Assembly: GCF_000739065.1 (NCBI RefSeq) | Contig: NZ_CP009149.1 | Coordinates: forward strand, 868,001 to 932,000 | Origin: Methanocaldococcus bathoardescens | GTDB lineage: Archaea > AGJL01 > Methanococci > Methanococcales > Methanocaldococcaceae | Length of the DNA: 64,000 nucleotides | Direction: 5' to 3' | Part shown: positions 1-64,000 of the stretch, one piece after another | Numbering within the stretch: position 1 is the first letter of the stretch | Layout: every line of letters starts with the position of its first letter | Notes under the pieces: model-generated | What the model saw: the letters and a program-made list of their open reading frames with translations, nothing else | The model's database searches: none | Told to the model about the DNA's origin: nothing | Position numbers and translations under genes: made by a program

Positions 1-1864
1 CAGGAACTATTGCAAAGCTATTTTGCTCATTTATGTAATTTTTAATTGCCTTAGCTGTTTTTTCATCTATGTCATATTTTTCTTTAATATCTTTAATATC
101 TGAAGATAAAACTTCTTTTCTAAATTTTTCAATATCTAAAGCTAAGTCATAAGCTAATGGTAATTGCTCAGAAAACCATGCTGGAATAGTTGGTTTTTCA
201 TCAAAAACTTCCTTAACTCTAATTTTATTTCCTCTTCCCCCTAAGTATTTGTATGTTTTCCCTCCCAAAACAAAGATATCTCCTTTCATTAACTTTTCAG
301 CAAATTCCTCTTCAACTTCTCCAATATATTTGCCATCAGCAATAACATCAACTGCTGTCTCATCGGGAATGGTTCCAACGTTCATATAGTATATAGCCCT
401 AACACTTTTCCCTCTCTTTCCAAATTTGTTATCTTTAAGCCAAATTTTTGCATAGACATTTTTTTCTTCAATTCCACCAGCTAAATAATTTAAAACATCT
501 AAAAAATCTTCTTTACTTAAATCTTTATATGGATAGGCTTTTTTAATTAGATTATAAGCTTCATCAACATCCCAAACTTTCTCTAATGCCATTCCAACTA
601 AATGTTGTGCTAAAACATCCAAACAGTTTTTTGGAATATGAACTTTATCTATTCTCCCAATTTTTGCATCATAAGCGAGAACAACATTCTCTACCAAATC
701 ATCCCTATCAAATGGAATTATAATTCCTTTACTTTTCTCATGCAACCTATGCCCACTCCTACCAATTCTTTGTAAAGCCCTTGAAACACTCTTTGGTGAG
801 CCGAGAAGGATAACTAAGTCAATACTCCCAATATCCACGCCTAACTCTAAGCTGGTTGAAGATATACAAACTTTAATTTCTCCTTTTTTTAATTTCTCTT
901 CAACTTCCAACCTATGCTCTCTACTTAAAGATGAGTGGTGTGTCTCAACCTTTTCGACTCCCAACTGCTTTAAATGAAATGCTACTCTTTCAGTAGCACT
1001 TCTTGTATTTGTAAATATTAAAGTTGTTTTATGCTCTTCTATGAGTTTTTTTAATAAATTGTATAATCTTTTACTAATTTCCTCTGAAGGTGTGTAAATA
1101 AAATCATCCACTGGTGAAATAACCTTTATCTCAATCTCTTTTGCATAATTAACATCTACAATATAGCAATCCCTCCCATTGCCTACTAAAAATTTGGCAA
1201 CCTCAGTTAATGGATGTATAGTTGCTGATAAACCAATTCTTATGAAGTTAGCTATTCTATTCAACCTTTCTAAAGAAAGCGAGAGATGAACTCCTCTTTT
1301 ATTTGTTAAAGCGTGGATTTCATCAACTATCACATATTTAATTCCACTCAATAGTTGAGAGAATTTTGGTGAATTCAAAGCTATAGCTAATGATTCAGGG
1401 GTTGTTATTAATATATGTGGCGGTTTTTTCAGCATTCTTTGTTTTTGTGAGCTTGTTGTATCACTTGTTCTGACAGCGACTCTAATTTCATCCAACTCTA
1501 TATTTAGCTCTTTAGCAACTTCATAAATCTCTTTTAACGGCTCTTTTAAATTTCTTTCAATATCGTTATTTAAAGCCCTTAGTGGGGATACATAGAGAAT
1601 ATAAATCCTATCTTCTAATTTATTTTCCATTGATAATTTTATTAACTCATTTATTCCTGCTAAAAAAGCTGATAATGTCTTTCCACTCCCAGTTGGTGAG
1701 CAGATTAAAACATTCTTTCCTTCATGTATTTCTTTAATTGCGTATCTTTGTGGTGGTGTAAAGCTCCCATATTTTTTTCTAAACCATTCTTTTACCGGCT
1801 CTTCTAAAATTTCATAAATTTCTTCATCAGAATACTCTTTTTTTAAATATTCTACCTTTCCCAT
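1..1864 (-). CDS. Lhr-type DEAD/DEAH-box ATP-dependent helicase, C terminus off the window
   Basis: The frame opens at the ATG at 1864 and stays open to base 2, giving about 621 codons; the C terminus lies outside the window. Near the N terminus there is a Q-motif-like FTPPQRYA, then Walker A PTGSGKT and a DEIH box, followed by a second RecA-like domain. This order is that of large superfamily 2 Lhr helicases, which unwind or anneal nucleic acids during repair or RNA metabolism. The start overlaps the last 13 bases of the upstream fdhD-like gene, so the two are probably co-transcribed. The family is clear; the exact Lhr subgroup is inferred. Confidence 0.85.
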   Translation of the reverse strand, partial: MGKVEYLKKEYSDEEIYEILEEPVKEWFRKKYGSFTPPQRYAIKEIHEGKNVLICSPTGSGKTLSAFLAGINELIKLSMENKLEDRIYILYVSPLRALNNDIERNLKEPLKEIYEVAKELNIELDEIRVAVRTSDTTSSQKQRMLKKPPHILITTPESLAIALNSPKFSQLLSGIKYVIVDEIHALTNKRGVHLSLSLERLNRIANFIRIGLSATIHPLTEVAKFLVGNGRDCYIVDVNYAKEIEIKVISPVDDFIYTPSEEISKRLYNLLKKLIEEHKTTLIFTNTRSATERVAFHLKQLGVEKVETHHSSLSREHRLEVEEKLKKGEIKVCISSTSLELGVDIGSIDLVILLGSPKSVSRALQRIGRSGHRLHEKSKGIIIPFDRDDLVENVVLAYDAKIGRIDKVHIPKNCLDVLAQHLVGMALEKVWDVDEAYNLIKKAYPYKDLSKEDFLDVLNYLAGGIEEKNVYAKIWLKDNKFGKRGKSVRAIYYMNVGTIPDETAVDVIADGKYIGEVEEEFAEKLMKGDIFVLGGKTYKYLGGRGNKIRVKEVFDEKPTIPAWFSEQLPLAYDLALDIEKFRKEVLSSDIKDIKEKYDIDEKTAKAIKNYINEQNSFAIVP

Positions 1865-2526
1865 AATTCCCCACTTGTGTAAATATTAAATTTCCCATTT
1901 CTCGCAAAGCCAATCAACAATATACCATTTTCTTCTGCTAAATTAATAGCTTTATCTGTTGGTGGGGATTTTGAAATAATAACATTTAAACCACTATTTA
2001 CAGCTTTTTTAACAATCTCATAAGGTATTCTTCCGCTGTATCTCAATATTAGCTCGTTTAAGTTGTAATTGTTTAATACTGCATAGCCAATAACTTTATC
2101 AACAGCATTATGCCTTCCAATATCTTCAACAAAAATTATACTCTCTCCATTCAAATCAAACATTGAAGCCCAGTGAAAACTTCCAGTTATTTCCCAATAT
2201 TTGGCCTTTAATTCATAAGAGATTATCTTTTTAATGATTTCAATGTCTATTTTTGGTTTCTTCTTATCTTTAATTTCTTTATTATTTTTTTCTCCAAAGA
2301 TGTATATGTTGTTTTTATCAACTTCAACTTTATCAATTTTGTTTAAAAACCCTTCACTTACAGCAAACCCAGCTCCAAATTCATTTAAAAAATTAGGGGA
2401 CATTACATGAGATTTAACAAACTCTCCATTGATAAAAATGTTGTAGGTTTCTTCAACAGCCACATAATCTTCCATATCATAAAAATTTTTACCGTCAAAC
2501 TTTTTTATTTTTACCTTTTTAATCAT
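1852..2526 (-). CDS. fdhD: FdhD-like sulfurtransferase (formate dehydrogenase accessory) family protein
   Basis: A 224-residue protein with FdhD family features: MSPNFLNEFGAGFAVSEGFL near residues 42-61, the block ITGSFHWASMF and the conserved FVEDIGRHNAVDKVIG. FdhD transfers sulfur from a cysteine desulfurase to the molybdenum or tungsten cofactor of formate dehydrogenase. The Cys-x-x-Cys loop that carries sulfur in E. coli FdhD is absent: the matching segment reads YELKAKYWEITGS and has no cysteine at all. It may therefore work differently, or serve another molybdopterin/tungstopterin enzyme. No formate dehydrogenase gene is visible nearby. Confidence 0.75.
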   Translation of the reverse strand: MIKKVKIKKFDGKNFYDMEDYVAVEETYNIFINGEFVKSHVMSPNFLNEFGAGFAVSEGFLNKIDKVEVDKNNIYIFGEKNNKEIKDKKKPKIDIEIIKKIISYELKAKYWEITGSFHWASMFDLNGESIIFVEDIGRHNAVDKVIGYAVLNNYNLNELILRYSGRIPYEIVKKAVNSGLNVIISKSPPTDKAINLAEENGILLIGFARNGKFNIYTSGELWER

Positions 2527-2597
2527 AATAAACCCCCAATTAATATATATCAGTAATAATTTTAAATTTTATTTAAAATTTTAATTGGTGGGAATAT

Positions 2598-3164
2598 ATG
2601 ATAAAACTCCTATACGAGGGTGTCTTAATCAGAGAAAATGGAATAATTAAGAAAGCTTCATCTTCATCAACGTTAATTGTTACAGACAACAACAATATAA
2701 TTGTTGACACTTCAACAAAAGATATGGAAAATATCATTATTAAAGGTTTATCTGAACTAAATCTATCTCCAAATGATATAGATGTAGTTATAAATACACA
2801 TCTTCATTATGACCATATAGAAAACAACTCAATATTTAAAAACGCTACATTTTATGCTTCTACAAAAGAGTTTGGATTTAACGATAATTTTGAAGATTTT
2901 AGAAAGTTTAAAGATAAAGAGATTGAGATTATTGAAACTCCTGGACATACCTATGGCAGTATTTCAGTTATTTATAAAGATGATTATGTTATTGTTGGTG
3001 ATGCCTCTCCTTTAAAAAATAATATACTAAAAATGATTCCTCCAAAATTAAATGTAGATGAAAAATTAGCTTTAGAGAGTTTAAAGAAAATTAGAGAGCT
3101 GAGAAAAAATGTAATTACGGGACATGAAGGAATTGTTTATAAAGAAGAGCTTATTTTATATTAA
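2598..3164 (+). CDS. Metallo-beta-lactamase fold hydrolase
   Basis: A 188-residue protein with the metal-binding signature HLHYDH at about residues 68-73, then a histidine in ETPGHTYGS, an aspartate in VGDASPL and a C-terminal TGHEG. These are the successive ligands of a dinuclear metal centre in the metallo-beta-lactamase superfamily (glyoxalase II-like). The start ATG follows a GGTGGGAATAT ribosome binding site and is divergent from the fdhD-like gene. The substrate cannot be told from sequence; hydrolysis of a thioester or phosphoester is typical of the superfamily. Confidence 0.8.
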   Translation: MIKLLYEGVLIRENGIIKKASSSSTLIVTDNNNIIVDTSTKDMENIIIKGLSELNLSPNDIDVVINTHLHYDHIENNSIFKNATFYASTKEFGFNDNFEDFRKFKDKEIEIIETPGHTYGSISVIYKDDYVIVGDASPLKNNILKMIPPKLNVDEKLALESLKKIRELRKNVITGHEGIVYKEELILY

Positions 3165-3180
3165 TTGTTTCCCTCTATGG

Positions 3181-4341
3181 TTATTCTACATCTCCTCTGT
3201 CTTTTCTTGTAATTCCTCCTTCTTCTATCAACTCTAAACCTTCTAAAGGAATAAATCTATCCTCCAATGCCTCTAAAACCTTTGGAACTGTTGTGTATTC
3301 CATCATTGTTGCAGGTAATCTGTGTGGTTGGAATGGTCCCATTCTTCTTATAATGTCTGCCATCTCTAAAGCTTTCTCTCTTGCTTTATCAAATCCTCTA
3401 TCTGCAAATAAGTCATTTGGCCCAATTAACATTCCATCGCAAACTTGGAATCCTAAAGCAATAACTCTTGCCGGTCCGTCAAATCTTGTAGGTGTTGCAT
3501 CTTCTTCTCCAACTGGCATTATTGGGCCCCAGTGGCTACCTCTCATCCATCCTGGGACAAAGTGTGGGTTAGCAAATGGCTCTAAAACCTCTCCAACAGC
3601 TGGGAATCCACTTTGAGCTCTAACAATAGCTACTGGGTCATCTTTACCAACATACTCCCCTGCTATGTAGTTTAATTTTTCTGTACTAACAACAGCAGCT
3701 ATTTCGTTATCTCTTCTTCTATAAACTCTCTTAATTGCATACTTCTCATAATCCCCAATTAAAGCTAAGAGCATATACATCTCTTCTGGTGTGTCTAAGA
3801 ACACTTTCTTATGCCCAACAACATCATGGACTTCAAATCTAAATCCAGAAATCATTGAAGGGTCGAAAACTAAACCAGCTGTGTTGAATGGATCTGCAAA
3901 CATCTTGAATAATGGATAGTTAAATGCTGTTGGGTCAGTCTTATCGCAACAGAAAACAACTATTGGTTCACTCTTTCTCTCAACAAACTCCATCTCTGCA
4001 CATCCTGGCCCCATACCTCTAACATTTCCTGAGAAACTGTCTGACAATAAATCCTGCCCAGCTCCATATAGTTTTAACTCTTTAGCTATTTTTGTTGCTT
4101 CTTCAAAAGCTTTCCATGCCAATCCATGGACTTTCTCATTATCACAGCCTAATTTATGGCTCATAATTAAATCAATGTCATCTCCACATCTTGTAACATA
4201 ATAATCTAATATTATCTCATCAACCGCTTCCTCTAAAACTGCCTCACATGCCTCCAACAACTCATCTGGAGCTAATGTGTGCCCACATAACCCTCCAACA
4301 TCTGCCTTTATGACACTAATTGTTACTTTGTTATTTTCCAT
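3181..4341 (-). CDS. fbp: Fructose-1,6-bisphosphate aldolase/phosphatase (bifunctional, archaeal type)
   Basis: A 386-residue protein that begins MENNKVTISVIKADVGGLCGHT after a GGTGAT ribosome binding site; the longer frame from 4383 adds 14 unlikely residues. It matches the archaeal type V FBPase, which condenses dihydroxyacetone phosphate and glyceraldehyde-3-phosphate and then dephosphorylates the product, making gluconeogenesis one-way. Acidic metal-binding stretches (CCDKTDPTAFN, DDID) and the C-terminal GPFQPHRLPATMMEYTTVPKVLE are characteristic. It is divergent from a LysR regulator, which may control it. A TATA box candidate lies at 4397-4404. Confidence 0.95.
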   Translation of the reverse strand: MENNKVTISVIKADVGGLCGHTLAPDELLEACEAVLEEAVDEIILDYYVTRCGDDIDLIMSHKLGCDNEKVHGLAWKAFEEATKIAKELKLYGAGQDLLSDSFSGNVRGMGPGCAEMEFVERKSEPIVVFCCDKTDPTAFNYPLFKMFADPFNTAGLVFDPSMISGFRFEVHDVVGHKKVFLDTPEEMYMLLALIGDYEKYAIKRVYRRRDNEIAAVVSTEKLNYIAGEYVGKDDPVAIVRAQSGFPAVGEVLEPFANPHFVPGWMRGSHWGPIMPVGEEDATPTRFDGPARVIALGFQVCDGMLIGPNDLFADRGFDKAREKALEMADIIRRMGPFQPHRLPATMMEYTTVPKVLEALEDRFIPLEGLELIEEGGITRKDRGDVE

Positions 4342-4396
4342 CAAATCACCATTTCGAATTTTTAACATTAATACTCTTAACATTTTAGATAATTAG

Positions 4397-4404
4397 TATA
4401 TAAA
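4397..4404 (-). promoter_or_regulatory. TATA box of fbp
   Basis: Read on the minus strand the site is TTTATATA, preceded by GGTTAAG as a possible BRE. It sits about 56 bases before the fbp start, which predicts a leader of roughly 30 bases. Placement is by pattern only. Confidence 0.5.
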
Positions 4405-4439
4405 CTTAACCTTATTTCTCCGATATTTGCACATTAACT

Positions 4440-4471
4440 TTATATATAGGAACTATTAGTTATTCTAATAG
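4440..4471 (+). promoter_or_regulatory. LysR gene promoter with an inverted-repeat operator
   Basis: A TATA element TTATATATA (4440-4448) is followed by the perfect inverted repeat CTATTAG-TTATT-CTAATAG at 4453-4471. The repeat would overlap the transcription start, expected about 25 bases after the TATA box. A dyad of this size and AT content suits a LysR-type dimer, and the position suits negative autoregulation of the regulator at 4496. Binding is inferred. Confidence 0.5.
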
Positions 4472-4495
4472 GGATTAAGTAATATAGGTGATAAT

Positions 4496-5386
4496 ATGGA
4501 TCCAAAAATAAGTTATTTCCAAACATTTATAGTCGCAAGTAAAACAAAAAGTTTTTCTAAAGCGGCTAAAAGATTAGGAATAACTCAAGGAACTGTTAGC
4601 AATCACATATCAGCACTTGAGAAATATTTCGATGCTCAACTCTTTTTAAGAACTCCAGAAGGTGTTGATTTAACTCCTGAAGGAAAAATATTTTATGAGA
4701 GAGCTGAAAAGATTTTGGATTTGTTGAATGAAGCAAAATTGTTGATGAGAGCTATACACGAAAATCCAGAAGGAATTATTAGAATTTACGCATCTACAAC
4801 ACCTGGAGAACACATTTTACCTTCAATTATTAAAGAATATAAAAGCTCATATAAAAATGTAGATTTTGAAATTACAATAACTGATTCTGAAAGATGTTTT
4901 AAGGCATTAGATGAAGGATTGGCAGATATAGCGGCTGTTGGTTATCTAAAAAACAAAAATTACGAATACACAATTATAGGTAAAGATCGATTGGTTTTGA
5001 TTGTCCCACCAAACCATCCACTTGCAGAGAAAGGTAGTGCTAAGCTTGAAGATATACTTAAAGAGGATTACATTGATAGGGAAGAAGGTTCTGGGACAAG
5101 AGAAGCATTTATAAAAGCATTAAATGATAAAGGATATTCAATAATGGATTTAAACGTTGTAATGAGATTAGGTAGCCATTCAGCAGTTATAACTGCAGTT
5201 TCTGAAGGTTATGGAGTTAGTGTTGTGTCAGAAATCCCTGCTAAAAAGGCAGAAGATGCAGGATTGGTTAAAATAGTCCCAGTTGTAGATTTGGATGTTG
5301 TAAGATATCTATATTTAGTTAAGAGTAGAAGACCAAAAAACCCAAGTGCGGTTAAATCATTTTGGGAGTTTGTTACAAGAGTCTAA
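4496..5386 (+). CDS. LysR family transcriptional regulator
   Basis: A 296-residue protein. The N-terminal winged helix-turn-helix (about 1-62) has the LysR signature SFSKAAKRLGITQGTVSNHISALEK and LFLRTPEGVDLTPEG. Residues 90-296 form the periplasmic-binding-protein-like effector domain. The start follows AGGTGAT at three bases spacing. It is divergent from fbp, with a candidate operator between, so control of gluconeogenesis and of itself is a reasonable inference. The effector is not recognisable. Confidence 0.9.
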   Translation: MDPKISYFQTFIVASKTKSFSKAAKRLGITQGTVSNHISALEKYFDAQLFLRTPEGVDLTPEGKIFYERAEKILDLLNEAKLLMRAIHENPEGIIRIYASTTPGEHILPSIIKEYKSSYKNVDFEITITDSERCFKALDEGLADIAAVGYLKNKNYEYTIIGKDRLVLIVPPNHPLAEKGSAKLEDILKEDYIDREEGSGTREAFIKALNDKGYSIMDLNVVMRLGSHSAVITAVSEGYGVSVVSEIPAKKAEDAGLVKIVPVVDLDVVRYLYLVKSRRPKNPSAVKSFWEFVTRV

Positions 5387-5451
5387 TTTCCTATTTATTT
5401 TAAATTTAAAAAATTTTTAGTTAAAAAAAAGAGTTAAAAAAATGATTTGGA

Positions 5452-5742
5452 TTACTTTTTTCTTCTTTCAAACTCCTTTAATAGCTCTTCAAACTCTATG
5501 TTTTTATAAGCCAATAACACCATTGTATGGAATATCAAATCAGCTGCTTCATAAATAATCTCATCTTTTTTGTTATCTTTAGCAGCTAAAATTAATTCTG
5601 TTGCTTCTTCCCCAATTTTCTCACAGATTTTATTTATTGCAGGTTTTTTATCATCGGTTGTTAGCTTTGCTACATAAGAATTTTCTGGCTTTTCCTTAAT
5701 TCTTTGTTTAATTACTTCATAAACCTCTTCTAAGATATTCAA
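5452..5742 (-). CDS. hisE: Phosphoribosyl-ATP pyrophosphatase
   Basis: A 96-residue all-helical MazG-like protein. It contains [34 protein letters not shown] and [14 protein letters not shown], the conserved EExxE and ExxD metal-binding motifs of HisE. It removes pyrophosphate from phosphoribosyl-ATP in the second step of histidine synthesis. It lies 19 bases downstream of the OLD-family gene on the same strand, so its transcription may now depend partly on that gene. Confidence 0.92.
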
Positions 5743-5761
5743 AATTTCACCTTCTTTTTTG

Positions 5762-7825
5762 TTATCTATTTTTAAATCCTAAGTTTTTAAAATATTCCTG
5801 CTTATCTAAAAAGTCAAGTATATCCTTAAATACTTCTGGTGTGGAGTTTTGAATATATCTCTTATCATATTCTTCTTCACTTAAACCATGATTTAATTCT
5901 CTCATAAAGGCATCATATAAATCATGTCCTCGAATCCACTTTTTAGCCAAATCTTCAAGTTTTTCATCACTAATTTCGCTGAACATTTTTAGTTTCCTTT
6001 CTTCTATTATTTCATCAATTTCAACTGATTTGTTAGGTCTATTCTTTGGATTTAGTTCTTTTTCCATATATTTTTTCCAATCTTTTATTATTTTTTCTCT
6101 ATAATTTTCAATATGGTTTCTAATTATCCCATAATATTCTTCATCACTATTTAAAACGTCCATTTTTTTCATAACATTTTTGTCTAAAAAATAACACTCC
6201 ATTGCTGAATAAGGCAAAATTAGAATCTTATCACTAAGAGTAGCTTCATCAATATCATCAATATTGCTTTTGTATTTATTAATTAATCTTTCTTTCAGTT
6301 TATTACATGGAACTGTATCGGAATCTCTAATTATAACAAAATTATCTTTTAAATGAGTCATTCCCATAAATTTTACCGTAGCATAAGCTTCAATATTCCC
6401 ACAACCTTTTGCTTCTAAAAAATAAATTTTTTCAAGTTTATCATTATCAACATTATAATAATGTTTTATAATTTCTTTTAATCTACGAGTATCGTCTTTT
6501 CCTTCAACTATAATTACAAATTCCTTGTTTATTAAATCAACTGTTGAATATCCTAAATCTCCTAATATATTATCTAACGTTTCTTTTTTAACTTCTGTTT
6601 CATAATTATTATTTAGATAAACCTTTCTGATATTTTCCATGCTGAAATTTCTTAAAAGTAATGGGGAATGTGTTGAAAACAATATTTGATGAGATTGAGA
6701 AAGTTTAAACAAGATAGAACCCATTTCTTTTTGTAATTCTGGATGAAGATATATTTCTGGCTCTTCAAGAATAAAAATGGCATCCTCATTCTTACTTAAC
6801 TCAGAATATGCTTTTAGGAGTGATAGAATATATATGCTTCTAACTCCAGCTCCAAAGTTAGACAGTGGTTTTTCTCCTAAATATTGGCTAAATATTTTTG
6901 TTTCAGTTGAAAATGCCTTTTCAATATCAACTTCCGGTTTTAATTTAACACTATAATCTGATGAATAGTAATTTTTAAAAAACTCAGCAATTCTTTCAGA
7001 GATTTCATTTATTTCCTCTTCCATTTTATATTTTAATATTTTTTCCAAGTCATAAACTGATAAACTCTCAGCTTTTTTATTCTTTAGGTTGTTATAACAC
7101 TCTTCACATCTTCTATCTTCGCACTCTTTACATATCTTTTCGGTAGATTTTCTTATTTTAGGTATTGCAATATTTTTAATTATTTTTTCTGTCCAAGTGC
7201 TCTTTTTTCCTTCTTCTTCATCTTTAAAATTTCTTTCATCATCAATATAAATTAACTCTGGTAGTAGGGTTTTTAATGTCTTGGACTTTAGCTCTACCTC
7301 ATTACTTAAAGTATATTTTCCATTATCTTGACCTTTTTCATGTTCATATTTTATTTCTACAGTCCCATCTTCTATTTTCCACTTATATTTTAATGCTTTC
7401 ATCCAAAAATCATAAAATTCCTTATGGTTACATTTAATTTCTTCTAATGATTTTCCTCTTAGTCCATTTCTTAATTGTCTAAACTCATTAAAATCATAAG
7501 ATTCAAATTCTGTATTAGCTTTAAGGATTTCAAAATCATTCCTATTTGAAGGTATTTTCAATATTCCGAAACTACTGTCATTATACAATTTTTCAAGATA
7601 GGTATCGTCAATCAAAAACTGAATCTTAATTTCTATTTTGTTTTCATTTTTGTGAAAATCATCTTCCTTAATTTTTCTATTTCCCCAAAAAACATCTATT
7701 GCATTTAAAATAGCACTTTTCCCAGAATTGTTTTTGCCCACAAGTATTAGTATGTTTGATATTTCATCTATTGAAACTTCCTTTATAGACCTAAAATTTT
7801 TGATTTCTATTTTCATTATTTTCAT
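5762..7825 (-). CDS. OLD-family ATP-dependent nuclease (ABC ATPase plus TOPRIM)
   Basis: A 687-residue protein. The N-terminal ABC/SMC-type ATPase has Walker A GKNNSGKS at residues 30-37 and Walker [13 protein letters not shown] near residue 355. A four-cysteine insert ([12 protein letters not shown]) lies near residue 235. A TOPRIM nuclease domain follows, with VIIVEGKDD and the acidic pair VIIRDSD. This is the architecture of OLD nucleases, known for phage exclusion and DNA cleavage. No UvrD-like GajB partner is adjacent, so it is probably a stand-alone class 1 enzyme. It lies between hisE and ribH, which I recall as neighbours in M. jannaschii, so it is probably an acquired defence gene. 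Confidence 0.85.
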
Positions 7826-7897
7826 TGACCCTCCCCCTCTTAATATTAGAATTAACTAATAAAGAGTAAGAATAAAAAAATAGAATAATTGATAGTT

Positions 7898-8314
7898 TTA
7901 TTTTTCTAATGCTTTCAACCTTTTAACCATTTTAACAGCTGCTTCAACAGCTCTCTTACCATAATCAACTCTTTCTTGAGCTTGTAATCTTGTCATTCCT
8001 GGTCCAGAGATTCCAAGAGTTACTGGTTTGTCATATTGTAGAGCTAAATCTGCTATTTTTCTCGCTGCATTATGGACAACTATTTCATCATGCTCTGTCT
8101 CTCCTTCAATAACACATCCAATTGTTACAACTGCATCAACATCATCCTTTTCCAATAATTTTTTTACAGCTAATGGTATATCAAAAACTCCTGGAACTAC
8201 AATTTTGTATTTTACAGTTGCCCCTAAAAACTCAGCATGTTCTTCAGCAACTTTTTCCATCATGTATGTTATATCTCTATTAAATTCAGCAATTACAAAG
8301 CCAAGTCTCACCAC
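7898..8314 (-). CDS. ribH: 6,7-dimethyl-8-ribityllumazine synthase
   Basis: About 138 residues, closely matching archaeal Rib[64 protein letters not shown] and [15 protein letters not shown]. It condenses a ribityl-aminouracil with dihydroxybutanone phosphate, the penultimate step of riboflavin synthesis, and assembles as a capsid-like or pentameric oligomer. Two adjacent GTG codons (8314 and 8311) follow AGGTGAT; I chose the first because the three-base spacing matches other genes here. The longer frame from 8329 would start upstream of the ribosome binding site. Confidence 0.93.
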
Positions 8315-8367
8315 AATATCACCTTTCACTTTAAAGATTTTTTAGTTATTTATTTAATTTAAAAATT

Positions 8368-8847
8368 TTATTTATAACTTTCTAAGGTTTCAGATAATTT
8401 AACATATCTCAATGCATTTTCTTTTATACTTTTAATTTCTTCTTCTGTAAGTTCTCTAACAACTCTTCCAGGAACACCTAAAACTAAGCTATTAGGTGGA
8501 ATCTCCTTATTTTGAGTAACTAATGCGTTAGCCCCAATTATACAATTTTCTCCAATCTTAGCTCCATTTAATATTGTAGCATTCATCCCCACTAAGACAT
8601 TATCTCCAATCTTACAACCATGAATAACTGCTCCATGTCCAATACTAACATAATCCCCAATTATAGTTGGATAACCCTTAGAGCAATGGATGACACAACA
8701 ATCTTGAACATTTGAGTATTTTCCAATTATTATTTTATCAACATCTCCTCTAATTACAGCATTATACCAAACAGATGTATAATCTCCAATAGTCACATCC
8801 CCAACAATTATAGCCCCTTTAGCTATCCTTGCATTTTTTGAAATCAT
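8368..8847 (-). CDS. Gamma carbonic anhydrase-like hexapeptide-repeat protein
   Basis: A 159-residue left-handed beta-helix protein with repeats such as IVGDVTIGDYTSVWYNAVIRGD, VSIGHGAVIHGCKIGDNVLVGMNATILNGAKIGENC and a C-terminal helix. Histidines in CCVIHCSKG and GHGAVIHGC sit where the gamma-class carbonic anhydrases bind metal between trimer subunits. Reversible CO2 hydration is plausible; the family also contains proteins with no shown anhydrase activity. Gene order is ribH then this gene, on the opposite strand convention to the ClC channel, which is divergent. Confidence 0.82.
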   Translation of the reverse strand: MISKNARIAKGAIIVGDVTIGDYTSVWYNAVIRGDVDKIIIGKYSNVQDCCVIHCSKGYPTIIGDYVSIGHGAVIHGCKIGDNVLVGMNATILNGAKIGENCIIGANALVTQNKEIPPNSLVLGVPGRVVRELTEEEIKSIKENALRYVKLSETLESYK

Positions 8848-8921
8848 TATTTCACCAAAAAACTTTTTATGTTATTTTTAGATATTTATTTTTAACAAAT
8901 AACATTTAACGTGATGTATTT

Positions 8922-10103
8922 ATGAATATTATTAACGTATTTGATAAATTTATAAAAATGATAAAATGGATTGGCATTGCATCATTAATAGGCATTGTTG
9001 GTGGTTTAAGTTCAGTAATTATGGCTATTATCATCAAATACTTTCCAGAGAAAAACAATATCTTATTAATTCCAATAGTATTTTTTATTGCTGGATTATT
9101 TGTTGATTATTTTTATGAATTAAAGGGTTCTGGGATTGATAGAGTTTTAAAGGCTTTAAATATTAATGAAAGATTGACTTGGATAAAAGGACTTTTAAAG
9201 ATTTTGTTAGCTGGGACTGTTATTGCTGTAGGTGGAAGTGCTGGAAAAGAAGGACCTTGCGTGCAGTCGAGTGCATCATTTGCAGATGAGCTATATAGAT
9301 TATTAAAGCTAAAAAATAGAGAGTTAGTTATTATAACAGGAATTGCTGGAGGATTAGGGGGAGCATTTGCTGCTCCATTAGGAACAGCCATATTAGCATG
9401 TGAAATTATTGAGCATGAGAATTTTAATTATATCAACCTACTTCCTCCAATCATTGCAAGTGTTGTGGGCTATATAATTTTCTATCTAATTACTGGAAAA
9501 AAGCATCTTTTTGATATCTACCTACCTTATTCAGTGCATCCATTTGATTTTATTTGGTTTTTATTAGCTGCGTTCTTTTGCTCAGCTATATCTTACTGCT
9601 ATATAAAAACTTATAAAAAGATAGCGGCAAGTTTTGATAACCTTAAAGTTCCATACTGCATTAAAACATTGATTGGTGGGATTTTAGTAGCTATAATTGA
9701 TTATTTTGTTCCAGAAGTTTTGGGATTAGGTTTAGAACTTACAAAAGATTTATTTTTTATGAAATTTCCTTTAGAATTATTGATATTAATATTAATTGGG
9801 AAGATATTAGCCACATCATTTACCGTTGGTTCTGGAGTTCCTGGAGGGTTAGTGTTTCCATCTATGTGTGTAGGGGCTATTTCTGGAATGATATTTAGCT
9901 CTATAGTTGGGGCTAATCCAATCCCGTTTATAGTTTTAGGGATAGCTACTTCTTTATCAGCTTCAACAAATGCCCCATTAGGTGGAGCTGTGTTATGCAC
10001 AGAGATTTTTGGTTTTGATTTTGCAGTCCCTACATCAATAGGAGCAGTTATTGGATATCAAATAACAAAATTAGAAACAATATTCAAGTATATAAGATTC
10101 TAA
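8922..10103 (+). CDS. ClC-type chloride channel or H+/Cl- antiporter
   Basis: A 393-residue polytopic membrane protein. The conserved ClC selectivity motifs are visible: GSAGKEGPCVQ (GxEGP-type, carrying the gating glutamate), GGAFAAPLGTAI and GSGVPGGLVFPS (GxFxP-type). About ten hydrophobic segments span the protein. It lacks the C-terminal CBS domains found in some relatives. Whether it is a channel or an exchanger cannot be decided from sequence alone. It stands alone as a plus-strand gene among minus-strand neighbours. Confidence 0.9.
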   Translation: MNIINVFDKFIKMIKWIGIASLIGIVGGLSSVIMAIIIKYFPEKNNILLIPIVFFIAGLFVDYFYELKGSGIDRVLKALNINERLTWIKGLLKILLAGTVIAVGGSAGKEGPCVQSSASFADELYRLLKLKNRELVIITGIAGGLGGAFAAPLGTAILACEIIEHENFNYINLLPPIIASVVGYIIFYLITGKKHLFDIYLPYSVHPFDFIWFLLAAFFCSAISYCYIKTYKKIAASFDNLKVPYCIKTLIGGILVAIIDYFVPEVLGLGLELTKDLFFMKFPLELLILILIGKILATSFTVGSGVPGGLVFPSMCVGAISGMIFSSIVGANPIPFIVLGIATSLSASTNAPLGGAVLCTEIFGFDFAVPTSIGAVIGYQITKLETIFKYIRF

Positions 10104-10124
10104 AAAAAGAAAAAAAGAAGAGTT

Positions 10125-10307
10125 TTAATTAACATCTAACAATCTTTTCAGATTTTCACATTCCGGAATTATAATTTCATTTATATTATATTCTTCTTTC
10201 ATCATCTCTATCATTGTTATTATGTCCTTCCCCACACATAGCTCACATTTTATGCAGAGCTCATCATCTGTAAGGGATTCATCCTTACAAACTACTCTCA
10301 ATTTCAT
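10125..10307 (-). CDS. Small cysteine-rich protein next to thioredoxin
   Basis: A 60-residue protein starting MKLRVVCKDE after AGTGAAGGTT. It has five cysteines: one near the N terminus, the cluster CIKCELC, and one in IPECENLK. I do not recognise the family. The CxxCxxC spacing suggests a metal site or a redox-active thiol group. It lies 30 bases downstream of the CPHC thioredoxin on the same strand, so it may be a partner or substrate of that protein. The function is unknown. Confidence 0.6.
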   Translation of the reverse strand: MKLRVVCKDESLTDDELCIKCELCVGKDIITMIEMMKEEYNINEIIIPECENLKRLLDVN

Positions 10308-10337
10308 AACCTTCACTAAATTAAAAATTTTGGATGT

Positions 10338-10595
10338 TTATAATCTTTTCTTAATTGCTTCAACTAATGCTTCTTTTGTAGGTGCCCCAATAAACTCAAC
10401 TTCCCCATTTATTACAATTGTTGGAACTGCCATTATTCCATATTCCATAGCTTTTTGTGGGTTTTCCATAACATTTATATATTCTACTTCAACAGCATCA
10501 GGCATTTCATTAGCTACTTCTTCAACAACTCTTTTAGCTGCAGGACAGTGAGGACACATTGGTGATGTAAAGAGTTCAATTTTTACTTTTGACAT
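10338..10595 (-). CDS. trx: Thioredoxin/glutaredoxin-like protein with CPHC active site
   Basis: An 85-residue minimal thioredoxin fold: beta strand VKIELFTSPMCPHC, active-site CPHC at residues 14-17, and the cis-proline motif GIMAVPTIVINGE. It closely resembles the small thioredoxin studied in M. jannaschii (MJ0307, from memory), which is a protein disulfide reductase. The start ATG follows GGGGGTTAAAT. It is likely co-transcribed with the small Cys-rich gene downstream. Confidence 0.9.
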   Translation of the reverse strand: MSKVKIELFTSPMCPHCPAAKRVVEEVANEMPDAVEVEYINVMENPQKAMEYGIMAVPTIVINGEVEFIGAPTKEALVEAIKKRL

Positions 10596-10717
10596 ATTTA
10601 ACCCCCAAAATTTTGATAGTTAATTACGTAGATTATTTCTGCTAAAATTTTTATAAATAGTTTTCCCTAAAAAATTAAATGGTATTAGAAATTTAAACAC
10701 CTATTTTGTTTATTAAT

Positions 10718-11422
10718 TTAGTGGCTATCACATGTCCATACTTGTCTGAAGTGTTCAATTGCTTCGACAATATCCTTTAATTTTTCTGGTGGGAAGGCAA
10801 CAACAACTTCTCCTGGCTGTATTCCAGCGTATTTTCTTGAACCGTTACAACCTAAGGTCATGTTAGGTGCTTTTCTTGTATAAACTGCTGCAACTGCATC
10901 AGCACATAATGACTGAATTCCTGAGAAGTCTGCCTGGAATCTTCCACCTTTGTGGTAGAGCATTGCCTGAACTAATCTTAATGCATATAATGCTTCTCCA
11001 ATGAATACTATTGAATCTGGGACGAAGTCAGCTTCATCTAATGGAGCATAAACTGATGCGTAAATCTCATCTTCAACTCTTGGTATTGCTTCAACAGTTT
11101 TTTTAGCTGCCTCTTCATCCTTAAAGTTTCCTAATTTAACATACAATTTTCCTGTTGCCAATGGTTCTGGTGGGTTTCTAAAGATACCAATTGCATAAGC
11201 CCCTCCCTTACAGAGATGTTTATCAAGTGGTGCATACATTTTCTTTCTTTCTAATCTTGCAATTTGAATCATTTCACAGTGTCTTTTTTCTTCTGCTATT
11301 TCTTCATAACCTTCTGGAATTTCATCTTTTGATTTTGCTAATTTTACAGCAACAAATGGCTTGTCTAACATCATCAATTCCATTAATTTCTTTCCATATT
11401 CTCTTATTTCATTAACATCCAT
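10718..11422 (-). CDS. DUF169 family protein
   Basis: A 234-residue protein of the DUF169 (COG2043) family. It starts MDVNEIREYGKKLMELMMLDKPFVAVKLAKSKDEIPEGYEE and contains conserved cysteines in EKRHCEMIQ, KHLCKGGAYAIG, SLCADAVAA and TLGCNGSRKYAGI. The family is widespread in methanogens and strict anaerobes and has no established biochemical role; the spaced cysteines suggest metal or cofactor binding. It lies downstream of the polyamine genes but has its own promoter. Confidence 0.75.
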   Translation of the reverse strand: MDVNEIREYGKKLMELMMLDKPFVAVKLAKSKDEIPEGYEEIAEEKRHCEMIQIARLERKKMYAPLDKHLCKGGAYAIGIFRNPPEPLATGKLYVKLGNFKDEEAAKKTVEAIPRVEDEIYASVYAPLDEADFVPDSIVFIGEALYALRLVQAMLYHKGGRFQADFSGIQSLCADAVAAVYTRKAPNMTLGCNGSRKYAGIQPGEVVVAFPPEKLKDIVEAIEHFRQVWTCDSH

Positions 11423-11475
11423 GCTTTCACCTGTGAATGGTTGTGTATGTTCTACGAACTATATATTGTATTCCC

Positions 11476-11489
11476 AAGTATATATACTT
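11476..11489 (-). promoter_or_regulatory. Palindromic TATA region of the DUF169 gene
   Basis: The perfect palindrome AAGTATATATACTT lies about 55 bases before the DUF169 start. On the minus strand it is preceded by TCGAA, a plausible BRE, so this is the likely TATA box. The predicted leader is about 30 bases. The symmetry could also serve a repressor. Confidence 0.5.
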
Positions 11490-11619
11490 TTCGATTTAAT
11501 TACAAAACATAAAAAATTTAAATTACAAAAAAAGCGTTTTCATAAAAAATAATTAAAAATAATGATAACTCTTTTCAAAATAACCATGAAATATTTTTAA
11601 CACATATGCTCAAAACCTG

Positions 11620-12474
11620 TTATAAAATCATTAACATAAGCTCTCTCGCTATTTTTGCCGCTGTTATTGCTGTAATATTGGCAATATCATAAATTGGTGA
11701 AACTTCAACAATATCAAAGCCAATAATCCTATCTTTAACCTCTTCTAATAAATATAGAGAGTTAAAGAGCTCTCTTGTTGAAAAACCACAAGGTTCCGGG
11801 GTTCCAGTTCCTGGGGCATAGGCAGGGTCTAACACATCAATATCTATAGTTATATATATTGGCTTATCTAAACTCTTTATATATTCTAAATCATCCTCAT
11901 TCATCAAATCCATTTTTAAATAGAGATTATTTTTCTTTGCAAAATCCCACTCTTCTTTATCCCCACTCCTAATACCAAATTGGAATATATCTTTAGTTAA
12001 TTCATAAACCCTCCTCATAACACATGCATGAGATAATTTATTCCCTAAATATTCATCTCTCAAATCACAGTGGGCATCGAATTGAATAACAATAAAATCA
12101 TCATAGATATCTTTTACAGCTTTAATTATTGGATAAGTTATAGAATGCTCCCCTCCAAAAACAATTATTTTTTTACCTTTTTTTAATATTTCTCTTGAGA
12201 CATGATGTATTGTGTTAAATATCTCTGCTTGGCTTCCATATAAATCTAAATCCTTTAAATCACAGTATTTTATTTCTGACAAATCCCTATCTAAGATAGG
12301 ACTATATGTTTCCAAACCCCACGATGCTGTTCTTATAGCATTTCCCCCTTCTCTTGTTCCTGGCTTGAAGGAAGTTGTTTCATCATAAGGGATTGAAAAT
12401 ATAACTCCATCAGCTTCTTCAAATGAGCTATTTGTCATTATAAATTTAGATGAATCAATAAAATGCTCTTCCAT
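11620..12474 (-). CDS. speB: Agmatinase (ureohydrolase family)
   Basis: A 284-residue ureohydrolase with the manganese-ligand motifs [19 protein letters not shown] and [21 protein letters not shown]. It hydrolyses agmatine to putrescine and urea, the step after arginine decarboxylase. It is the last gene of the pdaD-speH-speE-speB cluster on the minus strand, 51 bases after speE. The context makes agmatinase much likelier than arginase. Confidence 0.93.
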
Positions 12475-12525
12475 CTAACCACCTCCAAGATTTTAGACTT
12501 TAAAAATAATTAAAAATAATAAAAA

Positions 12526-13410
12526 TTATTCAAGAGCTTTTTTAACAGCATCTTTTAAAAATTTAGGTGCTGCCAAAAATATTCCCTTATGAACTTCTTC
12601 ATCATAGTATTTAGTTTCCATATCTTTTAAAGCTTCTTTTATTCTTTCTTCATCAACTTCTAATGGGCTGTATTTTTTAGATGCCAATGTGAAGCTCCAG
12701 AATCCACTTGGATATGTTGGCATTGGGTAGGTGTATGGCATAATTATCTTAAATCCAGCGTCTTTTAAATATCTGCAGATATTTTGTATTAAATCTAAGT
12801 TATATAATGGACTTTCTGATTGCTGAACCATAATTCCGTCATCATTTAAACATTTAAATACATTTTTATAGAATTCTTTCTCAAAAAGCCCCTTAGCAGG
12901 TCCAACAGGGTCTGGACAATCAACAATAATCACATCATATTTTTTGTCAGTTTCAGCAACATATCTAATACCATCTGTTATTATCAAATTTACCTTCTCA
13001 TTGTCTATTTCACAACTTAACTTTGGCATATACTTTTTACAAGCTTCAATAACTTTTCTATCCAACTCAACAAAATCCACAGTTTCAACTGATTTGTGTT
13101 TAACTACCTCTCTAACTGTTCCTCCATCTCCTCCTCCAATAACTAAAACATTCTTTGGATTTGGGTGAGTGAAAAGAGGGATGTGAGATATTAATTCATG
13201 GTATATAAATTCATCTCTCTCTGTTGTTTGAAAAGTGTTATCTAAAACCAAAACTTTTCCAAAATCATAAGTGTCAATAATCTCTATTTCTTGAAATTCT
13301 GATTTATCCATGTATAAAATATCTTTGACTCTAACTGACAGAGCTACATTGTTGTTATGGTATTCTGTAAACCATATATGGCATTTAAAATTGTTGTTGT
13401 TTTGATTCAC
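12526..13410 (-). CDS. speE: Spermidine synthase (polyamine aminopropyltransferase)
   Basis: A 294-residue protein with the aminopropyltransferase core: [30 protein letters not shown] and [16 protein letters not shown]. It moves the aminopropyl group of decarboxylated S-adenosylmethionine to putrescine. The start is a GTG whose GTGA overlaps the stop of speH, so the two are translationally coupled. The N terminus carries a short asparagine-rich stretch not typical of the family. Confidence 0.94.
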
Positions 13411-13778
13411 TCTTCATCACCTTCATTTAACCTTATACCTCTCTTTAAATCTAAAATCTCAATGTGTTTTGGTTTTAAAAATTCTTTAATAATTGGTAGT
13501 GCTTTTGCTGGCTCAACATGAGCTCCACAAGTAAAAATATCCATAGCAGCATATCCAAGCTCAGGCCATGTGTGAATTGATATGTGGCTCTCTGCCAAAA
13601 CAGCAACTCCTGTAGCTCCTTGAGGGGAAAATTTGTGAGTTCTTACACAAATTAAAGTAGCTCCACATGCCTCTACACTATCTATCAACATCTTCTCTAT
13701 GCCCTCAACGTCATCTAATGCCTTTGGGTCACACCCCCATAACTCTAATATTAAGTGTTTTCCCAAGTATTTTAACAT
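13407..13778 (-). CDS. speH: S-adenosylmethionine decarboxylase proenzyme
   Basis: About 123 residues starting [16 protein letters not shown] after GGAGGTGA; the in-frame TTG at 13793 lies on the ribosome binding site and is rejected. The self-cleavage site is visible in [11 protein letters not shown], where the serine becomes the pyruvoyl cofactor, and the conserved cysteine is in DIFTCGAH. It provides decarboxylated S-adenosylmethionine for SpeE, directly downstream with a four-base overlap. Confidence 0.95.
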
Positions 13779-13936
13779 GTTTTTCACCTCCAAAGATAGT
13801 AAACAAAAATAAATTATGAAAAAATTTCAAAATCTTAAATTATCTTTAAATTATTTACTTCTAAATAATTATTAATCTTAATCATATTTAACTGTTGATG
13901 TTGTTTTAAATTTTTGGATTTTATTTTTATTATTGT

Positions 13937-14434
13937 TTATTTATACCACAATGCAGCTGCAGCAAATGCACATCCAAGTTTTTCTACTGTATGCTCAGCA
14001 GCAATTGATTCAATCCTATCCAATTCCCAGCCTCTCATCTCAAATCCTATTTTTGCCATCTCTCTAACGGTTTTTTCAGCCTCTCTTTTTGAGCATTTTC
14101 CTTCATACTCCATAATTAAACCACATAAACTCTTATCTTTTGGAATAGCAACACTTATTGCAGCTGCTATTGTTTCTCCTGGAACATCGCTAATGATATA
14201 ACCATAAGCTGTTGGAACTAAAGCTCCCATTGGTAATTTAGGCAGAGGAACAATCTCAGCTCCTGGAGGCATTATACTACTTATTCTAATTAAATTAACA
14301 TTTCCAATCCCTGCATCTAACAGAGCTCCATCAAATGCATTTAATGGAGTTTCTCCTTCACTACTACCTGCTACTAAAGAAACTGTGTTTGGCAGTTTAA
14401 AATAAGCATGGAGAGGGTTTATTTCAGCATTCAT
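13937..14434 (-). CDS. pdaD: Pyruvoyl-dependent arginine decarboxylase
   Basis: A 165-residue proenzyme starting [20 protein letters not shown] after GGAGGTG at six bases spacing. The self-cleavage site is the serine pair in [17 protein letters not shown]; the second serine becomes the pyruvoyl group. It converts arginine to agmatine, the entry to polyamine synthesis here. It is nearly identical to the protein characterised in M. jannaschii as I remember it. It heads the polyamine cluster, but the 158-base gap to speH leaves room for a separate speH promoter. Confidence 0.96.
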
Positions 14435-14479
14435 CCAACGCACCTCCAAAAACAAAACTTTTTCTCAATTTATAAACGA

Positions 14480-14489
14480 TTATATATAA
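14480..14489 (-). promoter_or_regulatory. TATA box of pdaD
   Basis: The palindromic TTATATATAA lies about 46 bases before the pdaD start, which predicts a leader near 25 bases. It is the best TATA element in the gap. The rest of the gap to 14707 is AT-rich, with no gene or structure I can support. Confidence 0.5.
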
Positions 14490-14707
14490 TTGCCATAAGA
14501 TTTTTTTAGTGTAAATAATGATTACTCATATATAAACTCTTCGGTGCTAAAATAAATTAAAATTTTTTAAGCTTTTATGTAAAAAAATAGAGTATTATGA
14601 ACTATTTTTGATTAAATTAGAAAGATACTAACAAAAAAGAAAATTTTAAAATTTTTAAAACCTTTAAGTGTTAAAAATAGATTTTATCCATTATCTTTTA
14701 ATTATCT

Positions 14708-15382
14708 TTAAATTAAGAACTCTTTTTCTTTTAATATATCCTCTACTGTCTTCCCCAAATAATCATCTTTAGAAACTACTCCATAAGGATAAACATAAAC
14801 CTTATCTTCAATATTTATTCTTGGATACTCTGGCTCTATAGTTACATCCTCTAATAAACATCTCTTTAAATAGTTAGCTGTTTTTGTAACATTCATCAAT
14901 CTTGGTGGTTTATAGGGAGGATTATTTTTTAAAAACTTCCACTTTGTTCCATAATAGACAATATAATCCGGATTAAATAGCAACACAACCTCTCCATGTA
15001 TCTCTAAAACTAAAGTCCATGAGAAAATCCCTCTTGTAAAACCCAACAACCTTCCTAAATAAGATGTTTTTGGCGTCTCATAATAAACTTTCAAAGTTCT
15101 ACCAACAATTCTTGATAATGCCTCTTTAATATGCACATTTTTTGGATTTGTTGGTAGAGAAGTTTTTGGAATAACATTTATGGGAACACAATTTAAAGGC
15201 TTAACCATATGTAATGCCAAAAGAGGATAGAAATAGATATGTTCTTTTTTGTTTTTCATTACTATACCTTCTATGGGGCCGTTAAAATCAGCTTTTAAAA
15301 CCTTGCCTCTATAGGTATTAAAAGATTTATTTAGTGTAAATTCTCCAATCATATCCTTTCTTAATGCATATTTTGGCTTCAA
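14708..15382 (-). CDS. Hypothetical protein, Methanocaldococcus-type
   Basis: A 224-residue soluble protein starting MKPKYALRKDMIGEFTLNKSF. It is rich in lysine and tyrosine and has no cysteine cluster, nucleotide-binding motif or membrane segment that I can see. The pattern of beta strands (IEGIVMKNKKEHIYFYPLL, WTLVLEIHGEVVLLFNPDYIVYYG) suggests an all-beta fold. I do not recognise the family. It lies alone between pdaD and ftr on the same strand, separated from both by more than 130 bases. Confidence 0.7.
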   Translation of the reverse strand: MKPKYALRKDMIGEFTLNKSFNTYRGKVLKADFNGPIEGIVMKNKKEHIYFYPLLALHMVKPLNCVPINVIPKTSLPTNPKNVHIKEALSRIVGRTLKVYYETPKTSYLGRLLGFTRGIFSWTLVLEIHGEVVLLFNPDYIVYYGTKWKFLKNNPPYKPPRLMNVTKTANYLKRCLLEDVTIEPEYPRINIEDKVYVYPYGVVSKDDYLGKTVEDILKEKEFLI

Positions 15383-15517
15383 ACCAAAAACCTCCTATTG
15401 GTTTTATTAAGATTTTTAAATTTCATTTATATAGTTTTAAATTATCAACTATTTAAATTTTATTTATAATTTTATTACTAAAAAAGTAAATTAAAATAAT
15501 TTAGAGCTTAGAAGAAT

Positions 15518-16423
15518 TTATTCAAACAATTCTCTTAAGTTGATTTGATATTTACCTAACTTACCTCCATAGTTTCCAGCTGTAATTTTCTTAACTCCTG
15601 GAACTTTTGTAGCTGCTAAAATACCTTGTTTCATTGCCTCTTTAACTGCTTCCTCATCAGTTCCATCGATAACTATTTCATAAACTCCATTAACATCTTC
15701 TGGAATCTCTGAATCTTCAACAACTCCTTTTAATGTTGGACACATCTTGTGGTTTGTTGTAGCGACCATAAACTTGTATTTTGGATTGCTTGCTCCAACT
15801 TTACTACCAGAAGCAACAACTCCTCCTGGGAATGGTGTTATAACACCTTCAACATTTGAAATGGCATCAACTGCAGCTTCAGCAGCAATTAATGCAGAGG
15901 CATTTGTATCTGCCATTATAAAGAAGTTTCCTCCAGCAACTCCTTTCTTAATTCCAAACTTAGCTTCAGTTATAAATTCTCCTCCCATAATTGGTATTCT
16001 GTAAACTTTTCTTCCATATAATTCATCTTTTTTCTCGTAACCGTCTCCGAAAAACTTCAACTTAAATCCAACTTTTAATTGCTCATCAGCTTTATCTCCC
16101 ATTGCGTCAAAAATAGCGGTTGTTGGGCATGTTAAGACACACTGTCCTAATCTCTCTAACATTTGGTGCTCTAATTCTGACTTTTTAGGGTGGCATATTT
16201 GTATTATGTATCCTGGTCTTCCGTCAGGTGTTTCTGATGGTGGAACATATTTCTCAATTCCTGCCTCTGCTGGACACATTATAACAGAACAACCAAAACC
16301 TGTTGCTTCTGTAGCTGCAATCTTAGCCCACTTCTTTGTAGCAGCTGTTATTAAAACTCTTGACACCCATATTGGGAATGCTTCTGCAAATGTATCTTCA
16401 ATATATACTCCATTTATCTCCAT
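15518..16423 (-). CDS. ftr: Formylmethanofuran:tetrahydromethanopterin formyltransferase
   Basis: A 301-residue protein matching Ftr along its length: [73 protein letters not shown] and a C-terminal [17 protein letters not shown]. It moves the formyl group from methanofuran to tetrahydromethanopterin, the second step of methanogenesis from CO2, in the cytosol. The acidic surface and oligomerisation typical of hyperthermophilic Ftr are known for the family. It is monocistronic by context. Confidence 0.97.
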
Positions 16424-16594
16424 AGTTTCCCTCCATTAAGATTTTAACAATTATAATTTATCTTAGGTGTTATTAATATCTTATCATTTGGATTTTAATA
16501 TTCCATAAATCCATAAATAAAAATATATTAACAATAACCTTAAATAATCTAATAAAGGTAATATATTATATTAAAAAGATTTAGAGGGATAAAA

Positions 16595-16888
16595 TTGAAC
16601 GGTATTAGAAGAATTGTTTTAGACATATTAAAGCCACATGAGCCAAAAATAACAGATATGGCGTTAAGATTAACATCATTATCAAATATCGATGGGGTTA
16701 ATATTACAGTTTATGAGATAGATAAAGAAACAGAAAATGTTAAAGTAACAATTGAAGGGAATAATTTAGATTTTGATGAAATTCAGGAAATTATTGAAAG
16801 TTTGGGAGGGACTATTCACAGTATAGATGAGGTTGTTGCGGGTAAAAAGATTATTGAAGAAGTTAGAACACCACAGGATAGATATTAA
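16595..16888 (+). CDS. DUF211 family protein
   Basis: A 97-residue protein of the DUF211 family, which has a ferredoxin-like alpha/beta fold: [46 protein letters not shown] and IEDD-like [13 protein letters not shown]. It starts at a TTG after GAGGGATAAAA. Archaeal members are small regulators or metal-binding proteins of unknown role. It precedes engB on the plus strand by 78 bases. Confidence 0.85.
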
Positions 16889-16966
16889 AAAATTTAATAT
16901 TTTATTAAACTATCATTTGTGCTTTTTTACTAATTTTTTAAAGCAAAATTAAATTGTGGGATAACC

Positions 16967-17614
16967 ATGGACTTTTTTGAGAGATATAAAAATTTAAAAG
17001 AAAAATATAAAGAAAAAAAGACAAAGCCAAAAGTTGTAGTTGTTGGTAGAAGTAATGTAGGCAAATCAACTTTTGTTAGATTAATGACTGGTAGAAAAGA
17101 TATTAGAGTAGGAAAAAAACCAGGGGTTACTTTAAAAATTAATGAATATGATATGGGGGAATACATCTTAGTAGATATGCCAGGTTTTGGTTATATGGCA
17201 GGGTTGCCAAAAAAAGTTCAGGAAAAGATTAAAGATGAAATTGTTCATTACATAGAAAATCATGCTGACGAAATAGCTGCAGCAGTTCAAATTATAGATG
17301 CAAAAGCATTTTTTGAGATAGTTGAGAGATGGAAAGGGAGGGGGGAAATCCCAATTGATTTAGAGATGTTTGACTTTATAACTGATTTGAAAATAAGCCC
17401 AATTCTTGTAGCCAATAAAATGGATAAAATAAAGAAAGATGAATGGGATGAAGTTTTAGACGGTATCTGTGAATATTTAAAATGCCAGCCACCATGGCAT
17501 CAATGGAAGTTTATAGTCCCAGCTATACTAAAAGAAGGTAAAGGGATTGAAGAGATAAAGAAAAAGATTCTTGAGAGAGTTAGATTATTTAAAAAATTAA
17601 GAGGCATTGAATAA
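16967..17614 (+). CDS. engB: GTP-binding protein EngB (YihA/YsxC family)
   Basis: A 215-residue small GTPase with G1 GRSNVGKST, a G3 [10 protein letters not shown] and a G4 NKMD (VANKMDKI). In bacteria EngB acts in large ribosomal subunit assembly, and the archaeal member is thought to do the same. It is near ribosomal and elongation factor genes but on the opposite strand. It ends just before a strong hairpin at 17641. Confidence 0.92.
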
Positions 17615-17640
17615 TAAAATTAATTAAAAAAGAGATAATT

Positions 17641-17676
17641 CGTTGCAATCCTCACTGCTCAGATTGCAACGTTTTT
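17641..17676. terminator. GC-rich hairpin with T-run between convergent engB and rpsJ
   Basis: A perfect 10-bp stem CGTTGCAATC/GATTGCAACG with an 11-base loop is followed on the plus strand by TTTTT. It fits an intrinsic-type terminator for engB. On the minus strand the T-run is missing, though the stem could still protect the 3' end of the rpsJ transcript. Archaeal termination mostly needs only the T-run, so the unusually long GC stem is worth note. Confidence 0.6.
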
Positions 17677-17715
17677 ACCTATGAAAATTTACATTATAAA
17701 AATAGTCACACTATT

Positions 17716-18021
17716 TTATTTGAACTGTATCTCTATTTGGACATTGTCAGGGATTCTTATTTTCATAATGTGTCTTAAAGCTCTCTCATCTGCATCAATG
17801 TCAATTAATCTTTTGTGGATTTTCATTGTCCATCTGTCAAATGTTGATGAACCCTCTCCATCAGGACTCTTTCTTGTAACAACTCTTAAGACCTTTGTTG
17901 GTAATGGTATAGGCCCTGAGATATCAACTCCTGTTTTTTCAGCAATCTCTTTTATTTGTCTGCAAATTTCATCTAAAACTTTGTGGTCAGTACTTGATAA
18001 CTTGATTCTTGCTCTTTGCAT
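17716..18021 (-). CDS. rpsJ: Small ribosomal subunit protein uS10
   Basis: A 101-residue S10 with [40 protein letters not shown] and the mRNA/tRNA-side loop [23 protein letters not shown]. It is a component of the 30S head. It is the last gene of the tuf operon, 84 bases after EF-1A, the standard archaeal order. Confidence 0.97.
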
Positions 18022-18105
18022 ACTCTCCCCTCTTAACCCCTTTAAAATATAAAAAAATATAAAATGAAAAACTCAAAAATTAATTAAAAGGGAAATTTAG
18101 AGAAT

Positions 18106-19392
18106 TTACTTGTTCTTAGCTTTGACATCGATTGCCATACCAGCAGCGATTGTCATACCCATATCTCTGATAGCGAATCTTCCTAACTGTGGAATTTCTC
18201 TAACGTTTTCAATGACCATTGGTTTTGTTGGTTTGATTTTGACTATAGCAGCATCACCAGTCTTCAAGAACTGTGGGTTCTCTTCAATAACTTGCCCTGT
18301 TCTTGGGTCTAATTTCTTCAATAACTCCATGAATGTACATGCAACTTGTGCTGTGTGTGCGTGGAAGACTGGTGTGTAACCAACTGTAATTGCTGTTGGG
18401 TGCTGTAAGACAACGATTTGAGCGGTAAACTCTTCAGCAACTGTTGGTGGGTTGTCTGGGTGTCCACAAACGTCTCCTCTCTTAATGTCTTTCTTACTGA
18501 CTCCTCTAACGTTGAATCCGATGTTGTCTCCAGGTTCTGCTTGTGGGATTTGTTCGTGGTGCATCTCAATTGACTTAACTTCTCCTTGGACTCCTGCTGG
18601 TTCAAAGACTACTTTGTCTCCTGGTTTTAAGATACCTGTTTCGACTCTTCCAACAGGAACTGTACCAACCCCTGTAATTGAGTAAACATCTTGGATTGGG
18701 ATTCTTAATGGTAAGTTTGTTGGTTTTTCTGGTGGTTGGAATTTATCTAAAGCTTCAACTAATGTTGGTCCTTTGTACCATGGCATGTTTTCTGATTTCT
18801 TAACAACGTTGTCTCCTTTTAATGAAGCGGTTGGAATGAAGTCAATTTGGTCTGGGTTGTAACCTAAGACTTTTAATAATTGCTCTGATAATAATTTCTT
18901 CATTTTTTCGTATTCTTCTTGGCTGTAGTTAACTGTATCCATCTTGTTGATTGCAACAGCAATTTGCTTAATACCTAATGTTCTTGCTAAGAACATGTGC
19001 TCTCTTGTTTGTGGCTGAATTCCTGTCTTAGCGTCGTTAACATCAACAACTAAGACAGCAGCATCTGCCTGTGAAGCTCCTGTAATCATGTTTTTAATGA
19101 AGTCTCTGTGTCCTGGACAGTCGACAATTGTAACTTCATATTTTGGAGTTTCGAATTTCTTGTGAGCTACGTCAATTGTAACCCCTCTTTCTCTCTCTTC
19201 TTTCAAGTTGTCCATAACGTAAGCAAACTCGAATCCTGCTTTACCTCTCTCTTGAGCTTCTCTTTTTAACTTTTCTAATAACTGTGGGTCGATAGCTCCA
19301 CTGTCGTATAATAATCTACCGACTGTTGTTGATTTACCTGCATCGACGTGTCCAATGAATGCTACGTTTAATACTGGTTTTTGCTTTGCCAT
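18106..19392 (-). CDS. tuf: Translation elongation factor 1-alpha (EF-Tu homologue)
   Basis: A 428-residue GTPase with G1 [10 protein letters not shown]3 DCPGHRDF, G4 NKMD, then the two beta-barrel domains and a C-terminal [18 protein letters not shown]. It brings aminoacyl-tRNA to the ribosome. It has its own strong promoter (19533) and a 225-base gap from EF-2, so it is probably expressed above the upstream operon. GC content is higher than in the neighbours, as expected from highly biased codon use. Confidence 0.98.
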
Positions 19393-19455
19393 ATTTCATC
19401 ACCAATTTTCTTTTATTTTATTTTTTTATTTTGTTTATTATATTGGCAAAATGGT

Positions 19456-19472
19456 GTTAAGTTTAACTTAAC
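19456..19472. promoter_or_regulatory. 17-base palindrome in the tuf leader
   Basis: GTTAAGTTTAACTTAAC is a perfect odd palindrome with arms of 8 bases. It lies about 65 bases upstream of the tuf start and downstream of the predicted transcription start near 19510, so it would be in the leader. It could be a regulator-binding site or a short hairpin; no function is known to me. Confidence 0.45.
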
Positions 19473-19532
19473 AAAGTTGGAATAAGAATACACAATTTGT
19501 GGTTTGTGGTGATATAAGTATTAATTAGGGGG

Positions 19533-19540
19533 TATATAAA
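19533..19540 (-). promoter_or_regulatory. TATA box and BRE of the tuf promoter
   Basis: On the minus strand CAAAAGATTTATATACC gives a good BRE (AAAAG) and TATA (TTTATATA). The predicted leader is about 118 bases, long for this genome. It lies between fusA and tuf, so EF-1A and S10 can be transcribed independently of the RNA polymerase operon. Confidence 0.6.
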
Positions 19541-19617
19541 TCTTTTGGTCATAAGAAATGAACTTCTAAAAAGATGTTAAATTAAAATCTAAAAAATATT
19601 AAAAAATAATTTTAGAA

Positions 19618-21798
19618 TTATTCTAATTTAAGTCCTTTTCTCTCTCTAATCTGCTTAATTAATTGCTCTTGCATTTCTCTTGGAACTTTCTCGTATCCCG
19701 CAAACTCTATACTCCAGAGACATCTACCCTGTGTAGCTCCTCTGATAGCTCCTGCGAATCCGAACATCTCTGCAACTGGACACTTAGCTTTAATAATTGC
19801 CATATCTCCTTCTTGCTCCATATCTAAGATTTGTCCTCTTCTGTTGCTAATTTCTCTCATTGCAGCTCCCATGAAGTCTTGTGGAGTGTTGATATAGACG
19901 AACTGCATTGGCTCTAACAATACTGGATTTGCTTGCATCATTGCATCTCTAATACCAAATCTTGCCGCTGGAATCATTTGTGCTGGCCCTCTGTGGATTG
20001 CATCTTCGTGCAATACTGCATCCATTAACTTAACTTTAACTCCCTGACATTTCTCTGCTGCTAATGGACCATTTCTCATAGCTTCTTTGAACCCTTGAAT
20101 GATTAATTCTTTAACTTCATCTAAGTGGACAATACCTCTTGTCATATTAACTAAGACGTTTCCTTCATAGATACACATTACTCTCTTAGCTTCTTCTTGG
20201 TCCATTCCTGCCTTAATTAATTCTTGGACAATCTTATCATCTAATTTTCTCTTTGTATCAACATCTGGGATTTTACCTTCTTTATATGCTTGTAAAACTC
20301 CCTCTTCTAATGGTTCAACTATGAAGTAGAGCTTGTTGTGCTTGTTTGGAGATTTACTTTCAATCATTGGTGATTGTCCTGTTACTGTCTCTCTGTAGAC
20401 AACAATTGGCTGTCCAACTTCTACTGGAATTCCAGCATCTCTCTCAATCTTAAGTTTTGTAATAATCTCAATGTGCAACTCTCCCATACCGCTTAATAAG
20501 TGCTCTCCTGTTTCTTCATTAATCTCAACTCTAACTGTTGGGTCTTCTCTTGCAACTTGTCTTAAAATTTCAATTAACTTTGGTAAATCTTTTGTATTTT
20601 TAGCTTCAATAGCTACTGTAATAACTGGCTCACTGATGTGGGTTATAGCTTCGAATGGCTCAATTATATTGTCTGGGGAACAGATTGTTTCTCCTGCTGA
20701 AGCTTCTTTCAAACCAACTAACGCACAGATGTTTCCTGCTGAAATACTCTCTACTGGAATTCTCTCTGGACCCATGAAGACAGACACTTGCTGAATCTTT
20801 GCCTTTTGCTGGTTATTTACCATATAAACTTCGTCTCCCTGCTTAATTCTACCACTGAACAATCTACAGACAGAAACAGCTCCAGCGTGTTTATCTACAA
20901 TAATCTTTGTAATAACTCCTGCTAATGGTCCGTTAGGGTCGCAGTTAAGCATAGCTTTTCCAGCTTCTGATTCCAAATCCCCTTTCCATAAGTGTGGAAT
21001 TCTGTATTTCTGAGCTTCTGGTGGGCTTGGTAAGTGCTTAATGACCATATCTAAAACAACTTCGTGTAATGGGGCTTTTTCAGCTAATTCATCTTGCTTA
21101 TCTTCTTCACAATACTTAATTATATCTTTGAATGTAATTCCACTCTTCTTCATGAATGGAACTGAAATTGCCCAGTTGTTGTAAGCTGAACCAAACGCAA
21201 CACTTCCATCTTCAACTCTAACTAACCACTTATCTTTAAATTCTTCTGGAGCCATCTTTCTAATTAAGTTGTTAATATCGTTAATAATCTTGATAAATCT
21301 GCTTTGCAACTCTTCAGGTGTTAATTTTAACTCGTTAATTAATCTATCTACTTTGTTAATGAAGAGAACTGGCTTAACTCTCTCTCTTAATGCTTGTCTT
21401 AAGACAGTTTCTGTTTGTGGCATAACCCCTTCAACTGCACAGACAACGACAATTGCCCCATCAATAGCTCTCATAGCTCTTGTAACGTCTCCTCCAAAAT
21501 CAACGTGTCCAGGGGTGTCAATTAAGTTAATTAAATACTCTTTTCCTTCATAGGTGTGGACCATTGAAACGTTTGCAGCGAAGATTGTAATTCCTCTTTG
21601 AGCCTCTTCTTCGTCAAAGTCAAGAGCTAATTGTTCTCCAGCCAATTCTTTTGAAATCATTCCTGCTCCAGCTAATAAGTTATCTGATAATGTTGTCTTT
21701 CCGTGGTCAATGTGTGCACAGATTCCAATATTTCTTATTCTATCATACTTTTCCATTAACTCCTTAATTTTAGCAATCATCTTTGCTCTTTTTCCCAT
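19618..21798 (-). CDS. fusA: Translation elongation factor 2
   Basis: A 726-residue protein starting [20 protein letters not shown] after GGTGAAGG; the ATG at 21831 lies before the ribosome binding site. It has G1 [10 protein letters not shown]3 [10 protein letters not shown] and G4 NKVDR. The C-terminal domain IV carries [10 protein letters not shown], whose histidine is the residue turned into diphthamide in archaea and eukaryotes. It drives ribosomal translocation. No intein is present. Confidence 0.98.
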
Positions 21799-21918
21799 AT
21801 CCTTCACCTTTAATTTTATTTTGTTATACATTGTTTAATAATTGTTTAAAAATTTAAAAGTTTATTAGGTTGTTGAGATGATAAAGTTTGGATATAATAT
21901 TGAAAAGGTAGTATAAAT

Positions 21919-22494
21919 TTATCTTGCTGACTGAGCAACTCTCTCTGTTTCTTCTTTCTTTCTAACTGCATAGCTTTTCTGAATGTCTCCTCTTGCAGCT
22001 GCAATTATTTCTTCTGCCAATGCTTCTTCAATTGGCTTCTTACTTTTATGAGCAGCCATGTAAGCTCCAATAGCAATATTTCTTAAAGCAACATCTATTC
22101 TTCTTAAAGATGAACAATCAACTGATTGTAAATAGACAATTCCTCCATAGGAAATTCTTGTTGTATCTTCTCTTGGACCAGCGTTTTCAATTGCATCTAC
22201 TAAAACTTGAATTGGGTTTTGCTTAGTTCTTTTTTCAATAATTTCAAAAGCATTTTCAACTATTTTTAATGCTTTTAATTTTTTACCTGTGTTTTCTTCT
22301 CTTCTCATAACTTTATTTACTAATCTTTCAACAATGTTCATTTTTGCTTTTTCAAACTGTCTCTTTGTGTATCTTCCTGCTGTATGTGGAACATAGATTG
22401 GTGTTAAGTTTATGTAGTTTCTTAAACCAGGGTCTTTGACAACAACATCCTTTGTACTCCATTTTCCAAATATCTTAATTTCATCGAGCTCCAA
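21919..22494 (-). CDS. rpsG: Small ribosomal subunit protein uS7
   Basis: A 191-residue S7 in the archaeal/eukaryotic long form: [27 protein letters not shown] at the start, [24 protein letters not shown], and [29 protein letters not shown]. It nucleates the 30S head on 16S rRNA. It lies between rpsL and fusA in the str-type operon. Confidence 0.97.
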
Positions 22495-22554
22495 ATTACC
22501 ACCTCATCCCTAACTATTTCTATAAAATTTTTAATAAATTTAAATATGGGCAAT

Positions 22555-23001
22555 TTATCTTTTGATTTTCTCTTGTCTTCCTCTAACTAATTCTCTCAAT
22601 GAGTTTCTACCAACCATTATAACTTTATACTTAACTCCTGGAATGTCCCCCTTAGCTCTTGGCCCTTTAGGCCCTCCAATACCTTCAATAATAACTTCGT
22701 CGTGCTCATCAATGAAGTTGATAGCATGGTTTCCTGGACAGAAAGCAGTGACAACTCTACCGTTTTTAATTAACTGAACTCTGACACACTTTCTAATAGC
22801 TGAGTTTGGCTGCTTTGCCTCTAAACCAACTTTTTCAATAACTATTCCTCTTGCCATTGGTGCTCCTTCTAATGGGTCATACTTCTCTTTTAATTTTAAA
22901 ACTCTTCTAACGTAGTTGTAATCGTGCCATCTACACCATTTTCTTTTTAATCTTAATTTTCTACCAGCAAATTCTCCTCTTGGTGATTTACTTCCACTCA
23001 T
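22555..23001 (-). CDS. rpsL: Small ribosomal subunit protein uS12
   Basis: A 148-residue S12 starting [20 protein letters not shown] after GGTGAAGATT; the GTG at 23010 lies on the ribosome binding site. It contains the decoding loop [19 protein letters not shown] and [21 protein letters not shown]. It acts in decoding accuracy at the A site. A TATA-like ATATTTATATG near 23090 may provide a promoter between nusA and rpsL. Confidence 0.97.
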
Positions 23002-23102
23002 AATCTTCACCTTACTATATTCTTGATTGTTAATTGTTATGATTGATAATTATTTTAAATATTTCATGAATAATTTCAAACGACATATACATATAAATAT
23101 TT

Positions 23103-23654
23103 TTACTCGTTAGCAGTTTCTTTTACATCTTGTTGAGCTTCTGTTTCTTGATTGGTTTCAGTTTGTTCTTGCTGCTGCTCTTTAGCTACAGGTTTTCTTG
23201 CTCCTTTTCTTTTAAATTTCTGATTTTCAACAATAACTTTTATTTTTGTAATTTTTGTGTGTCTTTTTAAAATCTTTAAAGCTCTTTCTAAGTTTTTACC
23301 CTTTTCTCCAAAAACCGCTCTTCTGACTTTTGGATTTATTTTGATAAAAGCAACAACATCCTTTCCAACTCTCTTAACCCATACATCCTCTAACTGTATT
23401 GGTGCAAATATATTTCTTATAAACTTTCTCCAATCGTCTGAGTATTCAATGATGTCAACTTTCTTTCCAAATTTCTCTTCTGCTGTTTTAACGTTCTCTC
23501 CTCCTTTCCCAATTGCCGCTCCAACATCACCCTCCTTTACAATAAAAGCAACTCTTTCATCATTTAATACACAGTCGATTATGGGAACATTAGCAATTTT
23601 TTCAAAAAATCCAATTTTCATAATTTCTTCTGTTGTTAATCTTACCTTAGCCAT
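23103..23654 (-). CDS. nusA: NusA-like transcription factor with KH domains
   Basis: A 183-residue archaeal NusA, lacking the bacterial N-terminal domain. Two KH RNA-binding domains are seen: GDVGAAIGKGGENVKTAEEKFGKK and KVRRAVFGEKGKNLERALKI. The C-terminal 40 residues are a low-complexity tail rich in Q and E, with QQQEQTETNQETE. The stop overlaps nothing downstream, but its start ATG shares bases with the rpl30e stop, so the two are coupled. Confidence 0.93.
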   Translation of the reverse strand: MAKVRLTTEEIMKIGFFEKIANVPIIDCVLNDERVAFIVKEGDVGAAIGKGGENVKTAEEKFGKKVDIIEYSDDWRKFIRNIFAPIQLEDVWVKRVGKDVVAFIKINPKVRRAVFGEKGKNLERALKILKRHTKITKIKVIVENQKFKRKGARKPVAKEQQQEQTETNQETEAQQDVKETANE

Positions 23655-23968
23655 TATTCACCACCTTCTTTCTTCTCTACCAACTCCATAATGTTTGAAA
23701 GCCCTTCATCTAAAACCAAAAGAGCAGCAACTGGGAAAGGTTTCCCACAAACCGCTCCCAGTTCTAATGATGTTATTTTGTGTTGATAAACTGGGATGTT
23801 TGATAACTTGGCGTAGTATTTGACATCCTCTTCCAAATCTTTTGGAATGTTTCCTGCTATCACTACTAACTTACCTTCTCCGTGTTTAATGAATTTTATT
23901 GTTCTTTTTGAACCTAAAATTACTTTACCTGTATCTACTGCGGTTCTAATTGCTTTATTTACATCCAT
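23654..23968 (-). CDS. rpl30e: Large ribosomal subunit protein eL30
   Basis: A 104-residue L30e/L7Ae-like protein starting [23 protein letters not shown] after GGAGGGAGAAT; the longer frame starting 23986 includes the ribosome binding site. It contains [34 protein letters not shown] and [20 protein letters not shown]. It is a 50S protein with a K-turn-binding fold. Gene order (rpoA2, rpl30e, nusA, rpsL) is the archaeal standard. Confidence 0.95.
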
Positions 23969-23994
23969 ATTCTCCCTCCTTCTCATTTTTTACT

Positions 23995-24117
23995 CCGGAG
24001 GGATTTCTTAGGACTTTCGCAGGCAGACATATTTTAACTTTGGAACTTAGACGTCTAAGGGATGTCAATATTCAATATAAAACATTTACTCCTGCGAAAG
24101 TCCTAACTCCCTACCGG
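23995..24117. other. Long inverted-repeat element in the rpoA2-rpl30e gap (structured RNA or MITE-like)
   Basis: A perfect 16-bp inverted repeat, TTAGGACTTTCGCAGG at 24008-24023 and its complement at 24091-24106, encloses 67 bases. Pairing extends outward through AGGGA/TCCCT and CCGG/CCGG, giving about 24 bp with a small internal loop. Inside are a second pair GACAT/ATGTC and the palindrome CTTAGACGTCTAAG. Its GC content is far above the surroundings, as expected of a functional RNA in a hyperthermophile. It lies just before rpl30e in the operon. It does not look like tRNA, SRP RNA or H/ACA RNA. A small TIR element is the alternative. Confidence 0.55.
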
Positions 24118-24222
24118 TAAGAATATTGGTTTTCGATAATAGTTTCTCTATATTTATATACTTTTTGGATGAAATAAAAACATCAAAAAATTAAATCAAT
24201 TTTTTGTTTAAATTTTTTTGAA

Positions 24223-24281
24223 GGTCAGAGAAGGGCGCGTTCATCATCACTATTCAGCACATCGATGTATCATCATCCCCC
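24223..24281 (-). ncRNA. C/D box sRNA (2'-O-methylation guide) candidate
   Basis: Read on the minus strand: C box ATGATGA (24276-24270), 12-base guide, D' box CTGA (24257-24254), three bases, C' box GTGATGA (24250-24244), guide ending CGCGCCCTTCT, D box CTGA (24228-24225), closed by GG/CC. Box sequences and the short D'-C' spacer match archaeal C/D sRNAs, which guide ribose methylation with L7Ae, Nop5 and fibrillarin. It lies 70 bases after the rpoA2 stop, probably co-transcribed. The D' guide resembles the complement of the conserved CACCUCGAUGU of the 23S peptidyl-transferase loop but with a mismatch, so the target is open. Confidence 0.72.
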
Positions 24282-24349
24282 GATATAAAATAGTAGTTAT
24301 TTATGAATTTATGATGTTAATGTTAAAAGTGAATTTTAATATAAAAACT

Positions 24350-25522
<1,173 letters not shown>

Positions 25523-25575
25523 TCACCTTAAAAAATTAAAAATGTTAAAAATTTGTTTAAAAAATTTTTAGAGCT

Positions 25576-28245
25576 TTATTTGTTATATTTCATCTTAACC
25601 TTATCGATTATTCTATCGATATTTACTGATTTTCCTCTATCAGCAAGCATTGGGTCAATTCCATCCTCTCCATACCTAAACTGAATCATAATTCCTCTTG
25701 AATCTCTAACTGTTCCATCAAATTCTGTTTTTAAATCTTGTAGAGCGTTAATTAATCTTCTCTGCATGTAACCAGACTGAGCTGTTCTAACCGCCTGGTC
25801 AACTAAACCTTCTCTACCTCCCATAGCGTGGAAGAAGAATTCTGTTGGACTTAACCCTTTCTTATAACTACTTCTAACAAACCCGTGAGATTTTGCATCC
25901 AAGCTTCCCTTTTCGAAGTGAGGCAATACTCTACCTCTATAACCTCTAAAGATTCTTTTACCTCTAACTGACTGCTGCCCTAAACATGCTGCCATCTGTG
26001 TTAAGTTTAATATATTACCTCTTGCTCCAGTAACTGCCATGATAACCGCATGGTTATCTAAACCTAAGTATCTCTCAGCAATAGCCCCTGCCTTATCTCT
26101 CGCCTCTCTTAAAACATTGCTTATATATGCCTCTCTTGATTCTTCTAAGTTTAAACCTGGAAGCAATTCAAGTTCTCCTCTTTCATATTTCTCAATAATT
26201 TCTTTAACTTTCTCTTCTGCCTCATCTAAAACTTTTTCAATCTCTTTTAATGCTTCTTCTGGTAAATCCTCATCGTCAATACCTGTTGTAAATCCTCTTA
26301 GCATCACTGCCCTTATTGCCATCTTAGTAGCTGAATCCAAGAATTTCCTTCCAGCTTCTGGACCAAACTCTTTAACTATTGTGTGTAAAATTAAACCTGC
26401 CTCTGCCCCATAACCGTTTTTATCAATAACTCCTTTAATTAATTCTCCATCTTTTATTACAACATAAGCATCGTATTCACATTCCTCTTTTTTACAAACA
26501 TCACACTTTCTACAAATCTTTGCCTTATATCTCAAATTCAATCCTTTTGGTAATGCTTTACTGAATATCTTCTTACCTGAGTATAATGGGACTCCATTCT
26601 CTATCTTATCTGGCTCCCATAATTCATCCTTAATGCCACCACTTCTTAAAATTAGGGTAGCTTCATCCTTTGTGAAGTAGTTTGAAGTTAAGAGATAAGC
26701 TCCTGAGATAAAGTCATGTATAGCCCCAATAATCGGCCCTCCAAATCTTGGGGAAAGGATGTGTTTCTCTACAAGCATTAAAGCCTCTGCTTCTGCTCTC
26801 GCTTCTTCTGACTGAGGAACGTGTAAGTTCATCTCGTCTCCATCGAAGTCAGCGTTATATGGTGGACAAACACATAAATTGTGTCTAAATGTTCTGTATG
26901 GTAAAACCCTTACTCTATGAGCCATAATAGACATTCTGTGTAATGATGGCTGTCTGTTGTATAAAACGATATCTCCATCCATTAAATGTCTCTCAACAAT
27001 ATCTCCTTCTCTTATATTCTCTGCCCAGAAATCTTTATTGCTTTCAGTTATCTTAACCTTAAATTCTTGCTCTGTTCCATCCCTACCAACCATCTTTCTT
27101 ATAACGTAATTAACCCCCGGGTGTTTCTCTGAACCATTCTTTAATAATTTTCTTATTCTTTCAATGTTGTATTTTGTTACCTTTTCTGGAACTGTTAGCT
27201 CTTTAGCTACAACTTCAGGGACTCCAACTTCATTAATACTTAAGCATGGGTCTGGGGAAATTACAGTTCTTGATGAGAAGTTAACCCTCTTACCAGCTAA
27301 GTTGTATCTAAATCTTCCCTCTTTACCTTTCAATCTCTGAGCTAATGTTTTTAATGGTCTTCCACTTCTATGCTTAGCTGGTGGAATTCCTGGAGCTTCG
27401 TTATCGAAGTAGGTATTTACGTGATATTGTAAGAGATTCCACAAATCTTCAATAATTAAGTTTGGTGCCCCTCCTTCTATATTCTCTTCTAATCTATTGT
27501 TAATTCTAATGATATCAACTAATTTGTGAGTTAAGTCATCTTCACTTCTTTCTCCAGTTTCTAAGGTAATTGATGGTCTTACAGTTACTGGTGGAACTGG
27601 TAAAACTGTGAGAACCATCCATTCTGGTCTTGCAACTTCTGGGTTTAAGCCAAGTAAAATACAATCTTCATCTGGAATTTTCTCTAAAATTTCTCTAACA
27701 TCTGATGGGGTTAGTGTTTTTTCTTCATTACCATCAATTCTATAGTAGGTTGTTGGCTTCTCATACTTTATATCATACTTAATCTCTCCACAATGTGGGC
27801 AGATGGTTACTTTTGAAGCTTCTTTATAAACTTCTTCACAAACTTCCCACTTATTTCCACCATCTCTCTCCAATTTTTCCATCTTTTCTAAAATTTCTTT
27901 TCTTTTAGTCTCACTTATTGCTACTTTTCCACAGTGTGGACAAACAGCTTTTAATATCTTATATATTGTTTTAGCAAATCCAATATGTATAACTGGCTTA
28001 GCTAACTCTATATGCCCAAAATGTCCTGGACACTCTCCAATCCTTCCTCCACATGTTTTACAAACTAAACCAGGGTCTATAACCCCTAATCTTGTGTCCA
28101 TTAAACCTCCATCTATTGGATAACCATCTTCATCGTAAGTGTCTGGTGTAACTATCTTAGCCACTGACATCTGCCTTATGTAATCTGGAGATAACAAACC
28201 AAACATTATTTCTCCAATCTCCTTAGGAATTTCGTATCTCTCCAT
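25576..28245 (-). CDS. rpoA1: DNA-directed RNA polymerase subunit A' (N-terminal part of the largest subunit)
   Basis: An 889-residue protein starting MERYEIPKEIGEIMFGLLSP after GGTGATGTTG. It has the zinc site CKTCGGRIGECPGHFGH, a second CPHCGK/CPHCGE pair, and the catalytic magnesium loop YNADFDGDEMNLHVPQSEEARAE (split here only in description). A third cluster is CRKCDVCKKEEC. It is the main catalytic subunit. No intein is present, unlike my memory of the M. jannaschii gene. Confidence 0.97.
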   Translation of the reverse strand: MERYEIPKEIGEIMFGLLSPDYIRQMSVAKIVTPDTYDEDGYPIDGGLMDTRLGVIDPGLVCKTCGGRIGECPGHFGHIELAKPVIHIGFAKTIYKILKAVCPHCGKVAISETKRKEILEKMEKLERDGGNKWEVCEEVYKEASKVTICPHCGEIKYDIKYEKPTTYYRIDGNEEKTLTPSDVREILEKIPDEDCILLGLNPEVARPEWMVLTVLPVPPVTVRPSITLETGERSEDDLTHKLVDIIRINNRLEENIEGGAPNLIIEDLWNLLQYHVNTYFDNEAPGIPPAKHRSGRPLKTLAQRLKGKEGRFRYNLAGKRVNFSSRTVISPDPCLSINEVGVPEVVAKELTVPEKVTKYNIERIRKLLKNGSEKHPGVNYVIRKMVGRDGTEQEFKVKITESNKDFWAENIREGDIVERHLMDGDIVLYNRQPSLHRMSIMAHRVRVLPYRTFRHNLCVCPPYNADFDGDEMNLHVPQSEEARAEAEALMLVEKHILSPRFGGPIIGAIHDFISGAYLLTSNYFTKDEATLILRSGGIKDELWEPDKIENGVPLYSGKKIFSKALPKGLNLRYKAKICRKCDVCKKEECEYDAYVVIKDGELIKGVIDKNGYGAEAGLILHTIVKEFGPEAGRKFLDSATKMAIRAVMLRGFTTGIDDEDLPEEALKEIEKVLDEAEEKVKEIIEKYERGELELLPGLNLEESREAYISNVLREARDKAGAIAERYLGLDNHAVIMAVTGARGNILNLTQMAACLGQQSVRGKRIFRGYRGRVLPHFEKGSLDAKSHGFVRSSYKKGLSPTEFFFHAMGGREGLVDQAVRTAQSGYMQRRLINALQDLKTEFDGTVRDSRGIMIQFRYGEDGIDPMLADRGKSVNIDRIIDKVKMKYNK

Positions 28246-28393
28246 CAACATCACCAAAGGTTAAGGATTTGCTTTTTATTTAGCCATTTGTTAATTTTTG
28301 GTTTTTAGTTAATTTTACGTTGAGTATGGAGTATGTTTGATTAATTTAAATTAATTTAATTTAAATTAAAAAGTTGTATAAAATGGCAAAGCT

Positions 28394-30295
28394 TTATTGT
28401 TTCTGCTCAACTTTTTCTTTTTCTAACTTTTCAACAAACTCCTCAAAATCTTCTAATTCAACTTTATCTTTAACTTTAAGTTTTGGTAAGATACACATAC
28501 TCTTCAACTCATCTAACAACAACTTAAATGCATAAGGTATTCTAACAAATGGAATCTTCTTGGAATTATAGAGATTTTCAATTTCACCACATATTGGACA
28601 GTATTTTATGTTTCTCTTGTAATCTAATATAGCAAAGTCCCCACATTTTGAACATATACAGATATCGTAAGGGTCTGATTCATCCATAAGCCTTTCTTTT
28701 AATAGCATAGCTGCTCCATGACCAATTAAAACGTCCCTCTCCATCTCTCCAAATCTTAGACCTCCTTCCCTTGCTCTTCCTTCTGTTGGTTGTCTTGTCA
28801 ATACTTGGACAGGTCCTCTACTTCTTGCGTGTATCTTTCCAGCTACTAAGTGGTGTAATTTCTGGTAGTATGCTATCCCAATATAAATCTCTACTTCAAA
28901 CTTTTTCCCTGTCTTACCATCATACATAACTTCTTTACCATGGTGCTTAAATCCTAAAGCCTCTAAAGCTTTTCTTAAATCCCATTCCTTCTCTCCACTG
29001 AATATAGTTCCATCTATCCTTCTTCCTTCTAAAGCTCCAACCTTACCTCCAAGCATTTCCAACAATTGCCCAACGGTCATTCTTGATGGAATTGCGTGTG
29101 GATTAATTATGATATCAGGAACTATTCCACTCTCAGTGAAAGGCAAATCTTCCTGTGGAACTGTAAGCCCTATAACCCCTTTCTGCCCGTGTCTTGAAGC
29201 AAACTTATCTCCAAGCTCTGGAATTCTTAAATCTCTAACTTTAATCTTAACCAACCTATTTCCTTCTTTTGTTTCAGTTAGTATAACTTTATCAATATAA
29301 CCTTCCTCTCCATGTCTTACAACGACTGATGAATCCCTTCTCTGTGGTTTAACTTGAATTGTTATCTCATGCTCCTCTAAGAACCTTGGAGGAGAGGTTT
29401 TACCAACAATTACATCTCCACCTTTTACATGAGCTTCTACAGCGGCAATTCCATCCTCTTCTAAGTATTTATAAGCTTCTTCTGACCTATAACCTCTAAC
29501 TCCCTTATCAGGAATCTCAAATCTATCCATCTGTCCTCCAGGATACCTTCTCTCACATGCATCGTAAGTTCTAAAGAATGTGCTTCTTCCTAAACCTCTA
29601 TCAATAGCTGATTTATTAAAGACGATAGCATCCTCCATGTTGTATCCTTCATAGCTCATAATGGCTACAACAAAGTTCTGTCCTGCTGGTCTTTTATCGA
29701 AACCTAAAATCTCTTGGTGTTTTGTCCTAACAATTGGCACTTGTGGATAATGTAAGTAATGCCCTCTTGTGTCCAATCTCCATTTTATGTTACTCATTGG
29801 AATTCCTAATGACTGCTTCCCCATTGCCGCAGCCATTGTAATTCTTGGAGCAGAGTTGTGCTCTGGGTAAGGAGCAACCCCTGCCCCAATACCTAATATT
29901 GTGAGTGGGTCTATCTCTAAGTGGGTGTGTTTTTCTGTCAGCTCTTCTTCAGATAAAGCTATATAAGCATTCTCCTCTTCTTCAGCATCTAAATACTCAA
30001 TAACCCCTTCTTTAACTAAATCTGAGAATGTAATTTCCCCATTTCTTAATTTTTCAATATGTTCTTTAGTTAATTTTGGTTTTCCATTCTCTACAACTAT
30101 TAATGGTCTAACAATTCTCCCAGCATCCGTGTTTATGTGAATATCATTACTCTCTTCGTAATATGCAACAGTTGTGTATTGAGGAAGTTCTCCTTTTCTC
30201 CTCGCTTCTTTAATAAAATTAACAAGTTCTTCTGGTTTGTCTGTAGTTCCAACTAACTTTCCATTAACATAAATATTTACTTCCCTTGATACCAA
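28394..30295 (-). CDS. rpoB1: DNA-directed RNA polymerase subunit B' (C-terminal part of the second subunit)
   Basis: A 633-residue protein. The likely start is the TTG at 30295, which follows AGGTGAAAAAC; the GTG at 30304 overlaps the ribosome binding site. Key motifs are [46 protein letters not shown] and the C-terminal zinc cluster CICSKCGD...CPICGE. Methanogens have the B subunit split into B'' and B', as here. It lies directly after rpoB2. Confidence 0.96.
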
Positions 30296-30403
30296 GTTTT
30301 TCACCTAAAAAGATTTTTTATTTAAAATCATTGAAAAGATTAAAAATTAAATTGAAAAATCTAATAAAAGCGTATAATTAAACAAAATTTATTTATGATT
30401 TAT

Positions 30404-31897
30404 TTATGATTGATACTCATTAATTCCAAAGGATTTTAATAGCTCAATAACTTTGCTATCATCCTCTTCTCTTGTAACTTTACACATTATAGCAAAGTTT
30501 TTAACAAGACCACAGTTTGGACCTTCTGGAGTTTCTGATGGACATATCTTACCCCAATGTGTTCCGTGCAGTTCTCTTGCTTCAAAGTGTGGCTGTGACC
30601 TTGATAATGGAGAAACTATTCTTCTTAATTGAGAGTTTGTTGCTAAGTAACTTGTTCTATCTAAGAGCTGGCTAACCCCTGTTTTTCCTCCAACCCATGT
30701 TCCTGTTGCCATAGCATGCTTAATTCTTTCAGTTAATATATCACTTCTTACAGCTGCTTGAATTGATGGTGTTTTGTTTCTTAATGTCTGTCTCTCTAAT
30801 TGATATTTTATATCCTTAACAAGTTGGCTGAAAGCATATCTAAACAAATCTTCCATTAAGTCCCCAGCTAACTTAGCTCTTTTATATGCGTAATGGTCTT
30901 TATCATCCTCTCCTCTATACCCAAAGTAAAGTTCTAAAGCGTTTCTTGCCATTATTCCTAAGAACCTAATTTTCTTTGGGAAATCTTCTTTTGTAACTCC
31001 TAAATGGGGCAGTAAATAGTTGCATAAAACTGTTTCAGCTCTCTTTAATCTATAATCCTTTGCCTGCCCTGGAGCTACTCTCTTTCCAATAAATTCTAAA
31101 GCTTCTTCAGGGGTGTTTATATTGTGCTCTTCCCTAATCTCTTGAATGTTTAAAACAATTTCCATAAAGAATCTTTCATCATTAATTGCCTCAATAATGT
31201 CTTTATCTGTCTCAGCCCCAAGTGCTTTCATTAATATAACTAATGGAATCTGCCCAGGCATTCCAGGGAATGTAGCATATAACAAACCATCTGGATGTCT
31301 CTCAACTGTACATAGAGCTCTAAATCCATGTCTTGTTGAAAACACTTTAGCAACATCTACAAGTTTCCCGCTTTTTTCTGCTTTTTCACACAAAATTCTG
31401 TTTGGAATTAAATCTTCTTGAGTAATTAAAACTTTTTCAGTTCCATTAATTATAAAATAGCCAAATGGGTCTTCAGGATCTTCCCCCAACTCTATAAGCT
31501 CTTCCCTTGATTTCCCATATAAGTGGCAGATTTTTGAACCAAGCATTACTGGGAGTTCTCCAATATAAACCTCAACTGTATCTCCTTCTCTTGCATTCTC
31601 TCCTTCACCAATAATAGGAGTCATTTCTAAGTATAATGGGACTGAATATGTTAAATCTCTAATTCTTGCCTCCATTGGAGTTATTGGTCTTATTGAACCA
31701 TCAGCTTCTTTAATAACTGGTTTTCCTACTTTAATTTTCCCTAATTTAACTTTATACCCACCAGAAATCTCTGTCTCAATGTAACCAACTTCATCAATAA
31801 TTTTTTGTAATCTATTTTCTACAAAATCGTTATATGACTCTATCTGGTGGTCTATTAAACCATGTTCTTTAAAATAAGCATCTACTAATTCTCTCAT
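30404..31897 (-). CDS. rpoB2: DNA-directed RNA polymerase subunit B'' (N-terminal part of the second subunit)
   Basis: A 497-residue protein starting MRELVDAYFKEHGLIDHQIESYNDFV after AGGTGGCAATT. Recognisable blocks are YFIINGTEKVLITQEDLIPNRI, ATGTWVGGKTGVSQLLDRTSYLATNSQLRRI and HGTHWGKICPSETPEGPNCGLVKN. It forms the lobe and protrusion of the second-largest subunit. It follows rpoH by 16 bases. Confidence 0.96.
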   Translation of the reverse strand: MRELVDAYFKEHGLIDHQIESYNDFVENRLQKIIDEVGYIETEISGGYKVKLGKIKVGKPVIKEADGSIRPITPMEARIRDLTYSVPLYLEMTPIIGEGENAREGDTVEVYIGELPVMLGSKICHLYGKSREELIELGEDPEDPFGYFIINGTEKVLITQEDLIPNRILCEKAEKSGKLVDVAKVFSTRHGFRALCTVERHPDGLLYATFPGMPGQIPLVILMKALGAETDKDIIEAINDERFFMEIVLNIQEIREEHNINTPEEALEFIGKRVAPGQAKDYRLKRAETVLCNYLLPHLGVTKEDFPKKIRFLGIMARNALELYFGYRGEDDKDHYAYKRAKLAGDLMEDLFRYAFSQLVKDIKYQLERQTLRNKTPSIQAAVRSDILTERIKHAMATGTWVGGKTGVSQLLDRTSYLATNSQLRRIVSPLSRSQPHFEARELHGTHWGKICPSETPEGPNCGLVKNFAIMCKVTREEDDSKVIELLKSFGINEYQS

Positions 31898-31913
31898 AAT
31901 TGCCACCTATTTT

Positions 31914-32150
31914 TTAAATAATCCTTTTAATGACTAATCTATAAGCTACAGTAACCCCAGCTGTTGGACTTTTTCTAATTATTCTAATAACATCTCCCTC
32001 TTTAGCTCCAATCTCCTGAATAACAGGGTCATCTTCATAAATTTTTGGCAATTGCTGAATCTTTATATTGTATCTCTTTAAAATCTCCTCAACTTCTTCT
32101 TTTGGAACTATTTCATGCTTTGGAACCAGTATGTGGTCTGTGACCTTCAA
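31914..32150 (-). CDS. rpoH: DNA-directed RNA polymerase subunit H (Rpb5 C-terminal domain homologue)
   Basis: A 78-residue protein, MKVTDHILVPKHEIVPKEEVEEILKRYNIK, with the C-terminal GDVIRIIRKSPTAGVTVAYRLVIKR. It matches archaeal RpoH, equal to the assembly domain of eukaryotic Rpb5. It starts at a TTG after GGGAGGAGTAACC. It heads the operon. The 170-base gap upstream is AT-rich except a patch at about 32208-32245 containing the palindrome GATGCATC. Confidence 0.95.
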   Translation of the reverse strand: MKVTDHILVPKHEIVPKEEVEEILKRYNIKIQQLPKIYEDDPVIQEIGAKEGDVIRIIRKSPTAGVTVAYRLVIKRII

Positions 32151-32319
32151 GGTTACTCCTCCCTTACAGTTTTCTTTAAATACTATAAAAAATAAATATT
32201 AAAAAAAGAACAGCTGAGTGAAAGAGATAACTGTGATGCATCCTTAAAAATATTTCTTTCTCATATTTATTTTTTACTTTTATTGCTCTATAGAAATATT
32301 TTTTTATTTGAATTTTTTG

Positions 32320-33159
32320 TTAATTTTTTACAGCTACTTTAGCCTTCTTTTTAGTCCCCTCCTTTAGATTTCTAATAAACTCTTCCAATTCTTTTAGGAA
32401 TTTCTCTTCATCTTTTATTTGTCCATTCTCATCCAAATGTTTCTCAACAATCTTAACAATCGCACTTCCTACAATAGCTCCATCTGCTATCTCAGTTATT
32501 TCCTCAACATGCTCTCTCTTTGAGATTCCAAACCCTACACAGGCAGGGATTTTTGAAAACTTTTTAACTCTCTTAATTAACTCTTTTGTCTCTTCAGCTA
32601 CTTTTTCTCTCGCCCCAGTAATTCCAGTTACTGATACAACATAAACAAATCCGCTACATTTTTCCAAAATTTTTTTAAGTCTATCATCAGGTGTTGTTGG
32701 GGCTACCAAAAATATTAAATCAACCCCATACTTTTTACAGTAATTGTATAGGCTATCTGCCTCCTCAATTGGTAAATCAGGGACTATAATCCCAGCAATC
32801 CCCGACTCTTTACATTTTTTAACAAACTCTTCTTCACCCATTTTAAATATAATATTATAATAAGTTAAAAACACCTTTGGAGTGTTTGGAAATTTCTCAT
32901 TTAATTTTTTAGCCAATTCAAATGCTTTTAAAGGATTCATTCCGCTACTTAAAGCTCTAACATCTGCTTTTTGTATTGTAATCCCATCTGCAACCGGGTC
33001 AGAAAATGGAATGCCTATTTCAACAATATCAGCATGCTTACAAATAACTTCCAAAGCCTTTTCTGAAATTTCCAAGTTTGGATCTCCTCCCACATAAAAT
33101 GCAACAAATGCCTTTTCTCCTTTGTTTTTTAACTCTTCAAATTTTTCTGCTAATTTCAT
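32320..33159 (-). CDS. trpA: Tryptophan synthase alpha chain
   Basis: A 279-residue TIM barrel starting MKLAEKFEELKNKGEKAFVAFYVGGDPN. It has the catalytic glutamate in DIVEIGIPFSDPVADG and the catalytic aspartate in GIIVPDLPIEEADSL, with GFGISKREHV as the phosphate site. It cleaves indole-3-glycerol phosphate to indole for TrpB. Two upstream in-frame ATG/TTG codons are possible. It follows trpB with a hairpin in the gap. Confidence 0.95.
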   Translation of the reverse strand: MKLAEKFEELKNKGEKAFVAFYVGGDPNLEISEKALEVICKHADIVEIGIPFSDPVADGITIQKADVRALSSGMNPLKAFELAKKLNEKFPNTPKVFLTYYNIIFKMGEEEFVKKCKESGIAGIIVPDLPIEEADSLYNYCKKYGVDLIFLVAPTTPDDRLKKILEKCSGFVYVVSVTGITGAREKVAEETKELIKRVKKFSKIPACVGFGISKREHVEEITEIADGAIVGSAIVKIVEKHLDENGQIKDEEKFLKELEEFIRNLKEGTKKKAKVAVKN

Positions 33160-33204
33160 AATCATCCACTCCAACCTTTTAGTAAAAGCTTGACCAAAAC
33201 GGAT

Positions 33205-33237
33205 ACATTAAAAAGGGACTTTCAGTCCCTTTAATGT
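33205..33237. terminator. Hairpin between trpB and trpA
   Basis: ACATTAAAAAGGGACT, the loop TTC, and AGTCCCTTTAATGT form a 14-bp stem with a two-base bulge. On the minus (transcribed) strand the 3' arm carries TTTTT after the GC-rich part, so it may act as a partial terminator or mRNA-processing site that lowers trpA relative to trpB. Its role is inferred. Confidence 0.5.
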
Positions 33238-33271
33238 CTCTTAGGATTATCTCAAGTAACCGTATATGTCT

Positions 33272-34477
33272 TTAAATCTCCCTTCCTAATGCCTTAGCAA
33301 CTGTCTGAACATCTTTATCTCCTCTACCAGACAAGTTTATAACCATTATATCATCTTTATCTAACTCATTTGCCAATTTAACAGCATAAGCTAAAGCATG
33401 AGAGCTTTCTAATGCTGGTAAAATTCCCTCTAACCTACAGAGTAATTGAAATGCCTCTAAAGCTTCATCATCAGTTACACAAACCGCTTTAATCCTTCCT
33501 TCATCCTTTAAAAATGAAAGCTCAGGGCCGACTCCAGGATAGTCTAAACCTGCTGAAATGCTATAGCTTTCTTCTATCTGTCCAAACTCATCCTCTTTAA
33601 CATAAATCTTAGCCCCATGTAAAACTCCAACTTCTCCAGCACATAATGAAGCTCCATGCATTCCTGTTTCTATTCCTTTTCCTCCAGCTTCAACAGCATA
33701 AAGCTCTACATCATCATCTAAAAACTCATAAAACGCCCCTATAGCATTACTTCCCCCTCCAACACATGCAACAATAACATCTGGCAATCTTCCCTCTTTT
33801 TCTAATATTTGCTCTCTAATCTCTTTTCCTATAACTCTCTGAAACTCTCTAACCATCATTGGGTATGGATGAGGTCCTAAAGCAGAGCCAAGCAAATAGT
33901 AGGTGGTTCTAACATTGGTTGTCCAATCTCTTAAAGCTTCATTTACTGCATCTTTTAACGTCTGTGAGCCACCAAAAACAGGAACAACTTTAGCTCCCAT
34001 CAACTCCATTCTAAAAACATTTAATTTTTGCCTTTCAACATCCTTAGCTCCCATGTAAATGACACATTCTAATCCAAGCTTAGCACATGCTGCTGCAGTA
34101 GCAACTCCATGCTGTCCAGCTCCTGTTTCTGCTATAACCCTCTTTTTTCCCATCTTTTTAGCTAATAAAGCTTGTCCTAAAGCGTTGTTTATTTTATGAG
34201 CTCCTAAATGAGCTAAATCCTCTCTCTTTAAATAAACTTTGCATCCTAATTCTTCACTCAGTCTTTCAGCATAGTATAATGGTGTTGGCCTCCCAACGTA
34301 ATCCCTTAATAAAGCATAATATTCTTCTCTAAAGTTTCCCTCATTATTTATCCAAAATCTTTTGAATGCCTCTTCTAATTCAGTTATAGCTGGAACTAAT
34401 GTTTCTGGAACAAATTTACCTCCGTATATTCCAAATTTTCCATTTTCATCTGGATATTTATCCTTATATTTCTTCAA
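33272..34477 (-). CDS. trpB: Tryptophan synthase beta chain
   Basis: A 401-residue PLP enzyme. The start TTG at 34477 follows GAGGTGTCTGTC; the GTG at 34486 lies on the ribosome binding site. The PLP lysine is in [17 protein letters not shown], and the phosphate loop is [12 protein letters not shown]. It condenses indole with serine to tryptophan. It is a TrpB1-type beta chain, paired with trpA directly downstream; other trp genes are not in the window. Confidence 0.96.
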
Positions 34478-34497
34478 GACAGACACCTCAGGAAATG

Positions 34498-34711
34498 TAT
34501 AGTGTTTTTCAAAACTTAATGCAATTTATAAGGTATGGATATATAGTTTTTTGCAAAATTTATTAAAATTAATATGGAAGATTTGAACGCCTTCTAAAAA
34601 GTAGGCGTTCATAAGTGCCTTATTCATTCCAGGATGTTTTGCAAAAAACTATAAAAGCCTTTGGCTTTTATAAATGCCATTTTCCACATAAACATTTTGA
34701 AAAACACTATA
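34498..34711. mobile_element. Outer MITE-like element with 17-bp perfect terminal inverted repeats, interrupted by another
   Basis: TATAGTGTTTTTCAAAA (34498-34514) and its exact complement (34695-34711) bound 214 bases in the gap upstream of trpB. The interior after removing the inner element aligns along its length with the uninterrupted copy at 37830-37933: both read caaaa-ttaa/tatc-tgcaattt, taaggtat, then ATAAAAGCCTTTGG and TTTTCCACA. No transposase is present, so it would be a non-autonomous element. It separates trpB from the ZIP gene and overlaps the trpB promoter region. Confidence 0.7.
34542..34653. mobile_element. Inner MITE-like element inserted in the outer one
   Basis: TATAGTTTTTTGCAAAA (34542-34558) and its exact complement (34637-34653) bound 112 bases. 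The core holds the hairpin GAACGCCT/AGGCGTTC (34584-34610). Comparing with the uninterrupted copy at 37830 shows the insertion point was GGTATGGATA-TA-AAAGCC, which fits a 2-base TA target duplication, as in the IS630/Tc1-mariner group. No transposase is in the window. Confidence 0.7.
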
Positions 34712-34770
34712 ATTAGATTTTAAGCTCTGAAATAATTATAAGAAATATTCATACTTATACATTATTGAAG

Positions 34771-35466
34771 TTAGTGTAGTGTAAGAAGTCCAGCTAAAAT
34801 ATAGCCTAACAGGATATATAAGAAAGATTTTTCTCTTTTATGTTCATAAATGTGAGGGACAAGCATAAGAAATGTTCCTAAAAAAATTCCTCCTGAAAAT
34901 GCTAACAATATTTTTAAAGATATAGTTTTTAAAGTCATTAGTCCAATAACAGCCCCAATAACTGTTCCCAATGACACAATAGCCCCTATAAAGAAAGGAT
35001 TTCTATAAACTCCTTTTAGTGGAGACATTAAAACAAATCCTGCTGGTAGTTTATGCATTAATATAGCAAGATATAGTGGAAGGCCAATATTGCTAATATA
35101 AGAGACAGCTATAATCAATCCATCTATAAACGTATGAATAAAAAAAGATATTGGATATATAAATTTAATTTTAAGCTCTTCTTCTAAATTATCACAATCT
35201 ACGCAGTATTTTTTTGATAATGGACAGTATGCAAGATATCTTTCAATAAGATAAACAGTTATCATCCCCAAAACTATAAATATTGCAAATCCCTCAAAGA
35301 AAGATTTTGGAAGTAATATTAAAGTTGCAACTCCAAATATAAATCCAAAAGAAATTGCCTCAAATTCATATTTATATTTTAGAGATACAGAGTAATATGC
35401 TAAAATTTCACCAACGCACATAACAATAAAACTTAAAATTGCAATAAATATTGGAATCTCATCCAT
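34771..35466 (-). CDS. ZIP family metal transporter
   Basis: A 231-residue membrane protein with about eight hydrophobic segments. It has the ZIP metal-site motifs SFFIHTFIDGLIIAVS and AILMHKLPAGFVLMSP, plus a C-terminal HIYEH. A cysteine group YCPLSKKYCVDC lies in the cytosolic loop, possibly a metal-binding loop in place of the usual histidine stretch. It starts MDEIPIFIAILSF after GGTGTC. Zinc or iron import is likely. Confidence 0.85.
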   Translation of the reverse strand: MDEIPIFIAILSFIVMCVGEILAYYSVSLKYKYEFEAISFGFIFGVATLILLPKSFFEGFAIFIVLGMITVYLIERYLAYCPLSKKYCVDCDNLEEELKIKFIYPISFFIHTFIDGLIIAVSYISNIGLPLYLAILMHKLPAGFVLMSPLKGVYRNPFFIGAIVSLGTVIGAVIGLMTLKTISLKILLAFSGGIFLGTFLMLVPHIYEHKREKSFLYILLGYILAGLLTLH

Positions 35467-35721
35467 AAAAGACACCAAGTTAGATATTTCTTACCTTTAC
35501 TATTATATTTATTGTTTATTGTATTTATTTAACTTAGCTAATGCTTACGATATTAAAATTTCTAATATATTATATTAATTAAGTTAATAGTTATTATTTT
35601 TTAATAAGAAATTTCAAAATATATTTATATCTAATTAATACTCTAAATGATTAGTAAGATATTTATCAGACAAATTGTGATAATACTAATATCCATATTA
35701 AGTATTAAAAAAGGTGATACT

Positions 35722-36555
35722 TTGGTAGTAAAAATAGGAATAATAAAGTGTGGTAATATTGGGGTTTCCCCAGTTATTGACTTGGCATTAGATGAGAGAG
35801 CAGATAGAAAAGATATAGCAGTTAGAATTTTAGGTAGTGGGGCTAAAATGGACCCAGAATCTGTTGAAGACGTTACAAAAAAGATGGTTGAAGATATTAA
35901 ACCTGATTTTATTATTTACGTAGGTCCAAACCCAGCCGCTCCGGGGCCAAAAAAGGCAAGAGAAATTTTAAGCCAAAGTGGAATTCCTACAATAATTATC
36001 GGTGACGCTCCAGGTTTGAGAGTTAAGGATGAGATGGAACAGCAAGGATTAGGTTATATAATTGTAAAATGTGACCCAATGATTGGTGCAAGAAGAGAGT
36101 TTTTAGACCCTGTTGAAATGGCATTATTTAATGCAGATGTCATAAGAGTCGTAGCAGGAACTGGAGCTTTAAGAATTGTTCAAGAAGCTATTGATAAGGT
36201 TATTGACGCAATTAAAGAAGGTAAAGAGCCAGAGCTTCCAAGAATTGTAATTAATGAAGAAAAAGCTGTTGAAGCTATGGAATTCACCAATCCTTATGCA
36301 AAGGTAAAGGCAATGGCTGCCTTTGTTATTGCTGAAAAGGTTGGGGATGTTGATGTTAAGGGCTGTTTCATGACAAAAGAGGCAGAGAAATATATTCCAA
36401 TTGTTGCATCAGCTCATGAAATGCTTAGATATGCCGCTAAGTTAGTAGATGAAGCAAGAGAGTTAGAGAAAGCAATGGATGCAGTTAGTAGAAAACCACA
36501 CAGCACAGAAGGTAAAAGATTAAGTAAAAAAGCATTAATGGAAAAACCACAATAA
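35722..36555 (+). CDS. mtd: F420-dependent methylenetetrahydromethanopterin dehydrogenase
   Basis: A 277-residue protein. The true start is the TTG at 35722 (VVKIGIIKCGNIGVSPVIDLALDERADR) after GGTGAT; the frame upstream to 35647 is hydrophobic noise. It has the Mtd blocks FIIYVGPNPAAPGPKKAREIL and KCDPMIGARREFLDPVEMALFNADVIRV. It reduces methenyl-H4MPT to methylene-H4MPT with F420H2, a mid step of methanogenesis. It stands alone, as in related genomes. Confidence 0.96.
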   Translation: MVVKIGIIKCGNIGVSPVIDLALDERADRKDIAVRILGSGAKMDPESVEDVTKKMVEDIKPDFIIYVGPNPAAPGPKKAREILSQSGIPTIIIGDAPGLRVKDEMEQQGLGYIIVKCDPMIGARREFLDPVEMALFNADVIRVVAGTGALRIVQEAIDKVIDAIKEGKEPELPRIVINEEKAVEAMEFTNPYAKVKAMAAFVIAEKVGDVDVKGCFMTKEAEKYIPIVASAHEMLRYAAKLVDEARELEKAMDAVSRKPHSTEGKRLSKKALMEKPQ

Positions 36556-36566
36556 GTTATTCTTTT

Positions 36567-36830
36567 CTAATCTTTTCTTTTTATTATTTTACATATCTCT
36601 TTTAGCAACTGCAATTTATTTCCTTTATAATCAACTTCCACACATCCACACATCTCCCAATGTTGTCTTGGATATCTCTTTTCTCTATAAATCTTTGGTT
36701 CTAATCCAAGCTTTTTTAATGCCTTTTCAATATCTTTTAAACTTGGATTTTCTATAGCTAAATCTTCTGGAACTCTTCTCCCTTCTCTCCTACTTTTCTT
36801 TTTATCAATATAAGCTGGCCAAATAATCAT
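36567..36830 (-). CDS. srp19: Signal recognition particle 19 kDa protein
   Basis: An 87-residue protein starting MIIWPAYIDKKKSRREGRRVPEDLA after GGGGTGTTTTT; the longer frame from 36887 overlaps corA. It has the RNA-contact segment KIYREKRYPRQHWEMCGCVEVD. SRP19 binds helices 6 and 8 of 7S RNA and prepares it for SRP54 binding. It lies directly after corA, with a 22-base gap. Confidence 0.95.
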   Translation of the reverse strand: MIIWPAYIDKKKSRREGRRVPEDLAIENPSLKDIEKALKKLGLEPKIYREKRYPRQHWEMCGCVEVDYKGNKLQLLKEICKIIKRKD

Positions 36831-36852
36831 AAAAACACCCCAGAAATTCTTG

Positions 36853-37806
36853 CTAAATCCATCCTGACCTTCTGAATATATAGACAAATGTTATTATAGT
36901 GATAATCATCAAAGCCATTACAAGCCAGAAACCTTGAGGGTTACTTGCTAAAGGTAAATAAGAGAAATTCATCCCATATATTCCCGTAATCCACATGGGA
37001 ACAGCGAAAATTGTTGTAACCATAGTTAAAATTTTCATAATTTGGTTCATTTTTATATTTTCTAATGAGAGAGTTATATCCATCATTGATGTCAAAACCT
37101 CTCTATAAGTTGCTGACATATCAATCAACTGTAAAGTGTCATAGTATAGGTCTTCAAAGTTTTCTCTATCTTCTCTTGTAGTTATTGGAAGATACTTCCT
37201 CTTTAACAAAACTAAAACATCTCTATTAGCTATCAAAGATTTGTGAAAATAAACTAAGGTCTTTCTTAAACTTAATATCCCTTCCATAACTTCCCTATCA
37301 TATCCAACTAATAATTTATCCTCTAACTCTTCCAACTCATCCTCTAATCCTATTAAAATCCTCGAATAACTTCTTGTAATCTCATTTAATATATGATATA
37401 ACAAAAAGCCTATTCCTCTCTCAAACACAACCCTTGGCTTTTTTGTTAATATCAATTTATGTAATCTTCCAATTGCTTTTATTTTATCTGAGTGAATCGT
37501 TAATAATATATTATTTTTAATATAGATTCCAAGAGATGTTGTTGTAATATCTTCTTCAAATAATGGGGCTTTGAAAATAATTAAGTAAAAGTCCTCATCT
37601 TCCTCTACTCTTGGAATTTCCTGCTCATCTAAACCAATTTGTAAATCAGAGACAGAAATATCAATTTTTTTAGAGAGTTTATACAACTCTTCATCTTTTG
37701 GGTCATAACAATCAATCCAAATAAGTTTATAATCTTCAAAGTTAATCTCATCAAATTTTGGCTCAACAATGCTACCATCCTTAGATATAGCAATTACTGT
37801 AATCAT
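36853..37806 (-). CDS. corA: CorA family magnesium/cobalt transporter
   Basis: A 317-residue protein: a large cytosolic N-terminal domain, a long helix (YSRILIGLEDELEELEDKLL...), and two C-terminal membrane segments with the signature GIYGMNF between them. The C-terminal end is basic (FRRSGWI). CorA forms pentameric magnesium channels. It is upstream of srp19 on the same strand; its promoter region holds the 37830 repeat. Confidence 0.93.
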   Translation of the reverse strand: MITVIAISKDGSIVEPKFDEINFEDYKLIWIDCYDPKDEELYKLSKKIDISVSDLQIGLDEQEIPRVEEDEDFYLIIFKAPLFEEDITTTSLGIYIKNNILLTIHSDKIKAIGRLHKLILTKKPRVVFERGIGFLLYHILNEITRSYSRILIGLEDELEELEDKLLVGYDREVMEGILSLRKTLVYFHKSLIANRDVLVLLKRKYLPITTREDRENFEDLYYDTLQLIDMSATYREVLTSMMDITLSLENIKMNQIMKILTMVTTIFAVPMWITGIYGMNFSYLPLASNPQGFWLVMALMIITIITFVYIFRRSGWI

Positions 37807-37829
37807 ATTAGCCCTTTGTAATGTTTAAT

Positions 37830-37933
37830 TATGGTCATTGTTCAAAATTATCTGCAATTTCTAAGGTATTGGTATAAAAGCCTTTGGTTATTATAAGTAC
37901 CTTTTTCCACAAAACTTTTTGAAAATGACTATA
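37830..37933. repeat. Uninterrupted copy of the outer TIR element
   Basis: The left end TATGGTCATTGTTCAAAA and right end TTTTGAAAATGACTATA are imperfect inverted repeats (one mismatch, one insertion). The interior aligns with 34498-34711 without its inner insert, including ATAAAAGCCTTTGG and TTTTTCCACA. Two diverged copies about 3 kb apart, both in gene-free gaps and both just upstream of genes, support a repeat family. Confidence 0.65.
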
Positions 37934-37936
37934 AAT

Positions 37937-38998
37937 TTAATCCTCGTCTGAACTTTTAGTGAATAGAATGACAGAGAGGATAATTGTAATAGATATGTAG
38001 ATTATAACATACATAACAAACGTTATAAACCCAATTTCTCCCAACAAATAGTTTCCACCAGTAATGATTAGCTCTCTTGTAATGAATATACATATCAAAT
38101 AGAAAAAATACTTTTTAAAGATTTCTAAGAGTCCTTGTTCAGAATGTATAACATTATCTACAAACTTTCCAACCATTAAAATTAGTAAAGCTAAAACCAT
38201 AGAATCCACAAAATGTAATAAAAATTTACCAATAAACTCATTCAGTGTTGTTAATTGATGAGTTGAGCTTATTGAGTATGTAAGTCCAATAATTAATATA
38301 AATAAAGATATAGTTACTGAGATTGGAAAAACTCTCCCAATTTCAAACTCTTCTTTATTTTTAATTTTCTCAACCAATAACTTTCTAACTCCTACACCTT
38401 CTGACAATATATACAACCCAATAATTCCAACAACAATCCTCCAACCTATATCTGCAAATATTGCATACAATATCAAAGAAAAACCAGTAAATGTTAAAAT
38501 TAAAGGGATGTATTCTTCCATAGTCTTTTTTATAAACTCCTGAATTAAATAGTAAGTGGATTCTAAGGTTTCACTCTGTTTAACAACAACTCTCTTTTTC
38601 CATACAAAAACATTTTTTGATTCTAAGTATTTTAAAATCATCTCATCCTCTTTTCCATCAGAGACCAGATAAATAAAATCTGGATTATATAGATATAATA
38701 AAAAGTCTATCTGCTCTTTCAATCTTAAAGCACATTTCTCTGATTCAACATCAACATCTCCAGAAATTGTAGCTATCTCAACATCTTTTCCACTTGCTTT
38801 TAATTCATCATAAATCTTAACTCCCCCAAGAATTGCATTTACATCACTATCTCCAGGGTCTTCCAAACCTAATTTTATCAATGCTTTTATATTCTCTTCT
38901 CTTCCCAAAATTGGTGTGTTCAAACCAGCTTTTCTTCCAATATCATCATCAATATCAACAACAAGAACAAGATAATTTTTTACTTTTTCTCCTGGCAT
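37937..38998 (-). CDS. DUF373 family membrane protein
   Basis: A 353-residue protein starting MPGEKVKNYLVLVVDIDDDIGRKAG after AGAGGGAGCAG. The N-terminal 170 residues are a soluble domain with VLVVDIDDD, GGVKIYDEL and YLVSDGKEDE; the C-terminal half has about six membrane segments. This is the layout of DUF373, found mainly in archaea and of unknown role. The acidic N-terminal motif suggests a nucleotide- or metal-binding domain tied to the membrane. Confidence 0.8.
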   Translation of the reverse strand: MPGEKVKNYLVLVVDIDDDIGRKAGLNTPILGREENIKALIKLGLEDPGDSDVNAILGGVKIYDELKASGKDVEIATISGDVDVESEKCALRLKEQIDFLLYLYNPDFIYLVSDGKEDEMILKYLESKNVFVWKKRVVVKQSETLESTYYLIQEFIKKTMEEYIPLILTFTGFSLILYAIFADIGWRIVVGIIGLYILSEGVGVRKLLVEKIKNKEEFEIGRVFPISVTISLFILIIGLTYSISSTHQLTTLNEFIGKFLLHFVDSMVLALLILMVGKFVDNVIHSEQGLLEIFKKYFFYLICIFITRELIITGGNYLLGEIGFITFVMYVIIYISITIILSVILFTKSSDED

Positions 38999-39115
38999 CT
39001 CTGCTCCCTCTAATAAGCAAATAAAGATAAACAGTAGAAATTTGGTCAAAAAATAAAACAAACAATTTAACAGTATTCATTATATTATATATAAATTTAG
39101 CCATTTTTATAAAAT

Positions 39116-40030
39116 TTAATAAAAAATCCATCCCCAGATAGCAATTACTAATAAAGATAGAGTTGTTGTGATAAATATAGATGAAGCTATCAACTTAACA
39201 TCTAACTCATACAACGTTCCTAAAACAAGGCTCATCATTGCTGAAGGCATAGAACTCTCAACTAACAAAACCTGTTTATCTAAACCTTTTATATTGATTA
39301 GCTCAGATAATGTAAAAGCTGTTGCTGGGGATACAATAAACCTAAATATAGAAGCTACAATTCCCCAAAAAACCCCAAACTTTAAAGCTTTTGGTGAGAG
39401 AGATAAACCCAAAGACATCATAATTAACGGCACTGTTGCTGAAGACAGATAATTTAAAGATTTTAAGAGAAAATTAGGAATATATTCTAATTTAAAACCA
39501 AAAAATACTAATATTATTGTAAGAATTCCTGTTATAAGTGGTGGAAATTTTGCCATTTCTTTTAAAATACTTTTATTTTTACTTTTTCCAAACTTTATTC
39601 CGACATAGGTTCCCAATAACATTGTAGCAAAAACTCCTCCTAAATCGCAGAATATAGCTCTCGCTAATCCCTCTTCACCAAACATTCCTAAAGCTACTGG
39701 ATATCCCAAAAATCCAGTATTTCCAAGCATTGAAACTAATATTAACCCACCAAGTTTCCCATCTTTTAACTTAAAAATATGTTTTCCAAGTAAATAAGCT
39801 AATATTCCAACAAATAAGCAAGATAGAAAAATAACCAATGGAAGCTTTAAAAATTCTAATATCTGAGATGAAGAGACATTTTTTAAGATAGTTAAAAATA
39901 TCGTTGAAGGCATAGCAATATAAATAACAATGTTGTTTAAAATTTTTGCATGCTCTTCCTTTAAAATTTCAAATACTTTTGAAAAGTATCCTACTAAAAC
40001 TAAAATTAAAACAATTAGAACAACATCCAT
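39116..40030 (-). CDS. AEC family permease (auxin efflux carrier-like)
   Basis: A 304-residue protein with about ten hydrophobic segments in the AEC pattern: FSKVFEILKEEHAKILNNIVIYIAMPSTIFLTIL, ILVSMLGNTGFLGYPVALGMFGEEGLARAI and ESSMPSAMMSLVLGTLYELD. Family members export organic anions or auxin-like compounds. The archaeal substrate is unknown. It is followed downstream on the same strand by nothing close, while coaD lies upstream by 24 bases. Confidence 0.85.
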   Translation of the reverse strand: MDVVLIVLILVLVGYFSKVFEILKEEHAKILNNIVIYIAMPSTIFLTILKNVSSSQILEFLKLPLVIFLSCLFVGILAYLLGKHIFKLKDGKLGGLILVSMLGNTGFLGYPVALGMFGEEGLARAIFCDLGGVFATMLLGTYVGIKFGKSKNKSILKEMAKFPPLITGILTIILVFFGFKLEYIPNFLLKSLNYLSSATVPLIMMSLGLSLSPKALKFGVFWGIVASIFRFIVSPATAFTLSELINIKGLDKQVLLVESSMPSAMMSLVLGTLYELDVKLIASSIFITTTLSLLVIAIWGWIFY

Positions 40031-40054
40031 AATATCACATAAGTTTTATATTGG

Positions 40055-40498
40055 TTATTTTATTAATCTCCCTTCCTTATCTATCTCTCCTTTTCTGATT
40101 CTTGTTGTAGATATTGGCTTTCCATCCTCAGCTATTATGTGTTCAAAAACAATAATTTTTAATGGTTTTAATCCTCTAAGTTTTCTAATTTCATTTATTT
40201 TCTCTGCATTTTTTAATGTTTCTTGAGTAACAACTATAATATCATAATCTTCAGTTATTGCATCACCATAGGCATCGTCTATAACCTTAATTTCATAATC
40301 AGCCCCTATGCTATCTAAAAATTTTTTTAAATTTTCTATTCTTGTTTTTAAGTCATTTATTTTATGTGTTTTATATTTTTTAGCAAATTCATCACTTGTT
40401 ATGCCTATAGTTAATTTTCCAAGAGAGGATGCATATTTTAAAAGCTCTTTATGCCCCTTATGCAAAATATCAAATGTTCCTCCTACCACTACCCTCAT
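40055..40498 (-). CDS. coaD: Phosphopantetheine adenylyltransferase (archaeal type)
   Basis: A 147-residue nucleotidyltransferase with the signature [15 protein letters not shown] and the C-terminal motif [15 protein letters not shown] (ISSTxxR-like). It adenylates 4'-phosphopantetheine in coenzyme A synthesis. It is the archaeal COG1019 form, distinct from bacterial CoaD. It follows rsmA with a 2-base gap, so translation is probably coupled. Confidence 0.93.
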
Positions 40499-40500
40499 AG

Positions 40501-41328
40501 CTATAACCTATCTCTATTTTGCAAAAATCTATAGAATTCATTTGAAAGCTTAACAATATCTTCAACTGAAAGTTTAAAGACCTTCTCGTTTATTAAATTT
40601 TTTATATCCAAGTTAGTATTTGAAAATTCTTCCAATATTTTTTTCATCTCATCTTTACTATAGTTTAATTCCTTAGATGAGTCAATCAACGCCTTCCTAA
40701 CTGATTTATTTCTATGTTGGAAGATAGCCCTCAAAAAATCATCAAAGAAATCTTCATTCTCTATATGATATTTATTTCTATTAGGCTTTATTTTAACTAT
40801 TGCTGAATAAACCTTTGGTCTTGGTGAAAAAGCAGTTGGTGGAACTTTAGCTACTATCTCAACATCTGCTCTTGCTTGCACTGCTACACTCAATCTTCCA
40901 TAGTCCTTTGTTCCTTCCTTAGCTACCATTCTCTTGGCAAATTCATACTGATACATCAAAACAGCTAAATCAAAGCCTTTCTTTATTAGTTTAAATGTTA
41001 TTGGTGATGAAATTTGATATGGAAGATTAGCAACAACCTTATTAAAATCTAACTTGTTTAAATCAACTTTTACTGCATCTCCCCAAATAACTTCAATATT
41101 GTCGTATTTTTCTTTTAATTTATCTTCAAATATCTTTAAATTTTTGTCAATCTCAATAACATAAACTTTTTTAGCATTTTTAGCTAATTCTTCTGTTAAA
41201 ATTCCCTTACCTAAACCAATTTCTAAAACTATATCATCCTTTGTAAGATTTGCAGATTCCACTGCCTTATTAACAAAATTCTTATCTATTAAAAAGCACT
41301 GTCCTAATTTCTTCTTTGGTTTGAACAT
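40501..41328 (-). CDS. rsmA: 16S rRNA dimethyladenosine transferase
   Basis: A 275-residue Rossmann methyltransferase: [17 protein letters not shown], the SAM-binding [17 protein letters not shown], and the catalytic [14 protein letters not shown] (NLPY). It dimethylates two adjacent adenines near the 3' end of 16S rRNA (KsgA/Dim1). The C-terminal domain has [12 protein letters not shown]. It is in a likely operon with coaD and the DUF6293-type gene upstream. Confidence 0.95.
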
Positions 41329-41343
41329 TGTTTCACTTTTTAT

Positions 41344-42264
41344 TTATTCTAAATACATTAACAGTTTCTTTCCCTTTTCACTAATGGTTATATATCTATA
41401 CCTTCCTCTTTTTATTGGCTCATTTATTAAACCCCACTCTAATAATTTTTTAACAACATTTTGATTTATCCAAACAAAATCACTTTGCTTTGTTGTTTTT
41501 TCTTTATCCTTTCCACTCTGTCTCCAGTTAATTAGTTTTCTTATTTCTTCCTTTTCTTTTTCATCGTTAATATTATCTAATATCTCCTCTTTTGTTAATT
41601 GAATGAGTTCTTTTATTGACAATCCTTTATCTCCAGCTCTTTTAATGTATTTTAAAAAGATTATAAGCTCCTCTCTTGGTAGTTTTATATCAAATGGATA
41701 TATAAATTCAACTCCTGCCACACCAAAGGTTCTTGGCATAATCCCATCATAATTATATTTCTCTTTATATTTCTTTCTCAGCTTTTCTTTTTCCTCCTCT
41801 GTTAAATTTTCAAAATATACTTCTGGAATAACATAGTAAGGTATTATTTTTATATCATTTATCGCCATAGCACATAAAGTTCCTGCAATTCCTCCAATAA
41901 CTGAACCAGAAGAAACATTAAAGTAAATTTTTTCAGTATAATTTTCTTTTTCTTCCTTTACAATTTCTTTTATCATCTTAACAATATTTTCTAAATTTAA
42001 GGGCTCTGTTCTTTTTACACATAATTCAATATTATGCTCTTTTAACTCTTTTTCAATGATTTTTAGAAATTCTTTTGCTATTTCTGTATCTTTATCTTCC
42101 TCTCTTGTAATTAAATATATCTTTTCAGCTTTCCCAATTATTGGAACTCTTGTTATTCTTTCTACTTCATAACCTAAAACACCAACATGAACTGCCCCTT
42201 TTATTCTCTTTAAGTTTTCTTTTATTTCTTTACTATCTTTTCTTATCGTTCTCGTTACTATCAT
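41344..42264 (-). CDS. CARF-like domain/HTH transcriptional regulator (DUF6293 type)
   Basis: A 306-residue protein. The N-terminal 150 residues form a Rossmann-like domain with HVGVLGYEVERITRVPI, KIYLITRE and FNVSSGSVIGGIAGTLCA, the pattern of CARF ligand-binding domains. The C-terminal 100 residues form a winged helix (KKLLEWGLINEPIKRGRYRYITISEKGKKLL). Related families (Csa3-type) sense cyclic oligoadenylates near CRISPR loci; none is visible here. An inverted repeat flanks its own TATA box, suggesting autoregulation. The family assignment is from sequence pattern only. Confidence 0.7.
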   Translation of the reverse strand: MIVTRTIRKDSKEIKENLKRIKGAVHVGVLGYEVERITRVPIIGKAEKIYLITREEDKDTEIAKEFLKIIEKELKEHNIELCVKRTEPLNLENIVKMIKEIVKEEKENYTEKIYFNVSSGSVIGGIAGTLCAMAINDIKIIPYYVIPEVYFENLTEEEKEKLRKKYKEKYNYDGIMPRTFGVAGVEFIYPFDIKLPREELIIFLKYIKRAGDKGLSIKELIQLTKEEILDNINDEKEKEEIRKLINWRQSGKDKEKTTKQSDFVWINQNVVKKLLEWGLINEPIKRGRYRYITISEKGKKLLMYLE

Positions 42265-42283
42265 AATTTCCCTCTTTAATCAT

Positions 42284-42304
42284 ATTAAGCATATAAAGCT
42301 TAAT
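42284..42304 (-). promoter_or_regulatory. Inverted repeat enclosing the TATA box of the CARF-like regulator gene
   Basis: ATTAAGC and GCTTAAT (7 bp each) flank TTTATAT on the minus strand. A dimer bound here would block TBP. It lies about 20-40 bases before the regulator start. If this TATA is used the leader would be nearly absent, although a GAGGG ribosome binding site exists, so an upstream promoter is possible. Confidence 0.5.
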
Positions 42305-42388
42305 AAAATGTTTAGGTTTTATATGATATGAAACTAACTTACTATAACATAAAATTGAAATATTAAAAAAATAAAAACGGTGTTTGTC

Positions 42389-42616
42389 ATGAAAAAGCTT
42401 TTTATAATATTTGTTCTTGGACTTATCTTATGTAATATAGTGTGGGCAAATAGTAATAATACAAACATTTCTAATGATACAAACACTTCTTCCGTGAATG
42501 GGAGCAGTAACGAAAGCTCTGCAAGTGCTGGAACTACAAGAGCTCCAATACCTTTTGGTGCTATACTACTTTCGTTAATTGCAGTTCCATTTATAGCTTA
42601 CAAAAAAATAAAATAA
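42389..42616 (+). CDS. Small secreted protein with a C-terminal sorting-like signal
   Basis: A 75-residue protein starting MKKLFIIFVLGLILCNIVWA, a clear signal peptide, after GGTGTTTGTC. The middle 35 residues are almost only N, S, T, G and A (many NxS/T sequons). The end, APIPFGAILLSLIAVPFIAYKKIK in two parts (PIPFG, a hydrophobic stretch, then KKIK), resembles the motif-helix-basic tail of archaeosortase substrates. It is probably a glycosylated surface protein; the function is unknown. Confidence 0.65.
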   Translation: MKKLFIIFVLGLILCNIVWANSNNTNISNDTNTSSVNGSSNESSASAGTTRAPIPFGAILLSLIAVPFIAYKKIK

Positions 42617-42625
42617 AATAAAAAT

Positions 42626-44596
42626 CTACTCCAACAACTTAACAACCTTTTCTTCAATCTCATCTACTGGTTTATTTAAAATATTGGCCAATGCCTCAGC
42701 AAATATCCTTGCATACTTCATAACATACTTTCTCTTCTTTTCTTCCTCTGCCTCTCTTCTAATTCTTGATAAATATTTCTCCAACTCCCTACCACAAATC
42801 ATCAACGCATGCCTAATTTCATTATAAATCTCTTCATTTTCATTTTCACTGCAAGCAACTGCCTGCTTTCCTGCTGAGGTATAAGGAATAAACGTAGATA
42901 TTAGATTAACAAACACTGTTATTGGTGCATCTTCCCCTCTCAACCCATATCTCTTCCAATTTATACTTTTAACTGCCTTAGTTAAACCACAAGCAGAGGC
43001 ATCATATAACAAAGGAACGTGGTTGGCAAATCTCATAATCTCCATTCTCCTTCCTTCATCACTCTGCCTTCCTGCATTTCCTCCGTAAGCAATAGCAACT
43101 TCAACAGCGAATGGAATTCCTCCCTTATAAGTTTTTGGATTTCTTGTAATTGCTTTAACAAAATCTGGCTGTAAAAGTTCTTTTAATGATTTTTCTATAT
43201 TCTCTGCTCCAATAGGTCTTAATCCAGTAGTTGGTGGAGCCATGAATTCCATACTTTGTAGACAATTAACAATCATCTCCGCCTCATCCCAAGTTAATTC
43301 CTTAGGATTTTTATTTAAGATGTTTTTAACTTCATCCTCAAATTTTTTTAATTCTTCATCAGATATTAGCCCTTTATTTTTTATTTCAGCAATAAACTCT
43401 TCTGGATTTTTTACAATATTTTTAACTTTTTTATTCAATTCATCAACAACTGTAGCTGATAAATAGTTCTTTTCAGCCCACTCCATAAAGTTTTCTGGTA
43501 TCTTCTTAAAGTGGTTCTTTATTTTGTTTATCTCCTCTTCACTTAGCTTATTAAATAAATATTCCATTGTTACATATTTTAGAGCGTATCTCTTTAATTC
43601 ATCTAAGCTTTCTGGAAGGTTTTTAATTAACATCTTAACTGTATCTATCTCATCATCACTAATGTAATCTTTAAATCTATTTAGATAGCTCTCAATATCT
43701 ATATCTAAATAACAGGAAACTACCATATTCCAAAATACGCTATCTTTAAATTTCTTTAATATCAAATCTCTAAGTAGATAACTTGAAAGCTCTTTAATCC
43801 TTTTTGTTGTAACTCTTGACAATTCAGAGACAAGCATTGAAGATACTTTCTTTGATTTTGTCTTTCTTGCAATATATAACAGCTCATCAGTGGTTAAACC
43901 ATAAGGATGGGGCTTCATCTCCTCTGGTTTTTTTGGCAATTCATCAACAACTCTATCAAATACAACCTCTCCATAAGGGTCTTTTAATACAATTTTTGCG
44001 TGTGGAGATGCTAAACTTATCCTTCTCAAATATTCAAAAGGTCCAAATTCTCCTCTGTTGTAGCTAACTTCCTTAAACTCTCCTTCTACCCTTGTCCCTC
44101 TCCATTTCCCTTTCCTTACCTTTTTTGATACAATTTCTCCCTCGTTTTTCTCAACGTTCATCTTTACATCAACTTCATAGATATTGCCATCTCCTGTTGA
44201 TGTTATAATCTTTAACGGCTTTCCTGTTGTTATTTGTGAAAATAATAAAACTCCTGCTGCCCCAATTCCCTGCTGTCCTCTTGATTGTATAAACCTATGC
44301 ATCTTAGAACCAGCCAACATCTTTCCAAATACTTTTGGAATAAATTCTAAAGGAATTCCTGGACCGTTATCTTCAACCGCTACTTTGTAGTGGTCAGCTC
44401 CCAACTTTTCAATTTCAACTTTTATATCTGGTAAAATACCGGCTTCTTCACACGCATCTAAGCTATTTGTGACCAATTCATGTATTATTGTAGTTAAGCT
44501 TCTAATTTTTCCACTGTATCCAAGCATGTGTTTATTTTTTCTAAAAAATTCAGCAACGGAATGTTCTTTAAATTCTTTAAATAAGGCTTCACTCAT
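42626..44596 (-). CDS. top6B: Type II DNA topoisomerase VI subunit B
   Basis: A 656-residue protein starting [21 protein letters not shown] after GGTGGGAT. The GHKL ATPase motifs are [15 protein letters not shown] (N box), [13 protein letters not shown] (G1) and [11 protein letters not shown] (G2). The C-terminal transducer has the switch-lysine region and [15 protein letters not shown]. It is the ATPase subunit of Topo VI; subunit A is elsewhere. No close partner is adjacent. The C terminus has the coiled-coil [17 protein letters not shown]. Confidence 0.96.
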
Positions 44597-44758
44597 ATAT
44601 CCCACCATTAAAGTTAATTTAATAGGATTTTGAAAACTCAGTAGTTATATGTTAATGAATAATATATAAAATTTAAAATCATCCAAGTTTATATATTAAA
44701 CAAAAAATTAGTGAAAATAAGAAAAAATAAAATAAATAAAAATTAATTAAAATTTCCA

Positions 44759-45883
44759 TTAAACTTTCTTTTCTTTAACAACAATCAGCCTATCTGTGCA
44801 TGTAAAACATGGGTCACAGCTCGCTATAATTAATTCAGCATCTGAAACATGATGCCCTGGCAGAATTGCTTCCATACAAGCCAAGTTAGTTGCTGTTGGT
44901 GTTCTAACTTTCGCCTGCCTAACCCTCCCATTTTCATCTAAGCCATAGGAATAATAAACTTGCCCCCTTTGAGCTTCATTATAAACATCTATTGGTTTAA
45001 ATGCCCTTAATTCATAGTTTGGATTATATATCCTCTTATCTAAATTTGGCAAATCCTTTAAAGCCTGTCTAATTATTTTAATGCTCTCAAAACACTCATA
45101 AAATCTTACTGCCAATCTGCTAAATACATCTCCGTCATCAAATAAAATTTCCTCAAACTCAAAGTTGTCATAAACTGGAACTTGCCCCTTTTTTCTCATA
45201 TCACAAGATATTCCAGAACCTCTCGCTGTAGGTCCTAAAGCATGTAATTTTTTAGCAGTTTTTTTATCTAAAACACCAACATCCTTAATTCTTGCCATAA
45301 TCATTGGGTCATTTATAGTTCTCTCCAACAGTTTTTTTAAGTTTTCTTCAAACTTCTCCAACCTCTCCAATAATGCAGGGATTTTACTCTCATTTATATT
45401 ACATCTCGGCCTAATTCCTCCTATTATTGGGCAAGAGTATTGAGCTCTTCCTCCAGTAATCTCTCCTAAAATTTGCATTATTGGCTCTCTAATCATAAAT
45501 GCCCTAAATGCCATTGTCTCAAAACCTAAAACTTCAAATGCATGCCCAAACAGTAAAGTGTGAGAATGTAATCTCTCTAATTCCTCAACTATTGCCCTTA
45601 TATATTCAGCCCTCTCAGGCACTTCTATATCACATCCCCTTTCAGTAACCATTACATTCGTCCATACATGAATGTGAGAGCAGATTCCACAAATCTTTTC
45701 TGATAATATACTAACTTTTTCTGGAGGAAGACCTTCCATAATAAGCTCTATCCCTCTATAATTGACACCAATTACTAATTCAGCCTCTTTTATAATTTCA
45801 TCTTCAATAAATAATCTCAATCTGTGTGGTTCAAGCATCGTTGGATGAACTGGACCTATAGCTATCTCTCCCTCATACTTCAT
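44759..45883 (-). CDS. ehbN: NiFe hydrogenase large subunit of an energy-converting hydrogenase (EhbN-like)
   Basis: A 374-residue protein starting [21 protein letters not shown]. The nickel-binding cysteine pairs are [13 protein letters not shown] and [12 protein letters not shown], each holding the CxxC of group 4 hydrogenase large subunits. The C terminus ends soon after the last pair, as in Ech/Ehb type enzymes. Ehb couples ion flux to low-potential ferredoxin reduction for anabolism. It lies apart from other hydrogenase genes, which I recall as the state of ehbN in M. jannaschii. Eha-type is the alternative. Confidence 0.8.
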
Positions 45884-45944
45884 GAACAACACCTAATAAT
45901 TATAAACATTGAAACCATATTGATAATGAGTTATGAAATAAAAT

Positions 45945-45966
45945 TTATCATAATTAATAATGATAA
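45945..45966. promoter_or_regulatory. Inverted repeat in the divergent ehbN-thiC promoter region
   Basis: TTATCAT and ATGATAA (7 bp) are separated by 8 bases. It lies between the divergent starts, about 15 bases upstream of a TATA-like TATATA at 45981-45986 that would serve thiC. A regulator site is possible. No TPP riboswitch-like structure is seen in the short thiC leader. Confidence 0.4.
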
Positions 45967-46047
45967 TTTACATAGCCTTTTATATAGTTTTGTTTTTAAT
46001 AAAAATTTGTTGAAAGCATTTTGATTATTACAAATTTGGTGATTGTT

Positions 46048-47328
46048 ATGACTCAAATGGATGATGCAAAGAATGGAATTGTTACAGAGGAGATGAAAAT
46101 TGTTGCTAAAAAAGAAAACATTGATGCTGAAAAGCTTAGAAGACTTATAGCTAAAGGTTATGCTGTAATTTTAAAGAATATCAATAGAGATACAGATCCA
46201 GTTGGTATTGGGCAGAATTTAAGAACTAAAGTTAATGCAAACATTGGAACTTCTCCAGATTGTGTAGATATTAAGTTAGAGATAGAGAAGGCAAAGATTG
46301 CTGAAAAGTATGGAGCAGATGCAGTAATGGACTTAAGTACTGGAGGAAATTTGGAAGAGATTAGGAAAGCTATAATGGATGCAGTTAATATCCCTATTGG
46401 AACTGTCCCAATTTACGAAGTTGGAAAATTGGCGAGAGAGAAGTATGGAAGAGTCATTGATATGGATGAAGATTTAATATTCAATGTAATTGAAAAGCAG
46501 GCAAAGGAAGGCGTAGATTTTATGACTTTACATTGCGGTATAACTAAGCAGTCAGTTGAGAGATTAAAGAGGAGTGGTAGAGTAATGGGTGTTGTAAGTA
46601 GAGGAGGAGCATTTTTAACTGCCTATATCTTATATCACAATGAAGAAAATCCATTATACAAAAACTTTGATTATTTATTAGATATCCTTAAAGAATATGA
46701 TGTAACTATAAGCTTAGGAGATGGGATGAGACCAGGATGTTTGGCAGATAACACAGACAGAGCTCAAATTGAAGAACTCATTACCTTAGGAGAGTTAGTT
46801 GAGAGATGTAGAGAAAAAGGCGTTCAATGTATGGTAGAAGGGCCTGGACACGTTCCTATAAACTATATAGAAACAAACATCAGATTGCAAAAAAGTTTAT
46901 GTAAAAATGCCCCATTCTACGTTTTAGGGCCGATAGTTACAGATATAGCCCCTGGTTATGACCACATAACATCTGCAATAGGAGGGGCATTAGCTGGTTA
47001 CTATGGAGCTGATTTCCTTTGTTATGTAACCCCAAGTGAGCATTTAAGATTGCCTACAATAGAGGATGTCAAAGAAGGAGTTATAGCTACTAAAATAGCC
47101 GCTCAAGCTGCTGATGTTGCTAAAGGGAATAAATTAGCATGGGAAAAAGAGATAGATATGGCTTATGCAAGAAAAAATCATGATTGGGAAAAACAGTTTG
47201 AATTAGCAATAGATAAGGAGAAAGCAAAAAAGATGAGAGAAGAAATTCCTTCAAAAGAAGAAAGAGCATGTTCAATTTGTGGAGATTACTGTGCCTTGTT
47301 AATGGTTGAAGAGTTGGGAAAGAGATAA
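46048..47328 (+). CDS. thiC: Phosphomethylpyrimidine synthase ThiC
   Basis: A 426-residue radical SAM enzyme starting MTQMDDAKNGIVTEEMKIVA after GGTGATTGTT. It has ADAVMDLSTGGNLEEIR, the SRGG motif in VSRGGAFL, MVEGPGHVPINYIE and the C-terminal cluster motif CSICGDYC that binds the 4Fe-4S cluster. It converts aminoimidazole ribotide to hydroxymethylpyrimidine phosphate for thiamine. It is shorter at the N terminus than the bacterial enzyme, as usual in archaea. Confidence 0.96.
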   Translation: MTQMDDAKNGIVTEEMKIVAKKENIDAEKLRRLIAKGYAVILKNINRDTDPVGIGQNLRTKVNANIGTSPDCVDIKLEIEKAKIAEKYGADAVMDLSTGGNLEEIRKAIMDAVNIPIGTVPIYEVGKLAREKYGRVIDMDEDLIFNVIEKQAKEGVDFMTLHCGITKQSVERLKRSGRVMGVVSRGGAFLTAYILYHNEENPLYKNFDYLLDILKEYDVTISLGDGMRPGCLADNTDRAQIEELITLGELVERCREKGVQCMVEGPGHVPINYIETNIRLQKSLCKNAPFYVLGPIVTDIAPGYDHITSAIGGALAGYYGADFLCYVTPSEHLRLPTIEDVKEGVIATKIAAQAADVAKGNKLAWEKEIDMAYARKNHDWEKQFELAIDKEKAKKMREEIPSKEERACSICGDYCALLMVEELGKR

Positions 47329-47385
47329 ACTAAATAAAAAATAAAAAATCCTATTTTAAAACCCCCTAATCATTTAAAGTTTAAC

Positions 47386-47465
47386 CATAGTTCTTTGCAA
47401 AAGTAATTAAAATTAACTAAGAAATCCTTAAAAATTTTAATTTTTAGTTTATTAAAAAAACTATA
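47386..47465. repeat. Degenerate copy of the inner TIR element
   Basis: CATAGTTCTTTGCAAAAGTAATTAAAATTAA matches the left end of the element at 34542 in two blocks (TAGTT-TTTGCAAAA, then ATTAAAATTAA). The right end AAAAAAACTATA matches its right end weakly. The interior is shorter (80 bases) and lacks the GC hairpin. It lies just upstream of the cysteine desulfidase-type gene. Confidence 0.5.
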
Positions 47466-47485
47466 TAGATTTTTAGGTGTCTCTT

Positions 47486-48640
47486 ATGAACAAAAATGAA
47501 ATAATAACTAAAATTTTAAAAAATGAAGTTGTTAAGGCATTAGGATGCACAGAGGTTGGATTAATTGGCTACACTGTTGCTAAGGCAAAACCAGAGGATG
47601 TGTATTCAATAAAAGAGATTAAACTAATTTTAGATAAAGGAACTTTTAAAAACGCCTATTCAGTTGGTGTTCCAAATACAAAGAAATTTGGAATACTACC
47701 AGCGATTGTTGGAGGTTTGTTAGGAAATGAAGAGAATAAGCTCGAAGTATTTAAAGATATAAAATATGATGAGGAATTAGAGAGGTTTATAGAAAATAGA
47801 TTAAAAATAGAGGTTATTGATTCAGATGTTTATTGTAAGGTAATTATAGAAGCTGATAAAACTTATGAAGCTGAAACTAAAGGCAGTCATTCTGGAAAAT
47901 CGATTTCAGATAAGTTAAAAAATACTTACAAAAACTTAACTCTTAAAGATTTCATTGATTATATTGAAGATATTCCAGAAGAAGTTGTTGAAATTATAAA
48001 AGAGACCATAAACGTAAATAAAAATCTCTCAACACCAGAAGTTCCAGAAGATTTTATTAGATTAGAGTTGAATGATGAAACTCTAAATTATATGCTTAAA
48101 AAAACCATTTCAGCAGTTTATAATAGAATGATTGGCATTAATAAACCAGCTATGGCTATTGCTGGTAGTGGAAATATGGGGATTACTGCAACTCTACCAA
48201 TAATTGCTTATGATGAAATAGAAGGAAATGATGAAGAGAAATTAATTAAATCTATCACATTATCTGCCCTAACAACCATATATTCAGCATATCACTCATC
48301 ATATATCTCAGCAATGTGTGGATGTGTAAATAGAGGAGGAATTGGGGTAGTTTCTTGTCTCTCATACTATATATTTGGAGCTGATAGGATTGAAGAAAGT
48401 ATTAAGAGTTTTACAGCAAACCTTCCAGGAATCATTTGTGATGGTGGAAAAATTGGCTGTGCTTTAAAAATAGCTTCTGGTGTCTTTGCAATATACTTAT
48501 CTTTATTTTCTAAAGTTCCATATACAAATGGAATCGTTGGAAAGGACTTTAAAGAGTGTATAGAGAATATTGGAAAAATTGGAAGAGCAATGAAGTCAGT
48601 AGATAATGAAATAATAGAGATATTGAAAAACAAAAAATAA
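47486..48640 (+). CDS. L-cysteine desulfidase family protein (UPF0597/CyuA type)
   Basis: A 384-residue protein starting MNKNEIITKILKNEVVKALGCTEVG after AGGTGTCTCTT. It has GCTE with the presumed catalytic cysteine, CGCVNRGGIG and CDGGKIGC, the cysteines thought to hold a 4Fe-4S cluster. The M. jannaschii homologue (MJ1025, from memory) was shown to release sulfide, pyruvate and ammonia from L-cysteine. This suggests a role in cysteine breakdown or sulfur supply. Serine dehydratase is the structural relative. Confidence 0.85.
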   Translation: MNKNEIITKILKNEVVKALGCTEVGLIGYTVAKAKPEDVYSIKEIKLILDKGTFKNAYSVGVPNTKKFGILPAIVGGLLGNEENKLEVFKDIKYDEELERFIENRLKIEVIDSDVYCKVIIEADKTYEAETKGSHSGKSISDKLKNTYKNLTLKDFIDYIEDIPEEVVEIIKETINVNKNLSTPEVPEDFIRLELNDETLNYMLKKTISAVYNRMIGINKPAMAIAGSGNMGITATLPIIAYDEIEGNDEEKLIKSITLSALTTIYSAYHSSYISAMCGCVNRGGIGVVSCLSYYIFGADRIEESIKSFTANLPGIICDGGKIGCALKIASGVFAIYLSLFSKVPYTNGIVGKDFKECIENIGKIGRAMKSVDNEIIEILKNKK

Positions 48641-49834
48641 TTATTTTTTAAAGATAATTTTTATTACTCTTTTTAGAGTTAGATTCTCTTCATACAGCAA
48701 TACACCAATTTTAAACAGCTTAATTGATAAAATAAATGATATGGCTATGCTAACAATCATAATAGCTGTTGATAATACAATTTCTGTTAAAGGTAGTTGA
48801 GTTACACTCGCTCTCAAAACAACAGCATAAGGGGCAGTAAATGGAATATAAGAGAGAATTTTAGCCATATAGTGGTTTGGATTAACCATTATTGTGTTCA
48901 TAAACATTATTGGGATAATTTGAATGATTATTATTGGTGATATTAATTGAGAAGCGTCTTTTGGATGAGAAAATAAAGATGAGAAACCGCAGAGTAAAGA
49001 AGAGTAAAATAAATACCCAAGTATAAAATAAACTAAGGCAAAAATTGTTAAAGATAAAGATACCTTAACAGCATATATCACTATTATAGGTAAAGCAAAT
49101 AACAGCCAAATACCTATTTGCAATAAACCAACAGCTGAAATTCCTAATATTTTACCAAACATAAGATTTTCAGCTGATGCATAACATAGCAAAAGCTCCA
49201 TTACCCTATTTTGCTTCTCTTCAATAATTGATGAGACAATAATCCCAGATAATGAAGATATAGCCATATACAACAAAAATACAAATCCAATAGGCAATAA
49301 TTGAGATAAAAGTGTCTCTTTTTCAAATCCTTTCTTAGATACGGAATAAATTTCAAGATTCATTGGATTTATAACCCTATTATATGTTTTATTATCAACC
49401 TTTCCTTTTAAAAGCTTTTTTAATAGAAATTTATTTAATGTATCTGTAATTATAGGATTTGGAGACTTTGTTGTGGAATAAATTATTATTTTTCCAGAAT
49501 CTAAGTAATCCCTTGGAATAAATATTAAAGCATCTATGCTTTTATTTAAAACATCCTCTTTACCTTTTTCAATGTTTTCATATTTTATAAAATATATGGT
49601 TGTATTTTTTCCAAAATTATTTTCTATAACTTTATTTGGAATATCTAAGCCGAATTCATCAACATAACCAACTTTTATTTCCTTAATATCAAACATCATA
49701 AAACTTCCAATTACTGCTAAGGCAATTATAATCAAAGGCCCTATAATAGTAGCTATTAAAAACTGTTTTCTTTTTATATTACTGAGTATTTCTCTCTTTC
49801 CAATAGTTAAAATTTTTTTAATATCTAATTTCAT
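48641..49834 (-). CDS. ABC-2 type transporter permease
   Basis: A 397-residue membrane protein starting MKLDIKKILTIGKREILSNI, with one N-terminal membrane segment, a long extracytoplasmic stretch (about residues 60-190) and five or six C-terminal segments. This is the NatB-like ABC-2 layout (an exporter). GGTGAT lies three bases before the chosen ATG; the frame extends further upstream over the ATPase gene. It is coupled to the ATPase gene 10 bases upstream. Confidence 0.88.
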   Translation of the reverse strand: MKLDIKKILTIGKREILSNIKRKQFLIATIIGPLIIIALAVIGSFMMFDIKEIKVGYVDEFGLDIPNKVIENNFGKNTTIYFIKYENIEKGKEDVLNKSIDALIFIPRDYLDSGKIIIYSTTKSPNPIITDTLNKFLLKKLLKGKVDNKTYNRVINPMNLEIYSVSKKGFEKETLLSQLLPIGFVFLLYMAISSLSGIIVSSIIEEKQNRVMELLLCYASAENLMFGKILGISAVGLLQIGIWLLFALPIIVIYAVKVSLSLTIFALVYFILGYLFYSSLLCGFSSLFSHPKDASQLISPIIIIQIIPIMFMNTIMVNPNHYMAKILSYIPFTAPYAVVLRASVTQLPLTEIVLSTAIMIVSIAISFILSIKLFKIGVLLYEENLTLKRVIKIIFKK

Positions 49835-49844
49835 CATATCACCA

Positions 49845-50633
49845 TTATTCATCCAAAAATATCTCTTCCAATGAATATCTAACTTCAAATTTAACAATAT
49901 CTTCAGATTTTTCTTTCAAAATTAAAATTGCATCTTCATAAGGCATTTCTTTTTTTATTAATTTTCCATTGTCTAAATATTCAATATATGCCATTTTTCT
50001 GCAAATATTTTCAATCTTTCCATAATGAACAGCTTTCCCTTTCTTTAAGATTAAAACTCTATCACAAAGCTTTTCTATCTTTTCTAATTGATGAGTTGAT
50101 AATATCACTGTCTTTCCTTCATTTTTTAATTCAAATATTATATCTCTCAATAGCTTAACATTAACAACATCTAATCCAGAAAACGGCTCATCCAAAATAA
50201 CAATATCTGGATTATGAATAACTGAAACAATAAATTGAACCTTTTGCTGATTTCCCTTAGATAACTCTTTAATTTTTGAGTTTTTGTAATTGCTAATCTT
50301 TAGTTTATTTAACCAGTAATCAATACTTTTAGCAATCTCTCCTCTTTCCATCCCTGCCAATTCACCAAAAAATTTTAATACATCTACAACTTTTTCATCT
50401 CTATAAAGCCCCCTCTCCTCTGGCAAATAACCAATTTTTCCATTAATCTCTACATAGCCAGTATATTCCTCAATAATTCCAGTCAATATCCTTAAAGTAG
50501 TAGTTTTTCCAGCTCCATTATGCCCCAATAATCCAAAAATCTCCCCCTCATAAACCTCAAAAGAAATCTCATCTAAAACCTTTTTATCTCCAAAGTATTT
50601 TGTTAAATTCTTTACAACAATTTTTGGTTTCAT
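49845..50633 (-). CDS. ABC transporter ATP-binding protein (NatA-like)
   Basis: A 262-residue ATPase with Walker A GHNGAGKTT, signature LSKGNQQKV and Walker B IVILDEPFSGLD. The closing part IIDEL-like region is followed by STHQLEKIEKLCDRVLIL. It energises the ABC-2 permease directly downstream, as a two-gene exporter, possibly for sodium or a small toxic molecule; the substrate is unknown. Confidence 0.92.
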   Translation of the reverse strand: MKPKIVVKNLTKYFGDKKVLDEISFEVYEGEIFGLLGHNGAGKTTTLRILTGIIEEYTGYVEINGKIGYLPEERGLYRDEKVVDVLKFFGELAGMERGEIAKSIDYWLNKLKISNYKNSKIKELSKGNQQKVQFIVSVIHNPDIVILDEPFSGLDVVNVKLLRDIIFELKNEGKTVILSTHQLEKIEKLCDRVLILKKGKAVHYGKIENICRKMAYIEYLDNGKLIKKEMPYEDAILILKEKSEDIVKFEVRYSLEEIFLDE

Positions 50634-50724
50634 CTTTTCACTTTGAGTTATTAATTTTGATAATAATTATGTTTTAATACTGTATATAACAAACAATAAA
50701 CCAACAACCTTATGATGTGATAAA

Positions 50725-52338
50725 ATGCTTGAACCAATTGCCTATGATATTGGAAGGATGTGTAAAGAGAAAGATAAAGAATTAACTCCTAAGCTAATTG
50801 AAATTGATGTTAAAGCTGATGGAATAAAGACGCCGTTTGATACATATAGAGAATTAACACCAATATTTAAAAAATCTTTTATTGGAACTACTGAATATAA
50901 AGGTAATGAAATTAAATACCAAATACTAAACTTTGGTAAGCATGTTGATTTAATTAACTTAGAGGATGCCGATTTATATGTTATTGCAGATGGAAGAAGA
51001 TTAATAGAAAGAAAGGAATTGCAAATAATACCAAAAATTAGAGAAAAAATATCTCCAAACTCAGCAATCTATTTCCCAGCAGTATTTCCTTGGGAAATTC
51101 CACTATTAGTTTATATGGGTGTTGATTACTTTGATGATTCTTTAGCTAAGTTATATGCGTCAATAGGTTATAAATTTACAAAAAATAGAGCTATAAAAGT
51201 AAATAACTACAACTTTGAAGAACTATACAATAACAACAAGAAAGTTTATGAAGAAATCTTAGAAGAAGTTAAAATAGCTATAAAAAATGGATTTTTAAGA
51301 AACATTGTTGAAGAAACTGCTATATCTCATCCATATTTATGGGCTAATTATAGAAGGTATGAGCCAGATTTAAGAAACATTCCACTATCAAAAGAGAATA
51401 AAATTATCGTAACTACAAATATCAACATTCCAGAAGTTAAAAAATACTTAGAGAGATTAGATAGATATGAACCATATTCAAATGTTATTGTTTTACTGCC
51501 ATGCTCATCAAAAAAGCCCTACTCAACCTCTCAATCACACCAAAAGTTTATAAAGGCAATAAAATCTGCAAAAGTTGTTGTTGAAGAAGTTATCTTAACA
51601 TCTCCTTATGGTTTAGTACCGAGAGCTTTAGAAGGATTAGTTAATTATGACATTCCAGTAACCGGAGAATGGAGTTTTGAGGAAATAGAGCTAATAAATA
51701 ACTGTTTAAAAAACTTTTTAAAGAAAGTTGAGGAAAAGTTTGATGATTATGTTGTTATAGCACATCTTCCAGAACACTACCTTGAGATTTTAGATTTAGA
51801 TGACATCATTATAACTTCCAAAGGAAATCCTACATCAGAAGAGTCTTTAAAAAATTTAACAGATACACTAAAGAATTACAAAGAACTAACAAAAAATAAA
51901 AATATAAGTAAAAAAGGACAAAAAATTCACAACATTCAACAGCTTGCAAAGTTCCAGTTTGGAATAAATTTCATTCCTAACGAAATATTTATAAACCATA
52001 AAGGACAGATATTTACAAAAATTAGCAATAAAAATCAGCAAATAGCATCAATAAATTCAAAAAATGGTCTGCTTATATTAACTCTAAGTGGGGGAGAGTT
52101 ACTATGGAATATCGGGGGGAGGGATGTTAATTATGTAGAGGTGAATTATGAAATTAAAAAAGGTTCTCTCTTTCCTCCTGGATTTGTTGATTGTAATGAA
52201 AATATCTCTTATAACGATGAAGTTGTTTTAATCAAAGATAATGAATTTTTAGGTGTTGGAAGAGCTTTAATGAGTGGATTTGAAATGAAAAAGGCAAAGC
52301 ACGGGGCTTTAGTAAATATAAGAAACGTTAAAAGGTGA
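50725..52338 (+). CDS. arcS: Archaeosine synthase ArcS
   Basis: A 537-residue protein related to tRNA-guanine transglycosylase. The N-terminal half is a degenerate TGT barrel. The ArcS signature LLPCSSKKPYSTSQSHQKF is in the middle, and the C-terminal 75 residues form a PUA domain (NHKGQIFTK..., FPPGFVDCNENI, VGRALMSGFEMKKAKHGALVNI). It acts on preQ0 at position 15 of archaeal tRNA to make archaeosine. The M. jannaschii homologue was assigned this role (from memory). It is in an operon with the coiled-coil gene 7 bases downstream. Confidence 0.9.
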   Translation: MLEPIAYDIGRMCKEKDKELTPKLIEIDVKADGIKTPFDTYRELTPIFKKSFIGTTEYKGNEIKYQILNFGKHVDLINLEDADLYVIADGRRLIERKELQIIPKIREKISPNSAIYFPAVFPWEIPLLVYMGVDYFDDSLAKLYASIGYKFTKNRAIKVNNYNFEELYNNNKKVYEEILEEVKIAIKNGFLRNIVEETAISHPYLWANYRRYEPDLRNIPLSKENKIIVTTNINIPEVKKYLERLDRYEPYSNVIVLLPCSSKKPYSTSQSHQKFIKAIKSAKVVVEEVILTSPYGLVPRALEGLVNYDIPVTGEWSFEEIELINNCLKNFLKKVEEKFDDYVVIAHLPEHYLEILDLDDIIITSKGNPTSEESLKNLTDTLKNYKELTKNKNISKKGQKIHNIQQLAKFQFGINFIPNEIFINHKGQIFTKISNKNQQIASINSKNGLLILTLSGGELLWNIGGRDVNYVEVNYEIKKGSLFPPGFVDCNENISYNDEVVLIKDNEFLGVGRALMSGFEMKKAKHGALVNIRNVKR

Positions 52339-52345
52339 ATAGTTA

Positions 52346-52837
52346 ATGGAAATCGAAAGGGTAGCTGAGCTACTATTATTAAAAGATAAAAACTTTAAAG
52401 AAAAAGAAAAATTGAGAGATTTACTAAGAGAATATATAAAAACAAAAGATGAAATTAGTTATTTAGAAAATATCCTTGAAGATTTTGAAAACTTAGATGT
52501 AAATCTAAAGCATCTTAAAAGGGATGCGGATATTATAAAATCAATATTGCCAAGGTTAAGTAAATTCACAAATATTCCAGTTTTTATGAGAATTGTTAAA
52601 ATGTTAGATACTGTAGAAAAAATTGATACAAAAGAGCTTGAAACTGTAAGATGGAATATAAATAAAGAAATAGAAGAGCTAAATGATAAACTTAAAACAG
52701 TTGAGAATGAGTTGAGAGCCATAATAATAAATGAATCAATATCAAAAATAGGAACTTCAGATTTAGAAGAGTTTTCAAAATACTTAGAAAATTTGAGATA
52801 CGAAGATAAAGAGCAAAAAGAAGAAGTGTGTAATTAA
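52346..52837 (+). CDS. Hypothetical coiled-coil protein
   Basis: A 163-residue protein of alternating charge, starting MEIERVAELLLLKDKNFKEKEKLRD. Two long helices (about 30-60 and 100-135) have heptad-like L/I/V spacing, so a coiled coil is likely. There are no catalytic motifs. It starts 7 bases after arcS with its ribosome binding site (AGGTGA) inside the arcS 3' end. Its stop overlaps the stop of the convergent HD gene by 4 bases. I do not recognise the family. Confidence 0.7.
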   Translation: MEIERVAELLLLKDKNFKEKEKLRDLLREYIKTKDEISYLENILEDFENLDVNLKHLKRDADIIKSILPRLSKFTNIPVFMRIVKMLDTVEKIDTKELETVRWNINKEIEELNDKLKTVENELRAIIINESISKIGTSDLEEFSKYLENLRYEDKEQKEEVCN

Positions 52838-53601
52838 AGGTTAATCTCTTTGAATACAGGTTTTTCTTTTTCAACTCTTGCATACACAGAGACGTAATCT
52901 TTTATTCCACTCCATTTTATTTTCTCTCCTAAAACTTCCTGAATTTGGAATATTCCTGCTTCATTTGACAATATTATCTCTATTTGTATTGGCTTCTCAT
53001 CCCCTTCTTTTATTTTAACTTTTTCAATGGAAGCCGCTGAAACTGAATGTATATCATAACATCTTTTACATATTGGAACTCTCGACCTTCCTTTTGTCAT
53101 ATCTGTTCCATCTGCAACAGCTATAACTCCAGCCTCAATAGTTAAACCCATAATTCCCTCACTATGAGAATAAATGGTGTGTAAAACTTCAGTGGTCATC
53201 TGATAAGCTTTCTCTTCTTTATAATACTTTTTTAATATGTTTTCAACAATATCTAAAGCCAAATATGCCGAATGTAAATGGTGTATATCCCTATGTACTG
53301 CATTCCCAATATCATGTAAATAAGCTCCCAAAAGAGTTATAACTAAAGAATCTTCAAAACTGCCCTTACAATCTCTCATAAAACTTGGTTCTATTCCTTT
53401 TTTATATAAGATTTTCAGCATCTTTATTGCATTGTTTGCCACTATCTTGGCATGTGTTTTTCCATGGTCGTTATAGCCCAATCTACCAACAGCCATTATA
53501 TTTGACATCTTTAACAGAGTATTGACCTTTTTATTTTTAGTTAATTCATCATAAATCATTTTTGGAATGCCCTCCAACAATCTTAACTCATCATAATCCA
53601 T
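52834..53601 (-). CDS. HD domain phosphohydrolase
   Basis: A 255-residue protein starting MDYDELRLLEGIPKMIYDELT after GGGGAG. The metal-binding motifs are NDHGKTHAKIV (first histidine), AYLHDIGNAVHRDIHHLHS (HD pair), and DGTDMTKGR further on. HD proteins hydrolyse phosphoester bonds of nucleotides or signalling nucleotides. A C-terminal domain of about 60 residues after SVSAASIEKV may be regulatory. The substrate is unknown. Confidence 0.85.
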   Translation of the reverse strand: MDYDELRLLEGIPKMIYDELTKNKKVNTLLKMSNIMAVGRLGYNDHGKTHAKIVANNAIKMLKILYKKGIEPSFMRDCKGSFEDSLVITLLGAYLHDIGNAVHRDIHHLHSAYLALDIVENILKKYYKEEKAYQMTTEVLHTIYSHSEGIMGLTIEAGVIAVADGTDMTKGRSRVPICKRCYDIHSVSAASIEKVKIKEGDEKPIQIEIILSNEAGIFQIQEVLGEKIKWSGIKDYVSVYARVEKEKPVFKEINL

Positions 53602-53652
53602 AGCTCTCCCCATTGGATAAAAAATTTTATTAAAAATTTAAAAAATTTATAT

Positions 53653-54717
53653 TTATTTTCTATCCTTCAACTTTATCATCTCATCAAACAAAAACATAGT
53701 GTCATGAGGCCCAGGTCTTGCCTCTGGGTGGAATTGAACTGAAAAGATAGGCAAATCTTTATGCCTAATACCTTCAACAGTCATATCGTTTAGATTTATA
53801 AAGCTCACTTCTACATCATCTGGCAAACTTTCTTCTTTAACTGCAAATCCATGGTTTTGAGATGTTATATAAACTTTTTCTGTCTCTAAGTTTTTAACTG
53901 GCTGGTTTCCTCCCCTATGCCCAAACTTCATCTTGTATGTTTCTCCACCAAATGCTAAAGCTAAAAGCTGGTTACCTAAACAAATTCCTGTTATTGGAAT
54001 CTCCCCAATCAACTTTTTAACTGTTTCAATAACTTCTTTTAACCTTGCAGGGTCTCCTGGACCGTTAGAGATTAAAACAAAATCTGGATTATATTCTAAG
54101 ATTTCATCATATTTTGTGTTATATGGAACTTGGATAACTTCACAGTTTCTTTTAACTAAGCTTCTTATTATGTTTAATTTAACTCCACAATCAATTAAAA
54201 CACATCTTGCCTTTGGATTCTCAACTTTGTATGTTTTTGGCTCTTTTGTTGAAACTAATGGAACTAAATCGATATCTGATATATCCTTATATTTTCTGAC
54301 TCTTTCCAATAACTCAGATATTTCATCATCACTTATCTCTTCAGCAACCTTTAAACAGCTCTTAACTACTCCTTTATCCCTAATCTTTCTTGTTAAGAAT
54401 CTTGTATCAATATCTTGAATCCCAGGGATGTCATATTCCTTTAAAAAGTCATCTAAAGCTTTGCTTGTAACCTCCCTAACAACAAAACCCTCTGCCTTTA
54501 TTCCATCTGACTCAAACCAATCTTTCTTAACTCCATAATTTCCTTCCAATGGATATGTCATCATGACTATTTGCCCTTTATATGAAGGGTCTGTTAAAAC
54601 TTCAACATAGCCAGCCATAACTGTTGTAAAAACTAACTCTCCAAAAACTTCTTTTTCTGCTCCAAAACCTTTTCCTTTTAAAATTGTCCCATCTTCCAAA
54701 ACTAACACTGCCTCCAT
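53653..54717 (-). CDS. carA: Carbamoyl-phosphate synthase small subunit
   Basis: A 354-residue protein starting [22 protein letters not shown] after GGTGAAAT. The C-terminal class I amidotransferase domain has the nucleophile in [22 protein letters not shown], and the catalytic histidine in [12 protein letters not shown]. It gives ammonia from glutamine to CarB for arginine and pyrimidine synthesis. The large subunit is not in the window. It is divergent from serA. Confidence 0.95.
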
Positions 54718-54847
54718 ATATTTCACCAAAATACCTATAAACTATCACATATATATATGATTGGGATAATCATCTATCTACTGCTTTTAGAGGACATTAT
54801 GCATTTTATAATTTATGGTTGTTAATAATTTGGAATGGTGAATAGGT

Positions 54848-56422
54848 ATGGTTAAGATATTGGTTACAGACCCACTACATGAAGATGCAATAAAGATATT
54901 GGAAGAAGTTGGAGATGTTGAGGTAGCTACTGGCTTAACAAAAGAAGAGTTGTTGGAAAAGGTTAAAGATGCAGATGTTTTGGTTGTTAGGAGTGGAACA
55001 AAGGTTACAAGGGACGTTATTGAGAAAGCTGAAAAATTAAAAGTTATTGGTAGAGCAGGGGTTGGAGTAGATAACATAGATGTTGAGGCAGCAACAGAAA
55101 AAGGTATTATAGTAGTTAATGCTCCAGACGCTTCATCAATTTCAGTAGCTGAGCTTACAATGGGATTAATGCTTGCCGCTGCAAGAAACATTCCTCAAGC
55201 TACTGCATCATTAAAAAGAGGAGAATGGGATAGAAAGAGATTTAAAGGTATTGAATTGTATGGAAAAACACTTGGAGTTATTGGTTTAGGAAGAATAGGG
55301 CAGCAAGTTGTTAAGAGAGCTAAGGCATTTGGAATGAATATTATAGGTTACGACCCATACATCCCAAAGGAAGTTGCTGAAAGTTTGGGAGTTGAGTTGG
55401 TTGATGACATAAACGAGTTATGTAAGAGAGCTGATTTTATAACATTGCACGTTCCATTAACACCAAAAACAAGACATATTATTGGTAGAGAGCAAATAGC
55501 TTTAATGAAAAAGAATGCTATAATTGTTAATTGTGCAAGAGGAGGGCTTATAGATGAAAAAGCGTTATATGAAGCGTTAAAAGAGAAAAAAATTAGAGCT
55601 GCTGCTTTGGATGTTTTTGAAGAAGAACCACCAAAAGACAACCCATTATTGACATTAGATAATGTTATAGGAACTCCTCATCAGGGAGCTTCAACTGAAG
55701 AAGCTCAAAAAGCTGCTGGAACAATAGTAGCTGAGCAGATAAAGAAAGTTTTAAAAGGAGAGTTGGCTGAAAATGTTGTAAATATGCCAAACATCCCTCA
55801 GGAAAAATTAGGAAAGTTAAAGCCATACATGTTATTGGCAGAAGTTCTTGGAAACATCGTTATGCAAGTGTTGGATGGCTCTGTTAGTAGAGTAGAGCTT
55901 ATTTATTCAGGAGAACTTGCTAAAGAAAAAACTGATTTGATAAAGAGGGCATTCTTAAAAGGTCTTCTCTCACCAATATTATTAGCTGGAATTAATTTAG
56001 TTAATGCTCCTGTTATAGCCAAAAATAGAAATATCAATGTAGTTGAAAGCACAACATCAGAAGAAAAATATGGAAATGCTATAAAAATAACTGCTGAAAG
56101 TGATAAGAAGAAATTCTCAATAGTTGGGGCAATAATAAACAACAAACCTGTTATCTTAGAAGTTGATGGATATGAAGTCAATTTTATCCCTGAAGGAGTT
56201 TTAGCTATAGTTAAGCACGTTGATAGACCTGGCACAATTGGTAGAGTTTGCATAACTTTAGGAGATTATGGAATAAACATTGCTGGTATGCAGGTTGGTA
56301 GAAAAGAGCCTGGAGGAGAGAGTGTAATGCTACTAAACTTAGACCATACAGTCCCTGATGAAGTTGTTGAAAAGATAAAAGAAATTCCAAACATCAAGGA
56401 TGTTGCTGTAATAAATCTATAA
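54848..56422 (+). CDS. serA: D-3-phosphoglycerate dehydrogenase
   Basis: A 524-residue protein: the NAD-binding domain has [22 protein letters not shown], the catalytic arginine and histidine are in NCARGGLID and [13 protein letters not shown], an intervening domain follows (about 315-445), and a C-terminal ACT domain has [28 protein letters not shown]. It starts the phosphoserine route to serine; the ACT domain gives feedback control by serine. The long form matches archaeal and mycobacterial enzymes. Confidence 0.97.
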
Positions 56423-57016
56423 TTCAATTTCAAATCTTTTAAGTTCAGAAACATTCATCCTATCTTTTAAAAACTCTTTTGGAATTAAGTATAAAAATTT
56501 TGGCTCATACGGTTCTCCTTTTAATCCTAAAACAACAGCATCAATATTATCTGGATATTTTAAGTTTATAATTTCATTTATTGGATAGGATTTTTTAAAT
56601 ATTGGGTATATTTTGAATCCTTTAAAGTAAATACCATCCTCTCTAAACTCTGCCCCAATATTTTTTAAATAATAAGTAAATGCCTTTGTATTTTCATCTA
56701 AATAGTTTAATAAAGTGGTTATGTTATTTGCTCTAATTGTATTATCCTCTATCTCTATTCTCTTAGCAAAATTTATCTTTATTTCTCCATTTGTTGATGC
56801 ATCCTCAATCTTTATCTTTTTCCTCCTAAGTTTATACCAAATTTTTTTGAAGAATGACTTTACTTTATATTTTAATAAAATATATCCTCCAAATATTGCC
56901 ATTAGAATTAAAAATATTGGTAAAGCAACTAATGCCAAAATCACCAATAGCAATAAAATTAGGAATATTAAAAAAATTCCTGTGATTCCACTAACTCTAT
57001 AAACTTTAACTTTCAT
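56417..57016 (-). CDS. Hypothetical membrane-anchored protein
   Basis: A 199-residue protein. Residues 9-48 are strongly hydrophobic (two membrane segments split by a short turn, [11 protein letters not shown]), followed by a basic stretch [19 protein letters not shown], and a soluble domain of about 130 residues facing the cytosol. I do not recognise the soluble domain. Its start overlaps the PP-loop gene by 4 bases (coupled), and its stop overlaps the convergent serA stop by 6 bases. Confidence 0.7.
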
Positions 57017-57891
57017 CTGTAATCCCTCAGTGCATTTTTAATTAAAGTTATGTATTCATCTTTTTTGGGTACTACCATAATCTTTTTAGATGGTAATTTT
57101 ATAGAAGCCCTAAATCCATATTTTCTTGCTACTTCAGTGGCTATTTTATTATATTTATAGAGTTCATTAAAGAGTTTCTCATTTAGTGTTGTATTTTCAT
57201 CGGCATACTGCAAACAACATCCCTCTCTCCAAAATCCAATTTTATCTCCTACTTCATGAGCTCTCTCTACTTTTATATTGTAATAATTCATTAAATTTAA
57301 AACATCCTCAAAAGCTAATCTTATCAAAGGTCTAAAGAATAAAACTTCTTTATCTTTACCTTTACTATATTTTTGTGGGACTGGTGTGAGTTCCATTTTG
57401 TTATAAACTACCTCTCCATAAACATCTCTCAAATAATTCATAACAGCTCCTGAAATTTTTTCGAGAGCTGAATCACCAGTCATAATTATTCTAATTCCTT
57501 TTTCTTTAGCTATATCAACAGCTTTATCTTTCATTATATTTTTACATATTCTGCAGATACTACTACCCTTAGCTCCCTTAGTTCTTTTTAAAAGCTCATC
57601 TGTAATATCATAAAATATAACTGGAATATCAAATCTCTCAGAAATTTTCTCAACCATTTTCTTTGAAATGTCCCAACTCCATCTGTGGTAGAAATGTATT
57701 AAATATTCTATCTTTAAATTTAAATCTTTAGCTAAAGCTATTGCAGTTGAAGAATCTTTTCCACCACTCGCCATAACTACAATTCCTTCATTTAAAGCAT
57801 CCTTTTCTTTAAATTGCTCTATAATATCTCTTTTTAATTCTTCTAAATTGTTTAATTTTCTTTTATTTTTTGTCCATTCTGAAAATTCCAT
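57013..57891 (-). CDS. PP-loop ATP pyrophosphatase (tRNA-thiolation-like)
   Basis: About 292 residues, starting [15 protein letters not shown], with a possible start four codons earlier at 57903. The PP-loop is [21 protein letters not shown] pair and late cysteines in [11 protein letters not shown] suggest a metal or sulfur site. This is the layout of N-type ATP pyrophosphatases that thiolate tRNA (TtcA/NcsA relatives). The M. jannaschii homologue is uncharacterised to my knowledge. It is co-transcribed with the membrane protein gene downstream. Confidence 0.78.
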
Positions 57892-57903
57892 GGTTTCACA
57901 CAT

Positions 57904-58247
57904 TATTCAAATGACTATCCAATATAATGTGTAGTAATAAATCTATCGTGACTACATAGTTTATCTATATTTCTTCAATAATATATTTTAATCTTTATTA
58001 TAACCACAATATAAAAATATATACAAACATAAGAATTATAATAATAAACATATACTTAACTTGAAGCAGTCATATATGGAAATTTCCCAATAATTTTTAT
58101 ACTTGTAAGTAGTAAACTAAAAATTAATTATATATCTCTAAATAGTGTTATCATTGTATTTATATATATAAATCTATTTTAAGATACATTTTAGAAAATT
58201 GTAGAAAAATATTATAAATTGGAAAGGAGTTAGAGGGGGTAAAGTTG
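57904..58247. other. Gene-free divergent promoter region between the PP-loop and chemoreceptor genes
   Basis: About 340 very AT-rich bases. The best promoter element is TTTATATATATAAAT at 58159-58173, about 80 bases before the receptor start, giving a leader near 50 bases. A strong ribosome binding site GAGGGGG lies at 58233-58239. No open frame, RNA gene or inverted repeat that I can support is present. The junction from shared neighbours to the chemotaxis locus lies here. Confidence 0.4.
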
Positions 58248-59954
58248 ATGGAAGGCATGAAATTAGATTATAAAGTATTTTTGATTTCAGTAGTTTTATA
58301 TTTGTGTATTGTTATTATCTCAAACCTTTTTGGAAATATATATATTTTGACATTGCTTGGAATAATATTCTCCATCATTATCACACTATTAGTAAAAAAA
58401 TTAATTTTATACCCTATTGAAGAAATTATAAAGTTAATTGAAAAATTTGAAAAAGAAAATTCTATTGAAGGGTTAGAATTAGACACCAAAATAAAAAATC
58501 AAGAATTTAAATTATTGTATGAGAAAATAATCCACCTTATAAAATCTCTAAAAGAAAAAGAAGAAAAATTAAAACAGACAGAAAAAGAGCTTTCACAGAC
58601 TTTTAGAGAAGCTTTAGAAGCATTAGAGCATTTAGCTAAAGGAGATTTTTCAATAAGATTGAATGAAAATAGAAAAAGAAATAGATTTCAAAAAATGTTT
58701 AATAAAGCAATAGAGAATATATCTACAATTATTGAGAATATAAGAAAAGAAGTTTTAGATCTAAATGTGCAGATTGAAGTATTAAGAAAAGAAACAAAAA
58801 AAGCCCGTGAAGCCATTGAACAAATGACAGATGCTGCACAACAAGTAGCAGTAGCAGCATCAGACCAATCAACCAAACTACAAGATGTTACACAAGAAGT
58901 TGAGAAAACAAACGAACTTGCAAAAAGAACCGAAAAGTTGTCTGAAGAAGGTGAAAGGGTATCAGTAGAAGCCAGTGAAAAAGCTGATGAAGGAATAAAA
59001 AAGATTGAAAATGCAGTTGAAGCTATGCAAAAAATATCAAATGTCATTGAAGAGTTAAGTAAAGCAATTCAAGAACTTGGGGACAAATCTAAAAAAATCA
59101 ACGAAATTACTTCCTTAATTAAAGATATTGCCGAACAAACTGGATTATTAGCTTTAAACGCTTCTATCGAAGCGGCAAGAGCTGGAGAAGCTGGAAGAGG
59201 TTTCGCGGTTGTAGCAAGTGAAATTAAAAGCTTAGCAGAGGAAATTGGTAAATCAGTAGATGATATTAATAAAACCATAGATGAAATATATAAACATATA
59301 GAAAAAACGGTTAATCTTGGAATGATTGGTAAAAGTGAAGTAGATAAAGGAGTTATTGCAGTTGATGAAGTTAATGCAGTATTTTTACAAATAAAAGAAA
59401 GTATTGATAACACCACTGATAAAATAAAGGATATAAGAAAATCTGCTGAGGTTACAATAGAGAACATGGAAAAAGCTTTGAAAGATGTTCAAGATATTGC
59501 CTCAATATCTGAGGAGTTTACAGCAACTGCTGAAGAATTATCAGCAAATGCTGAAGAAGAGAGAAGAGCAATTGAAGAAATTGAAGAGGTTATTATAAAC
59601 TTAGAAAAGGTTTCAAAATCTGTTAAAGAGAATATTATGAAAATTAAAACTACTAAAAATATTACCGTAGATGAAGCTGTAAAGCTATTAAAAAATGATG
59701 AGTGGTTCTTTGTCAATGTAGTCCCAAAAGATAAATATGATGGAAAAATACCAAATTCAATTCATATTCCAATCGATGAACTTGAAAGTAGATTAGACGA
59801 GATTCCTAAAGATAAAAAGATTGTTGTATATTGTAAATTAGGATTCACAAGTCCAAGAGGATATATGATATTAAAAGAAAAAGGATACGATGTTTACAAT
59901 ATGGAAGGTGGTTTAAAAGCTTGGAGAGACAGTGGATATCCCGTAGAACCATAA
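58248..59954 (+). CDS. Chemoreceptor (methyl-accepting protein) fused to a C-terminal rhodanese domain
   Basis: A 568-residue protein. Two hydrophobic segments (about 8-28 and 32-50) are joined by only a few residues, so there is no outside sensor domain. HAMP-like helices follow (about 55-180). The MA signalling domain (about 190-465) has the hairpin tip [28 protein letters not shown] (in two parts). The last 100 residues are a rhodanese domain: [34 protein letters not shown], catalytic loop [13 protein letters not shown] with one cysteine, and [15 protein letters not shown]. It probably senses a sulfur or redox state in the cytosol and signals to CheA. Its stop lies 3 bases from the cheD stop on the other strand. 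Confidence 0.9.
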
Positions 59955-59957
59955 ACC

Positions 59958-60419
59958 TTAAATAGTTATTATTTGGCCGCCTTTTTTAACTTCTACTTTT
60001 CCATCTCTTAAATAAAATTTTACTATTCTACTTCTATTTCCTCCAGTATCTTCACCTTTTAATGGAATCCCATATTGCTTTAATAATTTTTTTGCCATTT
60101 CTACATTTTTAGCCCCAATATTCATAGAGTTATTTGTTTTGAACATTGCCGCCCCTCCAGCAAGTTTAGCAACCAATTTATTAGCCCTCGCTCCTGCTAT
60201 AGTCATTTTTGTTATTAATGCAGGTATTGCTGTATTTACATACTTTCCAGGGTCTCTAACATTTTCATCACGGGTTTCAGGAAGAACTGAATGAGCCATT
60301 CCTCCAATCCTCTTACCTGTATCATATAACATAATAGCTACACAAGAGCCTAATAATGTCTCCAACACCTCAGGACTTCTCGCCACTTCCAAACCCCCTA
60401 TCCTAACTTTAATCACCAT
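59958..60419 (-). CDS. cheD: Chemoreceptor glutamine deamidase CheD
   Basis: A 153-residue protein starting MVIKVRIGGLEVARSPEVLE. It has the catalytic cysteine in LLGSCVAIMLYD, the histidine in IGGMAHSVLPE, and KLAGGAAMF. CheD deamidates chemoreceptor glutamines and, with CheC, links adaptation to CheY. It is the last visible gene of the minus-strand che cluster, 102 bases after cheA. The neighbouring receptor has glutamines in its methylation helices that could be targets. Confidence 0.93.
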   Translation of the reverse strand: MVIKVRIGGLEVARSPEVLETLLGSCVAIMLYDTGKRIGGMAHSVLPETRDENVRDPGKYVNTAIPALITKMTIAGARANKLVAKLAGGAAMFKTNNSMNIGAKNVEMAKKLLKQYGIPLKGEDTGGNRSRIVKFYLRDGKVEVKKGGQIITI

Positions 60420-60460
60420 ATTAACAACCCTATACATTTTTAATAAAAGCTTAATATATT

Positions 60461-60486
60461 TATAAGAACTTATATATAAGAACTTA
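60461..60486 (-). repeat. Tandem 12-base repeat before cheD
   Basis: TATAAGAACTTA occurs twice (60461-60472 and 60475-60486), 14 bases from start to start. It lies in the cheA-cheD gap about 45 bases before the cheD start and contains TATA-like sequence. It may be an internal cheD promoter or a regulator site. Confidence 0.4.
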
Positions 60487-60520
60487 AAAATATAATGAAA
60501 TCAAATTAATAAAAATAGAT

Positions 60521-62953
60521 TTAAGCACTACTTAAATCCAATATCAACGCCACTCTACCGTCTCCAAGAATTGTTGCACCAGCAAGTCCGGGTATGTTCT
60601 TCAATATCCCAGTAAGTGATTTAACTACAATATCTTCCCTACCTATCACTTCATCTACAACCACTCCTAATTTCCCCCCACTTCTCTCAATAACCACTAT
60701 AGTAAGTTCATCACCTCTTTCTTGTATGTATGACATGCCTAAGAAATCCTTAAGCCAAATTACCGGTATAATTTCATCTCTATATATTATAGCATTTGTA
60801 CCTTCAATGTTTTTAATATCTTCTCTATTAATCATTGTAACATCTAAAACACTTGTGATAGGTATTGCATATACTTGATCAGCTAATTTCATCAATAATG
60901 CAGTAATAATCGCCATTGTTAGTGGTAATTTAAGCACAACCTTGGTTCCTTTTCCTTTTTCAGAATATACTACAACAGTTCCTCCAAGAGATTCAATTTT
61001 TGTTTTGACAACATCCATTCCTACTCCTCTACCAGAAACATCCGAAACTTTTTCTGCAGTACTAAATCCTGGCATGAATATTAGATTAATAGCCTCATGG
61101 TCTGATAATTTTTTCGCCTCTTCTTCAGATATAATACCTCTCTCAACAGCTTTTTTCCTAATTTTATCAGGGTCAATACCTTTACCATCATCCTCAACAA
61201 TGATATTTACATGGTCTCTTTCTCTTTCAGCTATTAATTTTAAAACTCCTTTTCGTGGTTTTCCTACTTTTTCCCTCTCTTCTGGAGGTTCAATACCATG
61301 GTCAAGAGCATTTCTAATAAGGTGAACAAGTGGTTCAGCTAACTCATCTAACACTGTCCTATCAAGCTCAATATCAGTACCTTCCATTATAAACTCTACT
61401 TCTTTACCTAACGCCTTAGCAAGGTCTCTAACCATTCTTGGGAATCTGTTAAATACATATGCTACCGGAATCATCCTCATAGCCATTACTTCTTCCTGCA
61501 ACTCATTAATCAACATACTTAATCTATTAATAGCATTATTTAATTCTTTTAATTGATATTTATTTGCAATTTGTGAGAAATTTGCCCTTGTAATTACCAA
61601 TTCCCCAACAAGATTCATTAATTTATCTAATTTTTCAATATTTATCCTTATAGTTTGTGTTGATTTTTTCTCTTCTTTTTTGGCAGTTGTTGTTGGTTTT
61701 TTTGGTTCTGGTTTCTTTTCTTCTGATTTTTGCTGTTGTTGTGATTGAGGTTTAGTTTCTTCTTTTTGTTCAGATTTTTGTTCCTCTTCGGATTTAGAAG
61801 TTTCTTCTCCAGGAGCAATTATTTGAACATCCTTTATTTCAGGAACTTTCATTACACACTCTCTTATATCATCAACCTCATAACCTTCTTTTAGTTTCAT
61901 ATAAACTGTAAATTTTGTTCCATTAAATTCTCCATCTTGTATTGTTTCAATTGGAGGATTTGTTTTTACTATCTCACCGATATTTTGCAGCTCTTTAATA
62001 ACCATATAAGCTCTTACCGCTCTTAAAAGACATTCGTCATCAAGAGTAACTACAACTTTATATGCATCTGGGATATCATCTTCAGTAGCCACTTCTTCCT
62101 GAGTTTCTTCCACTTCAATAACTTCCTCTTCAAATTCAATATCTACTGGAGATATTGCAATATAATCAATTTCAGGAACTGTTTCTAACTCTTTTTGTAT
62201 TTCTTCAACACTTTTATCAGATAAAAACATTACTTCTAATTCTTCAAATGATTGTTCTTTTAATTCTCCTTCAGTAGGTGTTGAAAGTAGAATTTCTCCA
62301 ATATTCTTTATCCTTGTTAATACCATAGACAATCTTGCAGATTTTAATGGGCATTCATCATCAACTTTGGCTTTTAAGTGATATAGCTTATAGCCACTAT
62401 CTACTTTTTCTTTAATAATATCAACAAATTCGCTAAGGTCAAATTTTTCATGATTTAATTCTACTTCTATTTCAATTTCTTTTTCAATTTCTTTTATCTC
62501 TGGTTCTTTAGGAGATTGTGACTTTAATGCCTCTTCAATTCTACTACTTACTTCATCTACACTAATTCCTAATTCCCCAGCTTTTTTTCCTTTTTCTAAG
62601 CCAGATGCAATATCTTCAAGAATTTTTGTAATGTATTTTAAGGTCTCAAAAATCTTTTTATTTACTTTTACATCTTCATCCGATATTTGTTTTACAAATT
62701 CCTTAATTTTTATCATCAATGGTTTAAGGTCTGGGTCATCAACAACTTCTACCAAAGTACAGAAAATATCTACGGATTTATTTATGCTATTGATTATTTC
62801 ATCAAGGTCTTCGGGAACTTCAAATTCTTCTTCGGATTCTTCCGGTAGTACTTCAATTTTCTCTTTAATAATTTTTTTAACTTTAACTGTAGTTTTTGGC
62901 GTTTTGTACTTTAATTTTATTCTTTTTATTTCTTTTTTTACATCCTTTTTTTC
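60521..62953 (-). CDS. cheA: Chemotaxis histidine kinase CheA, C-terminal portion (frameshifted from the N-terminal part)
   Basis: The frame is open from just after a TAA at 62954-62956 down to the stop, about 810 codons; it has no good start of its own (first TTG at 62755). It contains two similar P2-like (CheY-binding) domains, one with KLYHLKAKVDDECPLKSARL and one with YKVVVTLDDECLLRAVRAYM. Then come a Q/K/E-rich linker, the P3 dimerisation helices, the P4 kinase (LVHLIRNALDHG, VEDDGKGIDPDKI, GRGVGMDVVKTKI) and the P5 CheW-like domain. The Hpt domain is in the other frame at 62883-63452. Joined, the protein would be about 976 residues. Confidence 0.85.
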   Translation of the reverse strand, partial: EKKDVKKEIKRIKLKYKTPKTTVKVKKIIKEKIEVLPEESEEEFEVPEDLDEIINSINKSVDIFCTLVEVVDDPDLKPLMIKIKEFVKQISDEDVKVNKKIFETLKYITKILEDIASGLEKGKKAGELGISVDEVSSRIEEALKSQSPKEPEIKEIEKEIEIEVELNHEKFDLSEFVDIIKEKVDSGYKLYHLKAKVDDECPLKSARLSMVLTRIKNIGEILLSTPTEGELKEQSFEELEVMFLSDKSVEEIQKELETVPEIDYIAISPVDIEFEEEVIEVEETQEEVATEDDIPDAYKVVVTLDDECLLRAVRAYMVIKELQNIGEIVKTNPPIETIQDGEFNGTKFTVYMKLKEGYEVDDIRECVMKVPEIKDVQIIAPGEETSKSEEEQKSEQKEETKPQSQQQQKSEEKKPEPKKPTTTAKKEEKKSTQTIRINIEKLDKLMNLVGELVITRANFSQIANKYQLKELNNAINRLSMLINELQEEVMAMRMIPVAYVFNRFPRMVRDLAKALGKEVEFIMEGTDIELDRTVLDELAEPLVHLIRNALDHGIEPPEEREKVGKPRKGVLKLIAERERDHVNIIVEDDGKGIDPDKIRKKAVERGIISEEEAKKLSDHEAINLIFMPGFSTAEKVSDVSGRGVGMDVVKTKIESLGGTVVVYSEKGKGTKVVLKLPLTMAIITALLMKLADQVYAIPITSVLDVTMINREDIKNIEGTNAIIYRDEIIPVIWLKDFLGMSYIQERGDELTIVVIERSGGKLGVVVDEVIGREDIVVKSLTGILKNIPGLAGATILGDGRVALILDLSSA

Positions 62954-63452
62954 TTATTTCTTGATGTTGTTCTTTTTCAGAAGGTTTTGCAGTTTCTTCT
63001 TTAGGTTTCGATTCAGAAGGTTGAGACGATGGAGCTTCAGCAGATTGTGTAGCTCCACTAAGATATTTATCTTTAAGCTTTTTAATCTCTTCAATAATTG
63101 AATTTACATCAACAGATGTTTCTGTTTCTCCTGCTTTAACCTCATCAAGCATTGTTTCCAATGCATCCAAACATTTAAATAACATGTCAATAATCTCTGA
63201 TGTTACAGGAATTTGACCATTTCTTATATAATCTAAAATATCTTCCATATGATGAGTTAATTCAGATATATGAGATAAACCAACAGTTCTTGCTCCTCCT
63301 TTTATAGTATGGGCTGACCTAAAAATTTGATTTATTAGGTCTAAATTTGTTGGGTCTTTTTCAAGTTCTAAAAGACACTCATTGATAGTTTGTATATGTT
63401 CTTCCGCTTCTTCAGCAAATATCTCTAAATATTCCTCCATCATATCTGTCAT
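62883..63452 (-). CDS. cheA: Chemotaxis histidine kinase CheA, N-terminal Hpt portion (other frame)
   Basis: Starts MTDMMEEYLEIFAEEAEEHI after GGGGGGATAAT. The P1/Hpt helix carries the phosphorylated histidine, H48, in FRSAHTIKGGARTVG. After residue 160 the frame turns into a lysine-rich tail (KKGCKKRNKKNKIKVQNAKNYS) that does not match CheA. Two A7 runs (62946-62952 and 62933-62939, on the minus strand) lie at this point; removal of one A from either joins it to the downstream frame. So this is one cheA gene split by a 1-base shift. Confidence 0.85.
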   Translation of the reverse strand: MTDMMEEYLEIFAEEAEEHIQTINECLLELEKDPTNLDLINQIFRSAHTIKGGARTVGLSHISELTHHMEDILDYIRNGQIPVTSEIIDMLFKCLDALETMLDEVKAGETETSVDVNSIIEEIKKLKDKYLSGATQSAEAPSSQPSESKPKEETAKPSEKEQHQEIRKKGCKKRNKKNKIKVQNAKNYS

Positions 63453-63455
63453 ATA

Positions 63456-64000
63456 TTATCCCCCCAATATCTCTTTACAGAACTTTACAATCGCTCTTGG
63501 GATTTCTGAGGGGGGGAGAACTAAATCAGCTATACCCAATTCTATCACAGCCTTTGGCATACCAAATACTACACATGTTTTTCCATCCTGAGCAATTATT
63601 TTTCCTCCTTTCTCTTTTATTTTCTTAAATCCATAAGCTCCATCCTTACCAATACCTGTTAATATAACCCCCACAGATTTTCCCCCATATATATTAGCTA
63701 CTGCCTCAGCTGTAATATCTACTGCAGGTCGTGTTCCATTAACTTTTGGCATTTTGTTATCTAAAGAAATATAAACATTATCTCCCCTTTTGGTTAAAAG
63801 CATGTGGTAATCTCCGGGAGCTATATAAACATAACCTGGCATAACTCTTTCTCCATGTTCTGCCTCTTTAACATTAAGTTTTGAAACTTGATTTATTCTA
63901 TCTGCAAATAATTTAGTGAATCCTGGTGGCATGTGCTGAACTACAAATATTGGTGGCATTCTTTTTGGTAATTTTGAAATAATCTCTGTAACTACTGGTG
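63456..64000 (-). CDS. cheB: Protein-glutamate methylesterase CheB, C-terminal part (N terminus off the window)
   Basis: The frame is open to the right edge; the visible 181 codons cover most of the methylesterase domain. Motifs are FVVQHMPPGFTKLFADRI (catalytic histidine), IAPGDYHMLL and ILTGIGKDGAYGF (catalytic aspartate). The serine nucleophile and any receiver domain lie outside. CheB removes methyl groups from chemoreceptors. It is 3 bases upstream of cheA, so the che genes form an operon that continues past the window. Confidence 0.93.
   Translation of the reverse strand, partial: PVVTEIISKLPKRMPPIFVVQHMPPGFTKLFADRINQVSKLNVKEAEHGERVMPGYVYIAPGDYHMLLTKRGDNVYISLDNKMPKVNGTRPAVDITAEAVANIYGGKSVGVILTGIGKDGAYGFKKIKEKGGKIIAQDGKTCVVFGMPKAVIELGIADLVLPPSEIPRAIVKFCKEILGG

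Follow-up and report, generated by a model that had tools for sequence, protein, structure and literature searches.

The window, a 64-kb stretch corresponding to G000:C1:868001-932000 of the genome (G000) of a thermophilic, methanogenic archaeon, 1,607,556 bases in a single contig, carries on its minus strand a gene at 33272-34486 that we take to be trpB, a name that goes back to readings of the protein in the preliminary description and by ourselves. Orthologues of 87-98% identity are present in 12 other genomes. The start given here is the tool-listed one; a GAGGTG motif looks like the ribosome-binding site, and the true start may be a TTG a few bases further on. The upstream gene ends at 34771 and, by our own reading of its protein, presumably encodes a ZIP-like membrane protein. 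This end is separated by 284 bases from the trpB start near 34486, and 214 of them (34498-34711, no strand assigned) are occupied by a nested structure in which an inner MITE interrupts an outer one.

The preliminary description had reported two perfect 17-bp inverted pairs, one within the other, and both were recovered: the outer arms (34498-34514 and 34695-34711) and the inner arms (34542-34558 and 34637-34653) are each complementary at 17/17 positions. No other exact 17-bp inverted pair with a spacing of 30-200 bp occurs in the 64 kb, and 100 dinucleotide shuffles of the window yielded none. The outer element is about 102 bp long. Its left part (34498-34541, plus strand) bears the TIR TATAGTGTTTTTCAAAA, identical at 17/17 positions to the left end of an IS630 element in a related genome, G011, and its right part (34654-34711, plus strand) comprises a GCC/GGC hairpin and the right TIR, with a few bases of post-TIR sequence resembling the IS630 left end. 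Its TA target duplications lie at 34498-34499 and 34710-34711 (no strand assigned to either). The inner MITE (34542-34653, plus strand; 112 bp; TIR TATAGTTTTTTGCAAAA) occupies a TA adjoining the hairpin of the outer element and is flanked by TA copies at 34542-34543 and 34652-34653; its central hairpin (34584-34611, plus strand) was delimited from the sequence, the family alignment and pair counts. Both elements have the form TAG...CTA with TA on both sides, and no open reading frame of 80 aa or more is listed there.

The uninterrupted relative of the outer MITE that had been pointed out at 37830 (37830-37933, plus strand) stood up to closer inspection. This copy of 104 bp can be aligned with the outer family, with an exact fit to the repeat pattern in the right arm (37917-37933) and a degenerate left arm; it was scored by models R1 and R2, and is itself one of the 8 sequences behind R2. 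Weak or partial relatives elsewhere in the window are an 80-bp element at 47386-47465 and a lone TIR with one mismatch at 40517-40533, and low-scoring model matches were seen at 44313-44443 and 24008-24106.

The trpB region of G006 provides a clean empty site, i.e., AAATCTAATTACATTTC where G000 carries the outer element (AAATG-TA-ATTAG on the strand shown). G006 reads AAATCTAAT-TA-CATTTC as compared with AAATCTAAT-TA-TAGTG...CACTA-TA-CATTTC in G000, such that the 2-base TA duplication of the outer element is exact. A second readable empty site, G003:1073460 compared with G000, lies inside a TATATA run; these two are the only easily read ones, the remaining sites being compatible with TA duplication but diverged. 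The pre-insertion site of the inner element could also be verified, with GGATATAAAAGCC intact and uninterrupted in a sister copy at G003:706735. The empty G006 site shows that the outer element inserted with duplication of the TA, and the uninterrupted outer-type copies, which preserve the earlier state, show that the inner insertion is the later of the two. We therefore consider it very probable that the nested structure consists of two non-autonomous IS630-type MITEs, the outer of which came first and was later entered by a related inner element. A second apparent case of nesting was observed at G000:C1:177475-177676, where the insert within an outer-type MITE is a different one, bounded by inverted ends AACACTTTGACCACA and, it appears, likewise placed at a TA.

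No arm pair was found within 420 bp upstream of trpB in any of the 12 other genus genomes in which trpB was readable; a 13th, G007, was left out of this count because its trpB match is incomplete. Copies at other sites and empty sites do exist, and the nested structure is not common to all species, the two points on which the preliminary description had staked its reading. A lone exact inner-type arm lies about 68 bases upstream of trpB in G001 (L034), at the end of the upstream gene, and might represent a separate insertion event in this intergenic region of a different species. Arms with one mismatch in G005 and two mismatches in G004 were found about 411-413 bases upstream of trpB.

The preliminary description had placed the later insertion in the trpB promoter region. 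Its position upstream of trpB is correct, but both elements lie there and the outer one arrived first. The outer element entered within a few bases of the probable ribosome-binding site, which is intact. Reading of the upstream sequences revealed a TATA-like motif, TGTATAAGTATG, at 34750-34761 (minus strand), upstream of the insert, with GTATAAGTAT common to G000, G003 and G006; we infer that this motif could serve as the trpB promoter. As the motif, also present in the two sister genomes, is more distant from trpB than the insert, the insert may be located in the mRNA leader and not in the promoter core. If the motif is indeed the promoter, the leader would be longer by about 212 bases and would gain most of a predicted fold of -74.4 kcal/mol. 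If transcribed, the insert would form a long folded hairpin between the promoter and the ribosome-binding site.

Both TIR types of the nested structure recur in G000. With up to one mismatch, the TIR pattern matched 79 times in this genome as compared with 7 times for a reversed control, and with no mismatch 51 times as compared with 0. At E 1e-5 a model of the inner type found matches in at least 10 of 14 genus genomes, with at least 73 in G000, at least 77 in G003, at least 74 in G006 and at least 28 in G011, and, among the matches listed, 11 or fewer in each of six other matching genomes; these counts take both strands of the palindrome, so that elements are about half as many. Loci of five genomes gave 81 rows of paired arms, four of which were dropped as mixed or over-long pairings, leaving 77 elements. 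TA is present at both ends in 59 of these, a figure partly produced by the search pattern.

The preliminary description had proposed at least two related non-autonomous families that have moved. The elements are non-autonomous, dispersed and associated with TA, but they are better described as subfamilies of one layout: inner- and outer-type copies are both built, in this order, of a TIR, an AT-rich arm, AAGG, a central hairpin, CCTT, a second arm and a second TIR, and differ in the hairpin and in TIR type. The TIR types found were TATAGTTTTTTGCAAAA (inner), TATAGTGTTTTTCAAAA (outer), TATAGTGTCTTTCAAAA, TATAGTTCTTTTCAAAA and rarer ones, with the dominant type varying from genome to genome. By a crude call of ORFs of at least 90 aa, with overlaps of ORF ends of up to 38 bases allowed, 36 G000 elements were placed between tandem (21), divergent (11) or convergent (4) frames, and none inside a frame. 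A role as transcription terminators is not favoured, given that gaps between convergent ORFs hold only 4/36 elements. Mean identity inside the TIRs was 93% in G011 (8 MITEs), 75% in G000 (24), 72% in G003 (8), 75% in G006 (10) and 81% in G001 (5). Because MITE identity in G011 exceeds the 72-81% of the other genomes, we read these sequences as pointing to recent activity in G011, beside a transposase, and to older copies elsewhere.

Longer composite forms with extra hairpins were noted in G006 (C1:616010-616328, 660609-660977, 748383-748615 and 1584667-1584994), three of the four with an inner inverted pair CACAGGACTTTCACAG; the last has an approximate empty site near 54729-54749 of the window. 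At G000:C1:982190-983030 (L160), a MITE-like element combines an outer-type core hairpin with a distinct TIR (TATAGTCAATCATCAAA) and adjoins what appears to be another insertion sequence, and in G006 another MITE of the family lies a few bases off.

From the TA duplication, the preliminary description had expected a full-length parent of the IS630/Tc1-mariner kind. Such an element, 1155 bp long and present as one copy, was found at G011:C64:8636-9790, in a closely related, metagenome-assembled Methanocaldococcus. Its left TIR equals the outer TIR at 17/17 positions and its right TIR equals that of G011's own MITEs at 17/17, and its right end has the first 27 bases in common with one G011 MITE. 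The transposase scored 158.6 bits against NF033545 (IS630; cut-off 100) and 71.9-73.2 bits against PF13358 (DDE_3; cut-off 28.6), and, among solved structures, it is closest in sequence to the Sleeping Beauty transposase (E 7.8e-6) and to that of Mos1. An HTH frame of 69 aa overlaps a DDE frame at A_AAA_AAG, a candidate motif for the -1 slip that the two frames would require. TA stands on each side of the TAG...CTA of the element, and flank synteny was lost in the loci compared for an empty site. The neighbouring gene, which from our own reading we take to be argH, is 93% identical to its counterpart in G000, its best match among the other genomes. Taken together, the sequences suggest that the G011 element is a likely autonomous parent of the MITEs.

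The earlier remark that no transposase is present held for the whole of G000, which gave neither a PF13358 match nor a protein match to the transposase. G011 was the only one of 14 genus genomes positive in the PF13358 profile search, and a protein search covering 36 genomes from the order returned it as the sole match in the genus, with more distant matches in 3 genomes of other genera. Viral contigs yielded no relatives of the transposase. In another family of the order, the start of contig G034:C7 (L050) truncates an IS630 relative (75% over 52 aa), of which an end with TATAGTT remains. Two TIR pairings in G006 were set aside as parent candidates, one of 1069 bp that contains frames belonging to other genes but none for a transposase, and one of 1339 bp in which a MITE is joined to a distant arm.

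No full-length element bearing the inner TIR was found, which raises the question of whether the inner subfamily was mobilised by a transposase other than that of the G011 element. The sole PF13358-positive element of the genus lacks the inner TIR, and dominant TIR types differ between genomes, as such an account would have it. The subfamilies nevertheless share one layout and one TA target, the inner TIR matches each G011 end at 15/17 positions while these two ends themselves differ at 2/17, and inner-type and G011 copies can be aligned throughout. A separate transposase is unlikely in our view. Far less probable still, to the point of being highly improbable, is that the sequence upstream of trpB is a conserved cis-regulatory RNA, i.e., a leader or attenuator, and not a mobile element. 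The minus strand of the region does fold far better than its shuffles (z -7.8) and stems covary across the element family. The fold is, however, a built-in consequence of nested inverted repeats, similar sequence occurs at many other G000 sites, the G006 site is empty, and the arm pair was seen in 0/12 relatives read, on which ground a conserved trpB leader RNA was rejected. Rfam gave no family up to E 0.1 in L001, the locus containing the nested structure; across the 11 loci searched there was one sub-threshold match, in L200 (26.1 bits against a gathering score of 59), which we take as chance.

The course of events at trpB under the reading as two successive MITE insertions is as follows. 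The outer element entered at a TA just ahead of the ribosome-binding site of trpB, within a few bases of it, and duplicated this TA; the inner element of the related subfamily then entered a TA of the outer element beside its hairpin. In both steps a transposase acting in trans would recognise the ends, excise the elements and join them into TA, as the TIR identity with the G011 IS630 element suggests. With this transposase now undetected in G000, the copies there are probably stranded.

Suyama, Lathe and Bork reportedly described in 2005 palindromic repetitive DNA elements of Methanocaldococcus jannaschii, designated MJRE1-3 and numbering 141 elements. Like the present family, these are short, palindromic and present in many copies in the same genus, and, judged by description, they are probably the first account of it. 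The 2005 report is cited in a review (PMC2229807). The IS630 parent, the TA duplication and the nesting are results of the present analysis. Among the matches listed in the literature search, judged by title and opening of the abstract and with subscription papers mostly outside its scope, we recognised none linking these repeats to an IS630 parent.

Nested IS630-type MITEs are an ordinary kind of event. RUP of Streptococcus pneumoniae, according to PMC3049150, is a 107-bp MITE with TIRs like those of IS630-Spn1 that is tightly folded with its TIRs paired, as are the elements here. It belongs to another domain of life, and we claim no relation in sequence; moreover, the helper IS proposed for RUP is common in the pneumococcus, whereas none was detected in G000. 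IS630/Tc1-mariner elements have the same TA target, and the proposed parent has their DDE_3 transposase and a -1 slip motif, whereas the elements in the window encode nothing. The Correia repeat enclosed elements of Neisseria are likewise MITEs upstream of genes and are reported to invert (review PMC10969869). They differ from the present family in sequence and host, and the apparent inversion described below comes from three genomes and one site. The findings establish which of two insertions next to a biosynthetic gene came first, and they probably connect the palindromic repeats found in Methanocaldococcus with an IS630 parent whose ends match.

We next turn to the palindromes themselves. 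Among 100 elements, 79 had countable hairpins, 55 of these had stems of at least 9 pairs, and 51 of the latter had a clear A- or T-type loop. In a separate count over an alignment of 55 elements of the inner type, pairing was seen in 96.7% of 1571 cells, as compared with 35-51% in slid versions. Changes on both sides were seen in 13 of 29 pairs and in 111 cells as compared with 32.6 in shuffles, where cells count related sequences. Stems and terminal repeats change in step. The 51 loops divide into 27 of A type and 24 of T type. On a tree of the rest of the element, loop type requires 19 changes, where shuffles require 17.2 on average (446 of 500 shuffles were as low), with at least 7 changes forced by well-supported branches; the tree is weak, with 10 of 47 inner branches well supported, 22 open and the bootstrap unsettled. 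In pairs of elements with arms at least 97% alike and stems of at least 9, loops were reverse-complementary in 9, the same in 4 and otherwise in 1 (9, 5 and 1 of 15 without the stem limit); the 9 are non-independent, since six come from within G011 and one from within G000, and the G003-G011 and G004-G005 comparisons contribute one each. Loops present in both orientations numbered 32/55 as compared with a mean of 24.9 for letter-shuffled loops, a result that is uninformative alone.

A single site shared by G004 (866504-866615) and G005 (761845-761956) bears directly on these flips. The flanks are common to both, 95.5-97% identical and contiguous on both sides, yet the element aligns at 94/126 positions in place and at 108/112 when inverted. 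The 4 differences in the inverted alignment are confined to the loop, which reads AAAA in place in both genomes, i.e., the arms are turned and the loop is unturned relative to the chromosome. G009 agrees with G005 in orientation and in the loop and has lost a portion of its left TIR. Inversion of the whole element followed by a flip of the loop would account for this site. Alternatively, an unseen near-identical copy could have inserted at the same TA. In G004, G005 and G009, PF13358 and protein searches detected no IS630 transposase. A second site shared by G004 and G005 is unchanged.

The loop pattern is suggestive of DNA strand switching, though the evidence from these sequences is limited. 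Template switching is reported to yield perfect stems and loop inversions (PMC8794818, PMC8604942). It is possible, and we put it forward tentatively, that flips by strand switching within the palindrome outpace substitutions, keep stems and TIRs perfect, randomise the loops and turned one element. That selection acting on an RNA hairpin keeps the stems perfect is rather doubtful. The paired changes on both sides are what such selection would produce; the loops at both sites shared by G004 and G005 are unflipped relative to the chromosome, 105 background hairpins compared between these genomes over 215 kb included no loop inversion (only 9 have stems of at least 10, making this weak either way), and unequal arms in 40 of the 77 elements imply that homogenisation is not immediate. 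Against selection on RNA, loop orientation carries no tree signal, close copies mostly have reverse-complement loops (most of them within G011), the same two papers treat paired changes combined with inverted loops as a signature of template switching, and matching TIRs are required for transposition anyway. The suggestive case for flips within palindromes comes from one decisive site and one weak tree. If the flips are real, the trpB insert and elements like it would be slow structural switches and not static remnants. They would then also be of wider consequence: paired changes in such repeats are easily taken as proof of a structured RNA, whereas the present elements bear marks that DNA strand switching would leave.

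A survey of 100 elements for shared sites identified 8, four of them with both flanks conserved (2 in the same and 2 in opposite orientation) and four with a single conserved flank, to within 25 bases (1 in the same and 3 in opposite orientation), the latter with differing TIR types. The pair G000:467922 and G003:1200972 is opposite by model orientation, and direct alignment gave nearly equal scores, 85/113 in place and 88/114 inverted, that favour neither orientation. Differing TIR types near the same site with one flank conserved may reflect replacement, conversion, a hotspot or independent insertion. They were observed at G000:434574 and G006:442515, G000:561862 and G006:612915, G000:1292606 and G003:301059, and G000:1362737 and G006:1695655.

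Follow-up and report, generated by a model that had tools for sequence, protein, structure and literature searches.

A chemoreceptor with a C-terminal rhodanese domain in Methanocaldococcus

The fusion gene and its surroundings

The window, by which we mean the whole stretch of 64,000 nucleotides analysed here, sits in the 1.6-Mb chromosome of the heat-loving, methanogenic archaeon Methanocaldococcus bathoardescens. It carries a gene for a chemoreceptor that ends in a rhodanese domain (Table 1). The open reading frame is unbroken from its ATG at 58248, one codon downstream of a TTG, to the stop codon at 59952-59954.

Table 1. Features of the fusion gene and of the adjacent che genes, in window coordinates
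Feature	Position	Strand	Basis
MCP-rhodanese fusion receptor, whole gene, 568 aa	58248..59954	+	ORF scan, Pfam, full-length orthologues
Membrane helix 1, about aa 8-28	58269..58331	+	hydropathy
Membrane helix 2, about aa 31-52, a few residues after helix 1	58338..58403	+	hydropathy
HAMP-like helices, aa 55-165	58410..58742	+	weak Pfam HAMP match at aa 120-143
MCP signalling domain, aa 238-419, including 23-residue hairpin tip	58959..59504	+	Pfam, invariant columns
Remainder of C-terminal coiled-coil helix, aa 420-465, with Glu pairs	59505..59642	+	alignment
Rhodanese domain, aa 473-561	59664..59930	+	Pfam, AlphaFold2, Foldseek
Codons N490-V491-V492 at the DxR motif site	59715..59723	+	alignment
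Active-site loop CKLGFTS with Cys529	59832..59852	+	alignment
cheD, convergent neighbour of the fusion gene	59958..60437	-	Pfam CheD, E 4.8e-32
cheA, two ORFs: P2-P5 (60521-62755) and Hpt (62883-63452)	60521..63452	-	frameshift, A-rich stretch

The original prediction described two adjacent membrane segments with almost no loop, HAMP-like helices, a standard receptor signalling domain and a full rhodanese domain, and no external sensor. Most of this layout is borne out. Hydropathy gives the same membrane hairpin in all five orthologues of the fusion, and the signalling domain is indeed of the standard kind, with a strong MCPsignal match (E 7e-38, 130.6 bits) and a hairpin tip that is nearly invariant among the five. 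The HAMP-like helices are supported by Pfam only below the cut-off (17.1 versus 25 bits). The Glu pairs of the last helix are of the methylation-site type and represent putative sites. The linker from this helix to the rhodanese domain is short and equally long in the five proteins, which align there without gaps; the domain itself scores far above its cut-off (E 3.6e-16, 59.9 versus 22.2 bits). The domain search that had been proposed as a check thus matched MCPsignal and Rhodanese together, both in the window protein and in every orthologue. Pfam found no further sensor domain in the five proteins, in line with the claim that an external sensor is missing. However, the sensorless N-terminus is not distinctive, because about half of the other receptors of the genus share the two-helix form. 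What is new is the fused rhodanese domain, whereas the sensorless build is common in Methanocaldococcus.

The neighbouring cheA is interrupted by a frameshift near 62924-62958. In five relatives it is intact, with frames of 950-973 codons, and the split seen here may be a sequencing (homopolymer) error or a real split CheA. Because of this frameshift a working pathway in this strain is uncertain, as is the steering of motility by the fusion receptor that had been suggested. CheW is encoded in this genome at L118:8602-9051. The che cluster on L118 also holds three minus-strand genes for probable coiled-coil proteins between receptor genes (11406-12146, 12454-12996 and 13052-13627); they have weak or borderline Pfam matches only and fall into no convincing family, and relatives of two of them are also present in the G012 cluster.

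The surroundings of the fusion gene differ among genomes: it adjoins cheD-cheA in G000 and G012, and a gene for a KaiC-like ATPase in G013 and G008. Divergent from it in the window (57013-57903, minus strand) is a gene for a PP-loop ATPase resembling QueC, PAPS reductase and ThiI, which adjoins the fusion gene in G000 and G013 and lies near it in G012. Persulfide sulfur can serve as a sulfur source for thiolation enzymes of this class. The PP-loop ATPase is nonetheless a weak candidate for a functional partner, being a neighbour in only three of the five fusion genomes, where it may reflect mere shared gene order. No sulfur gene was consistently linked to the fusion in the five neighbourhoods.

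Distribution, origin and conservation of the fusion

The full-length fusion occurs in 5 of 14 Methanocaldococcus genomes, and the other four orthologues are 81, 60, 60 and 60% identical to the window protein. The original prediction would have fallen with a stop or an assembly join between the receptor and rhodanese parts. Five independent assemblies carry the full fusion, so a chance or assembly join is excluded; there is no in-frame stop, and the full-length matches extend over 60-81% identity. We therefore reject an artefactual joining of two genes, to which we assign practically no probability.

Other receptors of the Methanococci, from 14 genomes of the genus and 36 of the class, align with the window protein only to about residue 460-490. 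In a tree of the receptors of the genus the five fusions form one clade with support of 100/100, next to the non-fusion receptor L010_487; hence, as far as the tree can tell, the fusion most likely arose once. Some ordinary receptors cluster by genome (for example in G012 and G001), as if in concerted evolution, while the fusion stays orthologous. A further sequence, L038, is an orthologue in a metagenome-assembled archaeon, and its contig appears to be the one also present in G008.

The fusion goes together with chemotaxis genes. cheA is present in 7 of the 14 Methanocaldococcus genomes, exactly those that have receptors. All five fusion-bearing genomes are among these seven, and none of the seven genomes without cheA has the fusion. 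G001 has cheA and no fusion. In G007 there is a remnant (L123:7851-8870, on G007:C66) with a fusion-like N-terminal half and a C-terminus like that of an ordinary receptor, without rhodanese; this chimera may stem from recombination or from draft assembly.

How common is this architecture elsewhere? The original prediction knew of no described receptor of this build, and would have been refuted had the fusion been common and already characterised. In four phyla, represented by about 1,230 genomes, we found no second MCP-rhodanese fusion: no match spanned receptor and rhodanese in 36 genomes of the same phylum or in three further phyla, sampled at 394, 399 and 399 genomes. These searches scored at most nine candidates per genome at strict E-values, and weakly similar or N-terminal fusions could escape them. 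Among the best 80 rhodanese loci from 84,980 species genomes, only L038 has the MCP motif in frame. Our search for viral relatives found none, and tblastn against plasmids gave only MCP matches among the matches listed, with no record covering 80% of the query. A survey of 352 archaeal genomes has no rhodanese in its main text (PMC9680633), and the titles, abstracts and selected passages of the open literature contain no description of a rhodanese chemoreceptor. On both counts the original prediction has held up: within those parts of the literature no receptor of this build is described, and in the searches made the fusion was confined to five Methanocaldococcus species. The samples searched do not prove its absence from other groups.

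Conservation is uneven along the protein. Mean pairwise identity among the five orthologues is 69.8% in the rhodanese domain, 68.5% in the MCPsignal domain and 72.8% in the last helix, against 46.0% in the HAMP-like part and 30.4% in the membrane part. At nonsynonymous sites, too, the rhodanese domain has changed as little as the signalling domain; its pN is 0.08-0.23 and its pS 0.55-0.72, in comparisons whose synonymous sites are near saturation. With a membrane anchor that drifts and a tail domain that stays conserved, the rhodanese tail is likely to be the input of the receptor.

A rhodanese domain with the loop cysteine and without DxR

An AlphaFold2 model of the rhodanese domain, built on a 43-sequence alignment, has a mean pLDDT of 96.4, and its best Foldseek matches are the solved rhodanese domains 3tp9, 3gk5, 3ict and 3nt6, with query TM scores of 0.90 for 3tp9, 0.85 for 3gk5 and 0.81 for the CoADR-RHD structure 3ict. 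Structure prediction, which had also been suggested as a check, thus returns the rhodanese fold. A full-length AlphaFold model on five sequences reached pLDDT 67 and pTM 0.30 and was left out of our conclusions.

The active-site-like cysteine was correctly placed in the loop CKLGFTS by the original prediction. The loop has the form C[KN][LM]GFTS in all five orthologues, and Cys529 is their only invariant cysteine; in one of them its counterpart is the sole cysteine of the entire protein. The usual arginine of the loop is replaced by threonine, as it also is in 13 of 79 relatives, and CKLGFT in the window protein, like C[KN][LM]GFT in all five, fits Cx4(R/T), which is among the accepted active loop forms (PMC10135228). 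Threonine at this position has been reported to equal arginine in function for thiosulfate cleavage (PMC8533005). Because threonine is both an accepted variant and present in these relatives, we do not take loss of the arginine as a sign of inactivity.

In contrast to the fold and the loop, the DxR motif, which rhodaneses carry at the end of strand 1, is gone, and this was overlooked when the domain was first called full. It is replaced by [NY]VV in all five fusions, whereas D is found in 73 of 73 and R in 76 of 76 of the non-fusion relatives that align there, including relatives with the loop threonine. The next residue is glutamate in 62 of 79 relatives and lysine in all five fusions. The function of DxR has been described as unknown (PMC10135228); hence its loss marks out a special subfamily but does not reveal what has changed. 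With DxR missing, plain rhodanese enzymology is not to be assumed. The fusion rhodanese thus keeps the predicted sulfur-carrying cysteine and yet is probably not an ordinary enzyme.

The common rhodanese of the genus (L001, G000:C1:437395-437766) has a canonical DTR and the loop CARGGMRS, and by resemblance we name it SelU/MnmH-like. A derivation of the fusion domain from this protein is unsupported.

A possible intracellular sensor and its relation to known systems

What might a chemoreceptor sense with a rhodanese tail? The C-terminal coiled-coil helix of an MCP ends close to the membrane, beside the HAMP and methylation region. In the fusion the rhodanese domain would be attached to the tip of this helix by a short linker and, we infer, lie in the cytosol. 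We propose that a membrane-anchored chemoreceptor takes its input from inside the cell, with the N-terminal hairpin serving as an anchor only. Cys529 could take up sulfane sulfur from persulfide or polysulfide, either directly or by way of a sulfur carrier protein, or could alternatively respond to thiol redox state. Modified Cys529 would shift the packing of the coiled coil, and by way of the standard signalling tip this shift would alter the kinase activity of CheA.

A chemotaxis input of this kind, set by sulfane sulfur or thiol redox state within the cell and also proposed in the original prediction, is our best reading of the sequences, and we hold it to be about as probable as its negation. 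In its favour are the conservation of the rhodanese domain and of Cys529, the active-type loop, the constant linker, the restriction to genomes with cheA, the position beside cheD-cheA in two of them and the lack of another sensor domain. Against it stand the loss of DxR, the lack of a consistently linked sulfur gene and the frameshifted cheA of this genome. More tentatively, and with confidence that stops short of an even chance, we suggest that a cysteine persulfide on the DxR-less rhodanese domain lets the receptor read sulfane sulfur in the cell, which would give vent methanogens an input to taxis not described before. Since DxR is lost in all five proteins, the reactivity of Cys529 may itself be altered or lost.

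That loss is also what favours the main rival explanation, in which the rhodanese fold serves docking or allostery and carries out no sulfur chemistry. It would bind a protein partner or a small ligand such as an anion, and its cysteine would be structural or incidental. Inactive rhodanese domains do act as interaction modules (PMC7274447, PMC10135228), and a conserved cysteine alone is no proof of chemistry, as the inactive rhodanese domain of TBC1D23 has one and binds a partner (PMC7274447). However, domains classed as inactive are generally without the cysteine (PMC10135228), and here the cysteine and its loop have been kept across about 40% protein divergence. We consider a docking or ligand-binding role, with a structural or incidental cysteine, rather unlikely.

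The fold and the active-type Cx4T loop would also suit a functioning sulfurtransferase for which the receptor is no more than a tether, and which delivers sulfur near the membrane and has little sensory role. Against this speak the missing DxR and the restriction of the fusion to species that have cheA. Moreover, the che-negative species have no stand-alone copy of this rhodanese above the Pfam cut-off, only the SelU-like protein, and we regard tethering as improbable. It is also conceivable that the fusion once mattered and is now being lost, as the decayed G007 copy, the absence of the fusion from G001 and the frameshifted cheA of this genome might suggest; but with five intact reading frames and strong purifying selection on the rhodanese domain, decay is very improbable.

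Chemoreceptors gain new senses by exchange of input domains, and the only evident sensor of this receptor is its predicted cytosolic rhodanese tail, which suggests that it may steer by internal sulfur or redox state. If so, the receptor would couple motility directly to the cell's own reactive sulfur or redox state, in organisms that live at sulfide-rich vents. Since only one cysteine is invariant, a single point mutation would suffice to test the idea.

The closest known systems each share part of this architecture. The two-helix receptors of Methanocaldococcus, such as the 494-residue frame at G000:C1:937826, have a like signalling domain, tip and pair of adjacent helices, and also have no external domain; unlike the fusion, they stop at the C-terminal helix and a short tail, with no rhodanese. 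Some archaeal class V receptors carry, as the fusion does, a putative sensor after the MCP domain and inside the cell, but their input domains are PAS/PAC, protoglobin, Cache, 4HB and others, and rhodanese is not one of those in the main text of that report (PMC9680633). TBC1D23 likewise bears a cysteine-containing rhodanese fold on a non-enzymatic module; its domain is eukaryotic and has been shown to be inactive and partner-binding (PMC7274447), whereas the fusion is archaeal. Rhodanese domains of the same fold are fused to other proteins in CoA-disulfide reductase-RHD (3ict), an NADH-dependent persulfide reductase (3nt6) and the beta-lactamase/rhodanese protein 3tp9. In those cases the partners are enzymes and the related rhodanese domains keep DxR, whereas here the partner is a chemoreceptor and DxR has been lost.
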